From Bacteroidia bacterium (GTDB lineage: Bacteria; Bacteroidota; Bacteroidia; Chitinophagales; UBA2359), in the NCBI GenBank assembly GCA_030427245.1, contig JAUHXA010000020.1:1-64000 (forward strand): a DNA stretch of 64,000 nt, written 5' to 3'. A program made the translations under genes and the position numbers. Positions 1-64,000 of the stretch are shown here, piece by piece; the first letter of the stretch is position 1, and the number at the start of each line of letters is the position of its first letter. The notes under the pieces are model-generated. The model made no database searches, was not told the origin of the DNA, and saw only the letters and a list, made by a program, of their open reading frames with translations.

Positions 1-8525: not shown

Positions 8526-9767
8526 TCAAGTTTGCTTCGCATGATAATAAATCGCCGAACAGTTCTCTTTCCGAAAAACCTGCTGTGCCACTCTCTGAAT
8601 GTCAACGGCTTCAACAGCATTGTATCGGTGAATTTCGGTGTTGATTTCTTCCACATTCCCCATCAACTCAAAATAAGATAAGTGATAAGCCTTATTAGAA
8701 TTGCTGGCTTCCGAAAACACGATGGCAGATTCCATCTTATTTTTTACCTTGCTCAGTTCGTGTTCTTCCAAACTCCCAAACTTCAGTTCTTCCAACTCTT
8801 CCCAAACCGCTTCCTCTGCCATTGCAGTCGTGAAACCTTTGTTCAACCTGCCATAAATAAAAAACAAGCCATTGTCAAAATCTTCTGTGATATAAGCACT
8901 TAGACTACTGAAAATTTGCTTTTCTTTAATCAGTCGATTGTACAAGCGAGAAGAATGACCGCTCGACAATATTTCAGCAATCGTGTCTGTAATAGGATAA
9001 TCCTCATCATACCTATTGCAGGTGTGAAACGCCATATACAACGCATCCAAAGGCACATCCGCTTCAACGGTTAGACTTCGGAAAGTGGTTTGAGGCGATT
9101 CAACGGGTAATTTTCGGATATAATCCTTTCCGCTTGGAATATTTCCAAACCATTTTTCGGCAAGAGCCTTTACTTCATCCGCTTTCACTCCCCCAGCTAC
9201 GGTCATAATCGCTCGATTCGGGCGGTAATGTTGGTAAAAGAAATGTTCAATATCGGCAAGGGTGACATCCTGAATTTGTTTCAGCGATTTACCTATGACG
9301 GGCCATTGATAAGGATGTGACTGATAGCACAATCCACGTAGATGATGCCATACATCACCATACGGTTGGTTGATGTAGTTTTCCTTAAATTCCTCACAAA
9401 CGACTCCCTGTTGTATTTCCAAAGATTTTTGATTGAAGTCCAACTGCATCATCCTGTCTGATTCGAGCCAAAAAGCAGTTTCGAGATTGTGAGCAGGCAA
9501 TTGGTCATAATAATTCGTTGTATCGCTTCCCGTGAAGGCATTGCTTTCGCCACCTGCTCGATAGAGTGGATTGTCAAAGTTGGGAATATTCTTTGAGCCA
9601 CTAAACATAAGGTGCTCAAACAAATGTGCCATACCCGTTTTGTCAGGTTCTTCATCTCTTGCTCCCACATCATACATGATATTGACGACGGCCAGGGGTG
9701 TGTTTGCGTCTTCGTGCACAATCACTCTCAATCCATTGTCCAAACAGAATCTTTTGTATTCGACCAT
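8526..9767 (-). CDS. M16 family zinc metallopeptidase (insulinase/processing-peptidase type)
   Basis: A 413-residue M16 peptidase. The inverted zinc motif HLFEH is at residues 48-52 (H48, E51, H52), and the downstream conserved Glu region (VVCEEFKEN) is near residue 127. It has the usual two-lobe M16B layout, with the conserved Arg/Tyr stretch SSRLYNRL near residue 272 in the C-terminal lobe. There is no clear signal peptide, so a cytoplasmic location is most likely. Family members degrade oligopeptides or process small proteins. In this window it stands alone without an inactive M16 partner. Confidence 0.92.
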   Translation of the reverse strand: MVEYKRFCLDNGLRVIVHEDANTPLAVVNIMYDVGARDEEPDKTGMAHLFEHLMFSGSKNIPNFDNPLYRAGGESNAFTGSDTTNYYDQLPAHNLETAFWLESDRMMQLDFNQKSLEIQQGVVCEEFKENYINQPYGDVWHHLRGLCYQSHPYQWPVIGKSLKQIQDVTLADIEHFFYQHYRPNRAIMTVAGGVKADEVKALAEKWFGNIPSGKDYIRKLPVESPQTTFRSLTVEADVPLDALYMAFHTCNRYDEDYPITDTIAEILSSGHSSRLYNRLIKEKQIFSSLSAYITEDFDNGLFFIYGRLNKGFTTAMAEEAVWEELEELKFGSLEEHELSKVKNKMESAIVFSEASNSNKAYHLSYFELMGNVEEINTEIHRYNAVEAVDIQRVAQQVFRKENCSAIYYHAKQT

Positions 9768-9831
9768 TAATTTTTTTGTTTATGACTATGTGAACAAAAA
9801 TACAAATATTCTGTCAATCATATCATTCAAA

Positions 9832-9872
9832 ATCAAAAACGACCAGCCAAATAAAAGACTGATCGTTTTCAA
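9832..9872 (-). terminator. Rho-independent-like terminator for the thioredoxin-like gene
   Basis: Read on the - strand, AACGATCAG pairs with CTGGTCGTT (one G-T pair) across a short T-rich loop and is followed by TTTTGATTTTG. It lies about 75 bp after the stop codon of the thioredoxin-like gene and before the M16 gene. Confidence 0.55.
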
Positions 9873-9944
9873 AAAGAGTTGGGCAACGTAGCAATTGCAA
9901 ATTTCATGAGGGTACTTTGGTGAGGGGAACGTTTTGTATTTTCC

Positions 9945-11189
9945 TTAAAGCTTGATAGGACGATTGAAAGAAGTGGTCGTTCCGGATGTATAGTTTTGTA
10001 TTTCATCAATCAATGACTTCGAACTTAGGCCAAATTTGTTATTAGGGCTTGAATACGTCAATGCTTTTTGTGCCACGCTTTCTGCTTTGAGTAAATGCCC
10101 CAATTTGAATAAGACATGAGCATACGTATCATAGTTAAGATAATTTCTTTCTTGAATAAGGGCTATTTCCATCCATTTTTTTGCAGCATCAAGATCTTCA
10201 GGTTTATGAGAATAGGCCAATAGCTCTTGTGTCTTTTGCTGCAAAAACTCAGGGTGCCGCACATCGTGTTTGTGGATATAAGATTTAACAGTGGAAATGT
10301 ATGCTTCCCAATTGGATGCCTTTTTGTAAAAAATAGATTCTACTAAAAAAATCATCCTGTCTTCATCTGTCAGTTTTCCCTTTTTAATCAAATCTTTGAC
10401 TTCCTTAAATAATTTTTCGTCGTTGGTTTCAGCAGCCTTACTTGCATTGGATAAGGCTGTTGATTTGATGCGATTGACAATATGGGTATATCCATATTGT
10501 GTTTCAAAAATATCTCGAAATTTCAACAATAACTCCATGGCATCAGTCTGCAAATCATTCGAAAAATCGTAAATAAACAGAATATTCTTAGGCAGATTAA
10601 GCTTATCTTTTTTGATTCCTTCAATGTAGATATTTACAATCTTAGCATAAGATTCATTATGTTTTTTGAGTTCATAAGCATAATCGTATAAAAAATTGGA
10701 ATTTTGCAAACCTTTGTTGTACTGTTCCCTCATAGTTTCTAGTGCCGTTTTAGGCTCAATAGTAGCTCTAACAACTTTGTATGCCAAAGTCAATAACTGA
10801 ACCTTGTCTTTATCTCCCATGTCCCTATAAATCGGATATCCCAATGGATCTAAAAAGATAAGATCGGGTAAGGTCTGAACATTGTATTTTTGTCTAAAAT
10901 AATGCCCTGATTCTTTGTCAACATTTATTTTTACATTGATAAAGTTGTCATTGTAAAAAGTGCCGACTTCTTCTTGGTTAAAAGTCTGTTCTTCAATTTG
11001 TTTGCAAAGCATACAATCATCACTATAAGCCTCTATAAATAAAGGCTTATTTAGTTGAATAGCCAATATGCTTGCTTCTTCCCAAGAACCTTGAAAAAAA
11101 TCAATTCCTTTTGCAGATATTGCATTGGTAAATGTGAAAAATAAGAAGGCGTAGATTATTAGTCTGGCGTTAATTCGGAAATAACACAT
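9945..11189 (-). CDS. Exported thioredoxin-fold protein with helical C-terminal part
   Basis: A 414-residue protein with a signal peptide (about residues 1-26, ending near NAISA). A thioredoxin-like domain follows at about 30-140. It carries CMLC, a CxxC redox motif, near residue 60, and the cis-Pro region TLPDLIFLD near residue 108. The rest (about 150-414) is helical and looks like TPR-type repeats. It is likely a periplasmic thiol:disulfide protein of the thioredoxin_7 type. Redox partners are not evident. The gene stands alone, with a hairpin terminator after it. Confidence 0.8.
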   Translation of the reverse strand: MCYFRINARLIIYAFLFFTFTNAISAKGIDFFQGSWEEASILAIQLNKPLFIEAYSDDCMLCKQIEEQTFNQEEVGTFYNDNFINVKINVDKESGHYFRQKYNVQTLPDLIFLDPLGYPIYRDMGDKDKVQLLTLAYKVVRATIEPKTALETMREQYNKGLQNSNFLYDYAYELKKHNESYAKIVNIYIEGIKKDKLNLPKNILFIYDFSNDLQTDAMELLLKFRDIFETQYGYTHIVNRIKSTALSNASKAAETNDEKLFKEVKDLIKKGKLTDEDRMIFLVESIFYKKASNWEAYISTVKSYIHKHDVRHPEFLQQKTQELLAYSHKPEDLDAAKKWMEIALIQERNYLNYDTYAHVLFKLGHLLKAESVAQKALTYSSPNNKFGLSSKSLIDEIQNYTSGTTTSFNRPIKL

Positions 11190-11487
11190 TGAATTTAGGG
11201 ATGTTTACTTTTATTTGAAAATCATTAAATGAAATGGGTAGTTGGGGCTTATGAGAAATGAAACTACAAAAACATTTCACTCTCACAGTTATGAACGTTT
11301 GATGTACTTTTAATCTATCAAAAAAAATGGGGGGAATAGTGAAGGGTGGGTTACTCGTATGGAATAATTGCATAAAACTATATATTCCCCCAATAAAATA
11401 CAATTTTTTTTACTAAAAAACGAATCTTTTTTCTGTTTTTTTCGTAGAGACACTGCTTTTTTTGTAAAAATCAAAATATTATTTCGA

Positions 11488-13269
11488 ATGTATGAAATTC
11501 AGCATCCAATGTTAAGACTTTTTCGATATTTAAAGTCCTATTACAAAAACCTTAATTTTTCGATATTTTCTAGTATCACCAACAAAATCTTTGACCTTAT
11601 GCCTCCTCTCATGGTAGGTTGGATAATAGATACGGTCAGTGGAAATACACCTCAATGGATAGCTTCGATGTTGGGCATTACTGAAATTTGGTCAATGGCT
11701 ATATTTCTCAGTATTCTGATTGTCGTCGTTTTTGGGATGGAAAGCCTTTTTCAATGGATGTATCAATATGGCTTCATGACCCTTGCACAGAAGGTACAAC
11801 ACGACCTTCGATTGGATGCCTACAACCAACTTCAAAGCCGAGAAATTGCCTACTTTGAAGAAAACAGAACAGGCAATCTGATGGCAATGCTCAATGATGA
11901 TATCAATCAGCTAGAGCGTTTTTTGAACAGCAGCTTCAATGAAATCATACAATTGACTACCCTTTTCATCTTTGGTTCTTTTGCTCTGTTCAGCGTTTCG
12001 TGGGAATTGGCATTGATTGGAATGATACCGATTCCCCTCATTTTTATGGGAAGCATTTACTATCAGCGAAAGATTGCTCCATACTACCGAGATGTCCGAG
12101 CGGCTGTTGGAGATCTGAGTAATCGCTTAGAAAACAATATTTCGGGGATTTCGGTCATCAAAAGTTTCACAGCCGAAAAATTTGAGTCCCAAAGAGTCGA
12201 AGAGGTATCGGAAACCTATAAAAAGGCCAACTTCAATGCCATCAAATTCAGTTCGCTGTATGTTCCGCTGATTCGTATGTTCATCGCTGTGGGATTTGCC
12301 GCTTGTATGTTGTTGGGGGCTTATTGGATTATCCATGATACAGGGAAATTGACTTTGGGCGGTTTGACCTTTTTTGCAATGATGATTCAGCGAATGTTGT
12401 GGCCTATCACCTATTTGGGGCGAGTTTTTGACGAATTTGAACGAGCTGCTGCCAGCGCACGCCGAGTCTTTGGATTGATGGATGCTCCCAATAAAATTCA
12501 AAACCCAAAAGAACCACTGCCTTTTCAGCATACCAATGGGCATATTCAGCTTAAAAACGTACACTTCAACTACAACAAAGAAAGAGGAATTCTAAAAGGA
12601 ATCGACGTTGAAGTAAATGCAGGGCAAATTATTGGCATTGCAGGACCTACAGGAGCAGGGAAGACTACTTTTATCAAATTGTTGCTTCGACTCTACGATG
12701 TAGACAAGGGCAGTATTTTGATTGATGGCAAAGACATTCGACAAGTGAATATTGAAGATCTTAGGCGACAAATTGCTTTGGTGAGTCAAGAAGTCTATTT
12801 GTTTCATGGTACTATTGCCGAAAACATTGCTTACAGCCTCGAAAGTGCATCGCAAGCTGACATAGAAGGAGCAGCTCAAAAGGCACAATTAGATGGTTTT
12901 GTGAAAAGTTTGCCGAATGGTTACGACTCTATTATTGGAGAACGTGGCATCAAACTGTCGGGTGGTCAACGACAAAGGTTGAGTATTGCGAGAGCGATAT
13001 TGAAGAATGCGCCTATATTGATTTTGGATGAAGCAACGAGTTCGGTAGATACCGAAACGGAAAGAGCGATCCAAGAAAATCTGCGTCAATTAACCATCGG
13101 AAAAACGGCAATTATCATTGCTCACCGCCTTTCTACAATTCGACACGCTGACCAAATTATTGTATTGAAGGATGGTCAGATTGAAGAAAAAGGAACACAC
13201 AAAGATTTGGTAGCGAAAGGTGGAATTTATGCGGATTTGTGGAAGGTGCAGATTGGGGAGTTGGTTTAA
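11488..13269 (+). CDS. ABC exporter, fused permease/ATPase (MsbA/lipid-A or multidrug type)
   Basis: From the ATG at 11488 the protein has about 593 residues, the usual half-transporter length. Six membrane helices (about residues 30-310) precede an ATPase domain. That domain carries GPTGAGKTT (Walker A), LSGGQRQ (signature), ILILDEATSSVD (Walker B) and IIAHRLSTI (H-loop). The reading frame is open up to 11368, but the extra N-terminal 40 residues are low-complexity and lack family likeness, so I chose 11488; ATG 11509 is also possible. It works as a homodimer exporting lipids, drugs or peptides; the substrate is unknown. Confidence 0.92.
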   Translation: MYEIQHPMLRLFRYLKSYYKNLNFSIFSSITNKIFDLMPPLMVGWIIDTVSGNTPQWIASMLGITEIWSMAIFLSILIVVVFGMESLFQWMYQYGFMTLAQKVQHDLRLDAYNQLQSREIAYFEENRTGNLMAMLNDDINQLERFLNSSFNEIIQLTTLFIFGSFALFSVSWELALIGMIPIPLIFMGSIYYQRKIAPYYRDVRAAVGDLSNRLENNISGISVIKSFTAEKFESQRVEEVSETYKKANFNAIKFSSLYVPLIRMFIAVGFAACMLLGAYWIIHDTGKLTLGGLTFFAMMIQRMLWPITYLGRVFDEFERAAASARRVFGLMDAPNKIQNPKEPLPFQHTNGHIQLKNVHFNYNKERGILKGIDVEVNAGQIIGIAGPTGAGKTTFIKLLLRLYDVDKGSILIDGKDIRQVNIEDLRRQIALVSQEVYLFHGTIAENIAYSLESASQADIEGAAQKAQLDGFVKSLPNGYDSIIGERGIKLSGGQRQRLSIARAILKNAPILILDEATSSVDTETERAIQENLRQLTIGKTAIIIAHRLSTIRHADQIIVLKDGQIEEKGTHKDLVAKGGIYADLWKVQIGELV

Positions 13270-13287
13270 ATGAAAATCAAATTCAAG

Positions 13288-13325
13288 GTGCAAATTCAAA
13301 CTCATGATAAAAATTGAATTTGCAC
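13288..13325. terminator. Hairpin between convergent ABC and methyltransferase genes
   Basis: GTGCAAATTCAA (13288-13299) pairs perfectly with TTGAATTTGCAC (13314-13325) across a 14-base loop. The hairpin is followed by TTTCTTC on the + strand. It lies between two convergent stop codons and can serve both directions. Confidence 0.65.
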
Positions 13326-13342
13326 TTTCTTCAAAAAGTTCC

Positions 13343-14035
13343 TTACTTTACTTTCTCCTTCAATTTATACGCCACTTTCTTCAAAAAACTTTCCTTGCCT
13401 GATGACATCCACATGATTGCATTGTGGGCTACAACAGACTTGAATGTGTAAAACTCTCTGAAAAACATGCCATTGCGTTGGTCTTTGTCTACTTTTTGAT
13501 AAAGTGCCAAATTGCGTAAGCCTGTGGGAATTGGTTGGTAATCGGGGCGGTTGGATTCAATAAAGGACATCACCAACTGCGTACTTCGCATCCATGTATC
13601 GTGCAGCAACACATACCCGTGATGCTCCAATAACAAATCGGAATAGTAGAAATCCACCAAAATACCATCGAACTTATGATCGCCATCAATAAAAATAAAT
13701 TCAAATTTTCGCTCTTCTTTGACCAATTGTGGCAATACATTGTGTGAGAAATCTCGCCTAAAATCAAGTAGGTCGCTAAAACCCAATTTTTCGATGTTTT
13801 GTAAGCCCAAATTCTGGTAATGATCTTGAAAAGGATCCATCGCAATGTGTTGTGACTCTGTGGCTGCAATGATGTGAGAAGCAGAACGAGCATAGGCAAA
13901 ACCCGCTTCCAATGTTTTGGTGAGATAGCGTTCTTTTAGGAAATTATAAATAAACGCTGCTTCATTTTCTTTGATAGGCGTAGCCTTATCTTCGTTCGGA
14001 ATGGTAAGTGTCTGATTAATAGTTGCTAAATCCAT
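13343..14035 (-). CDS. Class I SAM-dependent methyltransferase family protein
   Basis: A 230-residue protein from the ATG at 14035 (a TTG 21 bp further upstream would add seven residues). TLEAGFAYARSA near residue 43 fits a glycine-poor SAM-binding loop, and FIFIDGDHKFDG near residue 118 is the hallmark of the Methyltransf_24/cephalosporin-hydroxylase-like group. GYVLLHDTW follows. These proteins often modify sugars or small metabolites. No polysaccharide genes are adjacent. C-terminal residues KKVAYKLKEKVK are basic and could be amphipathic. The substrate is unknown. Confidence 0.75.
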   Translation of the reverse strand: MDLATINQTLTIPNEDKATPIKENEAAFIYNFLKERYLTKTLEAGFAYARSASHIIAATESQHIAMDPFQDHYQNLGLQNIEKLGFSDLLDFRRDFSHNVLPQLVKEERKFEFIFIDGDHKFDGILVDFYYSDLLLEHHGYVLLHDTWMRSTQLVMSFIESNRPDYQPIPTGLRNLALYQKVDKDQRNGMFFREFYTFKSVVAHNAIMWMSSGKESFLKKVAYKLKEKVK

Positions 14036-14263
14036 TATAAGATATTTTGGCTGCAAGTTACGGATTTTCGCACTTTGATAAAATGAAAATTTATGTCCTT
14101 ATGGCTTACTTCTTTCAAAAGGATTCACTAAATTTCAGTTTAATAAAACTTTTTGAGCTTTAGAGGAGAGAACTAGGAAGGTGTGAAGTAGGATTTAACT
14201 TGTACAAAATAATATCTCTTGCTTTCTATTTCCTACTACTTTTGTCTAAAATCTACAACAATT

Positions 14264-15205
14264 ATGCCCCTAAAAATCCGACTACTCCTTTGGTGGATTC
14301 GGTTCACCGAAAAAACACCTATCTATGAATTGCCTGCTGCAAAGGCTCGTCAAGTCAGTAAAAAATCATTTGAAGCTGCAAAAAGGTTGATTGACTATCC
14401 CCCAATCAAACTCTTTGCAGTCAAAAACCAAACCGTCAAGGCAAGGGATGGATACCAGATTCCAATACGCATTTACCAACCCACAGATTCCGACAATTTG
14501 CCCATTATTGTATTTTATCATGGAGGCGGTTTTGTGATTCGAGATTTAGACAGTCACGACAATGGTTGCCGAAGGTTGGCCCATGATAATAAAGCCGTCG
14601 TGGTAAGTGTAGATTATCGCTTAGCACCTGAATACAAGTTTCCGATACCACATCAAGATTGCTATGATGCAACTGTTTGGGTGAGCAAAAATGCAAAATC
14701 TATCAGAGGAGATGCCAGCCGATTGGTAGTGATAGGCGATAGTGCAGGCGGAAATTTGGCAACCGTTGTGGCTCAAATAGCAAGAGATGAAAAAGGCCCT
14801 AAGATTTGCTATCAAGTGTTGATTTATCCTACGACTGATGCTCGAATGAATCATTCTTCGATTGATGAGTTTTCGGAAGGATATTTATTGACTAGGCCCA
14901 TGATGCAATGGTTTTTAGATCAATACAAAAGCACGAAAGAAGACATCTACAATCCACTTATGTCCCCTTTGCTGTGTCGTGATTTGTCGAATATGCCTCC
15001 CACCCTTATTATTACTGCTGAGTTTGATCCATTGAAGGATGAAGGGATTGCCTATGCTCATCGATTGAAACAAGCAGGAGTAGAAGTGAGACATTCGGAT
15101 TACGAAGGGTTGGTACATGCCTTCTTCACTATGCCCAAACTACACAAATCTTGTTTGAGGGCTTATGAGGAGATAAAAGAAGTTTTGAAGCCTGTTTTTA
15201 GATAA
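14264..15205 (+). CDS. Alpha/beta hydrolase, HSL/GDXG lipase-esterase family
   Basis: From ATG 14264 the protein has 313 residues. The oxyanion motif HGGGF is near residue 86, the nucleophile motif GDSAGG near residue 158, and the acid and histidine appear in AEFDPLKDEG near residue 253 and LVHAFF near residue 283. This set is typical of the hormone-sensitive-lipase-like (GDXG) esterases acting on short acyl esters. There is no signal peptide, so it is likely cytoplasmic. The frame is open up to a TTG at 14219, but that adds a poor N terminus, so the ATG is preferred. It stands alone. Confidence 0.93.
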   Translation: MPLKIRLLLWWIRFTEKTPIYELPAAKARQVSKKSFEAAKRLIDYPPIKLFAVKNQTVKARDGYQIPIRIYQPTDSDNLPIIVFYHGGGFVIRDLDSHDNGCRRLAHDNKAVVVSVDYRLAPEYKFPIPHQDCYDATVWVSKNAKSIRGDASRLVVIGDSAGGNLATVVAQIARDEKGPKICYQVLIYPTTDARMNHSSIDEFSEGYLLTRPMMQWFLDQYKSTKEDIYNPLMSPLLCRDLSNMPPTLIITAEFDPLKDEGIAYAHRLKQAGVEVRHSDYEGLVHAFFTMPKLHKSCLRAYEEIKEVLKPVFR

Positions 15206-15505
15206 TCCTCATAAAAAATGTTTTTATTGATAATTGATGTGGAATTGTTATTGAGTACATCGTTTCTCAATCAAGAGATGGCCATAAATTTTAGCAGTAA
15301 AATACTAGGTTCGATAATATGAATCTAAATGCTTTAAATAAATACACTCTATATACTAAAGGCGGGATAAAAAAACGAAAAAAATCTTGGAAGACGATAC
15401 GAAAATTTCTCACTACCTTAAAAATATGTCCTGTTTTTTTGAACCACTTCAATTGGAAGGGGGGATTTTTATGGTATTATTTTTTTCTTTTTTGTCAAAA
15501 AACAA
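15206..15505. other. AT-rich gap upstream of the CHAT operon
   Basis: A 300-bp stretch after the esterase gene. The only ORF (about 63 codons from 15319) is lysine and phenylalanine rich without family likeness, and I do not accept it as a gene. The interval ends at promoter-like site 1. Confidence 0.5.
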
Positions 15506-15535
15506 GGTAACCTTTTGAAGATTTTGCTACTAATG
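15506..15535 (+). promoter_or_regulatory. Bipartite promoter-like motif, site 1
   Basis: GGTAACC (15506-15512), 12 bases, then TGCTACTAATG (15525-15535). It is 39 nt upstream of the small gene that leads the CHAT operon and is preceded by an A/T-rich tract. It matches seven other sites in the window. Confidence 0.65.
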
Positions 15536-15573
15536 GTCGAAATTCAATTTTTCAACTTTATAAAAAAAACAAT

Positions 15574-15942
15574 ATGCAAAATCCAGAAATTTCTAAGCAG
15601 AATGTTGGTGACGATCCCATGAATCGTCCAAAAATCACAAGTACCCATACCCGTATCAAACGAGGTACTTCTGATAGTTGCGAAACAGAAATTGAACTAA
15701 CAGTAAAAAGTGCTCATGGAAATAACTACCATTATGCTATACAATTAATATTTTCGAGTTCAAATTTTTATAATATACCCTCTACAGCATGTCAGACTTT
15801 TCCGACGAATACTACTATCCTCTATAGTGGTATTACAGGAACTGCCTATTCCAACCCAAATCAAACACCAATCACCGTTAAAGTTGACGGTGAAGAAGAT
15901 ATAAATGTATCACATAATTATACTGATACTTGCTCTGTTTGA
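15574..15942 (+). CDS. Small unknown protein encoded just upstream of the CHAT protein
   Basis: A 122-residue protein that I do not recognise. It has no signal peptide or membrane segment. The first 35 residues are polar and look disordered. The rest is rich in Thr, Ser, Asn and Tyr with alternating pattern, as in a beta-sandwich, and has three or four cysteines (near 37, 70 and 120). It begins 39 nt after promoter-like site 1, and its stop is only 20 bp before the CHAT gene start, so both are probably one transcript. The position suggests a partner, regulator or substrate of the CHAT protein, but nothing in the sequence proves this. Confidence 0.7.
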   Translation: MQNPEISKQNVGDDPMNRPKITSTHTRIKRGTSDSCETEIELTVKSAHGNNYHYAIQLIFSSSNFYNIPSTACQTFPTNTTILYSGITGTAYSNPNQTPITVKVDGEEDINVSHNYTDTCSV

Positions 15943-15962
15943 TTTAGACTACTTTTTATTAC

Positions 15963-18900
15963 ATGAATACAAAAAATGAGGAAAGTACAACTCTACTTTT
16001 TCGCTCTTTTTTTCAAAAGCAGCGGAGAAATATAGTATTAATTGGTTTAGCTTCAATATTTTATTTATCCACTGCTTTTCAACCTGTTGAAAAAGAGTCC
16101 TCTGTTGTTTTGTCAAATATAGAATCAGATACTTTAGCAGCTTGTTACCTACTTGAAGAAAAAAATACGCTTGTTCAAGAAGGAAATCACCAAGCTGCTC
16201 TTATTGCCTTAGAAAAAGCTCAAAAATTATATACTCAACACAATCAATGGGAAAGAGCTATCCAATGTGTTGTAGAGTTGGCAAAATTGGTAGATAACTT
16301 TGACGCTGTTGAACTCAAAATAAAATATGGCAACTTAGGACTACAGCTCGCTCAAAAATACCTACCTGAAGACCATCCTCTAACAGCCGCTGCGTTTCGT
16401 CAAAAAGCTGAAGCATTGATGAATGTCCCCTCTTTAGATTCTGCCAATTATTATTTAACGAAAGCCATTTCTATTTTTGAACAACACCAAATTTGGACAG
16501 AATTGGGCTGGACAGAAATTTTGATAGGTTACAATTACTTCCTTCAATATCAATTGGATTCCTGTCAACACCACTATCAAAAGGTAGAAGAACTTCTTCA
16601 ACAACAAGTGCTTCTCAAGACGACACAAACCAACATTCATTCTACCTTACTTTCTCTTCGAGGACCACTTTATGAACGTCAAGGAGATTACGACAAAGCC
16701 ATTCAAAATACCAAAAAAGCGCTTCAGTTGGATATAGACAAAGGAGTTGTCACTGCTTTAGACTCCTCTTTCATTTCTCATCACTACAACAACTTAGGGA
16801 CCTACTATTATTACAAAGGTGATTACCAACGTGCAATCGACAATTTTATACAGGCCATCAACAGTAGTACAGAGGCTTTACAAAATCCTGCAATCCTCAG
16901 TAATATGGGAGAATTATTGAGAAAAAAAAATAAATACGCCAAATCCATTGAGTACTTAAAGAAAAGTCTAAAGTTGAGTTCCGCTCAAGATAAAATGGAT
17001 GTTCTACAAGGTTTGGGAGTTACTTATCAAAAGTTGGGTTTGATAGACAGTGCTGTATATTATTTTCAAGAAGCCATTCGACTCTCTATCAATTACAGAA
17101 AACCTATTGCCTTGTATTTACTGGGAAATATTCATGTATCAGAGTCACAATTAGATACAGCTCTCCATTACTTAAAATTAGCAGAAAAAAGCTATCTTGA
17201 AGATTCGACCGCTTCTCAACACAGTTCCTTTTTTCTTTCAAACATATATCGGAGTATAGGAGAAGTCTATGCTTTGCATGAAAATTTTGATACGGCATTG
17301 GTATTTTACCAAAAATCCTTGGTTGAAAATCATACGGACTTTACAGATAGTCTAAATTTTGAGTCCAATCCTCCTTTAGTTGGTATTTACGACTCCAGAT
17401 ACTTTTGGAAAACCATGCAAGGAAAAGCTAGGGTATTGGCAAAATTCCCCAATGAATCCAAAAAACTCAAAGCATCTTTGGCTTCCTATCAAGTACTGAT
17501 TCAATGGATGGACAGCCTTCAAGCAAGCCATGCTACAGAAACTGCCAGTTTGGATTGGAGTAGCGAGTTCAAACAAATTTATGAAGAAGCCATTGAAGTA
17601 GCTTTTCGATTGTACCAAAGCACCCAAAAAACCGAATACCTCAATCTCGCCTTTTCCTTCTCCGAAAAAAGCAAAAACAGCCTTTTGCTGGAATCTCTCA
17701 AAGCAGCAGAAGGAAAAGCCATTGTAGGAGTGCCTGACAGCTTGCTACAAAAAGAAAAAGATTTGAATATTGACATTGCTTTTTATGAAAAGGTTCTGCG
17801 AAAAGCACAAGATGAAAAAGAAACTGCCAAAGAAAAATTGTATCAAAATTATCTGTCAAAGTCCCGTCTTCAATTGGTGAAATTGCGAGAAAATTTGGAG
17901 CGAGATTTTCCCAAATTTCACGCATTGAAGTATGGAGGTACAACGACTTCGATTGCTAAGGTTCAAGCTGAATTGGTGGACGAAAAAACAGCTTTCTTGG
18001 AATATTTTGTAGGAGATAGCTCAGCGTATGTATTTGTCATTACTCCTCGAAAAGCCCATTTCCTTCAATTGGAAGCCCCGATTCAACTGCAAAAAAAATC
18101 GGCTGATTTTCGTCAAACCTTGCTGAATCCCACTGCTTTTCGACAAAACGCCAAAAACGCTTTTGCAGACTATCAAACAAAAGCCTACGACTTGTATGAG
18201 TCCGTTTTGCAGCCCGTTCTCTCCATTCTTCCTTCCGAAGTACAACAATTCATCATCGTTTCAGATGATTTTTTGAATACCCTTCCCTTTGAAGTTTTGA
18301 CCCAAACCAACGAAACAACAGGAGGTTTCGATTTTGCAAAACTGCCCTATTTACTCTACGACTACCAACTGCAGTATGCCTATTCTGCTGATTTACTGCT
18401 CCAAAATCAAACCAGACAAAATCAACTCCAATCCAATACTCAGTGTTTGGCTTTTGCACCTTCCTATAAAAAAACGGGAGCAATGGCAGAAAGAGGTGGT
18501 TTGCGGAATGTAAAAGGGAATTTGCAGGGAACTGCTTTGGAAATTCAAGCTATTTCCGATTTTTTTGACGGAAAATTCGACATTGGAAAAACAGCTACGG
18601 AAAGACAATTCAAACAGCTTGCCCCTCAATTCGGATTACTTCATCTCGCCATGCACGGTGTTCCCGACTTCGACAATGCCAACTTCAATCACCTCAAATT
18701 TTCCAATATGGAAGCAGACAGTGTAGAGGACAATCTACTGCATCACTACGAAATCGCCAACATGGATTTGCAGGCACAATTGGTGGTTTTGAGTGCTTGC
18801 GAAACGGGCTTGGGCAAATATGAAAAAGGAGAAGGCGTGTATAGCCTTGCAAGGAGTTTTATGTATGCGGGTGTGCCGAGTGTGGTGATGAGTTTGTGGA

Positions 18901-19181
18901 AAGTGAGCGATGCAAGTACGAGTGAGTTGATGCCGTATTTCTACGAAAGTTTGAAGGATGGACTTTCCAAAGAGAGGGCGCTACAAGCTGCTAAAGTCCG
19001 TTTTTTGGAGGAAGCAAATCTCGAATATCGGCATCCTTTTTATTGGTCGGCTTTTGTGATGATGGGGGATAATACGGCGATTGAGGGCGGGTATAAGAAT
19101 TGGATTTGGTGGTTGGTGATTGGGGGAGTGGTTTTAGTTGGAATGGTGATTTTATGGATTAGGAAAAGGACTTTTGTTTAG
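15963..19181 (+). CDS. Membrane-anchored TPR-CHAT protein (caspase-like protease fold)
   Basis: A 1072-residue protein. A hydrophobic segment at about residues 25-42 is a signal anchor. TPR-like helices run from about 55 to 460, with repeats such as DYDKAIQNTKKAL and DYQRAIDNFIQAI, followed by a coiled linker to about 660. The C-terminal CHAT domain (about 680-1030) has both catalytic-type residues: His898 in HLAMHGVPD and Cys946 in VVLSACETGLG. A second membrane helix at about 1048-1066 ends in a basic tail. CHAT domains are caspase-related cysteine proteases or fold relatives; the complete dyad suggests activity. With both helices in place the TPR and CHAT parts would lie in the periplasm. 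It is probably cotranscribed with the small gene before it. Confidence 0.9.
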   Translation: MNTKNEESTTLLFRSFFQKQRRNIVLIGLASIFYLSTAFQPVEKESSVVLSNIESDTLAACYLLEEKNTLVQEGNHQAALIALEKAQKLYTQHNQWERAIQCVVELAKLVDNFDAVELKIKYGNLGLQLAQKYLPEDHPLTAAAFRQKAEALMNVPSLDSANYYLTKAISIFEQHQIWTELGWTEILIGYNYFLQYQLDSCQHHYQKVEELLQQQVLLKTTQTNIHSTLLSLRGPLYERQGDYDKAIQNTKKALQLDIDKGVVTALDSSFISHHYNNLGTYYYYKGDYQRAIDNFIQAINSSTEALQNPAILSNMGELLRKKNKYAKSIEYLKKSLKLSSAQDKMDVLQGLGVTYQKLGLIDSAVYYFQEAIRLSINYRKPIALYLLGNIHVSESQLDTALHYLKLAEKSYLEDSTASQHSSFFLSNIYRSIGEVYALHENFDTALVFYQKSLVENHTDFTDSLNFESNPPLVGIYDSRYFWKTMQGKARVLAKFPNESKKLKASLASYQVLIQWMDSLQASHATETASLDWSSEFKQIYEEAIEVAFRLYQSTQKTEYLNLAFSFSEKSKNSLLLESLKAAEGKAIVGVPDSLLQKEKDLNIDIAFYEKVLRKAQDEKETAKEKLYQNYLSKSRLQLVKLRENLERDFPKFHALKYGGTTTSIAKVQAELVDEKTAFLEYFVGDSSAYVFVITPRKAHFLQLEAPIQLQKKSADFRQTLLNPTAFRQNAKNAFADYQTKAYDLYESVLQPVLSILPSEVQQFIIVSDDFLNTLPFEVLTQTNETTGGFDFAKLPYLLYDYQLQYAYSADLLLQNQTRQNQLQSNTQCLAFAPSYKKTGAMAERGGLRNVKGNLQGTALEIQAISDFFDGKFDIGKTATERQFKQLAPQFGLLHLAMHGVPDFDNANFNHLKFSNMEADSVEDNLLHHYEIANMDLQAQLVVLSACETGLGKYEKGEGVYSLARSFMYAGVPSVVMSLWKVSDASTSELMPYFYESLKDGLSKERALQAAKVRFLEEANLEYRHPFYWSAFVMMGDNTAIEGGYKNWIWWLVIGGVVLVGMVILWIRKRTFV

Positions 19182-19236
19182 ATGTAAACTTATATTGACA
19201 AAGTTAAAATATTGATAATGAAAATCATATCGACAT

Positions 19237-19381
19237 TCATACTACTGTGCATTTTTAATTCAACCACAAAAGGCACAAAGAAAACAAAAGTAAAGAACTG
19301 AAATTCAACCATCTCTGTTGTGCCCTTTTGATACTTTTGTGGTTCAAAAATCATATTGTGCAGTAGTATGACTTGGGATTT
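19237..19381. repeat. MITE-like element with nested inverted repeats
   Basis: Outer arms TCATACTACTG (19237-19247) and CAGTAGTATGA (19371-19381) are perfect. Inner arms AACCACAAAAG (19262-19272) and CTTTTGTGGTT (19334-19344) are also perfect, and GGCACAA/TTGTGCC pair inside them. No ORF of note is inside. It lies between the CHAT gene and the convergent 156-residue gene. Confidence 0.75.
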
Positions 19382-19450
19382 AGAATTAGAGAAATTGATT
19401 AAATTGGAGTGAAATAGCTTTCGTACCTCCACAAAAATTGTCTGAAAATG

Positions 19451-19921
19451 TTAATTCAAATTGAAGTGATTGTTCTTGTTCTGAATGATTGAAAGCAATT
19501 CATTTTCAACCTCTTGAATAGACCATATAGCGGCATCAACTACAGAATCTACTGTTTTGAGTCCTACATAGTATTCATGCAAGACATAATCATCGTAGCA
19601 AATATATTGCTGATTAGGTTGATTTAGGACAGATAGCGCAAAAGTTCCGTTTTTTACTTTGACGGGTTGAATAATAAGAGGTACGCATTTCTCCAATGAA
19701 GTACTCAGACTCAATTCTCCTTCCTCCATACAGATGACTAAGCCGTCTTTGTCACGCACCAATAAGTAGCTATTCGTATCAATTTTGAGAAAGCGAAAAG
19801 GATAGGGTTTACTTGCTCTTCCAAAGATACCATTGTGGACATTTTGATAACTTTCATGAGTGTATTGAATCGTATAAAGTTTTGAAGGATTGAGGGTAAT
19901 TGTGTCGGATATAGCGTGCAT
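19451..19921 (-). CDS. Unknown protein of 156 residues under the shared promoter-like motif
   Basis: I do not recognise this protein. It has no signal peptide, membrane helix or T9SS tail. It is rich in Tyr, Val, Leu and Ser with many short beta-like stretches (for example PFRFLKIDTNSYLLVRDKDG), so an all-beta fold is likely. Its C-terminal 30 residues look helical. The ATG at 19921 is 65 nt downstream of promoter-like site 2. It lies directly downstream, on the same strand, of the sigma/anti-sigma-like pair, so it could belong to that system. Confidence 0.7.
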   Translation of the reverse strand: MHAISDTITLNPSKLYTIQYTHESYQNVHNGIFGRASKPYPFRFLKIDTNSYLLVRDKDGLVICMEEGELSLSTSLEKCVPLIIQPVKVKNGTFALSVLNQPNQQYICYDDYVLHEYYVGLKTVDSVVDAAIWSIQEVENELLSIIQNKNNHFNLN

Positions 19922-19985
19922 TGTTCTGGTTTTAAAAATTAGAAAATGGTGAGCAAAAAAACCTTTAGTTTTTCCTTTGCCTATC

Positions 19986-20015
19986 CATTGATAGCAGAAC
20001 TTGAAAAAGGTTACC
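19986..20015 (-). promoter_or_regulatory. Bipartite promoter-like motif, site 2
   Basis: On the - strand: GGTAACC (20015-20009), 12 bases, TGCTATCAATG (19996-19986). It lies 65 nt before the start of the 156-residue gene and after the stop of the anti-sigma-like gene. Confidence 0.65.
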
Positions 20016-20057
20016 CTACTTAATTTATTTTTTTATGAGAAACCAGACTTTTTATTT

Positions 20058-20852
20058 TCAATTCCTCAATTCCTTCAATAACTCCTCCGCCTTCCTCCCG
20101 TATTTATCTCCCGATTCGGTTACATCCTTCAATAAGTTCTTCGCTTCCGTCAATTCTCCTTTTTGCAGTAAGATTAGTGCAACATACCACTTGGCTTTTG
20201 ACACATAAATACTCGAATCATTTGTTATGATTTTTCGGAACTGCTGTTCGGCAAGAATGAATTGGGGAGGAGTTTGATTGAGGTAGGCATTGCCAAGAGA
20301 AAACGCCAAACTCATGTCTTTTCCATTCGTTGCAGCCAAAGACTCAAAGGTTTGTACAGCAGCATCAAAATCTTTTGCTTGGTATTGTTGAATCCCTATC
20401 TCAAAATTGGTCGCAGTAGAATCATTTCCCCTCACATCCTCATTCAAAGGATAGGTCTCAACATATTGGGCAAATAGTTCTTCATTTGATGAAGATTCTG
20501 AAGGTTGAAACTGCCACAAAAGGAAGGCGCTGAACAAGAAAATCAGAAAAGATGCTGCCATCATCCATTGTCTATTGAAGCCTCCAATTTTTCGCAAAGG
20601 CTTGGAGTTTTCTTCTTCCGAAACCTCTTTTTCAAACTCTTTCAGAAATGCCTCTTCTTCTGCCTGTACTACTTTTTGGAAGTTCAAAGCTCCTTCATCT
20701 TCCAAAGCCTTATCAATCTCTCGAAACAACTGCACTTGTTCAGCCAGTTTGGGATTGGATTGAATTTCTTGTTCAAAAACCTCGTATTCAGTGGGAGGCA
20801 GCGTACCATTTAAGTAAGCTTCAATTTTTTCGTATTTGGGTTGGTTTGCCAT
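20058..20852 (-). CDS. Transmembrane anti-sigma-like protein with C-terminal TPR region
   Basis: A 264-residue single-pass protein. Residues 1-50 (IEAYLNGTLPPTEYEVFEQE onward) look like the helical cytoplasmic domain of Bacteroidota anti-sigma factors, but without the HxxxCxxC zinc motif. A membrane helix lies at about 95-112. Residues 145-264 are TPR-like helices that would face the periplasm. The gene begins 50 bp after the sigma factor stop on the same strand, the usual pairing for an ECF sigma and its anti-sigma. The anti-sigma role is inferred from layout and N-terminal likeness. Confidence 0.75.
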   Translation of the reverse strand: MANQPKYEKIEAYLNGTLPPTEYEVFEQEIQSNPKLAEQVQLFREIDKALEDEGALNFQKVVQAEEEAFLKEFEKEVSEEENSKPLRKIGGFNRQWMMAASFLIFLFSAFLLWQFQPSESSSNEELFAQYVETYPLNEDVRGNDSTATNFEIGIQQYQAKDFDAAVQTFESLAATNGKDMSLAFSLGNAYLNQTPPQFILAEQQFRKIITNDSSIYVSKAKWYVALILLQKGELTEAKNLLKDVTESGDKYGRKAEELLKELRN

Positions 20853-20902
20853 TTGTGTATTATAAATACTAAAAGTGATTCAAAATATAATATCGTAGTG
20901 GT

Positions 20903-21481
20903 TTATTCATTTTCGGTTAAATTTTTGTAGTGTTTGTCTTTTTGAATGAGCTTTACTAATTTTTCTTTGCACAAAAATTTGCGTTTTTTGGTATAATTGA
21001 CACTACTATATCCCATTTGTTTTGTAATCTCTTCCATGCTCACTTTCTTCAAAAATAACCTCAAAACTTTCTGACAGTCAACCCCCAACTGCAAGAATTT
21101 TTTGCGATACAAAAGATATTGTTCATTTTGTTCTATTTCGTCTGAAGAATCCTCTACTTCTATTGATAGCATTTGAGTATCAATGGTTACCTCTTTTTTT
21201 GGCTTTTTTCTCAATTTATTTGACCAAATATTTCGACATACTGCATAAAAATAGGTCAAAAAGGCACTTGTTAGTTTAAAATCAGGCTTTTGTACCTTTT
21301 GATACATCAACATTAGTCCCTCCTGAAAAACATCACGAGCATCCTCCTTAGTCCCACCATGTGTTTCTACTAAGTGGAGAATTGCCTTGAAGTATTTTTG
21401 GTAAATTGCACGAATCACCTTTGGGTTTCCGCATTTTATTCCTTCAATGTAAATCTGGTTTTTCGATACCTCGGTCGACAT
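20903..21481 (-). CDS. ECF-like RNA polymerase sigma factor
   Basis: A 192-residue sigma-70 family protein of ECF size. Region 2 is visible as DARDVFQEGLMLMYQKVQ near residue 46 followed by FLTYFYAVCRNIWSNKLR, the core-binding and -10-recognition helices. Region 4 is the helix-turn-helix near 150-180 (MEEITKQMGYSSVNYTKKRKF). Region 4 is not typical in all positions, but the order is right. It is transcribed with the anti-sigma-like gene. No copy of the shared GGTAACC motif lies upstream of it. That motif flanks it on both sides of the locus, and I propose it as the target. Confidence 0.85.
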   Translation of the reverse strand: MSTEVSKNQIYIEGIKCGNPKVIRAIYQKYFKAILHLVETHGGTKEDARDVFQEGLMLMYQKVQKPDFKLTSAFLTYFYAVCRNIWSNKLRKKPKKEVTIDTQMLSIEVEDSSDEIEQNEQYLLYRKKFLQLGVDCQKVLRLFLKKVSMEEITKQMGYSSVNYTKKRKFLCKEKLVKLIQKDKHYKNLTENE

Positions 21482-21505
21482 ATACTTTTACTTTCAGTTT
21501 TTTAG

Positions 21506-21629
21506 TACACTGTAACATAAGTTTGTTTAGATAACGAGATGTAATCTTCAGAGGAACGGAGAAGGTGACATCTCGTTGTCGGTTTTGAGAGCCTGCCTCG
21601 AAACCTAAAGTTATTTCTGTTGCAGTGTA
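21506..21629. repeat. Inverted-repeat element sharing words with 8411-8516
   Basis: Outer arms TACACTGTAACA (21506-21517) and TGTTGCAGTGTA (21618-21629) pair with one G-T. Inner arms AACGAGATGT (21533-21542) and ACATCTCGTT (21568-21577) are perfect. GAGATGTAATCT, AGGTGACATCT and CTCGAAACCTAAA correspond to arms in 8411-8516. It lies just upstream of the sigma factor start. Confidence 0.7.
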
Positions 21630-21847
21630 TTTAGCTTACAGCAAAGTACAAACAGTTTTTGGGCTTTCAAAATTCGTTTTAGGGACACTTCAAAAATAAG
21701 TTTACAAATTTATCGTCATAATTTATTATTCAAATAACCCTATGATGCTTTTTAAATAACAAAAGGGCAGCTATCACACCACTATAAAAGCGTTTGACAG
21801 CATTGCCCTCTGTTGTTTGTATAAAAAAACCTGTAAAAATCAAAGTC
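21630..21847. other. Gap downstream of a T9SS gene with a weak hairpin
   Basis: An AT-rich stretch between the sigma-gene-side element and the end of the next gene. AGGGCA (21764-21769) can pair with TGCCCT (21804-21809), with further short pairing outside (AACA/TGTT). It may be the terminator of the T9SS gene ending at 21848, but the stem is short. Confidence 0.35.
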
Positions 21848-24370
21848 TTACCATTTGACAAACTTCTGTGTCAATACTTCCAATCCATTCTCGATGCGTA
21901 GAATATAAGTTCCTGTTTTCAAGTCGTTCACTTTGAGCTGCAATGAAGCAGCATTGGAGCCCAAGTTTTGACTTTTGACCACTCTACTCGTCATGTCATA
22001 TACCTTCAAAGTTGTTGAGTTTGAATCACCTCCAAAACTATAGGAGATGTTCAATTGATGACTTGTCGCTGTTGGATAGACTTCAATGGAAGAAATCCCC
22101 GTCGACTCACCTCTCTTCAAGCTGATTGTTCCCAAGTTTTTGGTTGTTCCATCAAAATCGGTCTGACTCAATTGGTAGTAAATGGTTCCTTTAGGCACGT
22201 TTTGATGTAAAAATTCGTAGCGATTTTCTGTACTGGTTGTGCCATTTCCTGCTACTTTTTGAAGAGGAAGGAAGTTTTGACCAGTGATAGAATAGCTCAA
22301 CACGAAATGCTGATTGTTCAATTCAGAAGCAGTTGTCCATTGCAGTAAGTTGCCTTCTGTTTGTACTTCTCCTTCAAAAGCCAACAATTCTACAGGTAAC
22401 TTGGTACAAGGAATCAATCCTGTTTCAAATACTTGTGCTTCATTGCCGTCAGCATCCACTACAATGATGTCGTAACTGGATTCGTTGTCCTCCAAAATAA
22501 AGATAAAGGGTTCGCCTTCTTCAATTTCTCCATTGAAGTTACCGCTTACTTGATAAGGGGCTGCGCCTCCTGAAACAACTACGGTTACTTGAGATTGACC
22601 TTCTGTTGGTACATCACATACTCGGTTGTGGCTGATGTTGATGGGTTCGGTTGATGTTGCTGCTGCTTGTGGTTTATAAAAAAAGTTACCCGAAGCTGGA
22701 TTGACATTCAAAACATGGGAACCAAAACCGGGAGTATAAAAAACATAACGAGTAGGAGAGGTCGTTGTATTTCCTTGTGTAAGACCAAAAGCAGCCAATA
22801 AAGGAGCAGGTGCAGGTGCGCCTCCTACAAAAAGACTATCTGTATATGTTTTGTCTATTTTCAACAACAAAGCATCCATGGGAATACTTGGACTGCCATC
22901 TTCAGTAGGTATAATCAATTTCCCTTCCCCCACTACTTCTCGACTTTCTGTAACATATCTCACATTTTCGCCGGGGGTTGCATTCAAGCCAAATGCAGCA
23001 ACTGTAAGTTCGAAGGAAGTTTTTCCTATACCATTTTGTGTCCATTCTCTTTCATAGGTAAGAGGAAATTGAAGTATATCTGGACCTGTAAAGGTATTTA
23101 CGATGGCTGGAAACTGTAGTATGTCATCAACTCCACCACTAATGGCAGTAAGTGGATAAGTTGCTTCTTCAGTCTTTTCTCCTATGTAATAGTATCTGTT
23201 TTCATCTATTGCTTCGTATAGTTTGACAGTAATTGGAAAATTACCAGCGAAATCAGCTTCTATATTGCTATAGTTTAAGGCATCGGGGAAATCAGAATCG
23301 TCAGTGGCATCAAAATAGGTTCGAGTAGAAAGTTCATCTGGAGTCAAAAAAGAATAGTCCCATACTTGATCGGTTCCTTGGCTTGGAGCATCAAAAATGT
23401 CTGTCTCCACCCGGTAAGCCGTCTCTGTAAAACTTGCCTCTCTCGGGAAATCTTCTCTGTTAATAACCACTGAAGATTGAGAGGGTACTGCTTGTGGACG
23501 ATAGATATATCCATCTGAACGTACCCTCAAAACATCCTTACTAAAACCAGGTCTAACAAAACTATAAAAAGGTTCGTCAATTACCTCTTCCCCTTGTACA
23601 AAACCAAAGGCATTTAACAAGGCTTCGGGAGCAGGTGCGCCTCCCACAAAATAATTCGTCACTCTGGAATTAACGGTTTTAACCAACAATACTTCTACAG
23701 GATTGGAAGCAGACCCGTCTTCCATAGGAATGATAACATGTCCATAGCCAATAACCTCTACATTATCCGTTCCTACCTCTTGGACAACTCCAGGCGTTTG
23801 ATCTAAGCCAAACGCAGCTACGGTTAGTTCAAAAATAATATTTCCTGTATGCCCACCTATCCACTGATCTTGATAGTTCATTGGAAACCGCAAGTATTCA
23901 TTTTTTCCTTCAAAATGATCTACTTGACCTGGAAATCGCAATACATCATCTGGACCTCCGCTAAGGGCAGTAATGGAAAAACTGCTCACTTCTACTTTAG
24001 ATCCTATTTGACTGAATCCGCTTTCGTCCACTTGTCGATATGCTTTATAAGGAACATCAAATAGATCGAAGTTGAGAGTTGATTCAACATAATTCATTGC
24101 AGTGGGAAAATCAGGATCATCGGTCGCATCATGATATTCGGTCTCGATAATTACAGCGGTTTCATGAGCAATTCCCGAATAATCCCATACCATATTGGCA
24201 CCTCCTTCTGGAATGATTGGCTCTGCTGCTTCAACGCCATGATAACTATCTATGTAGCTGGCTTTTTCGGAAAAATTGTTATGGTCAATGGTGACTTGTG
24301 CTTGCAGTTGAAGAACACTCATACACATTAAGAGTGTTAAAAAAATGGTTGTGAAAGTTAGTTGTCTCAT
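21848..24370 (-). CDS. T9SS-exported protein with two large repeated domains
   Basis: An 840-residue secreted protein. The signal peptide spans residues 1-25 (ending LQLQAQ). Two related domains of about 280 residues follow (about 26-300 and 305-580), each with an MVWDYSG-like or QVWDYSF motif, a DATDDPDFP-type stretch and a GGAPAPEALLNAFG-like stretch. Residues about 590-755 are a module shared almost unchanged with two neighbouring proteins. The last 80 residues are a T9SS type A sorting domain (EVYPTATSHQLNISYSFGG, then GTYILRIENG and a basic end). It is predicted to sit on the cell surface or be released. Promoter-like site 3 lies 106 nt upstream. Confidence 0.85.
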   Translation of the reverse strand: MRQLTFTTIFLTLLMCMSVLQLQAQVTIDHNNFSEKASYIDSYHGVEAAEPIIPEGGANMVWDYSGIAHETAVIIETEYHDATDDPDFPTAMNYVESTLNFDLFDVPYKAYRQVDESGFSQIGSKVEVSSFSITALSGGPDDVLRFPGQVDHFEGKNEYLRFPMNYQDQWIGGHTGNIIFELTVAAFGLDQTPGVVQEVGTDNVEVIGYGHVIIPMEDGSASNPVEVLLVKTVNSRVTNYFVGGAPAPEALLNAFGFVQGEEVIDEPFYSFVRPGFSKDVLRVRSDGYIYRPQAVPSQSSVVINREDFPREASFTETAYRVETDIFDAPSQGTDQVWDYSFLTPDELSTRTYFDATDDSDFPDALNYSNIEADFAGNFPITVKLYEAIDENRYYYIGEKTEEATYPLTAISGGVDDILQFPAIVNTFTGPDILQFPLTYEREWTQNGIGKTSFELTVAAFGLNATPGENVRYVTESREVVGEGKLIIPTEDGSPSIPMDALLLKIDKTYTDSLFVGGAPAPAPLLAAFGLTQGNTTTSPTRYVFYTPGFGSHVLNVNPASGNFFYKPQAAATSTEPINISHNRVCDVPTEGQSQVTVVVSGGAAPYQVSGNFNGEIEEGEPFIFILEDNESSYDIIVVDADGNEAQVFETGLIPCTKLPVELLAFEGEVQTEGNLLQWTTASELNNQHFVLSYSITGQNFLPLQKVAGNGTTSTENRYEFLHQNVPKGTIYYQLSQTDFDGTTKNLGTISLKRGESTGISSIEVYPTATSHQLNISYSFGGDSNSTTLKVYDMTSRVVKSQNLGSNAASLQLKVNDLKTGTYILRIENGLEVLTQKFVKW

Positions 24371-24475
24371 GTCTTAAATTTTTTTTGTTGTAATTAAAAA
24401 TGAACTAAGATTTTTGTTTGAAGAATATTGAGGTAGGAATCAGCATCTTACCTTCAATTTTTCTTCTCTTATGCC

Positions 24476-24505
24476 CATTAATATCAGAAATGGAAAAAGG
24501 TTACC
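24476..24505 (-). promoter_or_regulatory. Bipartite promoter-like motif, site 3
   Basis: On the - strand: GGTAACC (24505-24499), 12 bases, TGATATTAATG (24486-24476). It lies 106 nt before the ATG of the 840-residue T9SS protein and is preceded by an A/T-rich tract also seen at sites 4-6. Confidence 0.65.
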
Positions 24506-24535
24506 CTCTGAAAATGATTTTTTTCTGATTTTTTT

Positions 24536-24576
24536 ATAAAAAAACTCAGTGCCTCTACGAGAGAGAACACTGAGTT
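24536..24576 (-). terminator. Rho-independent terminator of the M43 protease gene
   Basis: On the - strand AACTCAGTG (24576-24568) pairs perfectly with CACTGAGTT (24551-24543), followed by a T-run. The same stem sequence is used at 30692-30733. Confidence 0.85.
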
Positions 24577-24610
24577 CATTACAAAGAAAAATTAAGACTA
24601 TTGATTGTGC

Positions 24611-27600
24611 TTAAAACTTCACAAATTTTGTAGTCAATATTTCCAAGCCATTTTCTATTCTAAGAATATAAGTACCTGTGTTCAAATCAGCTACATTTAG
24701 TTGGAGTTGGAGTTGGAGGGAGTTACTGTCCAAATTCCGACTTTTGACCATTCTTCCTGTCAAATCATATACCTTCAAAGTGGTTGCATTTGAAGAATTG
24801 ACAAAATTGTATGCAATATTGAGTTGAGCATTTGTTGGAGTAGGATAGACTTCAATGGAAGAAATGGCAGTGTTTTCTCCTCGCTTCAAACTGATAACTC
24901 CCAAATCTTTGGTTGTGCCATCAAAATCGGTTTGACTCAATTGGTAGTAGGTCGTGCCTTTTGGAGCATTTCGGTGCAAAAATTCGTAGCGATTCGCTGT
25001 GCTGCTCGTGCCATTTCCTTCTATTTTTTGAAGTGAAAGGAAGTTTTGTCCATTGACAGAATAGCTCAACCTAAAGTGCTGATTGTTCAATTCAGAAGCA
25101 GTCGTCCATTGCAGTAAGTTTCCTTCTGTTTGTACTTCTCCTTCAAAAGCCAACAATTCGACAGGGAGTTTGGTGCAGGGCAACAAATCTGTTTCCAATA
25201 CCTCTGCTTCCTCACCATTGGCATCCACTACAATGATGTCGTAGCTCGATTCATTGTCGTCCAAAATAAAGATAAAGGACTCGCCTTCTTCAATTTCTCC
25301 ATTGAAGTTGCCGCTTACTTGGTAAGGTGCTGTTCCTCCTGTGATGGTGACGGTGACTTGTGATTGTCCTTCGGTAGGTACATCGCAGACTCTGTTGTGG
25401 CTGATGTTGATGGGTAAAGTGTTGGTTTCGGCAGATAGCAACAATTCAAAATCTCCTTGCTCACCGCCATAGCCACTCAAATAGAGATAATACACTGCCC
25501 CTGTCTCGGATGTAAAAGTAATTTCAGAAGTAAAGCCAAACACAAAATCTCCATTTCCATCTTCATTTCCTGTTACACAAACTAAGTCATCGCAGTCTCC
25601 CGAATAAAGTTGAAGATTGGTATCATAGTTTGTACCTGCATGATCGGTAGATAGCGTGATTTCTCCTCCTGTTCCTTCAAAAGTGAACCATATTCCATTA
25701 TTGGGAAAGAATACATCTTCACCACATAGAGTAGGAAGATCCTCATTGTTGCTGTTGCTTGTAGAACCAAACAAATTCACCCCATTTTCGAGGCTCAAAG
25801 CTTCTTCACACAAATCGTTACAAGCATTACAAAAAGAACCTCCACAATCAACTCCTGTTTCATCTCCATCTTGAATACCATTGGAGCAAAGATAGGGGAC
25901 ACACTCCATACTCAGTTCAAAGTCTCCTTGGAGTGCATAAACATCGCTTAAATAGACATAATAAGTCGCTCCTAATTCAGAAACAAAATTAAGTTCTCCT
26001 TCGTATATATCCCATGCTACACAAACTAAATCATCTCCACTTTCCACCAATACTTGTAGAAGAAAATTACTGTTTGTGCCTGCATGGTCGGTAGATAAAA
26101 AAGTTAGGTCTCCTGTTCCTATGAAGCTAACCCATACTCCATTATTGAAATAATCTCCTCCAAAATTACTTAAAAACTCTAAAGCACCTGAAAGCTCTTC
26201 ATCTTCACAAGGAACAGGCAAATTATTATTGATATTGCTATTGGTAGAACCTGTAACCACATCCCCACAAGAAAGTTCCAAAGCATCCGTCCTACAAGGC
26301 AAACAAAAAGAACCTCCACAATCTATCCCCGTCTCATCTGCATTTTGGATATTATCGGAGCAGGTTATACAGCTTCCATCATCTGTTTCATTGATTGCAC
26401 TATAGTTGTGGGCAAAAGTATCTGTACAACCCGAACAAGGCATACAATTACTACCCCCACAATCAATCCCTGCTTCTTCTCCATTTTGAATACCATCGCT
26501 ACAACTCACACAAGGAAGGCAACTTCCGCCACAATCCACATCCGTTTCGTCGTTATCTTGTGTATTGTTGGAACAATGTGTAGGCAAAGGGTCACAGCCA
26601 GTCGAACTCAATATGCTTTCTCTAAATCCGCCTGGCTCGAACAAGGCACGCATACGGTCTTTTTGTCCCGTAGTAAAAAGATTGAAGCAAGCATCCTGAC
26701 TGTAATCCATGTAGTTTTGGAACATATCGGGTAAATCTCCAATCCCATCGTCACAACTATTCACCGAACCATGTATGCAGGGTAAACCCGTAAGGTTTGG
26801 AGAAGCAGCATTCGGAGTATCTGCTACTAAATCATCTACGGTGCAATCCCCATCTCCCCAGATATGGTACAAGTTGAGCCAATGTCCGACTTCATGAGTC
26901 ATAGTTCTACCCAAATCAAAAGGAGCTTCTGCATACTCTGCATTTCCGAAATATCTATAATTACATACAACTCCATCGGTAGCTGCAGGGCCACTGTTAG
27001 GAAACTGAGCAAAACCCAAAGTTCCTCCTCCTAAATTGCACACTATTACATTGAGATAGTCACTCGTATTCCATGCATCTACACCACCCTGACTACTAGA
27101 TGCAACATCAGGACTTACTGGCCAACTTGTCCTCGCGGTATAGGTACGGGTAATGCCCGTAGTTGGATTGCCATTGGGGTCTCTCGTTGCCAAACAAAAT
27201 TCAATTTCTGAATCTGCTGCTACGGGTAGAAAGTCAGCAGGCGTATTGGAGGCATCTGCATTGAGGCGGCGAAAATCTTCGTTCAACACCGCTATTTGAG
27301 AGAAAATTTGGGCATCACTGATGTTTTCTTCGATAGTGTGGTACAATACGTGAACGACCACGGGAATGGTGATAACGCTTTGAATTTTTTGCAGTGGGTT
27401 CTTGTTTTTAAGTACCTTTTGGGTATGGGCTTCAATTTTTGCCCTGTTTTCGATGATTTCGGGGTACTTTTCTATCATCCTTTCAAGGTGTCCCATCGTG
27501 CCGCATCTTTCATGGTTGTGATTAGGGTCGTGGTGGGTTTGAGAGATTAAACTTATTGGGCTGATAAAAAGGAAAAATACTGTTAATAAAAATTGTAAAA

Positions 27601-27613
27601 TTATGTTTTTCAT
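24611..27613 (-). CDS. T9SS-exported M43-like zinc metalloprotease
   Basis: About 1000 residues from ATG 27613; the open frame to 27664 adds 17 residues without a signal-like start, so the later ATG, which opens a good signal peptide ending near LISQ, is preferred. The catalytic domain (about 70-350) has the extended zinc motif HEVGHWLNLYHIWGDGDC, typical of M43B pappalysin/cytophagalysin proteins. Five or so cysteine repeats of the DGIQNGEEAGIDCGG type follow. Two prepeptidase-like beta domains (FTFEGTGG, TDHAGTNYDTN) and the shared C-terminal module plus T9SS sorting domain end the protein. It likely degrades proteins outside the cell. Promoter-like site 4 is 49 nt upstream. Confidence 0.92.
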   Translation of the reverse strand: MKNIILQFLLTVFFLFISPISLISQTHHDPNHNHERCGTMGHLERMIEKYPEIIENRAKIEAHTQKVLKNKNPLQKIQSVITIPVVVHVLYHTIEENISDAQIFSQIAVLNEDFRRLNADASNTPADFLPVAADSEIEFCLATRDPNGNPTTGITRTYTARTSWPVSPDVASSSQGGVDAWNTSDYLNVIVCNLGGGTLGFAQFPNSGPAATDGVVCNYRYFGNAEYAEAPFDLGRTMTHEVGHWLNLYHIWGDGDCTVDDLVADTPNAASPNLTGLPCIHGSVNSCDDGIGDLPDMFQNYMDYSQDACFNLFTTGQKDRMRALFEPGGFRESILSSTGCDPLPTHCSNNTQDNDETDVDCGGSCLPCVSCSDGIQNGEEAGIDCGGSNCMPCSGCTDTFAHNYSAINETDDGSCITCSDNIQNADETGIDCGGSFCLPCRTDALELSCGDVVTGSTNSNINNNLPVPCEDEELSGALEFLSNFGGDYFNNGVWVSFIGTGDLTFLSTDHAGTNSNFLLQVLVESGDDLVCVAWDIYEGELNFVSELGATYYVYLSDVYALQGDFELSMECVPYLCSNGIQDGDETGVDCGGSFCNACNDLCEEALSLENGVNLFGSTSNSNNEDLPTLCGEDVFFPNNGIWFTFEGTGGEITLSTDHAGTNYDTNLQLYSGDCDDLVCVTGNEDGNGDFVFGFTSEITFTSETGAVYYLYLSGYGGEQGDFELLLSAETNTLPINISHNRVCDVPTEGQSQVTVTITGGTAPYQVSGNFNGEIEEGESFIFILDDNESSYDIIVVDANGEEAEVLETDLLPCTKLPVELLAFEGEVQTEGNLLQWTTASELNNQHFRLSYSVNGQNFLSLQKIEGNGTSSTANRYEFLHRNAPKGTTYYQLSQTDFDGTTKDLGVISLKRGENTAISSIEVYPTPTNAQLNIAYNFVNSSNATTLKVYDLTGRMVKSRNLDSNSLQLQLQLNVADLNTGTYILRIENGLEILTTKFVKF

Positions 27614-27661
27614 ATGTGCTAAATATTTGAGGTATCCGATACCTATTATTATAATGTTGCT

Positions 27662-27691
27662 CATTAATAGCAGAAAGGGGAAAAGGTTACC
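27662..27691 (-). promoter_or_regulatory. Bipartite promoter-like motif, site 4
   Basis: On the - strand: GGTAACC (27691-27685), 12 bases, TGCTATTAATG (27672-27662), the best match to the consensus. It is 49 nt before the preferred start of the M43 protease, and supports that start because the longer ORF would begin inside the motif. Confidence 0.7.
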
Positions 27692-27711
27692 CTGTGAAAA
27701 TAATTTTTTTC

Positions 27712-27749
27712 AGAAAAAAAGAAACCCAACTGAACGAATCAGTTGGGTT
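27712..27749 (-). terminator. Rho-independent terminator of the 914-residue T9SS gene
   Basis: On the - strand AACCCAACTGA (27749-27739) pairs perfectly with TCAGTTGGGTT (27733-27723) across a five-base loop, followed by TTTCTTTTTTT. Confidence 0.85.
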
Positions 27750-27814
27750 CTCACATAACTAAGTGTGGTGACTTTTAGGAAAAAGAATTTTGTTTTCTTT
27801 ATTTTACGAAATTG

Positions 27815-30559
27815 TTACTTCGTCAATAATAATTTGATGTGCTGAACCTCTCCATTTGCAGTGGTTAATTTGGCAATGTAAGTACCCGTAGGCATCGCTG
27901 TTCCGAAAGATACTTGATAGTTTTGTCCACCTTCTGCTGTACCATCAAACAGGGTAGCGACACTTGCACCTCTGATGTCAAACACTTCCAAAAGAACTTG
28001 CTCGTCTGTATCTACATTGAAGTGAATTATTGTTTCATCCGTAAATGGGTTTGGAGCAGCCATTAGTTGAGTTAGGGTTTCTATATCTGCCTTACGTCCT
28101 CTACCTCTTGAGCTATATGAGATGCGAACATGAATGACCTCTTCGTTCCCTAAACAGTCTGTAACAGTCAAGGTGTAAATACCTGTATGGGTCAATCCCG
28201 ATATATCTTCAGTCGTGGCTGTAAAGTCGCCAGGGCCTGTCCAGGAGAAACTCATAAGACCATCACAAGGTCCGCCACTTACAGTCATATCAATAGATCC
28301 TGTTGTGCCACCTCTCAAAGGAATATTTGTTGTGGATTTTAGCTGAATGACCATGGGAGGGTAACAATTCATGGTCAATTTATAATTTCCTTGCTCACCA
28401 TAAAATCCTGATAGATATAGATAATAGATTTCACCAGCTAAAGAGTTCAAAACAACTGAGGAAGTATAACCATTTACAAAATTATTTCCTCCGTCTTCAT
28501 CTTCTGCTACACATACTTGTGCACGACACTCCCCTTTGAAAATCTGTATATTAGTATCGAAATTGGTCTGTGGATGATCCGTAGAAAACTGCATGGCTTC
28601 CCCTGTTCCTACAAAGGTGTACCAAACCCCCTCATCAGGATTGACCGCTTTGTCAGAAGTTCTATCTACTTTGTCACAAGCCTCCATCAAATCAGTATTG
28701 GTATATTGAAGCGTATTGCCAATTGCCATATCTCCACACTGAATAGGCAGTGCATTGATACACAAATCGCCACAAGGCGCACAGGGGCCTCCACAGTCAA
28801 TGCCTGTTTCATTGCCATTTTGAATGCCATCTCCACAGAGGTTTTCTGCCAAATTTGGACGGAAGAAAACGCTTTGGTCTCCTTCTGCAAAATAATCAAA
28901 TATAGGGAGTCCATAATTAGGCGTATAGAAACGATAATTTACTGCTGTTTTTGTTTGTCCTTGTGAAACTTGAAATGTAGCTAACAAAGTGGGTAATAGA
29001 AATGCAGGGGCATTATCTATATCCAAAAAGAAGCTATCTACAACAGTACTTTCTACTTTAACCAATAAAGCTTCTGCCGATACAGTACCTGTACCATTTG
29101 CAGAGGGAAGGATAATCGTTCCTTCGCCTACAACTTCCCGTGTTTCTGTAAAATAGTTTTTCTTCCGTACAGGGGCGTTATCTAAGCCAAATGCTCCCAC
29201 ACTCAGATTGAAATTTATGGTTTCGCTTTGGCTTTGTGTCCATTGTTTACCATAAGTAAGTGGAAATTGAAGTTCATCAATTCTTCCTTCGAGGATCTTT
29301 ACCTGGCTGGGAAAGTGAAGTTGGTCATTCGGATTACCCGTAAGGAGGAGTAGAGAAAAACTAGCATCTTGTCTTGTAGATCCTAAGGTATACACACCTT
29401 GCATATCTATTTCTTCATAGATTCGAATAGGAGTTGAAAAGTTCTGAAACACTAAAAAGCCTTGCGTTGACAAGTTGGCATTTGGAAATATGGAACTGTT
29501 GGTTTCATCTTCATAATTACTTGTGAAGGTAGAGTCTGTTTCAAGATAGGAATAGTCCCATACTTGATTGAGTCCTTCTTGTGGAGGAGCAGCAACCACT
29601 GGATTGCTAACATGAGTTGTGTGGATAGCATCTCCTCGTCTCGGATAATTGGCTTTGGTAATGGTTAAATTGGCTTGAGGTTGAGTCCCTCGTGGTCTAT
29701 ATATGTACCTATCTTGAGAGATAAACAAAACTACCTCTGGAAAATCTGGTGTATAAAAGGAGTAATCAACTCCCAAATCTGTGACAGCTCCTTGTGTTGT
29801 GCCAAAAGCTCCTATCAAGGCATCAGGAGCAGGAAATCCTCCTAAAAAAAAGCTGTCTATTCTCGTAGTTGTGCTTTTAATAAGTAGCACTTCTACTGGA
29901 TCAGAAGGAGTGCCATCTTCCAAAGGTATAATCAATTCCCCATACCCTACTACTTCGCTTGTATGAGTCAAGTATTGTTTATCAACTCCTGGTTGTTGGT
30001 CTAAGCCAAATAAACCAACCGTTAGTTCAAAATCGGTATAAGCAATGTAAGTATCTGTCCACTTGTCTTTATAGCTTGCAGGAAACCTTAGAAGATCACC
30101 CGTACCACCTTCGTGGGGTCTGGCTATAGGAGGGAATCTCAAAACATCATTGGGTCCTCCTGTAATAGAATCAATGGGAAAAGTAGTATCTAAGGACTTA
30201 AGTCCTACCTGCTTATAGCCCGTTTCATCTAAACTTTGATAAACATAATTAGGAATTTTAAATCCTTGAAAGTTAAGATTACCAAGAACACGAATCGAGG
30301 CATTGGGAATGTCAGGGTCGTTGGTAGCATCTTCATTTTGCGAGGAAAACTGAGTCCCCAAGGGAATTCCAGAATAATCCCATACTTGATTAGGACCTTC
30401 ACTGGGCGTAGCAATATCTGTGTTGCTTTTAGAGTAATAAATATCTGTACCAGGTTGTACAGGGAAGTTACTTTTTTTAATGGTTACTTGGGCATTCAGT
30501 AAGGACATTCCTGTACACAATAATAAGAAAAAAACGGTTTTAATTGTAAGTTGTCTCAT
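27815..30559 (-). CDS. T9SS-exported multidomain protein with two repeat domains and a cysteine-repeat/Ppc-like region
   Basis: A 914-residue protein. The signal peptide ends near residue 23 (SLLNAQ). Two domains (about 24-300 and 305-570) match those of the 840-residue neighbour, including QVWDYSG and GGFPAPDALIGAFG. A cysteine repeat (CGDGIQNGNETGIDCGG) and a prepeptidase-like beta domain (VWYTFVGTG, NFDTNIQIFKGEC) come next. A PKD-like section (about 745-830) and a T9SS sorting domain at the end (LTQLMAAPNPFTDETIIHFN through GTYIAKLTTANGE) close it. The sorting domain is of a different subtype from the neighbours'. Surface location is predicted; the ligand is unknown. Site 5 lies 82 nt upstream. 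Confidence 0.85.
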   Translation of the reverse strand: MRQLTIKTVFFLLLCTGMSLLNAQVTIKKSNFPVQPGTDIYYSKSNTDIATPSEGPNQVWDYSGIPLGTQFSSQNEDATNDPDIPNASIRVLGNLNFQGFKIPNYVYQSLDETGYKQVGLKSLDTTFPIDSITGGPNDVLRFPPIARPHEGGTGDLLRFPASYKDKWTDTYIAYTDFELTVGLFGLDQQPGVDKQYLTHTSEVVGYGELIIPLEDGTPSDPVEVLLIKSTTTRIDSFFLGGFPAPDALIGAFGTTQGAVTDLGVDYSFYTPDFPEVVLFISQDRYIYRPRGTQPQANLTITKANYPRRGDAIHTTHVSNPVVAAPPQEGLNQVWDYSYLETDSTFTSNYEDETNSSIFPNANLSTQGFLVFQNFSTPIRIYEEIDMQGVYTLGSTRQDASFSLLLLTGNPNDQLHFPSQVKILEGRIDELQFPLTYGKQWTQSQSETINFNLSVGAFGLDNAPVRKKNYFTETREVVGEGTIILPSANGTGTVSAEALLVKVESTVVDSFFLDIDNAPAFLLPTLLATFQVSQGQTKTAVNYRFYTPNYGLPIFDYFAEGDQSVFFRPNLAENLCGDGIQNGNETGIDCGGPCAPCGDLCINALPIQCGDMAIGNTLQYTNTDLMEACDKVDRTSDKAVNPDEGVWYTFVGTGEAMQFSTDHPQTNFDTNIQIFKGECRAQVCVAEDEDGGNNFVNGYTSSVVLNSLAGEIYYLYLSGFYGEQGNYKLTMNCYPPMVIQLKSTTNIPLRGGTTGSIDMTVSGGPCDGLMSFSWTGPGDFTATTEDISGLTHTGIYTLTVTDCLGNEEVIHVRISYSSRGRGRKADIETLTQLMAAPNPFTDETIIHFNVDTDEQVLLEVFDIRGASVATLFDGTAEGGQNYQVSFGTAMPTGTYIAKLTTANGEVQHIKLLLTK

Positions 30560-30640
30560 AGTTTAAATTTTTTTGAATTATAATATTAAGGTAAAGAAGG
30601 TTAAAGTGGAAGACATTACCTCAATCTTCTTTTATTTGCT

Positions 30641-30670
30641 CATTAATAGCAGAAATCAAAAAAGGTTACC
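30641..30670 (-). promoter_or_regulatory. Bipartite promoter-like motif, site 5
   Basis: On the - strand: GGTAACC (30670-30664), 12 bases, TGCTATTAATG (30651-30641). It is 82 nt before the ATG of the 914-residue protein. Confidence 0.68.
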
Positions 30671-30691
30671 CTGTGAAAATGATTTTTTATT

Positions 30692-30733
30692 TAAAAAAAA
30701 ACTCAGTGCCTCTATAAGAGAAAACACTGAGTT
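30692..30733 (-). terminator. Rho-independent terminator of the 564-residue T9SS gene
   Basis: On the - strand AACTCAGTG (30733-30725) pairs with CACTGAGTT (30708-30700), followed by a long T-run. The stem is identical to 24543-24576, so the terminator was probably copied along with the gene end. Confidence 0.85.
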
Positions 30734-30765
30734 CATTACAAAAAAATTAAGACTATTCATTATGC

Positions 30766-32460
30766 TTAAAACTTTACAAAATTTGTAGTCAATACTTCTG
30801 CTCCATTTTTTATTTGTAGAATATAAGTACCTGTATTCAAATAAGCTACATTTATTTGGAATTGAAGATAGCTCTTGCTCAAATCTTGACTCTTAACCAC
30901 TCTACCTGTCATATCATATACCTTCAAGGTTGTTGAGTTTGAATCACCTCCAAAACTATAGGAGATGTTCAATTGATGACTTGTCGCTGTTGGATAGACT
31001 TCAATGGAAGAAATACCAGTCGTTTTACCTCTCTTCAAGCTAATTGTCCCCAAGTTTTTGGTTGTGCCATCCCAATCGGTTTGACTCAATTGGTAATAAG
31101 CCGTTCCTTGTGGTGTATTTCGGTGCAAGAATTCGTAGCGGTTGGCGGCACTTGTTGTTCCGTTTCCAGCCATTTTTTGAAGCGGAAGGAAGTTTTGACC
31201 ATCGATAGAATAGCTCAATGTAAAGTATTGGTTGTTCAATTCAGAAGCAGTTGTCCATTGCAGTGAATTCCCTTCGGCTTTTACTTCTCCTTCAAAAGAC
31301 AATAATTCAACAGGTAGCTTGGTACAAGGTATCAAACCTATTTCAAATACTTGTGATTCATTGCCGTCTGCATCTACTACGATGATGTCATAGCCAGAAT
31401 CGTTGTCGTCCAAAATAAAGATAAACGACTCGTTCTCTTCGATTTCACCATTGAAGTTACCGCTTACTTGATAAGGGGCTGCGCCGCCTGTAATGACGAC
31501 TGTAACTTGTGATTGTCCTTCACTTGGTACATCGCATACTCGGTTATGACTGATGTTGATGGGTTCGGCCGTTACTGTTACTTGTGGGCGATAGGTATAT
31601 CTAACTGATGAGTACACAGTCAAAACAGGCTCATCAAAACCAGGTCTATAAAAGGCATAAGAGGGTTCGATAATTACCTCTTCTCCCTCTACCAAACCAA
31701 AGGCACTTAATAAGGCTGCGGGGGCAGGTGCGCCTCCCAAAAAATAATTTGACACTGAGGAAGTAGAAGTTTTTACCAACAATACTTCTACAGGATTAGA
31801 AGCAGACCCGTCTTCCATAGGAATGATGACCTGTCCATACCCAATGACTTCTACATTATTCGTCGCTGTCCCTCGGGCAGTCCCAGGAGTTTGATTTAAG
31901 CCAAACCCAGCTACGGTTATTTCAAAATTAATTTCATCTACAGAGGTAGATGTCCACTGGTCTTGATAGTTCATTGGAAACCGTAGATATTCATATTTTC
32001 CTTCCAAATGAATTACTCGTTCTGGAAATCGCAATACATCATCTGTCCCCCCGCTAAGAGCAGTAATAGAAAAACTGCTCTCTTCGACTTTAGATCCTAT
32101 ATAACTGTGTCCGCTTTCGTCCAGTTGGAAATAGGCTTTCTGAGGAATAGTAAATGTGGTGAAATCGAGACTTGTTTCCCAATAATTCAGTGCATTTGGA
32201 AAATCAGAATCATTGGTCGCATCATGAAATTCTTGCTGTATAATGGTAGCGGTTTCATGTGCAATTCCCGAATAATCCCATACCATATTGGCTCCCCCTT
32301 CTGGGATGATTGGCTCTGCTGTTTTAAGGTTATAAAAACTATCTACATAAGCAGCTCTTGCAGGAAAATTGCTGTGGTCAATGGTAACTTGGGCTTGTAG
32401 CGAGGACATTCCCATACATAGTAATAGGAAAAGAACAGTTGTAATTTTAATTTGTCTCAT
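30766..32460 (-). CDS. T9SS-exported protein, single-repeat relative of the 840-residue protein
   Basis: A 564-residue protein. The signal peptide ends near residue 23 (SSLQAQ). One copy of the repeat domain (about 24-300) is very close to the first domain of the 840-residue protein (IIPEGGANMVWDYSGIAHET shared exactly). The shared module (ISHNRVCDVPSEGQSQVTV onward) and a T9SS sorting domain follow. It is clearly a paralogue from duplication. The C terminus reads NFVKF where the others read KFVKW or KFVKF. Surface export is predicted. Site 6 lies 96 nt upstream. Confidence 0.85.
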   Translation of the reverse strand: MRQIKITTVLFLLLCMGMSSLQAQVTIDHSNFPARAAYVDSFYNLKTAEPIIPEGGANMVWDYSGIAHETATIIQQEFHDATNDSDFPNALNYWETSLDFTTFTIPQKAYFQLDESGHSYIGSKVEESSFSITALSGGTDDVLRFPERVIHLEGKYEYLRFPMNYQDQWTSTSVDEINFEITVAGFGLNQTPGTARGTATNNVEVIGYGQVIIPMEDGSASNPVEVLLVKTSTSSVSNYFLGGAPAPAALLSAFGLVEGEEVIIEPSYAFYRPGFDEPVLTVYSSVRYTYRPQVTVTAEPINISHNRVCDVPSEGQSQVTVVITGGAAPYQVSGNFNGEIEENESFIFILDDNDSGYDIIVVDADGNESQVFEIGLIPCTKLPVELLSFEGEVKAEGNSLQWTTASELNNQYFTLSYSIDGQNFLPLQKMAGNGTTSAANRYEFLHRNTPQGTAYYQLSQTDWDGTTKNLGTISLKRGKTTGISSIEVYPTATSHQLNISYSFGGDSNSTTLKVYDMTGRVVKSQDLSKSYLQFQINVAYLNTGTYILQIKNGAEVLTTNFVKF

Positions 32461-32555
32461 GTCTTAAATTTTTTGTTTTAATTATAAAATGAATTAAGGT
32501 GTTGATTTGAAGGACATTGAATGTGAATAATCTCCTTCAACGTCTCTCTTTTGCT

Positions 32556-32585
32556 CTCTAATAGCAAAAATCTAAAAAGGTTACC
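32556..32585 (-). promoter_or_regulatory. Bipartite promoter-like motif, site 6
   Basis: On the - strand: GGTAACC (32585-32579), 12 bases, TGCTATTAGAG (32566-32556), with two differences at the end. It is 96 nt before the ATG of the 564-residue protein. Confidence 0.6.
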
Positions 32586-32612
32586 CTTCGAAAAGCACTT
32601 TTTTCAAAAAAA

Positions 32613-32842
32613 TCAATGAGCAACCATCAATTTCTTGATATCCAATACTTTATTTTCTGTTTCCAATTGATAGAGGCATATCCCATTTTGAAGGGAAACG
32701 GTTGGCAGTTCGATGTGTGTGCTTTCTGCTTCAATATTTTTCTGCCTGTCAAATCTGTTAATGTGAATGTTATGGACTGGGTAATATTGCTCAAATTTAT
32801 TTGTGTTGATTCATTGCTTGGATTGGGATGGTTTTGTCTCAT
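32613..32842 (-). pseudogene. Eroded T9SS sorting domain remnant
   Basis: Downstream of the next gene's stop and in its frame, codons give QNHPNPSNESTQINLS and FTLTDLTGRKIL, the start of a T9SS type A sorting domain. In another frame the rest reads SLQNGICLYQLETEN and DIKKLMVAH, ending at a TGA at 32613-32615. So one frameshift lies inside, around 32700-32725. Two in-frame stops (TAA, TGA) separate it from the upstream gene. It looks like a sorting domain lost by mutation. Confidence 0.7.
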
Positions 32843-32845
32843 TCA

Positions 32846-33352
32846 TTAGTGTGCAGGAGGAACTTTACAGCCGCTTGAAGGCTCAATAGTCCAGTGAAAA
32901 TCAGCAGAATGTAAGCCAGGTCCTACATCAGTTTCGTTGTTTTTATTTGCGGCATATACTCTTTTGACATTCATGCTCATATCTACTGCCATCACTGTTC
33001 CGTGATGAGATTTTAGTTCACCTCCGTTTATGTGCCATTTTTCCCAATCTTGTGCTTGGCCCGCTTTCCAAACTACGCCACCCCATTCTGGTCTTCCAGA
33101 TGCAAAGTTTCCATCTTCTCCATAAATCGTATAGCGACCATCAGAGAGTTTGGTAATGTAAAATTTTTCCCAGCCATCTGCGACAGGGCGATTGGCATAG
33201 TAATCTACTCCTCCGCCATTGTGGGTGAGATATTCATTGGTTCTATTGTTTTTCAAAGCATAACAGCCTGTTGCGACCTGTGCTTCAATGGTAGAATTGG
33301 AGAAAAAAAAGAGGATTCCAACTGCAAAAAAGAAATAAGATAAGCGTTTCAT
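32846..33352 (-). CDS. Small secreted beta-rich protein, paralogue 1
   Basis: A 168-residue protein with a signal peptide (about 1-24, ending TIEAQ). The mature part has repeated short beta-like stretches (KNNRTNEYLTHNGGG, DGWEKFYITKLSDGRYTIYG, HHGTVMAVD), as in fascin/beta-trefoil proteins. It is closely similar to the next gene in length and motifs. It ends SSGCKVPPAH without a T9SS tail; the remnant at 32613-32842 follows in frame after two stops. Carbohydrate or surface binding is possible but unproven. It lies 79 bp after paralogue 2 and probably shares its transcript. Confidence 0.78.
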   Translation of the reverse strand: MKRLSYFFFAVGILFFFSNSTIEAQVATGCYALKNNRTNEYLTHNGGGVDYYANRPVADGWEKFYITKLSDGRYTIYGEDGNFASGRPEWGGVVWKAGQAQDWEKWHINGGELKSHHGTVMAVDMSMNVKRVYAANKNNETDVGPGLHSADFHWTIEPSSGCKVPPAH

Positions 33353-33431
33353 GTTGTGAATTTTTAGAAATGTGAATTCAATAAGTTTTTGAAGAAGAGC
33401 GAGGGTTGCGTGTAGTGACTCTATCAGGTTA

Positions 33432-33947
33432 TCAAGGCGTTTTACAACCTTGTGAAGGTTCGACTATCCATTGAAAATAGGTATGATAAGGGTTTTCATT
33501 AGATAAGAATTTGGACATCACATGTGCATTGTGTTTGTTTTCCTCTCTGTAATCAGCAGTGCGTAACACATCCGTACTATTTGCATAGAGTTGGCTGCCA
33601 TGATGAGAAGTAAATGTTTTGTATGTACCATTGTAACTCCATTTTTCCCACGCTTGTGGTTGCCCCACTTTCCATACTAAGCCAGCCTGCTGCGCCGAAA
33701 GGTATTTTCCATCTTCTCCATAAATAGTCACTTTGCCATCTACATTGGTAATGTAAAATTTTTCCCAGCCATCTGCTGTTCCTCGGTTGGCATAATACTC
33801 AATACTACCTCCACCATTGTGGCTTATATACTTGTTGTCCTCTACATTTTTTATAGCATAACAGCCATTCGCAATTTGGGCTTGGCTATAGTTAGTTAGG
33901 AGTAAACAAAAACAAATTGTTAGAAAGAAATAAATTAACTGTTTCAT
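33432..33947 (-). CDS. Small secreted beta-rich protein, paralogue 2
   Basis: A 171-residue protein with a signal peptide (about 1-23, ending YSQAQ). It shares DGWEKFYIT, TIYGEDGKY, AWEKW and HHGSQL blocks with its neighbour, so the pair arose by tandem duplication. The repeated GxYxI/W-K-W pattern suggests a beta-trefoil (fascin-like) fold. It ends QGCKTP with no T9SS sorting domain, so it may stay in the periplasm or leave by another route. Promoter-like site 7, a weak copy, is 57 nt upstream. Confidence 0.78.
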   Translation of the reverse strand: MKQLIYFFLTICFCLLLTNYSQAQIANGCYAIKNVEDNKYISHNGGGSIEYYANRGTADGWEKFYITNVDGKVTIYGEDGKYLSAQQAGLVWKVGQPQAWEKWSYNGTYKTFTSHHGSQLYANSTDVLRTADYREENKHNAHVMSKFLSNENPYHTYFQWIVEPSQGCKTP

Positions 33948-34003
33948 TTTTTTGAAATTTTGGTTTGATGAAATATTTTAATGTTGCTTTTTTTGCTTGC
34001 GGT

Positions 34004-34033
34004 CATTTATAGCAGTCTTTTAAAAAGGTAGCT
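34004..34033 (-). promoter_or_regulatory. Degenerate bipartite motif, site 7
   Basis: On the - strand: AGCTACC (34033-34027) in place of GGTAACC, 12 bases, TGCTATAAATG (34014-34004). The second half and the 12-base spacing are kept. It lies 57 nt before the ATG of paralogue 2. Confidence 0.45.
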
Positions 34034-34416
34034 AAACACAAGTACTTGATTTGCTTGCTACAAAGGTGAGGTAAAAGGGAGGGCAAGGCTTATCAAAAAA
34101 CTTAGAAATCGTAGCAATTTTTGGAAAGGAATGCGAAAAAACGAACATTTTGTAGCAAAAAACGAACATCGAGGAAGAAATGGGCTGTTTGGAAGGCTGA
34201 AGTGAGATTTTCTTTTAGGATATACGATTACATGATTTGTGAGACTTGATTTTGCAAAAAGCCAATTCAAAGGTCAAAAATCGTCTATCGCAAACCTTAC
34301 ATCCACCCAATGTGAGAGTTACTAAAGTGGATGGATTTAGAATGATGCTAAGAAAATTTCTTAGCATTATCAAGTGAGGTTTTGAATTGAGTATGTCACA
34401 AACCTGTTGCAATAGT
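34034..34416. other. Gene-free stretch
   Basis: No convincing ORF. ATGCTAAGAAA (34345-34355) and TTTCTTAGCAT (34357-34367) form a palindrome. Nothing else is recognised. Confidence 0.45.
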
Positions 34417-34610
34417 AACCCCAGCGGGGTTTAATCCATAGCGTAGGGCGAAAGCCCTACGGCGTGTGAAAGGATTTTCTTAGCCCTGAAAGGGAGCAGT
34501 ATTTAAAATGTTGTTTTATCTCGCCCTTTCAGGGCTGAATACATTACTTAATTTAGCTCGTAGGGCTTCGTAAACTTTGCCCTACGCTATTGCTATTGCC
34601 CTTTCAGGGC
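34417..34610. repeat. Cluster of REP-like palindromes
   Basis: AACCCC-AGC-GGGGTT is at 34417-34431. CGTAGGGC-GAAA-GCCCTACG is at 34442-34461, with a GNRA-type loop. CCCT-GAA-AGGG is near 34484-34494. GCCCTTTCAGGGC occurs at 34523-34535 and 34598-34610, and CGTAGGGC...GCCCTACG spans 34559-34586. The palindromes alternate in orientation, like a REP/BIME cluster. No transposase is nearby. Confidence 0.8.
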
Positions 34611-34697
34611 AGCTTGTGAAAGAGACAAATCATGACCACTGATTTGTAACAAACTGTTTTGAGTTTGATGCTTGAATTTAAATTTTATGATACAGCT

Positions 34698-37481
34698 TTA
34701 CCCCTCCAAAAAATTCCCTGGAGTCGTTCCATATTTATCCTTAAAACACTTAACAAAATAGGAAGTACTACTGAATCCCGTTTCAAAAGCAATTTCGGAA
34801 ACATTGCCCGTTTTTTGGCGGAGCAGTTCAGTAGCCTTTTGGAGGCGAAGATTGCGGATAAACTTATTGGCAGAAAGGTCGGTGAGTGCTTTTAGTTTGC
34901 GATTGAGATGTACACGACTCATACCAACGGCTTCTGCGAGGACTTCCACACCAAACTGTTCGTCCGAAAGGTGATTTTCGATGGTACTACAAACTTTCTC
35001 TAAAAAAGCTTGGTCGACAGGATTGGTCTGAATCGCTTTGGGTTCAATGTTGGGGGCTTCTGCAAATTGTTTTCGCAGTTGTCGCCGCACAGCAATCAAA
35101 TTGCGTACCCTAACCTCCAATTCTTTGGTATCAAAAGGTTTGACCAAATAATCGTCTGCTCCTGTTTCTAAACCATGCAATTTTTCCTCTTGAGCAGCTT
35201 TGGCAGTCAACAAAATAATGGGAATATGACTTGTGCGTTGGTCGGTTTTCAAGGTGTGACACACTTCGTAGCCGTTTTTTTTGGGCATCATCACATCACT
35301 AATCACTAAGTCAGGAAGGTACTGCAAAGCTTTTTCTATGCCATCTTGTCCATTGATAGCCTCCACGATTTCAAAAGATTGAACGAGATATTGTTTAATA
35401 TAAACCCTTACATCGGCATGGTCTTCAACGACCAATACGATAGGGCGTTTCTTATTGAAGGAAGGAATTTGGGGAGCTACGATATTGAAGGTTTCTTCAT
35501 GTAGTATTGAAGGAGCAAATTGATGCGGTATTTCTTCCATTGTAGGAGAAGCATCTTCCACAATTTCGCTTTTCTTCAAATGCTTTTTCCCTTTTGGCAG
35601 CAAAATGGTGAAGATTGTCCCTTTTTCGATAGTGCTTTGTACCTCAATGGTTCCCTTATGTAGTTCCACCAATTCTTTGACCAATGCCAAGCCTATGCCC
35701 GTTCCTTCGTGTTGGCGAATCTCGGAGCTGTCCACTTGATAAAATCGATTAAAGATATAGGGCAGTCTTGAAGCGGGAATGCCCATTCCATTGTCTTGTA
35801 CCTGAATCTCTACAAATTTGTCTTGTTCGGTCAGCAAAACGGCTACCTCTCCCTGTTCGTCCGTAAATTTGAGGGCATTGGAGAGGAGGTTGTACAGTAT
35901 TTTTTCGATTTTTTCTTGCTCTACATACAGCAAAATCGTGTCTTTTTGACTCACAAAATGCAGACGAATGTCTTTGGTCTCCGCCAAAGATTCAAAAGAC
36001 ATCACAATGCCCTTCACCAGAGGGGTGAAATTTTGTTTGCTTGCCTTCAAAGTCATTTTACCCGCCTCCAATTTGGAGAGGTCGAGTAGTTGGTTGATGA
36101 GTTGCAGCAATCTTTGGGCTTGATGGTGTGCTACCTTCAAAAGGTTTTTATCCTGTTCATTTTTTTGTTTTTCCATCACCTGCTTTACTGGACCTAAGAC
36201 CAAGGTAAGTGGCGTTCTAAATTCATGGCTGATGTTGGCAAAAAAGCGGGATTTCAAATGGTCGAGTTCTTCAAAACGGCGTTTTTCACTCCGAATCTTA
36301 TTTACTTTGTCAAATAAAGCGTAAAACAGGATGCCCGAAAAAACAATGGTACTCACCTGAAAGCCGTATCTAACAATTTGGACATATTTGTTACCAAACG
36401 ATACAACATATAATTGCATTATTCCTGCAACGAAAAGAATCCCTATTGAAAACAATAAAATACGTGCTGGTTTGATTTTTTCAAAAGCCAATAGAACTAT
36501 TGGGATGATAGCCAACACAGTCCATATCAAAACACTATAATTTACAGCAACCATTGCCGTATTTGGATCTGGGAGAAACCCTGCTGCTATATGAACAGTA
36601 GTAATGAAAAAGGCATAAGTCCAGTAGGTGTAATAATATTTGGGCAAATGTTTTTTCAACTGAATATAATCAGAGACAAATAAGGAAATAGACAGCATCA
36701 AGCCCGAAGTGATGGAAATCATAGTAGCTGCCTGATTCACCTGAAATTGATAAATGAAAAAATTCTGTAAAACCGAGTTTATATGCCAGAAATAAGCTGT
36801 AAAGAAAAAGGTCAATAAAGCAAAATAGATAAAGGTTCTCTCTCGAAATATACCAAACATAAATAGGCTCACCAACGAAAATAGAACCATCACCCCACCA
36901 TAAAAAAATTGCCAATTGTACATTAGTATCAAAGTGTTTATACGTGACTTTGAATTATAAATAGACATATGAGCTATATGCGATTTATCTGTTGGCTTGT
37001 TAACACTCAGTTTGATATAATAAAGCAAGTCTTCTTTGCTCTTGAGACGGATTGGAACATAGTTACTAATAGAATTCAAATTTTTGTTGTGAGGATTTAC
37101 TGCTTGAATCGTCTTACTTTCCTCTATGACTTGACTATTCTCAATTGTATACACCGATACAGTATCAATATCATGACATAGAGTGAAATAACTATTGAGT
37201 GTTTGACTTCCTTCATTAACCAACCGAAATCTTATCCAAGCGGTAGTTCCTTCTTCCATTTTTTCATTCTTGTTCTGCAATGGAGCAAATAAAGAATCTG
37301 GAAGTAGAAGGACTTCTTCAATGCTGTGTTTTTTCGCTTCTTCAAAAAAAACATTCAGGGAATCTCCTATCCCAACCCTATCTGCAGGATTTTCATCGTA
37401 GGTATAAGTATAGATGGGGTTTTCTACAAACAATTGGAGAACAAATAAAAATGAGGATATAAACAGTAGGGGTAAACGCAT
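34698..37481 (-). CDS. Hybrid sensor histidine kinase / response regulator / AraC-type protein
   Basis: A 927-residue one-protein two-component system. A signal peptide and an extracellular 7TMR-DISM-type sensory domain (about 25-180) precede seven membrane helices (about 190-385). A histidine kinase core follows: HEFRTPLTLVLGP at about residue 415 has the phosphoacceptor His, and DNGMGIPASRLPYIFNRFYQ and GTGIGLALVKELV belong to the ATPase. The receiver domain at about 670-790 has LVISDVMMPKKNG with the Asp. An AraC-type HTH (about 820-925, EIAFETGFSSTSYFVKCF) ends it. It senses an unknown outside signal and controls transcription directly. Target genes are unknown. Confidence 0.93.
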   Translation of the reverse strand: MRLPLLFISSFLFVLQLFVENPIYTYTYDENPADRVGIGDSLNVFFEEAKKHSIEEVLLLPDSLFAPLQNKNEKMEEGTTAWIRFRLVNEGSQTLNSYFTLCHDIDTVSVYTIENSQVIEESKTIQAVNPHNKNLNSISNYVPIRLKSKEDLLYYIKLSVNKPTDKSHIAHMSIYNSKSRINTLILMYNWQFFYGGVMVLFSLVSLFMFGIFRERTFIYFALLTFFFTAYFWHINSVLQNFFIYQFQVNQAATMISITSGLMLSISLFVSDYIQLKKHLPKYYYTYWTYAFFITTVHIAAGFLPDPNTAMVAVNYSVLIWTVLAIIPIVLLAFEKIKPARILLFSIGILFVAGIMQLYVVSFGNKYVQIVRYGFQVSTIVFSGILFYALFDKVNKIRSEKRRFEELDHLKSRFFANISHEFRTPLTLVLGPVKQVMEKQKNEQDKNLLKVAHHQAQRLLQLINQLLDLSKLEAGKMTLKASKQNFTPLVKGIVMSFESLAETKDIRLHFVSQKDTILLYVEQEKIEKILYNLLSNALKFTDEQGEVAVLLTEQDKFVEIQVQDNGMGIPASRLPYIFNRFYQVDSSEIRQHEGTGIGLALVKELVELHKGTIEVQSTIEKGTIFTILLPKGKKHLKKSEIVEDASPTMEEIPHQFAPSILHEETFNIVAPQIPSFNKKRPIVLVVEDHADVRVYIKQYLVQSFEIVEAINGQDGIEKALQYLPDLVISDVMMPKKNGYEVCHTLKTDQRTSHIPIILLTAKAAQEEKLHGLETGADDYLVKPFDTKELEVRVRNLIAVRRQLRKQFAEAPNIEPKAIQTNPVDQAFLEKVCSTIENHLSDEQFGVEVLAEAVGMSRVHLNRKLKALTDLSANKFIRNLRLQKATELLRQKTGNVSEIAFETGFSSTSYFVKCFKDKYGTTPGNFLEG

Positions 37482-37562
37482 GAACGGGTTTTTGAAGGCT
37501 AAGATAGGAAATAAAATCTGTCGTTATTTTTGAGGGAAATTTGAAAAGAATAAAACCAAATG
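37482..37562. other. Short AT-rich gap before site 8
   Basis: AT-rich sequence between the divergent hybrid kinase start and promoter-like site 8. Nothing else is recognised. Confidence 0.4.
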
Positions 37563-37593
37563 GGTAACCTTTTGTTTCGTTTTGCTATCAATG
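37563..37593 (+). promoter_or_regulatory. Bipartite promoter-like motif, site 8
   Basis: GGTAACC (37563-37569), 13 bases, TGCTATCAATG (37583-37593). It is the only site with 13 bases between the halves. The only downstream gene of normal size, the GNAT gene, starts 450 nt away, so the site seems to serve the small decayed ORF that follows. Confidence 0.5.
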
Positions 37594-37746
37594 TCCGATG
37601 AACAAACTATTTCATTTCAAGTAGGAGAAGAAAACTATCGATTGATTGCTCCACTCATCCGAAATAGTGATTCCTACTCTATCTGTCATTATTAGAATGA
37701 ATGGCAATAATTTCTGAACGAAGCAAATTTCGTCCTACCGATTTGA
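37591..37746 (+). pseudogene. Possible decayed small ORF under site 8
   Basis: ATG 37591 opens 34 codons (MSDEQTISFQVGEENYRLI...) to a TAG at 37693. Reading on in the same frame past this stop and a TAA at 37708 gives protein-like residues (NEWQ, then FLNEANFVLPI) to a TGA at 37744. That suggests a small gene interrupted by two stops. I do not recognise the product, and chance is not excluded. Confidence 0.3.
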
Positions 37747-38042
37747 AATCTAAAAAGTTTCGGAATTCATCGAACTTGCCCATTGAAAAAGTCACAATAA
37801 GGTTAAATTTTACATACGCTCATTTTTTTTATGAGAAGAAATTATATGAAAAACTTTGCCAAAGCCATTGATACCAAATGTTTTGTTCAAAGCGTTTATG
37901 GAGTAAGAGTGGTATTAAAAGTAGAAATGGGAAGGAGGAAATAATTATGGAATAAAAATTGATTTGTTAAGGTATATGACATAAGTAGGAAGCAGATAAG
38001 GTGGTAAATTTCCTTACCTTTATCCAAATAAAACCTGCCCCT
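37747..38042. other. Gap before the GNAT gene
   Basis: No convincing gene. A TTACCTTTA stretch near 38013-38021 loosely resembles the TAnnTTTG -7 box of Bacteroidota and could be the GNAT promoter; this is weak. Confidence 0.3.
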
Positions 38043-38534
38043 ATGCTCAATTATTTTAAAAACGCTACTAAGCCCATGAACAGAGAAACAAACATCAACA
38101 GCAATTATTCTATCCAATTGATTTCTCCCAAAAATCCCTTATTGGTTGAGGCAATCAAATTGCGTTTTGAAGTTTTTGTGTGGGAGCAGCGTGTTCCCAT
38201 CGAAATGGAAGTAGATGAATATGATCGCCGATGCAATCATTTGGTGGTGTTAGACAAACAACAAAGAGTCGTTGGTACTCTTAGATTGGTGTCACAGGGC
38301 GAAAATGTAAAAATGGGGCGTTTTGTGATTCGAAAATCTCACCGACGCAGAGGGTTGGGGACATGGATGATGCAGGCTGTCCTCAAAATTGCCAAGCAAA
38401 AAGGCTTTCAATACATGATTTTGGAAGCACAAACTTATGTCGTTTCTTTCTACGAAAACTTGGGTTTTGAAGTGACAAGTGAGGAGTTTATGGATGCAGG
38501 AATCCCACACAAGCGAATGAGTAAGGCGCTTTAA
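38043..38534 (+). CDS. GNAT family N-acetyltransferase
   Basis: From ATG 38043 about 163 residues; ATG 38076 is also possible, and a GTG at 38001 is unlikely. The acetyl-CoA site is RFVIRKSHRRRGLGTWMMQA near residue 90, with the R/Q-x-x-G-x-G/A loop as RRGLGT, and the C-terminal FYENLGFEV is conserved in the family. It resembles ElaA/YitI-type small GNAT proteins. The substrate (amine, peptide or small molecule) is unknown. It converges on the glycosyltransferase gene, with 11 bp between the stops. Confidence 0.88.
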   Translation: MLNYFKNATKPMNRETNINSNYSIQLISPKNPLLVEAIKLRFEVFVWEQRVPIEMEVDEYDRRCNHLVVLDKQQRVVGTLRLVSQGENVKMGRFVIRKSHRRRGLGTWMMQAVLKIAKQKGFQYMILEAQTYVVSFYENLGFEVTSEEFMDAGIPHKRMSKAL

Positions 38535-38545
38535 GGTAAGGCAAA

Positions 38546-39742
38546 CTAACTTAGCTTTGCATCACACCGTTTCAACAGTTCTTCAATCGCTTCTTCCAAC
38601 AATTGAGAGCATTCTAACTTCCTATCAAAACCCGAATAATCTTTAGACTCTCTCCATGCTTTTTGTAGTTCAAATTTAGATTGAGAGGTGGTGAAAAAAA
38701 TGCCTTTTGACTGGAAATAGTCAGCCAAATAAATTTGTTCGGTTTGTCCTGGCGTAGGAATCAAAATCGCATTTTTACCCAAAGTTGCTAAGTCCATAAT
38801 GGTACTATAACCCGACCTCGCTATCACGACATCGGCTGTCAATAAAACTTGGTTCAAATCTTTGGCGGTTAGAAAATTAACCGTTTGGAGGTTTGAAGTT
38901 AATTGATGAAAAACTTGCTGCTCGGTTATACCTTTTACAATCAATACTTTCAAATCGGTTTGAAGGACTTGTTTTCGAAGCATTTCTTCAAACAATGTGC
39001 GTTGGGGTTCAGGCCCTGACAAGACTGCAACTATATCGTATTTTTCCTTCAAAAAATCGCACAGTCTTTTATTCTGCTCCACGATTGGTTCTTTTCGCAT
39101 CCTCGAAAGCGCACCTACAAAGCGAAATTTATCATTGGATAAAGCCTCTGCATGTGCCAAGTCGCCACTCAAGCTTTGACTTATTGAAGGGAAATCGGGA
39201 ATCCAACATTGAGAAAAAGGACGAATAAAGCGCATTTGTGTCTTTGCTACCATGCCCTCCAAAAATTGAAGGAAAGGAGGCATTTTCAAAAAAAGTTGGT
39301 GACTTACAAAAATAGAAGGAATACCATTCACATAACAACCATAACGATTGTCGGAAATAATGGCGTTAATTTTTTCATTTTTAACAATCTGTTGAATCGC
39401 TCTCTGCTCTTGTTGAATGACCCTCAAAATTTTTGGAATTTGCCAAAGCATAGTTGGTAACAATCCAATAGTATGACCACTGTAGTGAATATCATAAGCA
39501 GGTAGTTCAATGTGCTGCAAAGCAGGATACTCTTTCTTCAACAATGCCAGTGCCCGACCATCACTTGCAATAACGACAGTGATGTTTTTTTTTAAAAGTG
39601 CATTGATGATGGGCATACACCGAGTAGCATGTCCAAGCCCCCAATTTAAAGGTGCAACGATAACTTTCAAACGGACATTCGATTCAAAAATAGGAGTCTT
39701 TTTACTAGTCAAGTTCATTTTATTTAAAGAGACTTCGTACAT
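38546..39742 (-). CDS. Glycosyltransferase, UDP-sugar (GT28/MurG-like fold)
   Basis: From ATG 39742 about 398 residues (ATG 39718 is 8 residues later and also plausible). VAPLNWGLGHATRCMPIINA near the N terminus is the typical GT-B acceptor-side loop. The C-terminal half has a donor-site-like VIARSGYSTIMDLATLGKN with the following PTPGQTEQ. It would transfer a sugar from a nucleotide donor to a lipid or other acceptor. Membrane helices are absent; it is probably membrane-associated. No neighbouring polysaccharide genes identify its pathway. Confidence 0.82.
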   Translation of the reverse strand: MYEVSLNKMNLTSKKTPIFESNVRLKVIVAPLNWGLGHATRCMPIINALLKKNITVVIASDGRALALLKKEYPALQHIELPAYDIHYSGHTIGLLPTMLWQIPKILRVIQQEQRAIQQIVKNEKINAIISDNRYGCYVNGIPSIFVSHQLFLKMPPFLQFLEGMVAKTQMRFIRPFSQCWIPDFPSISQSLSGDLAHAEALSNDKFRFVGALSRMRKEPIVEQNKRLCDFLKEKYDIVAVLSGPEPQRTLFEEMLRKQVLQTDLKVLIVKGITEQQVFHQLTSNLQTVNFLTAKDLNQVLLTADVVIARSGYSTIMDLATLGKNAILIPTPGQTEQIYLADYFQSKGIFFTTSQSKFELQKAWRESKDYSGFDRKLECSQLLEEAIEELLKRCDAKLS

Positions 39743-39826
39743 TTGAGAAAGACAGAATTTTATCAATATCTATTTTTATCTTAAACATTTTTTTTAGCAA
39801 AAAGACAAAGAGAATATAATGATGAT

Positions 39827-39938
39827 TTAATACCCAGTCTTTCCTTTAGTGTTACCTTTAAGCCAATCTGTAGTCTGTTCTTTAGAAAGGTATAGTTTTT
39901 GTACTTCATCTAAAGAGAGATGCCCATATTTTAATCAT
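39827..39938 (-). pseudogene. Possible short coding remnant
   Basis: In this gene-free 370-bp interval (39743-40112) the - strand reads LKYGHLSLDEVQKLYLSKEQ and then TTDWLKGNTKGKTGY before a stop at 39827. A stop sits just upstream and there is no start codon. The residue mix looks protein-like, so it may be the end of a lost gene. The rest of the interval shows nothing. Confidence 0.22.
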
Positions 39939-40112
39939 ATCACGACACTTCACACATTTGAGCTGACTTTCTGGATAAATCTATAAAAAGTCAGTAAAAG
40001 TATGTACAATAATCTAACTTTTACTCCTTCAAAACTGTTAACTTCTTAAACAAGCGATGGGAACACCACCAATTCGACGGCTAAGAAGTTTAACGATAAA
40101 TTTTAATTGCCT

Positions 40113-40613
40113 ATGAAGTTTCGTCGACTTACTTATGAAGAGCTAGAGGAACGCACCTCGCAGTTCATCAAATTTTTAGCCAAAAACTCCATTGATACGT
40201 CTCAATGGTCAGAGTTGTTGGAAACCAAGCCTGAATATGCCCGAAAACTGGTAGATGATTTCAGTGATTTAGTTATGGAACATACCTTGAATAAGGTTGA
40301 ATTTTTGGAGCATCGAACCGACAATGATTTGAAGGTTTATAAGCTACTCAAAACCAAGGTGATTGTCATTCACCTTCAAATTGGGGAGAAAACAGGCTTG
40401 AATCTAAGGCGTTATGCTTCTGTTGCCAATTTGCTTTCTGGATTAGAGCGGGATATGTGGGAGGCTATTCGGTTGAACATATATGAATATAAATATAAAA
40501 GAGAGAGAGCACAAGAGATATTTCAATTGATGGAATCGGAGTGTTTTATTACCCACAAAAACGAATTTGCTGCGCTTTACAAGCTGATTCAAAATGGCAG
40601 TAGGGCTACCTGA
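40113..40613 (+). CDS. Conserved Bacteroidota protein of unknown function (DUF6495-like)
   Basis: A 166-residue soluble protein from ATG 40113. The N terminus (MKFRRLTYEELEERTSQFIK) is, to my memory, typical of a Bacteroidota family named DUF6495. It is helix-rich with no membrane segment or signal. The gene precedes an LpxH-like gene by 78 bp on the same strand, and the two may be cotranscribed. Function is unknown; the family assignment is from memory only. Confidence 0.7.
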   Translation: MKFRRLTYEELEERTSQFIKFLAKNSIDTSQWSELLETKPEYARKLVDDFSDLVMEHTLNKVEFLEHRTDNDLKVYKLLKTKVIVIHLQIGEKTGLNLRRYASVANLLSGLERDMWEAIRLNIYEYKYKRERAQEIFQLMESECFITHKNEFAALYKLIQNGSRAT

Positions 40614-40691
40614 TTTTTTTGTCTTATCGAATAAAGAAATGAAAATTAGTCGTAATTTTGATTTTCATTGTTAGTCTAATTTTCGTTTTGA

Positions 40692-41450
40692 ATGGCTATT
40701 GCCGAAAAAAAAGTTTATTTCGCTTCTGATTTACATTTAGGTGCGCCTACACTCGAAGCCAGCAAAATACGTGAAAAACGTTTTGTGAGGTGGCTCGACA
40801 GCATCAAACACGATGCAAGTGCCTTGTATTTGGTTGGCGATTTATTCGACTTTTGGTTTGAATACAAAACCGTAGTACCGAGAGGTTATTTGCGTTTTTT
40901 CGGCAAGTTGATTGAATTGAAGGATATGGGAGTAGAAATTTTGGTTTTTACTGGCAACCACGATGTCTGGATGTTCGATTATTTTCAAGAAGAGTTAGAC
41001 ATTCCTGTATATTACCAACCTATCACTCGAAACATCGGCGGTAAAACTTTCTTTATTGGTCATGGCGACGGTTTGGGCCCAGACGATAAGGGCTACAAAT
41101 TCCTTAAAAAAGTCTTCACCAACCGAGTCTGTCAATGGCTGTTTGCACGCCTTCATCCCAACTTTGCAATTGGACTTGCCAACTACTTTTCTCGCAAAAG
41201 TCGTGGTCAAGAAAAACCAGAAGACATTTTTTTGGGTGAAGACAAAGAATGGCTCGTATTGTACTCCAAAAGAAAGCTCATACAAAACCCCGATATTGAT
41301 TATTTTATCTTCGGACACCGACATTTACCCTTAGACATACGACTGAGCGACAAAAGCCGTTATGTGAACTTAGGTGACTGGATTAAATACAATTCTTATG
41401 CACAATTTGATGGACAAAATTTACAACTCAGCTATTTTGAAAGCACTTAG
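40692..41450 (+). CDS. UDP-2,3-diacylglucosamine diphosphatase-like phosphoesterase (LpxH-like)
   Basis: A 252-residue metallophosphoesterase. The metal motifs are in order: SDLHLGAP near residue 11, GDLFDFWFEY near residue 51, GNHD near residue 81, GHGDG near residue 122 and FGHRH near residue 202. The tandem GDLFDFW and the spacing fit LpxH, which cleaves UDP-2,3-diacylglucosamine in lipid A synthesis. The product would be lipid X and UMP. Related Bacteroidota proteins also exist with other roles, so the lpxH name is not given. Its 3' end overlaps the next gene by 41 bp. Confidence 0.85.
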   Translation: MAIAEKKVYFASDLHLGAPTLEASKIREKRFVRWLDSIKHDASALYLVGDLFDFWFEYKTVVPRGYLRFFGKLIELKDMGVEILVFTGNHDVWMFDYFQEELDIPVYYQPITRNIGGKTFFIGHGDGLGPDDKGYKFLKKVFTNRVCQWLFARLHPNFAIGLANYFSRKSRGQEKPEDIFLGEDKEWLVLYSKRKLIQNPDIDYFIFGHRHLPLDIRLSDKSRYVNLGDWIKYNSYAQFDGQNLQLSYFEST

Positions 41451-42270
41451 CTTGTGTTTGGTGGTAGGAACACTTTGGGCGTTTACCTTTGCCAATGAAG
41501 ACAATTATCAACTCGTCAGTACGATTCCTGTTGAAGGGAAGTTCATGGCAACTGATTTTTTGAAAAATGCCTATGTCATTACCGAACGCAATCAGGTGAT
41601 GAAATACGATTCAGTAGGCAATTTGGTCGGTAATTTTAGTGAAAGCAAGTTTGGCAATCCGACTTCGGTTGATGCTACGAGTCCTTTCAATGTCTTGATC
41701 TTCTTCAAGGATTTTGCAACGGCGGTTACAACTGATATGCGCTTGAATACCCGCCGATTGTACAAACTTTCTAATATTGGTATCAAGAACATTGCAGCAG
41801 TCGCTCTATCTCACGACAATTATATTTGGATATATGATGAGGACGAAAACCGTCTCAAAAAAATTAATCCGAACTATGAAGAGATTTACAAAAGCTTAGA
41901 CATTCAGCAGTTGGTAGGTGAAGAAGTGCACCCCAATTTTATCATAGAACGCACTATTTCGGGTAGTCATCTGGTGTTTTTAGGTGTTCCAAATATGGGC
42001 ATTATGGTCTTTGATATGTTTGGGAATTATTATACGTCTATTCCCAACCATAGCCTACAAGCCGAAAACTTGACTTCTTTTCAAATCATCAACGATAAGA
42101 TTGTTTATTTCTTTGATGGTCAAGTGATGGTTTACGACTTTTTTACCAAAGAAATTTCTGCCCTGAATATTCCTCACACTACTCATTCGCAGGTGGTAAA
42201 TATCGAAAGAGGACAGCTTTTTTTGTTGAATAATAAAGAATTGAAGATGTATGCAAGGACGGTGAACTGA
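41410..42270 (+). CDS. Secreted protein of unknown function
   Basis: About 286 residues from ATG 41410 (ATG 41398 is also possible). The signal peptide spans about 1-26, ending in FAN. The remaining sequence has repeating short beta-like stretches (YIWIYDEDENRLKKI, SHLVFLGVPNMGIMVFDMFG), as in a beta-propeller. No T9SS tail is visible. The start overlaps the LpxH-like gene by 41 bp in another frame, so the two genes are probably cotranscribed and translationally coupled. I do not recognise a family. Confidence 0.68.
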   Translation: MDKIYNSAILKALSLCLVVGTLWAFTFANEDNYQLVSTIPVEGKFMATDFLKNAYVITERNQVMKYDSVGNLVGNFSESKFGNPTSVDATSPFNVLIFFKDFATAVTTDMRLNTRRLYKLSNIGIKNIAAVALSHDNYIWIYDEDENRLKKINPNYEEIYKSLDIQQLVGEEVHPNFIIERTISGSHLVFLGVPNMGIMVFDMFGNYYTSIPNHSLQAENLTSFQIINDKIVYFFDGQVMVYDFFTKEISALNIPHTTHSQVVNIERGQLFLLNNKELKMYARTVN

Positions 42271-42359
42271 CAGCTCAACGGAGATTTGTGCCATCTATCG
42301 GCAACTATAAACCGTCTGTCGAATTGTAGTGGATTAAAATTTTAGTTAGACTTATATTT

Positions 42360-42489
42360 GTACTGTGAAGTTTGAGAAAACATTACAGTACACACAAATA
42401 TTAACACACATACACAGGTATATTTTTCTTTTGAGTGAAGATAAAAAACTGGTAGTCGTCTTATTAGGACATAAACTACCAGTTTTTTT
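42360..42489 (+). ncRNA. Candidate structured small RNA
   Basis: TATATTTG (42353-42360) fits the TAnnTTTG -7 box of Bacteroidota, but no clear -33 box is visible. Just after it, GTACTGT (42360-42366) pairs with ACAGTAC (42385-42391). The stretch ends in a strong hairpin, AAAAAACTGGTAGT (42443-42456) with ACTACCAGTTTTTT (42475-42488), plus a T-run. No ORF of note lies inside. It could instead be just the terminator of the gene ending at 42270. Confidence 0.35.
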
Positions 42490-42490
42490 G
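42443..42490 (+). terminator. Strong rho-independent terminator
   Basis: A 14-bp stem, AAAAAACTGGTAGT/ACTACCAGTTTTTT, with an 18-base loop and seven T's after the GC part. It would end transcription from the candidate small RNA or from the 41410-42270 gene. Confidence 0.85.
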
Positions 42491-42762
42491 TTTTACCCCC
42501 TCAAAAGCCTCCCTTTATGTGTCAATTTCCAAAAAAAGAAAATGTTTTTATTTTATTGTAAATCAATTTATTGAATGGGATAGGATTTCAAAAAAGCAAG
42601 ATAATGAGTAGATAAGTAAGTCAAATTTTGGGTTTTCTTTCCTTTGGCTTGTGCCTTCAATGGTTGAGATTTGGAAAAGAATGAGGTAATTGTCTGTAAA
42701 TAAATCCAATACGGCAATTATTTCAAATATTTATTTTTCCTAATTTTTTAAACCCATTTACA

Positions 42763-42823
42763 ATGAAACAAGCCCACGCTTTTTCTTCGAAGGCATTTTA
42801 TATATTATGCCCCCCCCCTATGT
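42763..42823 (+). other. Out-of-frame leader with a nine-C tract upstream of the giant adhesin
   Basis: An ATG at 42763 starts MKQAHAFSSKAFYILCPP. The run of nine C's is at 42810-42818. With nine C's this frame continues to a TAA soon after. Removing one C joins it to the downstream 1,647-codon frame, giving a good signal peptide. This may be a slip-strand phase-variation switch, or a sequencing error. Confidence 0.6.
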
Positions 42824-45800
42824 TTGAAACAAGTAATAATTACATGTATCTTATTAACAGTTAATTTTTCCAGTTCTCTTTTACAGGGAGCAACCTTTGA
42901 TTTAACAGTTCAAATTACAGAATCACCTGATGGAATATTGCACATACATTTGGATCCAGATGGAGATGTTCCTTCATTTGACGGTTGTGGCGGACAAGAA
43001 GATGATGGAATGAAACTTACATTATTGTTTAATTTTTATGATGAATTTAACAATTTGATTCATACCGTTGATTTGAAACAATCAGATGGAAACCCAATTT
43101 TATTTGATAATTTATCCAACCAAAGTCCTAAAAATTATTGGTTTCCCAAAAACCTTGTTTATGACTACTTTATTTACCTTCCTCCTTCAAACGTGTTAGA
43201 TGAAAATGGTGCAATAACTACATGTAACAGCGGAATTCCAAATATTGATAATATTACTAATGTTGAAATAATAACAAGTTTGAATATTATTCCTTGTCCA
43301 GCATGGCAATCTATCAGCACAAATGGCGTTTCTTTAAGTTTAAATTATTTAGGGGAATCATTAAGCAGTTTTAACTGTGAATCCAGTTCAAATCCTCAAG
43401 AATGTATAAATATTACTAGTGAGCATGATTTCAATGTACCTACTAATACTGGTACAAATCTCCCCGTAGGATATATTGATTTCGGAGTTGAGTTCTTTGA
43501 GGTAATAGCAGATTGTGAGGTTAATCAGTCTGCATGTCCCGAGAATACTAATGGAGTTTGGGTAACTTATGCAATTCCTTATGGAGGGTGCCCAGAATAT
43601 AGTCAAAATTGGACTTATGAAGACGGAAATTCAACCTATACAGCATGTCATTTCGCTGCTAATGAATTTGATTCTTCTCAAGTTGCAGATCCTGATAATC
43701 CTACAACATTTGAAGATACTTATGCTGTAAGTCCTGATTATCCATATTTTATTACAATAACAGATGCAATAGGAAATCAGATACAAGAAACACTAAATGC
43801 AGAAGCCATAGAGTCTGATTTGATAGATAAAGTGGAAAAAATAGATGAGTTTCATGATGAATGTGATAGTTGGGTTATTATTGAAATCTCTCCACAAGAT
43901 GTTGTTTTAAATAATCAAAACAGTGAATATGATATAAGTATTTCAGGTCCAGGTATTGCATCTATTCAAAATGGAAATCGTTATAAACGTAAAATTCAAG
44001 AGAATGGTACCTACATAATAAGCATAACCAATAAATTTTCAGGTTGTGGAGAGGAGGTAGAGATAGAAATCACGGAAATTAAAGAAATTCTTGATTTACC
44101 TGTAGTAGATGTAGGTTCAGATTTGTTTTTCTGTGAAGGTGGAACTGTGCCTACGATTATTGTAGATGCCGATTCTGAAGGGCTAAATGATTCAAATGTT
44201 ACTTATGAATGGTTAATTACAAGTCGAACTTATAGAGTGCAAACAGGTGAATGTAAAGGCTCTACAACGGTAGAAATTATTGAGGGAGGTACAGATAGTC
44301 AGTTGGTTCTTAGTTCAGAAAATATTTTGCTCAATCGCTGTTATATAGTGGAAGTGATTGCTACTAATCAAGATGGTTGCATCCAACACTTCTCAAATAA
44401 TGATACAAAGTCCATTATTTATGCAGAATCTCCGCCTGCAGAAATTTCTCCTCCTGTAATAGATGTAGATGCCTGTAACGGTGAAATGGCTATTCTAACA
44501 GCTAACGAACCTCCTTTTGAATTTATCACTTATTCTTACAAATGGTCTAATGGAGTAAAACATATAGATACACATGTTCATCAATCTGGTATTTATACTG
44601 TTACGGTCACATCTGATGTAACGGGATGCTCAGCCACGGACAAAATAAATGTAAGTATCAATGGACCAACTGCTTACATTGCAGGAACTGAAATACTTTG
44701 TGGAGATGAAATTACCTTAGAACTTATGGGTTATGCAACTGAATATTATTGGTCTACTGGTGAACAAACCCCAATAATCACTGTTTCGCAAGGCGGATTA
44801 TATACAGTTACTGTAACAGCAGATAATTGTTATTTAATCTCAACTGTTGAAGTAATAGATTCGAACTTTTCGCTTGATTTTGGTTTTGACCTTATGGAAG
44901 TTGATGCTTGTGAAGAAGATTATCCTGTTATCTTACAGCCTATTGGGCATCCTCAAGATTTTTTTACTTATAGCTGGTCATCAGGAGAAAATACTAACTC
45001 CATTGAAGTAGGAGCTCCTGGTCAATATACCTTAAATGCATATAGCCCAAATGGCTGTGTCAATCAAAAAACTATCACAGTTAATTTATTGGTAGGGCCA
45101 ATGGTTAGCTTAGGCAATACCAAAAGTATCTGCGAGGAAGAAAGTATCATTTTGGATGCGGGAACAAGTGCTAATACATATTTGTGGTCAAATGGAAGTC
45201 AACAACAAACTATTGAAGTAAATTCAGAGGGTATTTACAGTGTAACGGTGACAAAGGATGGATGTGACAGAACAGATGAAGTAGAGGTTATGCACTATGA
45301 GGCTCCTTTTGCAGATTTGGGAGGAGTTCTTTCTATTTGCAATGGAGAACCTATTTTGGTTGACGCTTTTCATCCCGATGCTGTGCATTATAAATGGTCT
45401 AATGAACCATTTACTTCCTCTGAATCTGCTAAATATATTTCAATTCCAGGAGATTATAGTGTGACCATTACCAACTCTCAAGGTTGTTCATCAGTTAGTG
45501 AAATAAATATTATTTCAGGGAATCCTTTTATAGATTTGGAAGTACAAGTACAAGATTGTAATAGTTGGGAAACTATTTTATCCACAATCGATTTTGCGGA
45601 TTTTGATTACTTATGGACAGATAAAAATGGGGTTATTTTAAGTGATAAAAATACCCTAACAATCACGACTTTAGGGGAGTACAATTTGTATGTGTCGCAA
45701 AACGGATGCACTGTTACTCAACAAATAGTTTTTGACAATGAAAGCTTTGGAGCAGTAAGTGCTTATACAATAGGTGCCAATGGCAACCCAATAGAAGAAA

Positions 45801-47767
45801 CTTGGACTACTACAAAAAATATTGACGGAATGATGACAGTAGCATCGGGAACAAAACTGACAATTGACGGAGCAATCGTACACTTTATGGATGAACAATC
45901 TGGGATTACGGTGGCGGAAGGAGGTTTTTTAGAAATCATTAATGGAGCAATTTTAAAAGGAAATCCCTGTAACGCAGAATACTGGTATGGTGTAGAGGTA
46001 GCAGGCAATACAAATATAGCACACGATGAGGATTTTTTGGTCAATGGTAACCCAAATCACGGTGCTGTATTAATAAACAGTGGGAGCATAATTCAAGATG
46101 CTATTACTGGTATTCAAACTATAAATGGCATTATACAGGCAGATGGTGCAAATTTTATTGATAATGAACTTGGCATAAAAATAGGAATAGCAGGTGAAAC
46201 AATCTTTTTTAATCAAGTAGGTGCTGGTAGTGCGAATATTATCGAAAACAACAATTTTGGCATTGAGTCTCCTATAAATAGTTCCCTTAAATTCATGGGT
46301 ATAGAAGTATATAATTATTTTCATTCAATTAAATTTATAGGCAATCATTTTTACAATATGAATCCTGTTCAACATAATGTTTTAGGAATTTCGGTAGTAA
46401 ATTCTAACTGCTATATGCATCATAATATTTTTGATGATTTGAGAATGGGGATTTCTATATTTGACTTAGTTAATGTATATTTCTCTAATATAGTAAATTA
46501 TAATCTTTTTAATAATACAGAAAAAGGGCTATTAATGGTATTTGGTTTAGTTCCTCAAGCCAATCATAATAATTTTGACAATATCCCTAATGGGATTCAT
46601 TCTACGGATACCTATGGTATATACAGCATCAACAGCCGCTTTATTATCAATAAAAATGATTTTCAAACTTCGGTGAATAACAACGAAATAAAGGGATTGG
46701 TAACCTCCCATACATGGGATAATTTCGTTCACATAAATGAAAACACTTTCGATGGAGCTTTTGGAGCAGCAACACAGTTTCAAGCTACTAACAACAATGT
46801 TTTATTGGAATGTAATGCCTATTCAAATGCACCTAAAATAGATTGGTACATTGCCGAAAATGGTTTACTCAATCAACAAGGAGATTGCCAAGGTATTTTC
46901 CTTCCTGCTTATGCAACAAACAATACTTGGCATTCTGAATCAACAGGCTATCACATTTACAAAGCAAGTAGCGGCAATTTCTTCATAGACCACGACCCAT
47001 GTTCTGAGCCTACATTGTTTAGCAGTAATGTAACTAAAAAAAATTGTGGCTATGTTAGTGAAACAGACTGTTGTATATTGGTGGAAACCATAGAAGATAC
47101 ACCTGATGATAGGGTTACACTTTCGCAAGACCTTTATCAACTATTGGAACAGGGAAATCAACAGGGTTTTATTAACTTACTGAATCAACAACAAGCAGAA
47201 TGGGCAGATAAGTTATTGGTGAGGGCTTATTTGGGTTGGAACGACAAAAGTAATGCCTCATTGGTTCTCAATCGTATTCCTCAGAATAATCCTGAAAATA
47301 TTGCTTTCAAGGACGTTTTTACCGCCCTCATCAATGCCAATCCGCAAATATCAGCCATTGATGAGGTTATGATTCGGGCTTACGCTCAATCCACCGACCT
47401 CGCTATTCAGTCTTTGGCACATACTGTATTAGCAAGTTATTTTGGAGAGATATTCGACTATGATACAGCTCCTGTTGTTATCTCATCCAATAAAAAAGAA
47501 ACTACACGTTTTGATGAGACAAGAACTTTTGATTTGATTCCCAATCCTAGTTCTTATCAGTTGCTTGTCCAATTAAATCAGCCAATAAGCGATGAAAAAG
47601 TTGTTTTTACCATTTACGATTTAACAGGAAAAATGATGAAAACGGTTAATCTTGCTCAACAAAAAGAAGCTATTGATATAGCTGATTTGGCAGTAGGTGT
47701 TTATTATTGTCAAATAAACCTCAATGGCAAACCTTCTAAAATCCAAAAATTGGCAATTGTCAGATAA
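42824..47767 (+). CDS. Giant T9SS-exported adhesin-like protein
   Basis: Counted from the TTG at 42824 the protein has 1647 residues (an upstream ATG at 42763 is out of frame by one base because of a nine-C run). Residues 1-22 look like a signal peptide (TCILLTVNFSSSLLQ). An N-terminal part is followed by about five PKD/Ig-like repeats of the WSTGEQTP...GGLYTVTVTADNC type (about 430-980), then a parallel beta-helix-like part (about 990-1370). A helical section follows, ending in the AYAQSTDLAIQSLAHTVLAS region. The T9SS sorting domain closes the protein (IPNPSSYQLLVQLNQP to KIQKLAIVR). It is likely a surface adhesin. Confidence 0.85.
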   Translation: MKQVIITCILLTVNFSSSLLQGATFDLTVQITESPDGILHIHLDPDGDVPSFDGCGGQEDDGMKLTLLFNFYDEFNNLIHTVDLKQSDGNPILFDNLSNQSPKNYWFPKNLVYDYFIYLPPSNVLDENGAITTCNSGIPNIDNITNVEIITSLNIIPCPAWQSISTNGVSLSLNYLGESLSSFNCESSSNPQECINITSEHDFNVPTNTGTNLPVGYIDFGVEFFEVIADCEVNQSACPENTNGVWVTYAIPYGGCPEYSQNWTYEDGNSTYTACHFAANEFDSSQVADPDNPTTFEDTYAVSPDYPYFITITDAIGNQIQETLNAEAIESDLIDKVEKIDEFHDECDSWVIIEISPQDVVLNNQNSEYDISISGPGIASIQNGNRYKRKIQENGTYIISITNKFSGCGEEVEIEITEIKEILDLPVVDVGSDLFFCEGGTVPTIIVDADSEGLNDSNVTYEWLITSRTYRVQTGECKGSTTVEIIEGGTDSQLVLSSENILLNRCYIVEVIATNQDGCIQHFSNNDTKSIIYAESPPAEISPPVIDVDACNGEMAILTANEPPFEFITYSYKWSNGVKHIDTHVHQSGIYTVTVTSDVTGCSATDKINVSINGPTAYIAGTEILCGDEITLELMGYATEYYWSTGEQTPIITVSQGGLYTVTVTADNCYLISTVEVIDSNFSLDFGFDLMEVDACEEDYPVILQPIGHPQDFFTYSWSSGENTNSIEVGAPGQYTLNAYSPNGCVNQKTITVNLLVGPMVSLGNTKSICEEESIILDAGTSANTYLWSNGSQQQTIEVNSEGIYSVTVTKDGCDRTDEVEVMHYEAPFADLGGVLSICNGEPILVDAFHPDAVHYKWSNEPFTSSESAKYISIPGDYSVTITNSQGCSSVSEINIISGNPFIDLEVQVQDCNSWETILSTIDFADFDYLWTDKNGVILSDKNTLTITTLGEYNLYVSQNGCTVTQQIVFDNESFGAVSAYTIGANGNPIEETWTTTKNIDGMMTVASGTKLTIDGAIVHFMDEQSGITVAEGGFLEIINGAILKGNPCNAEYWYGVEVAGNTNIAHDEDFLVNGNPNHGAVLINSGSIIQDAITGIQTINGIIQADGANFIDNELGIKIGIAGETIFFNQVGAGSANIIENNNFGIESPINSSLKFMGIEVYNYFHSIKFIGNHFYNMNPVQHNVLGISVVNSNCYMHHNIFDDLRMGISIFDLVNVYFSNIVNYNLFNNTEKGLLMVFGLVPQANHNNFDNIPNGIHSTDTYGIYSINSRFIINKNDFQTSVNNNEIKGLVTSHTWDNFVHINENTFDGAFGAATQFQATNNNVLLECNAYSNAPKIDWYIAENGLLNQQGDCQGIFLPAYATNNTWHSESTGYHIYKASSGNFFIDHDPCSEPTLFSSNVTKKNCGYVSETDCCILVETIEDTPDDRVTLSQDLYQLLEQGNQQGFINLLNQQQAEWADKLLVRAYLGWNDKSNASLVLNRIPQNNPENIAFKDVFTALINANPQISAIDEVMIRAYAQSTDLAIQSLAHTVLASYFGEIFDYDTAPVVISSNKKETTRFDETRTFDLIPNPSSYQLLVQLNQPISDEKVVFTIYDLTGKMMKTVNLAQQKEAIDIADLAVGVYYCQINLNGKPSKIQKLAIVR

Positions 47768-47784
47768 TTTCTCTATTAAATCAG

Positions 47785-47822
47785 CCCTTGGCAAAACACA
47801 AACTTGTCAAGGGTTATTTTTT
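47785..47822 (+). terminator. Rho-independent terminator of the adhesin gene
   Basis: CCCTTGGCAA (47785-47794) pairs with TTGTCAAGGG (47804-47813), with one G-T, followed by TTATTTTTT. It lies 19 bp before the next gene's start. Confidence 0.8.
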
Positions 47823-47840
47823 ACTAAAATAATCATTGCT

Positions 47841-49325
47841 ATGAAATATCAACTTATTGTTCATATATTTTTATTACTTCAATCTTCCCACCTAATCGGA
47901 CAAAATGAATTTAATTACTTTAATCGTTTAATGAATCCTGATTCAGCTAGTATACTTACCAATTGTGCTTTAGCTATTGAAGATGGTTACTTAACAGTAG
48001 GAGTATTGGGCAGTACATCTAATTATACTGCTATATATCTATCAAAAATAGATTTGGAAGGCAATTTTCAGTGGATAAAAATTTTAGATGAAGATAGTCA
48101 AGTAGCTACGATGGCATCAGGAAGCTCTTTTATTCAAGATACCAAAAACCCCAATCATTTTTTGGCTATGTATGGCAAATATCAAAATAGCAACAATACA
48201 GACTTGGGCGTTGCCCTCATTAAATTCGATGGAGAAGGCAACATTATTTGGGAACGATTGCATGGCGACCAAAAGCGTCAAGCACCCTATACACTTATCA
48301 ACACCAATGATGGTGGTTATTTGATTTCAGGTTGGGAACAAATTAGTTCAAATCCCACACAAGGCTATATGTTGAAATTGGATAGTTTGGGCAATGAGCA
48401 GTGGCATAAGAACCATACCTTAAGTGAAGAAGGACATTCCAATTTAGGTTTTGCCCAACAGACAATGGATGGAGGTTATGTTTTGTCGAGTTATGGCTAT
48501 CTACCAGGGCGAAAAATAGATATGTATATTGTAAAAGTAGATGATTTGGGAAATTTAGAGTGGGAACAAAATTATGGCTCGACAGAAGAAGATTGGGGTT
48601 GTCAGATATTGGAATTATCAGAGGGTGGATATTTTGTATCGGGAGCGAAGTATAGGTTTGGAGATACTCAAAATTACTTTGCAAAATTGAACGAGTTAGG
48701 AGAAATTATTTGGGATAAAGACATTTACATCAGAGATGGAGGTTCTGCACTTTTACAAAAAACTTCAAATGGTGATTTCATAGGCTTTGGAGGTTTTCGT
48801 GAAAACAACATCCCACGACAACCCATGCTTATACGAATCACTTCAAGAGGCGACACTCTTTGGACAAAACCCATTACACCTGACCCCTCCAATGAAGTTT
48901 ATATTCGAGATATGGAAGCTACACCCGATGGCGGTTACATCATTGCAGGATTCAATTATACGCATACACCTCAATATGGATGGATAGCCAAAATAGACAG
49001 TTTGGGGAATACTTGTTGGTCGTCTTTGGATTGTGATAGTACAGCGATTATTACTAGTATTCCTCAGTTGCCTAGTCAGAATCCTTATCAAGTGAAGATT
49101 TCACCTAATCCTGTTCGAGATAGGGTGACTGTTTCTTATCAATTGCCTTTGGATGGACGATTGCAGTTGTATGATTTGCAGGGACGATGGATTCGGGAGT
49201 GGTGGCTGCCTGCTGTGGTGGAGAGTATGCCATTGGAGGTGGGAGATTTGGAGGGAGGTTTGTATTTGTATAAAGTCAATATTGAAGGAAGGGAGATAAG
49301 TAGTGGGAAATTGGTGGTGGAGTAG
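47841..49325 (+). CDS. T9SS-exported beta-propeller-like protein (module A, copy 1)
   Basis: About 494 residues from ATG 47841; the frame is open further up, but that ATG starts a good signal peptide (ending SSHLIGQ). The body consists of repeated units of about 45-50 residues with motifs such as KTDSLGN/KLDSLGNEQWHKNHT, DGGYLISGWEQ and EWEQNYGS, typical of T9SS-linked propeller proteins. A T9SS sorting domain ends it (QVKISPNPVRDRVTVSYQLP ... EISSGKLVVE). Two closely similar proteins lie downstream (50046 and 52165). It is likely a surface or secreted protein. Confidence 0.82.
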   Translation: MKYQLIVHIFLLLQSSHLIGQNEFNYFNRLMNPDSASILTNCALAIEDGYLTVGVLGSTSNYTAIYLSKIDLEGNFQWIKILDEDSQVATMASGSSFIQDTKNPNHFLAMYGKYQNSNNTDLGVALIKFDGEGNIIWERLHGDQKRQAPYTLINTNDGGYLISGWEQISSNPTQGYMLKLDSLGNEQWHKNHTLSEEGHSNLGFAQQTMDGGYVLSSYGYLPGRKIDMYIVKVDDLGNLEWEQNYGSTEEDWGCQILELSEGGYFVSGAKYRFGDTQNYFAKLNELGEIIWDKDIYIRDGGSALLQKTSNGDFIGFGGFRENNIPRQPMLIRITSRGDTLWTKPITPDPSNEVYIRDMEATPDGGYIIAGFNYTHTPQYGWIAKIDSLGNTCWSSLDCDSTAIITSIPQLPSQNPYQVKISPNPVRDRVTVSYQLPLDGRLQLYDLQGRWIREWWLPAVVESMPLEVGDLEGGLYLYKVNIEGREISSGKLVVE

Positions 49326-49345
49326 TTTTTTTTGAACATAGCTTG

Positions 49346-49361
49346 TTCCGAGAACTCGGAA
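49346..49361. repeat. Short palindrome with two-base loop
   Basis: TTCCGAG-AA-CTCGGAA is a perfect 7-bp palindrome downstream of module A copy 1. It is similar in design to the 6670 and 6970 palindromes. Confidence 0.6.
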
Positions 49362-49407
49362 AACTTTTAGATGGGGAAGGAACTTTTTTGTATGTATTTT
49401 GGAAATA

Positions 49408-49980
49408 ATGAACACCAAGCACAGCAATTCCATATTGATGAAAAAATACCTAAACAAAAGCTTGTTGTTGGAGGCTCAAAATAAACTCAATGCTTTGCAT
49501 GGAGGTGGAGTTTACGATGCTTCTTATATTCAATTTTATCAATTGTTGATTGATGTTCGGGTAAGTGGTCGAAAATATACCGAACTAACGGCTACAGAAT
49601 TGCAGACTGTAGAGAACATTGCTCAAGCAAATACCTATGGCAGCGTTTATGCAGAAAGTTTATTGGCGATGTTGAATCAATCTACAATTGACAGAATGCC
49701 TCATAAAGAAGTTAGTCAAAGTAACAAACAGGCAAATCCCAATGATTTAGTTTCCCTTATTCGTATTTACCCCAACCTAAGCGAGGGGCGAATTACGGTA
49801 GAATCTTTGGTAAAAGAAGCAAGGTTACTGGTGTACAATATTACAGGACAACTGATACAACAAGAAATTTTGGAGCTTGGCAAAAATCAGTTGAAAATAA
49901 ACGCACCAAATGGCACTTATTTCTTTAAAATTGAATCTGAAGAACAATCAGTAAGTCATAAGGTCATTATTAGTCAGTAA
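49408..49980 (+). CDS. Small protein with T9SS-like tail (module B, copy 1)
   Basis: A 190-residue protein from ATG 49408 (or 49438). It lacks any signal peptide, which is odd because its C-terminal 75 residues (IRIYPNLSEGRITVESL through GTYFFKIES) resemble a T9SS sorting domain. The upstream half (ELTATELQTVENIAQANTYG, VYAESLLAMLNQSTIDR) resembles the section just before the tail of giant T9SS proteins such as the one at 42824. It therefore looks like the detached end of such a protein. A second, 5'-truncated copy is at 51631-52098. Confidence 0.65.
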   Translation: MNTKHSNSILMKKYLNKSLLLEAQNKLNALHGGGVYDASYIQFYQLLIDVRVSGRKYTELTATELQTVENIAQANTYGSVYAESLLAMLNQSTIDRMPHKEVSQSNKQANPNDLVSLIRIYPNLSEGRITVESLVKEARLLVYNITGQLIQQEILELGKNQLKINAPNGTYFFKIESEEQSVSHKVIISQ

Positions 49981-49990
49981 TTTTTTGAAA

Positions 49991-50029
49991 ATAAATCCCC
50001 AAAACCCAATAGTAGTTTTGGGGATTTAT
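49991..50029 (+). terminator. Strong hairpin after module B copy 1
   Basis: ATAAATCCCCAAAAC (49991-50005) pairs perfectly with GTTTTGGGGATTTAT (50015-50029), a 15-bp stem with a nine-base loop. No long T-run follows. The same type of stem occurs at 52114-52147. Confidence 0.7.
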
Positions 50030-50045
50030 ATAAAATACAAACAAT

Positions 50046-51545
50046 ATGAGATACATACTTATACTCTTTCTTTCATCTCTAACTATTTTGGCACAAGAAA
50101 CCTACTTCAATAAGAATTACGATATCCTCGAAAGTAGTCAAACTATGAAGTCATTAGAGATAGTTGGAGAAGAATACTTTGTTTTAGGTCCATCTTCTTT
50201 CAGTAATGGTGAAGATATATATACTATTTGGAAAATTGATAAACAGGGAGAAGTTCTAAGTTTGTATAATTATGGGGAAGGAGACAATCACGATTATTTA
50301 GAGGGACACTTACAAGTTGTAGAGGATAAAATCTTTGTTTTTTTTAGCCGAAAGGATTCTCTATCAGATAGTAAATATTATTTGGCATCTATTTCTCTGG
50401 AAGGAGAACTTCTATGGGAAGAAACATACGATTTGGGAATACTGATTGAAGGGGCTCGAAAATTGACTCCTACAAGCGATAAAGGCTTTATTATGGCAGG
50501 ATTTTCTTTAAATTTCCCCGATGAATTGGGACAAGCCTATATTGTGAAAACCGATAGTTTGGGAAATATGGAATGGCAGAAAGACTATGGTAGTTGGGAG
50601 GAAGATGCCCAAGCAAATGAAATTATAGAATTGGAAGATGGAGGGTATCTGGTCATGGGCTGGATGTCCTATCAAGAGGCAGTCAATCGAAATATATGGG
50701 TTTTTCAAATTGATAGTGAGGGAAATATGCTATGGGAAGAAACCTATGGCAATAGTTATCTTGAAGAGTGTTCGGATATATTGGAGGTGGAGGATGGATA
50801 TGTAATTGTAGGTTATCAATACCCTAATTCTATTCTTGAAAGCGACCCCAATGGATATATTTTTAAAATTGACAAAGAGGGAAATCTATTATGGGAAAAA
50901 AAATATTCAGGTACTTTGTACATAGATACTTTTGAGCATCAACTATCTGATATTTTCAGAGAAGTGAGAGAATTGGAGGATGGTAACTTAGTAGTGATTG
51001 GACGTTCACGTAATCACAAGAGTTCGGGGCGTCATTCAGGTATATTAATGAAACTAACATCGGAGGGAGACAGCTTGTGGACGAAAGCCTATTCTAACAT
51101 TTTGTATTCTAATTATTATTTATGGGATTTTGAAATTACAGAAGACAATGGTTTTGTCATGTGCGGTTGGGGTGGTGGCGTAGAAAGCGGCACACAAGAC
51201 GGTTGGATTCTCAAAGTTGACAGCCTCGGCAACACCTGTCAGCCCGCCAATTGTGATAGTATTTTCACCACTTCTATTCATTACGAAATCACTACGCATT
51301 ATCCTACTTCGTTTTATCCCAATCCTGCCCAAAATCGTGTAACCTTTGAGCATCGACTACCCAAAGGAAAAGAGGCGATTTTGGAGGTATATGATTTGCA
51401 GGGGAAATTAATGGAGAATTGGGAATTGTTAAGGGTTAATGAGGAGTTGGTATTGGAGGTTGGAGATTGGGCGAGTGGCTTGTATTTGTATCGAGTACGT
51501 ATTGAAGGAAGAGAAGTGAGTAGTGGGAAGTTGGTGGCGGAGTGA
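50046..51545 (+). CDS. T9SS-exported beta-propeller-like protein (module A, copy 2)
   Basis: A 499-residue protein with a short signal peptide (about 1-18, ending TILAQ). It repeats the KTDSLGNMEWQKDYGSW, DGGYLVMGW and EEDAQ-type blocks of the other two A copies. The T9SS sorting domain is YPTSFYPNPAQNRVTFEHRL through GREVSSGKLVAE. It differs enough from the others to be a separate expressed gene. Its N terminus (QETYFNKNYDI) matches copy 3 very closely. Surface or secreted location is predicted; the ligand is unknown. Confidence 0.82.
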   Translation: MRYILILFLSSLTILAQETYFNKNYDILESSQTMKSLEIVGEEYFVLGPSSFSNGEDIYTIWKIDKQGEVLSLYNYGEGDNHDYLEGHLQVVEDKIFVFFSRKDSLSDSKYYLASISLEGELLWEETYDLGILIEGARKLTPTSDKGFIMAGFSLNFPDELGQAYIVKTDSLGNMEWQKDYGSWEEDAQANEIIELEDGGYLVMGWMSYQEAVNRNIWVFQIDSEGNMLWEETYGNSYLEECSDILEVEDGYVIVGYQYPNSILESDPNGYIFKIDKEGNLLWEKKYSGTLYIDTFEHQLSDIFREVRELEDGNLVVIGRSRNHKSSGRHSGILMKLTSEGDSLWTKAYSNILYSNYYLWDFEITEDNGFVMCGWGGGVESGTQDGWILKVDSLGNTCQPANCDSIFTTSIHYEITTHYPTSFYPNPAQNRVTFEHRLPKGKEAILEVYDLQGKLMENWELLRVNEELVLEVGDWASGLYLYRVRIEGREVSSGKLVAE

Positions 51546-51576
51546 GTTCCTTCAACTGTTGGCAAGGTTGCTAACC

Positions 51577-51604
51577 GTTGCCAAAGTTTCAAAACTTTGC
51601 CAAC
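51577..51604. repeat. Palindrome at the truncation point of module B copy 2
   Basis: GTTGCCAAAGTTT (51577-51589) and AAACTTTGCCAAC (51592-51604) form 13-bp arms with one mismatch and a two-base loop. A further hairpin (GGCAAGGTTGCTAACCGTTGCC) is just before it. It lies about 27 bp before the point where homology to module B begins. Confidence 0.7.
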
Positions 51605-51630
51605 AATTTCCAATTTTGGCAACAGTTTGA

Positions 51631-52098
51631 AACGATGCTTCTTACCTTCAATTTTATCAACTATTGATTGATGTGCAAGTAAGTGGTCGAAAATATACCG
51701 AACTAACGACTACAGAATTGCAGACTGTGGAGAATATTACTCAAGCAAATAACTATGGTAGCGTATATGCAGAAAGTTTGCTGGCGATGTTGAACCAAAC
51801 AACGATTGACAGAGTACCTCATAAGGAAAGTACTCAAAGTAATAAAACTGCTAATGCTAGTGAATTCCAGTCTATGGTACAGATTTATCCCAATCCAATG
51901 GACAATGCCGTTACCATAGAATCGGCTATAAAGGCAGCAAGACTAAGCATTTACAATATCACTGGACGGTTTATGGAGCAACGAGATTTGGTAGAAGGAA
52001 AAAATGATTTGGAAATGGATTTTCCAAATGGCACTTATTTTTTCCAAATCCAATCCGAACGGCAAATGATTACCTACAAGGTAGTTATTGCCAAGTAA
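51631..52098 (+). pseudogene. 5'-truncated module B copy 2
   Basis: Homology to the 49408 gene begins abruptly at about 51632, at the point matching residue 44 or so (NDASYLQFYQLLIDVQVSG), just after an in-frame TGA. The first 40 residues and the start ATG are missing. The remaining ORF has only TTG or GTG starts and is open to the natural TAA at 52098. The T9SS-like tail (MVQIYPNPMDNAVTIESAIK) is intact. It is probably not translated from a normal start. Confidence 0.7.
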
Positions 52099-52113
52099 TT
52101 TTATTAATTCAAC

Positions 52114-52147
52114 AATCCTCAAAATCTTTTTTTTGGTTTTGGGGATT
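52114..52147 (+). terminator. Hairpin after module B copy 2
   Basis: AATCCTCAAAA (52114-52124) pairs with TTTTGGGGATT (52137-52147), with one G-T, followed by TTTATAATTATTT. It corresponds in place and sequence to the hairpin at 49991-50029. Confidence 0.7.
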
Positions 52148-52164
52148 TTTATAATTATTTGCAT

Positions 52165-53649
52165 ATGAAATATATTCTATTTTTTATATTGTTTTCTCGA
52201 ACTCTTCTGTCACAAGAAACCTACTTCAATAAAAATTATGATATAGAAAATGGCAATCAAATTCCCAAAGCGATATGTGTATCAGAAGATAGTTTTCATA
52301 TTTTACTAAACAGTAGAACCAATAATACAGAAAATAAATACGTGGTATGGGAAGTAGATGAACTGGGAAATAGTCTAAATATAAATACCTATGGAGTAAG
52401 TGGTCATAATTATCTTGAGGGAAGTCTAGTAGAAAAAAATGGCATTTTTTTTATATTTTTATCTGAACTTGATTCTCTTACCACTACTGATGGAGATTTT
52501 TACTTGGCAAGCATTGATAAAGAAGGAAATGAATTGTGGAGTCACACTTACAAAGCTGAACTATCTTTGGACGGTTCAAGAAAACTAACAGCTACAAGAG
52601 ACGGAGGCTTCATTCTGACAGGCTTTACCCAAGATTTTCCTGCTGAACCTGCACAGGCTTTTATTATAAAAACCGACAGCTTGGGCAATATGGAATGGCA
52701 AAAAGATTATGGCGAATCGAATAATAGAGAACAGGGAAAAGAAGTGGTTCAAACAGAAGATGGAGGTTATTTGGTGATGGGATGGACTTCTATACAAAAT
52801 AGCAACAGAGATATATGGTTGTTTAAAATAGACAGTTTGGGCAATATGCTGTGGGATAAAAAATACGGTAGTTTTTATTTTGAAGAATGTAAGGATATAT
52901 TGGAAGTGGAAGATGGTTATGTATTGGTGGGCTATCAGTATCAGTCGCCTATGCTAAATGAAGGTTCAAGAGGCTATATCTTGAAGATAGACAAAGAAGG
53001 AAATCTATTGTGGGAAAAAACTTATACAGGCGTGTCTGAATACTATGGAACTCGATTGGACGATGCTTTTTGGGAAGTACGAGAATTGGAGGATGGAAAT
53101 TTGGCAGTGATTGGCAATTCTCGCAATTACAATGAATTGGAGCGTTTTTCGGGCATTTTGATGAAACTAACCGCAGAAGGAGACAGCTTGTGGACAAAGG
53201 TATATAGCAACAGCATCAGTACACATCAATTTTGGGATTTTGAAGTGACAGAAGACAATGGATTTGTTATATGTGGATTTACAACAGGCGTAGAAAGCGG
53301 CACACAAGACGGTTGGGTTCTTAAAGTCGATAGCCTCGGCAACACCTGTCAGCCCGCCAATTGTGACAGTATTTTCACTACTTCGATTCAGTATGAGGTC
53401 ACCACACATTTCCCCACCCAATTTTACCCCAATCCCGCCCAAAATCGAGTCACCTTTGAGCATCGACTACCCAAAAATGCTATTTTAGAGGTGTATAGTT
53501 TGCAAGGCATATTGATACGAGAAGAACAAGTTACTGGACATGGTTCGGCTTTGGAGTTGGATATTGAAGGTTGGGAAAGTGGCTTGTATATTTACAAAGT
53601 CAGTATTGAAGGAGAGGAGGTGAGTAGTGGGAAATTGGTGGTGGAGTAA
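52165..53649 (+). CDS. T9SS-exported beta-propeller-like protein (module A, copy 3)
   Basis: About 494 residues from ATG 52165, which opens a signal peptide ending at TLLSQ. It is a close paralogue of the 50046 protein, sharing TDSLGNMEWQKDYGE, GGYLVMGWTS, DGYVLVGYQY and the KVDSLGNTCQPANCDSIFTT stretch before the sorting domain. The T9SS domain reads FPTQFYPNPAQNRVTFEHRL and ends EVSSGKLVVE. The sorting domain sequence differs in its centre from copy 2, by a small deletion. Cell-surface location is predicted. Confidence 0.82.
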   Translation: MKYILFFILFSRTLLSQETYFNKNYDIENGNQIPKAICVSEDSFHILLNSRTNNTENKYVVWEVDELGNSLNINTYGVSGHNYLEGSLVEKNGIFFIFLSELDSLTTTDGDFYLASIDKEGNELWSHTYKAELSLDGSRKLTATRDGGFILTGFTQDFPAEPAQAFIIKTDSLGNMEWQKDYGESNNREQGKEVVQTEDGGYLVMGWTSIQNSNRDIWLFKIDSLGNMLWDKKYGSFYFEECKDILEVEDGYVLVGYQYQSPMLNEGSRGYILKIDKEGNLLWEKTYTGVSEYYGTRLDDAFWEVRELEDGNLAVIGNSRNYNELERFSGILMKLTAEGDSLWTKVYSNSISTHQFWDFEVTEDNGFVICGFTTGVESGTQDGWVLKVDSLGNTCQPANCDSIFTTSIQYEVTTHFPTQFYPNPAQNRVTFEHRLPKNAILEVYSLQGILIREEQVTGHGSALELDIEGWESGLYIYKVSIEGEEVSSGKLVVE

Positions 53650-53813
53650 TCAATGAGTCGATAGTAATTTTACCCACCTGTCCTTTCGTACAGTATTTCA
53701 CCAGTTCTTTTTACCACTTCAAAACCGTTCCAATGCCTGATGTATAGACTTCACGCTTGGCTTAATTTTGCAGTATTGAAACATTCTTTCAACAACTTCA
53801 AAATTAAATCAAC

Positions 53814-54530
53814 ATGGATACCACACTTCAAAAAACAGCATTGATCACAGGAGCTTCAAAAGGGTTGGGTTTGGCCTTGGCAACAGCACTGGCTCAAAAA
53901 GGCTGGAAATTGCTCATCAATGCTCGAAATGCAGAAAGACTGTATAAAGTACAACAAGAACTATTGAAGTACACAGAAGTTGAAGCGATTTCGGGCGATG
54001 TCATTGACGAGATTCACCTCCTTCAATTCCCCGATAGAATCGCAAAATGGGGTGGTTTGGATTTGATTGTCAACAATGCGAGTAGCTTGGGAATGTCTCC
54101 CCAGCCTCACTTATTAGATTATCCAATTGAAGTTATCCACACAGTTTTCCACACAAATGTAATAGCTCCCTTGTCTCTACTTCAAAAAGTGAAAAATTAC
54201 TTAAAATCTAATGCTAAGATAATCAGTGTCAGCAGTGATGCGGGTGTAGAAGCTTATGCAGGTTGGGGTGCTTATGGTGCAAGTAAAGCAGCACTAGAAC
54301 ACCTTTCCCACATCTTAGCTGTGGAAAACCCGCAGTGGAAAGTGTATTGGGTAGATCCTGGCGATATGCGTACAGATATGCACCAAGCAGCTTTCCCAAC
54401 TGAAGACATCAGTGACCGACCCTTACCCGAAAAAAGCGTTCCTGGTTTTATGGAACTCATTGAAGGAAATCATCCCAGTGGACGTTATGTGAGTCAGCAA
54501 TTGATAGCTGATTTGATGATGGTTCGGTGA
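53814..54530 (+). CDS. Short-chain dehydrogenase/reductase
   Basis: A 238-residue SDR. TGASKGLG near residue 11 binds NAD(P), NNASS near residue 90 is the usual NNAG-like motif, and the catalytic set is ISVSSDAG followed by YGASKAALEH (Tyr and Lys). The substrate cannot be inferred. It is followed on the same strand after 60 bp by a QueA-like gene, and the two may be cotranscribed. Confidence 0.9.
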   Translation: MDTTLQKTALITGASKGLGLALATALAQKGWKLLINARNAERLYKVQQELLKYTEVEAISGDVIDEIHLLQFPDRIAKWGGLDLIVNNASSLGMSPQPHLLDYPIEVIHTVFHTNVIAPLSLLQKVKNYLKSNAKIISVSSDAGVEAYAGWGAYGASKAALEHLSHILAVENPQWKVYWVDPGDMRTDMHQAAFPTEDISDRPLPEKSVPGFMELIEGNHPSGRYVSQQLIADLMMVR

Positions 54531-54590
54531 TTCTCAAAAGCGTGATTGACAATTGGTTTTTCATTTTTATTCTCATTTTCACTATTTCTT

Positions 54591-55715
54591 ATGACAACTC
54601 TAACTTCAAACATAAATACTTCTTTGCCCATTCAAGGTAAAACATACTCCAACAAACCATTTCATTTTCATCTGCCCGATGTTCTTCAATGTGCCAAGCC
54701 GACGGAAGCTCGAGGCATAGCAAGAGACAAAGTTCGATTGATGGTTTCCAATAAATCTACAGATGAAATCGAACACACCCTTTTCCGAAACATTTCCTAC
54801 TATTTGCAAGAAGGGGACGTACTCGTGGTCAATACCAGTGGCACACTAAAAGCAGCTTTGGAAGCACATCGTGCAGATGGTACTTTGCTAAGAATACATC
54901 TTTCCACTAAACAAGCAGAAAATCAATGGATTATTGAGCTTCGACAAGTATTTGGTCAACATACTAAGCGCTTCAAAGGCGGTCAAAGTGGTGAGGTACT
55001 TCAATTGAGCAGTGGCGGCAAAATTGTATTAGAGACCCCTTACTATTCCAATCATGTTTCTGAAGAAGAACATTTACAGCTTTGGCAGGCAAGTATTGAA
55101 GTAGAAGACACTGTGGAAAGTTATTTGGATAGACACGGGATGCCGATTCGCTACAATTATGTGAAAGAGCAATACCCACAATCCTATTACCAAACCGTAT
55201 TCGCTCAAGAAATGGGAAGCGCCGAAATGCCTTCTGCAGGACGAGCATTTACCCCACAGTTGATTGCAAAATTGGTTTCCAAAGGTGTGCAGATTTTGCC
55301 AGTGGTTTTGCATACAGGAGTAGCGAGTTTGGAACTCCATGAACGACCCTATCAAGAATACTATCGAGTATCGGACTTTACCGCTTCTGCCCTCAATTTA
55401 GCTCGCCAACAAAACAGGCGCATTATTGCAGTCGGAACAACCGTTGTTCGAGCATTGGAAACGGTAACGACCAGAAATGGATTTACCCAAAGCGGAGAGG
55501 GTTGGACGGATGAATTTATCACACCCGAAAGGGGCATTTTTGCAGTGAATGGATTGTTGACAGGTTTTCACGAACCCAAAGCCTCACATTTGCTGATGTT
55601 GGAGGCTTTAGCGGGTTTGTCACATATTGAAGTCACTTATCAATCAGCCATTGAAGAAGCTTACCAATGGCATGAGTTTGGAGACTTGCATTTAATTATC
55701 CCAACGCCTTCATAA
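54591..55715 (+). CDS. QueA-like S-adenosylmethionine:tRNA ribosyltransferase-isomerase family protein
   Basis: A 374-residue protein from ATG 54591. QueA-like stretches are visible: FHLPDVLQ with ARDKVRLMV near residue 47, LQEGDVLVVNTSGTLKAAL (QueA GD-L-V-N-T) near residue 73, AVGTTVVRALET near residue 280 and GWTDEFITPERGI near residue 302. QueA makes epoxyqueuosine in tRNA. The N-terminal motif is less typical than in main-line QueA and there is no zinc or tRNA partner gene, so a paralogue with a related reaction is possible. Its 3' end overlaps the metF gene by 20 bp, in convergent orientation. Confidence 0.72.
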   Translation: MTTLTSNINTSLPIQGKTYSNKPFHFHLPDVLQCAKPTEARGIARDKVRLMVSNKSTDEIEHTLFRNISYYLQEGDVLVVNTSGTLKAALEAHRADGTLLRIHLSTKQAENQWIIELRQVFGQHTKRFKGGQSGEVLQLSSGGKIVLETPYYSNHVSEEEHLQLWQASIEVEDTVESYLDRHGMPIRYNYVKEQYPQSYYQTVFAQEMGSAEMPSAGRAFTPQLIAKLVSKGVQILPVVLHTGVASLELHERPYQEYYRVSDFTASALNLARQQNRRIIAVGTTVVRALETVTTRNGFTQSGEGWTDEFITPERGIFAVNGLLTGFHEPKASHLLMLEALAGLSHIEVTYQSAIEEAYQWHEFGDLHLIIPTPS

Positions 55716-56649
55716 TCTTCTGAAAAGGGCCTGCTTCACTCATGGTATAAAAGTGTAAACAAGGAACACCAAACTCCAAGAGTTCTTTGCATTGTTGCAC
55801 TGTCCATTCAATGCCTATTTCCTTGATTTTTTCCTTATCATTATATTGTTGGATTTCGGTGACCAAGTCTTCAGGAACAGAAATATTGAAGATACCCGGC
55901 AATCTGCTCACTTGCGATTGACGGGTAATGGGTTTGATACCTGGAATGATCGGAACATTGATATCTGCAGCTCTGCAATTTTTCACAAAATCGAAGTACT
56001 TTTGATTGTCAAAAAACATTTGGGTGACAATATAATCTGCCCCAGCATCTACTTTTTGCTTCAAATACTTCAAATCAGCGGTTACATTGGGTGCTTCTTG
56101 ATGCTTTTCAGGATAACCTGCAACCCCTATACAAAACTCTGTCTCTACAGGATTGCGAAGATCTTCTTCTAAGTACACACCATTGTTCATATTGACCACT
56201 TGCTGTACCAATTCCACTGCATTTTTATTCCCTTTTATTTCAGGGATAAAGCTGCGTTCTCCTTTCACCGCATCACCACGAAGCAGCAATACGTTGTTCA
56301 CACCCAAATAATTAAGGTCAACAAGTGCATCCTCTGTTTCATTTTTTGTAAACCCTCCACATACCAAATGCGGAACAGCATCTACCCCATATTTGTATTG
56401 AATAGCCGCACAAATACCAACTGTTCCAGGGCGTTTACGGGTGTAAACTTTCTCGTATAGCCCATTTTCTAATAGTTTGAATTTGTATTCTGCTCGATGG
56501 TAAGTAACATTGATAAAAGGAGGTTTAAATTCCATCAATAAATCCAAGATTCGATACATACTTTGGATGCTTTTTCCCTTCAATGGAGGCAATATTTCAA
56601 AGGAAATCAATGTTTTATCAGTTTGGTTGAGCTGCTCTATAACTTTCAT
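55696..56649 (-). CDS. metF: Methylenetetrahydrofolate reductase
   Basis: A 317-residue flavoenzyme. ISFEILPPLKG near residue 14 is the MetF N-terminal motif, with NVTYHRAEY and ALVDLNYLGVNNVLLLRGDA further on. The FAD and folate contacts follow (GVAGYPEKH near 177, DAGADYIVTQMFFDN near 205). It reduces 5,10-methylene- to 5-methyl-tetrahydrofolate for methionine synthesis. The frame is open 35 codons further up to 56754, but those residues have no family likeness, so ATG 56649 is chosen. No other methionine gene is adjacent. Confidence 0.95.
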   Translation of the reverse strand: MKVIEQLNQTDKTLISFEILPPLKGKSIQSMYRILDLLMEFKPPFINVTYHRAEYKFKLLENGLYEKVYTRKRPGTVGICAAIQYKYGVDAVPHLVCGGFTKNETEDALVDLNYLGVNNVLLLRGDAVKGERSFIPEIKGNKNAVELVQQVVNMNNGVYLEEDLRNPVETEFCIGVAGYPEKHQEAPNVTADLKYLKQKVDAGADYIVTQMFFDNQKYFDFVKNCRAADINVPIIPGIKPITRQSQVSRLPGIFNISVPEDLVTEIQQYNDKEKIKEIGIEWTVQQCKELLEFGVPCLHFYTMSEAGPFQKIMKALG

Positions 56650-57424
56650 GTATTTTAAAATGTTGTTTTTGATTTCCAATTCACAACAAGAAGGAAAGGA
56701 GTAAATACAGATGAGGTCAAACCATGAAGAAGTATAATTTTTACACTTACTCATCTATCTCTTTTATGTCGACAAAGTTTGTCAAAAGAGTAGGAATTAG
56801 CACCTTATCCCAAAATGACAGGTTGCTAAGGTATCATAGAGCCTATTCTCTCTACCTTTCTTGATAAGTTAGAAATCGTAATTTGAAGAACGAAGGGCAA
56901 ATATAGCTTTTTGAGGCAAAAAAGGATTTTACTTTCAATAATTTATTTTTGTAAATGCAGCGTTTTTTATGCCTATATCGTCTATATAGTATTAGCAGCG
57001 CATTCAAACCTCCTAATTTAAAAGGGAAAATGTATTTCTATTGCAACAACATACTTTTCTGAATGTATTGACCATCAGGGCTCAATACATGGAAAAAGTG
57101 ATGCTCACCCTAATAATAAGTCGCTTCTATTGTCGGAAAACGTGCATAAATGTTCTTTTTTATGTCAAAAAAATGACCGATATTTGGGATAATTGTGAAA
57201 CAAAACAAGGTTTTTGAGAGTAAAATCATAGAGAAGGATTCTCATATCTTTATAAAATCATTTACTTCCTATCACTCAGACTTCCTTATTCAAAGCTGAT
57301 TTATAGACTTCCCCAATAATAATAATAAAAAGCACTTTTTTTGTGTCTTATTGGAAATATTACAAGCTATAAATACTCAATCCAATGTGGCACCTATTCT
57401 TATACTTAATTAAATTTACTTAAT
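56650..57424. other. Gene-free stretch
   Basis: About 775 bp between metF and the Crp-type gene without an acceptable ORF. A 23-codon protein-like stretch on the - strand (57038-57109, HVLSPDGQYIQKS) is bounded by stops and too short to call. The rest is AT-rich. Confidence 0.5.
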
Positions 57425-58123
57425 ATGAACAGACAAACAGCTACAGTCGGAGATGGGTTAGAGTTACAAGATATAAGTATAGAGGCAATGCTTCCCTTAC
57501 TTACCAATGACGGAGGCTATACTCCTCCTCCAAGAAAAGTCCGCAAGGGCGATTTTGTATATCTTCCCAATGATATCAACAATAAGGTTTACGTCGTCAA
57601 ATCAGGGCGTGTCAAAGTCGGAACTTATTCGGGTCGAGGGAAAGAAATGGTAAAAGGCATTCTCCGAAATGGTGAAATTTTTGGAGAATTGCGTTTGATT
57701 CATAAACACCAAAACAACGAATTTGCCCAAGCAATTGACAATGTTGAAGTGTATGTCATTCCTTTGGTGAGAATGAGGGAATTGATGCGTCGAAACCTCG
57801 ATTTTTCCTTCAAAATCATGGAAATCATTGCTGATAGATTGAACGAAACCCAAAGACGTTTGGAACTTCAATTGTTTAAAGATACCAAATCAAGGGTGAT
57901 TCAGTTTATGTTGGATTTGGCGGAAGACAGAGGGGTAAGAGTGGGCTATGAAACCGCCGTTAGAGAGTTTTTTACCCACCAAGAAATCGCTAACATCACA
58001 GGTACTTCTCGCCAAACGGTGACAAGCATCCTAAACGAACTTCGTGCGGATAATTTGATTTACTGCAATCACAAACGATTGCTTATCAGAGACAAGGAAC
58101 GATTAGAAGAATTGATGGGGTAA
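57425..58123 (+). CDS. Crp/Fnr family transcriptional regulator
   Basis: A 232-residue regulator. The N-terminal cyclic-nucleotide-binding-type beta-barrel spans about 40-155 (KVYVVKSGRVKVGTY, GEIFGELRLI). A dimer helix (FSFKIMEIIADRLNE) links it to a Crp-type winged helix-turn-helix (HQEIANITGTSRQTVTSILNEL at about 180-200). No cysteine cluster typical of oxygen-sensing Fnr is present. The ligand and targets are unknown. A strong terminator follows. Confidence 0.92.
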   Translation: MNRQTATVGDGLELQDISIEAMLPLLTNDGGYTPPPRKVRKGDFVYLPNDINNKVYVVKSGRVKVGTYSGRGKEMVKGILRNGEIFGELRLIHKHQNNEFAQAIDNVEVYVIPLVRMRELMRRNLDFSFKIMEIIADRLNETQRRLELQLFKDTKSRVIQFMLDLAEDRGVRVGYETAVREFFTHQEIANITGTSRQTVTSILNELRADNLIYCNHKRLLIRDKERLEELMG

Positions 58124-58162
58124 ATACTTACGCTTCATTATTCGTTTCTGAATAATTTTATT

Positions 58163-58205
58163 AAATGTCCAATATACTTGTTAGAGAGTATATTGGACAT
58201 TTTTT
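58163..58205 (+). terminator. Strong rho-independent terminator
   Basis: AAATGTCCAATATAC (58163-58177) pairs perfectly with GTATATTGGACATTT (58188-58202), followed by TTTTTTG. It ends the Crp-type gene. Confidence 0.9.
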
Positions 58206-58285
58206 GTTTGCAGTGTTTCTATAATAGAAAGAGAGCTTTTTCTATTTTGGGGTTTCAATCATTTACAGAGAAACAGAATAAAAAA

Positions 58286-59047
58286 ATGGAATTTCAAAAT
58301 AAAGTAGTTTTAATCACAGGAGCAGGTTCAGGAATTGGGCGAGTCACTGCCCACGCTTTCGCAAAAGAAGGAGCTGTTGTAGTAGTGTCGGATATCAACG
58401 AAGAAGGCGGCAAAGAAACCGTTGGGCAAATAGCTACAATGGGCGGTAAAGAAGCCGTTTTTGTGAAGTGTAATGTCACCAAATTTGAAGAAGTCGAAAA
58501 CCTAATCAAAAGTGCGGTTACACAATTCGGACGGGTAGATATAGCAATCAACAACGCTGGAATAGGAACGCTTCCTGCAAAAACAATCAACACAAGTTTG
58601 GAAGATTGGGACAAAACGATGGCAGTGAATGCAACAGGCGTTTTTTACTGTATGAAGTTGGAATTGAAGCAGATGATGCAGCAAGGCGGGGGGGGCATTG
58701 TCAATACGGCTTCAATTGCAGGGTTGAGAGGACTGCCCAATAATATTGCTTATGTAGCGAGCAAACATGCCGTAGTAGGCATGACTAAGACGGCTGCAAT
58801 GGAATATGCGCCCCACAATATTCGCATCAATGCGCTTTGCCCTGTTTTTACGGTTACGCCCTTATTCAACCCCGAAATGATGGAAAAAATTTCGGCAGGT
58901 TTACCCAAAAAATTGAAGGCGAATATACCTATGAGACGTTTTGCCGACCCTATCGAAATGGCAAATGCTACTTTGTGGCTGTGTTCGGACAAGGCAAGTT
59001 TTATGACTGGACATGCTATGCCAGTAGATGGAGGGCTGACTGCTTAA
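58286..59047 (+). CDS. Short-chain dehydrogenase/reductase (glucose-1-dehydrogenase-like)
   Basis: A 253-residue SDR from ATG 58286; an upstream extension in frame has no family likeness. TGAGSGIG near residue 12, NNAGIG near residue 90, NTASIAG and YVASKHAVVG (catalytic Tyr and Lys) are all present, and the C terminus has the MTGHAMPVDGGLTA block. The type with VDGG near the end is typical of glucose/3-oxoacyl-type SDRs. The substrate is unknown. A run of G at 58687-58696 encodes GGGG inside the gene and is in frame. Confidence 0.92.
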   Translation: MEFQNKVVLITGAGSGIGRVTAHAFAKEGAVVVVSDINEEGGKETVGQIATMGGKEAVFVKCNVTKFEEVENLIKSAVTQFGRVDIAINNAGIGTLPAKTINTSLEDWDKTMAVNATGVFYCMKLELKQMMQQGGGGIVNTASIAGLRGLPNNIAYVASKHAVVGMTKTAAMEYAPHNIRINALCPVFTVTPLFNPEMMEKISAGLPKKLKANIPMRRFADPIEMANATLWLCSDKASFMTGHAMPVDGGLTA

Positions 59048-59210
59048 GAACTTCAATTTCAAAGCTCAAATTCAAAAACTTAGTACTTCAAAAAAAAATG
59101 CAAGTTCAATTTTGAACTTGCATTTTTTAATTAGCAACAAGGCTTTAAATCTTCAGACCCAGTCTCATTGCAGTTTTGAATTTGCATTTGAGCTTTGAGT
59201 TTGAAGTTTT
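59048..59210. repeat. Outer inverted repeat around a bidirectional terminator
   Basis: The stretch AACTTCAATTTCAAAG onward (about 59048-59080) pairs nearly perfectly with about 59172-59210 (TTTGAATTTGC...GAGTTTGAAGTT). The arms are about 30 bases and enclose the perfect hairpin at 59093-59128. It fills the space between two convergent genes. Confidence 0.65.
59093..59128. terminator. Perfect bidirectional terminator
   Basis: AAAAAATGCAAGTTCAA (59093-59109) and TTGAACTTGCATTTTTT (59112-59128) form a perfect 17-bp stem with a two-base loop. The A-run before and T-run after serve both strands, between the SDR gene and cysN. Confidence 0.9.
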
Positions 59211-59211
59211 T

Positions 59212-60477
59212 TTAGATAATCATCCCCGCAGCTACCGTTTCATTCGTACCTTCATCAATCAAAATTACACTACCTGTAATGCGATTGCGGCGATAGGTAT
59301 CATAAAAAAGCGGTTTTGTGGTGCGAATCTGAATCCTTGCAATATCGTTCATGCCAATATCTTTTGCTTCTTCCATTCTGTGTAGCGTGTTGATATTGAG
59401 TTTGTAGCGAATTTCTTTGATGACACAACGAACATCAGCCGTTGTGTGCTTCAAAGCGTACTTGCCTCGGGGAGTCAGTTTTTGTCGTCCCAACCAACAA
59501 ATCATCAAATCAATATCTTGTCCCACTTTTGGGACATTGTTGGGACGAATAATCATATCACCACGGCTGATGTCTATATCATCGTCAATTCGAACTGTCA
59601 CAGACATCGGCGCATAGGCTTCTTTGACTGGGCCATCAAAAGTATCAATGGAAGTAATCGAAGAGGTAAATCCTGAAGGTAATACCATGATTTCATCTCC
59701 AGGTTTTAATACGCCCCCACCTACACGTCCAGCATATCCTCTATAATCGTGAAATTCATCTGTGTTTGGACGAATGACATGCTGCACAGGAAAACGGACA
59801 TCAATGCGATTCCAGTCGCTCGAAATATGGATATTCTCCAACAAATACATCAATGTAGGTCCTTCGTACCAAACCATATTTTTGGAACGAGAGACCACAT
59901 TGTCACCCAACAATGCACTCATAGGCAGATAACTGATGTCTTGTGTTTGTAGCTTTGAAGTAAAATCCTCAAACTGTTCTTTGATTTCTTCAAATCGTTC
60001 TTCTTTGAAGTCTACCAAATCCATTTTGTTGATACACACTACAATATGTGGAATACGCAAGAGTGAAGCGATAAACAAGTGACGACGACTTTGTTCAATC
60101 ATTCCCTTTCGAGCATCGACCAAGACGAGCGCCAACTGAGAGGTTGAAGCACCTGTCACCATGTTTCGGGTGTATTGAATGTGACCCGGCGTATCTGCAA
60201 TAATGAATTTACGTTTGGGGGTCGAGAAATAGCGGTAAGCTACATCAATTGTGATACCCTGTTCTCGTTCTGCCTTCAAACCATCGGTCAAAAGAGCTAA
60301 GTTTACCCCTTCTTCACCACGCCTTTGACTTGCCTTTGTGACCGCCTCCATTTGGTCTTCGAAGATGGACTTACTGTCATAAAGCAGTCGTCCAATTAAT
60401 GTGCTTTTTCCATCATCGACACTACCTGCTGTGCTGAATCGCAGCAAGTCCATATCTAAATATCCTTTGGAATCCAT
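59212..60477 (-). CDS. cysN: Sulfate adenylyltransferase large subunit (GTPase)
   Basis: A 421-residue EF-Tu-like GTPase. GSVDDGKST near residue 17 is the P-loop (G1), EREQGITIDVAY near residue 70 is the switch I/G2 region, DTPGH (G3) and NKMD (G4) follow. The beta-barrel domains 2 and 3 make up the rest. With CysD it makes APS from sulfate and ATP, driven by GTP. Order on this strand is cysC, cysD, cysN. The gap before cysN (203 bp) holds two minisatellites and no terminator. Confidence 0.96.
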   Translation of the reverse strand: MDSKGYLDMDLLRFSTAGSVDDGKSTLIGRLLYDSKSIFEDQMEAVTKASQRRGEEGVNLALLTDGLKAEREQGITIDVAYRYFSTPKRKFIIADTPGHIQYTRNMVTGASTSQLALVLVDARKGMIEQSRRHLFIASLLRIPHIVVCINKMDLVDFKEERFEEIKEQFEDFTSKLQTQDISYLPMSALLGDNVVSRSKNMVWYEGPTLMYLLENIHISSDWNRIDVRFPVQHVIRPNTDEFHDYRGYAGRVGGGVLKPGDEIMVLPSGFTSSITSIDTFDGPVKEAYAPMSVTVRIDDDIDISRGDMIIRPNNVPKVGQDIDLMICWLGRQKLTPRGKYALKHTTADVRCVIKEIRYKLNINTLHRMEEAKDIGMNDIARIQIRTTKPLFYDTYRRNRITGSVILIDEGTNETVAAGMII

Positions 60478-60520
60478 TGTTGATATTATTTTTTCTATTG
60501 TTATTTTTGATTATTATTTT

Positions 60521-60565
60521 GATGCTGTTGATGCTGTTGATGCTGTTGATGCTGTTGATGCTGTT
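60521..60565. repeat. Five tandem copies of a 9-bp unit
   Basis: GATGCTGTT is repeated five times without a mismatch, followed by a degenerate sixth (GATTCTGGA). It lies in the cysD-cysN gap. Confidence 0.95.
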
Positions 60566-60632
60566 GATTCTGGATATAAGTACTTTTTTTTCTAAAACGG
60601 AAACATTCTTATAAAAACTATAGTATCGCCTA

Positions 60633-60676
60633 AGCATCCACCGAGCATCCACCGAGCATCCATCGAGCATCCATCG
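60633..60676. repeat. Four tandem copies of an 11-bp unit
   Basis: AGCATCCAYCG occurs four times (two with C, two with T at the Y position), ending 3 bp before the cysD stop codon region. It is a second array in the same gap. Confidence 0.95.
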
Positions 60677-60679
60677 AGC

Positions 60680-61585
60680 CTAAAAATACCCTTCTTTCTT
60701 CCGATCCTCCATTGAAGTTTCCGAGCGCTTATCATCCGCCCGTCCACCACGTTCGGTCATTCTAGTAGCCGCCACTTCGTCAATGATTTTTTCCAAAGTA
60801 TCTGCATCAGAAAGGCTTGCACCAGTACTTGTCATATCCCCAATCGTTCTAAAACGAACCTCCATATCCTTTACTTCTTCTCCTTCAATCTCAGGCAAAA
60901 CATCAGATTTGTAGAGAATAATGCCATTTCTGACCACACAAGAACGGGTATGTGAAAAATACAAAGAAGGAATGTCGATTTTTTCGTGTAGAATGTACTG
61001 CCAAATATCCATTTCTGTCCAGTTACTCAATGGGAAAACACGGAAATGTTCCCCCATACGCTTTCTACCATTGAAGATATTCCACAATTCGGGGCGTTGA
61101 TTTTTTGGATCCCACTGCCCAAAATCATCACGATGCGAAAAGAAACGCTCTTTTGCTCTTGCTTTCTCCTCATCACGCCTTGCACCACCCAAAGCAGCGT
61201 CAAACTGATTTTTTTCGAGAGCCTCCAATAAAGTTGTCGTTTGCAATCGAATACGACTGGCATTGACTCCTTTTTCTTCTACTGCCGTACCTTGATTGAT
61301 GGAATCTTGAACATGTCCGACAATCAATCGAAGCCCCAATTTTTTCATTAACTCATCACGAAAGGCAATAGTTTCGGGAAAGTTATGTCCTGTATCAACA
61401 TGCAACAAAGGGAAAGGCAGTTTTGCAGGATAGAAAGCTTTTCGAGCCAAATGAAGCATCGTAATCGAATCTTTTCCGCCCGAAAACATCAGTACAGGAT
61501 TCTCAAATTGTGCTGCTACTTCTCGAATGACATAAATGCCCTCTGCCTCTAATTCTTTGAGGTGACTTAAATTATAGGAAATCAT
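60680..61585 (-). CDS. cysD: Sulfate adenylyltransferase small subunit
   Basis: A 301-residue ATP-pyrophosphatase-type enzyme. The PP-loop FSGGKDSITMLHL is near residue 34, and GGARRDEEKARAKERFFSHRD (position about 153-174) is characteristic. The C terminus TERGGRADDKRSETSMEDRKKEGYF is the conserved CysD ending. It forms the ATP sulfurylase with CysN. It lies 132 bp after cysC, in a gap with tandem repeats. It is the middle gene of the sulfate-activation cluster. Confidence 0.96.
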   Translation of the reverse strand: MISYNLSHLKELEAEGIYVIREVAAQFENPVLMFSGGKDSITMLHLARKAFYPAKLPFPLLHVDTGHNFPETIAFRDELMKKLGLRLIVGHVQDSINQGTAVEEKGVNASRIRLQTTTLLEALEKNQFDAALGGARRDEEKARAKERFFSHRDDFGQWDPKNQRPELWNIFNGRKRMGEHFRVFPLSNWTEMDIWQYILHEKIDIPSLYFSHTRSCVVRNGIILYKSDVLPEIEGEEVKDMEVRFRTIGDMTSTGASLSDADTLEKIIDEVAATRMTERGGRADDKRSETSMEDRKKEGYF

Positions 61586-61590
61586 TTTTT

Positions 61591-61650
61591 ATTGCTGTAT
61601 TGTTAAATTGTTGTATTGCTGCATTGTTAAATTGTCGTATTGTTGCATCG
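61591..61650. repeat. Imperfect 24-bp tandem repeat, 2.5 copies
   Basis: ATTGCTGTATTGTTAAATTG and its next copy (61591-61614 and 61615-61638) differ by two bases over 24. A part copy ends at about 61650. It fills the cysC-cysD gap. Confidence 0.8.
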
Positions 61651-61717
61651 TTTTTAGGTATAAAACCATAAAGCAATTCAGCCATAAAACCATCTAACCG
61701 TTCAACAATGAGACAAT

Positions 61718-62323
61718 TCAACCATTAATAGATATTTTATCTTGGATATAATTGAAGACTTGCTCTACCGCTTCTTCAATTGTAGTTTTATCAGTTCTAA
61801 TTTCAAGGCCATTTTCGGGAGCTTCAAAGGGTGCATCAATACCTGTGAAATTCTTAATCAAGCCTGCCCTTGCTTTTTTGTAAAGCCCTTTTACATCTCG
61901 CTGTTCACAGACTTCAATAGGCGCATTAATATAAATCTCCAAAAAATCAGCTTCGCCTACAATGTCTTTCGCTACTTGTCGAATCGCTTTGGTTGGGCTG
62001 ACAAAACTGCAAATCGTCACCACACCACACTGCAAAAACAAATTGGCTACCTCACCAATACGACGAATATTTTCGGCTCTATCTTCTTCCGAAAAGCCCA
62101 AGTTATTGTTGATACCCGAACGGATATTGTCTCCGTCCAATACTTTGGTTAAAAAGCCCTTTTGATGCAAAAGCTGTTCCAAACCTTTTGCAACAGTGCT
62201 TTTGCCCGAACCCGAAAGTCCCGTCATCCAAATCACAACCGCTTTCTGTTTCAGCAATTGTTCTTTATCACTTCGTTGAAGCAGTTGGTCAAAAATAGGA
62301 TGAATGTTCTCGTTCTTTTTCAT
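61718..62323 (-). CDS. cysC: Adenylyl-sulfate kinase
   Basis: A 201-residue APS kinase. GLSGSGKST near residue 36 is the P-loop, DGDNIRSGINNNLGFSEEDR near residue 62 is the APS-binding stretch, and the C-terminal lid VRDVKGLYKKARAGLIKNFTG-like region is present. It phosphorylates APS to PAPS. As the first gene of cysC-cysD-cysN it fits a sulfate-activation operon; no cysH or cysI lies in the window. Confidence 0.96.
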   Translation of the reverse strand: MKKNENIHPIFDQLLQRSDKEQLLKQKAVVIWMTGLSGSGKSTVAKGLEQLLHQKGFLTKVLDGDNIRSGINNNLGFSEEDRAENIRRIGEVANLFLQCGVVTICSFVSPTKAIRQVAKDIVGEADFLEIYINAPIEVCEQRDVKGLYKKARAGLIKNFTGIDAPFEAPENGLEIRTDKTTIEEAVEQVFNYIQDKISING

Positions 62324-62464
62324 GTAGGATATATAACTTTAGAGACTGGTTTTAGTGGGTATCAGCTACCCTTTGACCATTTGAAGCCGCAAAGATACAC
62401 TGAATTCAGCAAAATGGAAATTTGGTATATGGAGAGGGGGGAAAATAAAAATACATAAAAACAT

Positions 62465-64000
62465 TTAAACGAAACTCACTAGCAATTGCATAATGTTTTG
62501 CATCCAAAACAGTGCCTTAGTCGACCATTTCAGCAAAGGAGAGGTGTCAGAATCGAGAACTAGACTATTGTTGAGATAATTGGCATCTATCGCCGTTTTG
62601 TATTTGGGATCAATATGTGCAGAGACAATTTGCTTTGAACCTGTGTAAGAGAGTTGATGAAAACGGTCTTTACCATCCCATTGTTCCAGTGTTTCGCTGC
62701 CATCGTCAAATCGCACCAAGATTTCGGTAGGAACATACATACCACCCAAACGATAGAGATTGACGGTACTGTAATATTTTTTCGGTTGACTCTCTATTTC
62801 TTTTGCTTGTTCTTCTTCTCCAAAATGACTTTTGCCCCCTTTGTCTGTATCAAATAAGCCAATTGGAGGTCTCACCAAGTCATTGCTGATTGCCGCTACT
62901 TTGTAGTCGCACATATCAGAACCGTACAAAACTTGGTCGAAAAACCAATCCATTCCATTTGGAAATTTGTTGGGATGATTTTTACACACGATTTCATTCA
63001 CTACTCCAATAAAATCCCTACCCGAAGGATGTTTGAATTTCCACCGATTGAAGTAGGTTTTCATGATTTCGGTCATTGTTTGTTCGCCGGTCATTCCTTC
63101 CAAAGTTTGCAGCCAAGTAACAGGTTTGGAATAACTCAACTCTTTGACTTCCTGAACAGGCGGCAACTGCCACGGAATGACAGCCGTTTCGGAGATTTTC
63201 GGATTGTCCATGTTCAGATACCTCGCTCGGCTCATTTCCAGGTCACCACTTCGATAACCAAATAAATTGACCACAGAAGTTTTGTCACCATAAGTTGCAT
63301 CCATAATTCGACTTTCATAGTAAGACACCAAACCTTCGTCCAACCACGCCTCTTCTGCTTCATGCGAAGCTACCATTTGCATAAAGTATTGATGGACATA
63401 CTCATGAACCGTCAATATTTCAGGAGTTCGGATGCCCTCAGGCAATCCATAAACAGAGGGAACCGTAATGAGCGTTGGGTATTCCATCGCCGAAGAACGT
63501 ATTCCTTCAACGGGAGGACCAACAATCGTCAGGTTGGGATATGGATAGTGTCCCACATGCTCATTCATATACGAAATTGCAGCTTTTGCCGCCTTCAAAA
63601 ATCGGTCTTTGTGCATTGCATGTTCAGGTTGAATCAACAAACGAATATCGACCCCCTCCCATGTTTCAGTCTCGTCTGTAAAACAGGGCGATGCTGTCCA
63701 TGCAAAATCTATCACATCTTCGGCTCGGTAATAGACCGTTCGAGTGCCATCCTCATTCAACCGCTCGTCCTGCAATACGCCCGATGCACCAATCACCAAA
63801 TCTTGTGGTGTGGTAATCTTGACATCATAGACCCCAAAATCGGCGTAGAACTCAGAACGTGAATGAAATTGGTGACAATTCCATTTTCCTTCCTCTTCTT
63901 GATACCTCATTCCCGCAGGTTCATAAACTCCAAATTTGGGAAACCACTGAACTGCCAATAGATAACCGCCTTTGCAATACCCAACTCTCGCCATAATCTT
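62465..64000 (-). CDS. M1 family (gluzincin) aminopeptidase-like protein, partial
   Basis: The right edge cuts this gene; the frame is open to 64000, so about 511 residues are seen and the N terminus is missing. The zinc motif HEYVHQYF... with the Glu of AWLDEG is complete (HExxH-x18-E), and SSAMEYP stands where M1 enzymes have GAMEN. A C-terminal hydrophobic segment (ALFWMQNIMQLLVSF) ends the protein and could be a membrane anchor. It removes N-terminal residues from peptides if active. The Asn of GAMEN is replaced by Tyr, so substrate handling may differ. Confidence 0.88.
   Translation of the reverse strand, partial: KIMARVGYCKGGYLLAVQWFPKFGVYEPAGMRYQEEEGKWNCHQFHSRSEFYADFGVYDVKITTPQDLVIGASGVLQDERLNEDGTRTVYYRAEDVIDFAWTASPCFTDETETWEGVDIRLLIQPEHAMHKDRFLKAAKAAISYMNEHVGHYPYPNLTIVGPPVEGIRSSAMEYPTLITVPSVYGLPEGIRTPEILTVHEYVHQYFMQMVASHEAEEAWLDEGLVSYYESRIMDATYGDKTSVVNLFGYRSGDLEMSRARYLNMDNPKISETAVIPWQLPPVQEVKELSYSKPVTWLQTLEGMTGEQTMTEIMKTYFNRWKFKHPSGRDFIGVVNEIVCKNHPNKFPNGMDWFFDQVLYGSDMCDYKVAAISNDLVRPPIGLFDTDKGGKSHFGEEEQAKEIESQPKKYYSTVNLYRLGGMYVPTEILVRFDDGSETLEQWDGKDRFHQLSYTGSKQIVSAHIDPKYKTAIDANYLNNSLVLDSDTSPLLKWSTKALFWMQNIMQLLVSFV

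Follow-up and report, generated by a model that had tools for sequence, protein, structure and literature searches.

Poly-C and other simple repeats as a candidate slipped-strand switch in a family of type IX secreted proteins of Bacteroidota

A gene at 42763-47767 of the 64,000-nucleotide stretch of Bacteroidota DNA analysed here (the window) is very probably a contingency locus, one of a family of type IX secretion system (T9SS) cargo genes that, judging from sequence comparison, probably undergo phase variation by slipped-strand mispairing. Translation would start at ATG 42763, in a leader that appears to have been copied, together with its promoter region, ahead of several T9SS cargo genes. 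A run of nine C's (C9) between this leader and the core of the signal peptide would gain or lose units through slipped-strand mispairing during replication. A tract of the right length would join the leader to the signal peptide and allow the protein to be secreted, while a wrong length would end translation after about 30 codons; in the present assembly the window gene would be OFF. We infer that the tract differs in length between cells, that expression tracks this length, and that the protein functions on the surface of the cell. Table 1 collects the features and the repeats found in related genomes.

Table 1. Features of the proposed switch region, repeats at other loci of the same genome, and repeats in related genomes (G-numbered; the entry for each homologue describes the repeat between its start and signal peptide).
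Feature	Location	Strand	Basis
Shared promoter/5'UTR/leader cassette, ~207 bp	42620..42826	+	homology to C81 (91%), C140 (80%)
Leader frame at the assembled length of 9 C, 33 codons + stop	42763..42864	+	sequence
TTTTATATATT, unchanged in all five own-genome copies	42796..42806	+	pattern search
C9 homopolymer, proposed slippage switch	42810..42818	+	sequence, frame analysis, shuffles
TATGTTTG, invariant cassette 3' end	42819..42826	+	five own-genome copies
Predicted signal-peptide region, large frame, LKQVIITCILLTVNFSSSLLQGA	42824..42892	+	eye and hydropathy only
Gene for giant secreted protein, with weak central PKD-like repeats followed by C-terminal module and T9SS tail	42824..47767	+	domain searches
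C-terminal module, ~655 aa, common to repeat-switched family (proposed)	45800..47764	+	homology
T9SS C-terminal sorting domain PF18962/TIGR04183	47540..47758	+	profile match
Downstream T9SS-tailed gene, ~494 aa	47841..49325	+	domain and neighbourhood comparison
(CA)5, start codon to signal peptide, M43-protease T9SS paralogue C97	L088:4200-4600	-	frame analysis
G11 (coding strand) in lipoprotein gene C61, between ATGTTTTCTAAATTGAAAAATACTAC and signal peptide TIFLLTLIIVFLYNC	L002:4032-4042		
Homologue, G9, in frame	G002:C6		
Homologue, G8, out of frame	G004:C449		
Homologue, G11, start off contig	G013:C484		
Homologue, C11	G017:C160		
Homologue, C9	G017:C126		
Homologue, C7	G017:C92		
Homologue, C6, in frame	G017:C44		
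Homologue, C7	G018:C156		
Homologue, octamer GCCGACCT x8, out of frame	G019:C60 (L124)		
Homologue, octamer GCCGACCT x6, out of frame	G018:C10 (L126)		
Homologue, 7-mer x6	G017:C39		
Homologue, G9	G019:C250		
Homologue, G10, in frame	G019:C61		
Non-homologous secreted gene, C9, in frame	G002:C100		
Non-homologous secreted gene, C9	G016:C24		
Non-homologous secreted gene, G9, out of frame	G004:C278		

Direct reading of the window confirmed that the leader from ATG 42763 meets a tract of exactly nine C's, as the first-pass annotation had described. The frame encodes MKQAHAFSSKAFYILC before entering the tract, and the product as assembled is MKQAHAFSSKAFYILCPPPMFETSNNYMYLINS*, 33 amino acids. The earlier statement that this frame ends a few codons beyond the tract is right in that it does end early, but the stop lies 14 codons past the last C. 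The large frame of 1,647 codons opens with TTG and is not the frame of ATG 42763; removing one C, or adding two, fuses the two into a product of 1,667 or 1,668 amino acids. The proposal that eight C's would join them thus proved correct, and the 1,667-residue fusion carries a predicted signal peptide as well as the T9SS sorting tail. By hydropathy, the hydrophobic core VIITCILLT belongs to the large frame and is connected to an ATG only at another number of C's; signal peptides were assessed by hydropathy and eye throughout. A change of one repeat unit would toggle the reading frame of a predicted secreted protein.

Runs of this length are in excess in the genome, a 187-contig, 7.58-Mb draft of unstated sequencing technology in which the number of C's in a run may be wrong by one. 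Counting C/G runs only, 45 are of exactly seven, six of exactly eight, and nine of at least nine. All nine of the longest class sit at a gene start or 5' of one, whereas of 28 sampled runs of seven or eight (22 of seven, six of eight), 25 fall within reading frames and only three in such a position. The contrast in location gives a Fisher exact p=1.8e-6, an overstatement of its true strength, as some of the long runs belong to cassette copies that are not independent; it remains when about five independent origins are allowed. Dinucleotide shuffling of the window produced a mean of 0.14 C/G runs of nine per shuffle, with at least one in 10 of 100 shuffles. The C9 tract is, in this setting, an over-represented repeat of a mutable kind. 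No comparable start-site repeat occurred among the 44 other window ORFs (ATG-started, at least 150 amino acids). Elsewhere in the window, a 115-bp tandem repeat (3.2 copies, 99% identity) occupies the left edge at 1-368, and short tandem arrays with units of 9, 11, 13, and 24 bp flank ORF 60680-61585 on either side, within 60485-61652.

A pattern search for TTTTATATATT, eight or nine C's, and TATGTTTG found five copies in the same genome and no match with the reversed control. Four of the nine long C/G runs, that of the window included, have these flanks in common. About 207 bp of cassette are common to C79 (the window), C81, and C140 at identities of 78-91%; whichever two of the three are compared, homology stops with the final base of TATGTTTG. 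Although C79 and C81 are 91% identical over the cassette, the genes behind show no direct similarity. A second cassette of 288 bp, with a core identical to that of the first, is common to C66 and C5. Taken from sequence, the cassette looks like a promoter and leader unit copied ahead of different secreted-protein genes, presumably by gene conversion or recombination. TTTTATATATT and TATGTTTG are identical in the five copies, although the codons between the ATG and the core have diverged, which hints at a constraint on the DNA itself.

As assembled, the five copies differ in state. Two are in frame: C5, with eight C's, is open from the ATG through the tract (MKRFCTFSFFREFYILPPPLCLKF...), and so is C140, with nine C's and one base fewer ahead of them (MKQVHFSFLKTFYILSPPLCLVILLQ...). 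C79 and C66 are each one C out of frame, and C81, with a C9 tract, is out of frame and otherwise broken. At this last locus (L036) the cassette precedes a degraded gene whose ORF is split again further on, and a short tandem repeat lies within the signal-peptide region. In a draft of unstated technology it might be supposed that the homopolymer of the window was miscounted and the gene, with a true length of eight, is always on. We consider this improbable, since copies within one assembly carry both eight and nine C's, and since the multi-base repeats of homologues, likewise out of frame, would go unexplained by a simple miscount.

Repeats of other kinds occupy the same position at other loci of the genome. 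C97, a paralogue with 34% identity to the C-terminal module of the window protein, has (CA)5 between ATGAAACATTTTAACAAGTCC and the signal peptide, one unit out of frame. The G11 of lipoprotein gene C61 likewise leaves the gene one unit out of frame, and that frame has no other start codon. In C88, C9 closely follows the signal peptide and is in frame. Three further long runs, at C18, C82, and C99, are upstream of secreted-protein genes; the C9 runs of C82 (L005:3936-3944) and C99 (L007:5001-5009) are some 90-100 bp 5' of long secreted-protein genes and are possibly promoter-located switches.

We reached relatives through the protein family, not through the leader DNA. The C-terminal module was found in 14 of 20 genomes of the family and in one other among 149 of the order, making it nearly confined to the family; a scan of a wider contig collection for the module found no relative. 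The exact leader pattern had no match in the 20 family genomes, nor in the wider collection, from which the source genome or a very near one may be absent, and a leader search with a sequence-only model in the 149 order genomes gave matches at chance level only. Repeats were scored where 5' ends were reachable. Homologues in genera g3, g5, g10, and g13 carry C6-11, G8-11, or a heptamer or octamer array in the interval from start codon to signal peptide, and a repeat is present in about 19 of the 27 homologues whose 5' end could be read (own genome included, C81 and G013:C484 counted). Four genes of genus g13 have in common a cassette of the form ATGAAACAACACATTA-Cn-...TATGTATTA, with n = 9, 7, 6, and 7. 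The length of Cn changes while its flanks stay constant, which is a mark of slippage.

Among repeat-bearing genes, seven are in frame, 15 are one or two units out, and one is otherwise broken, so that ON as well as OFF states occur among copies and relatives. Of the 22 genes that could be evaluated, the 7 in frame make up close to the one third expected under free repeat drift, a proportion that alone does not discriminate between models. Among the points against slippage switching are that run lengths in drafts can be wrong and that eight homologues with readable starts have no repeat (C12 of the own genome, G010:C37, G018:C47, G007:C117, G007:C167, G007:C152, G003:C274, and G012:C242). Poly-C runs in G004, G011, and G016 are in many cases intergenic, within genes, or at contig ends, and not every such run in relatives is a switch. 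In homologue G007:C196 (L142), a G11 lies inside the protease-like part, and the frame is split there, not at the start.

What the repeats have in common bears on mechanism. If RNA polymerase slipped, or ribosomes shifted frame, at C9, each cell would have a steady, low level of in-frame product and no heritable switch. Polymerase slippage is known to rescue, in part, poly-A tract errors in Buchnera (PMC2831843), and the conserved bases flanking the tract might serve as a recoding signal. However, these processes would act on homopolymers alone, whereas members of this gene family have CA, 7-mer, and 8-mer repeats at the corresponding site, and we think such an explanation unlikely. DNA slippage is favored because no other process would apply to repeats with units of one, two, seven, and eight nucleotides alike. 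The earlier suggestion of a slip-strand switch thus gains support from the differing frame states of one cassette and from the poly-G, CA, 7-mer, and 8-mer repeats at the equivalent spot.

A further question is whether the tract sets the reading frame. TATGTTTG includes an out-of-frame ATG at 42820 and the TTG at 42824, which the first-pass annotation had offered as an alternative start; the upstream ATG frame would then be no more than a small ORF, either regulatory or accidental, with the tract frame-neutral. For the window gene the proposal has merit, as the product would begin MKQVIITCILLTVNFSSSLLQGA, a good signal peptide, and TTG is likewise followed by Lys or Arg in C66, C5, and C81. 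It fails in C140, where the TTG start would leave MVILLQLF and no positive charge, whereas reading from the ATG meets no stop across the tract. A C9 immediately 5' of a start codon would also be unusual. The models are told apart by four out-of-frame genes (C97, C61, G004:C278, and G004:C449), which have no usable alternative start: every start codon that preserves the signal peptide requires passage through the repeat. There is only a small chance that TTG 42824 is the real start, but under slippage switching it could perhaps allow leaky expression of the window gene in the OFF state.

The tract could instead be a promoter spacer whose number of C's tunes transcription, as in Neisseria porA and opc, with TATGTTTG serving as the Bacteroidota -7 box (TAnnTTTG). 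The match to TAnnTTTG is exact and invariant across the five copies; that motif, however, is common here (99 sites against 79 expected). A -33 TTG is absent at the right distance, no ATG, GTG, or TTG further downstream could start the window gene with its signal peptide preserved, and the genus g13 cassettes read TATGTATT, so that the motif is not conserved in other genera. We rejected this model as very improbable.

The protein behind the candidate switch of the window gene has a C-terminal Por_Secre_tail sorting domain, as expected of T9SS cargo, scoring 38.8 bits against PF18962 (cut-off 27) and 32.1 bits against TIGR04183 (cut-off 23). This tail is its sole significant domain. Its first-pass label as a giant adhesin gained no support: searches of Pfam and NCBIfam found no adhesin family, PDB gave no match, and no homology to an SprB-like gliding adhesin emerged from them. 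Single-sequence structure prediction of 45713-47179 reached a pLDDT of 34, at which the fold of the C-terminal module is not predictable. Across family members, the shared C-terminal module and T9SS tail are joined to differing N-terminal parts, where C79 and C140 have weak PKD-like repeats, and C5, C66, and C97 have an M43 metalloprotease domain. T9SS-type genes of about 500 amino acids lie 3' of C79, C81, C140, and C66, and similar genes follow other family members.

Contingency loci that carry a homopolymer near the 5' end have been amply described (PMC2831843, PMC6321876, PMC5084427). The closest parallel is the sortase-pilus G-tract of Bifidobacterium breve, where replication slippage was demonstrated by deep sequencing and where, as here, a homopolymer lies between a Sec-signal ORF and the body of a surface protein and its length decides whether they are joined (PMC9187656). 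That system concerns Gram-positive sortase pili (PMC9187656); ours concerns T9SS cargo in Bacteroidota and, unlike it, has one leader cassette before several genes and several repeat unit sizes. Campylobacter, Helicobacter, and Neisseria offer C/G tracts of at least 7 early in surface-related genes, ON/OFF switching by frameshift, and many loci per genome (PMC6321876, PMC5084427, PMC2823697). These are mostly host-adapted pathogens, and the genes often encode glycosyltransferases, whereas the present repeats belong to a Bacteroidota family and hold one set position ahead of the signal-peptide core. Within Bacteroidota, Bacteroides fragilis shares ON/OFF surface variation, but there recombinases invert promoters (PMC11868660), in contrast to the repeat-length switch proposed here; a 2025 review of phase variation covers Bacteroides via invertible genes. 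Open-access literature yielded no report combining Saprospiraceae (our guess at the family name) with phase variation, and the few papers there that bring type IX secretion and phase variation together seem to describe no such switch. The class of mechanism is known; its occurrence among T9SS cargo genes of Bacteroidota seems, in the open-access literature, to be without a report.

For some 20 genes, tract length, frame, and N terminus can be predicted, and annotation based on drafts risks calling such genes pseudogenes or assigning them wrong starts. As far as sequence can suggest, the switch probably selects, from among several large secreted proteins, those that a cell produces. We lean, with some reserve, toward a family-wide system, in which slippery promoter-leader cassettes would be copied before PKD-like or M43 bodies, the repeat units placed at the one site would differ between lineages, and each cell would display its own chance selection of large surface proteins. 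Phase variation in Bacteroidota has so far been discussed mainly as DNA inversion; in several genera of this group, it appears that repeat slippage would randomize the large T9SS proteins shown by each cell.
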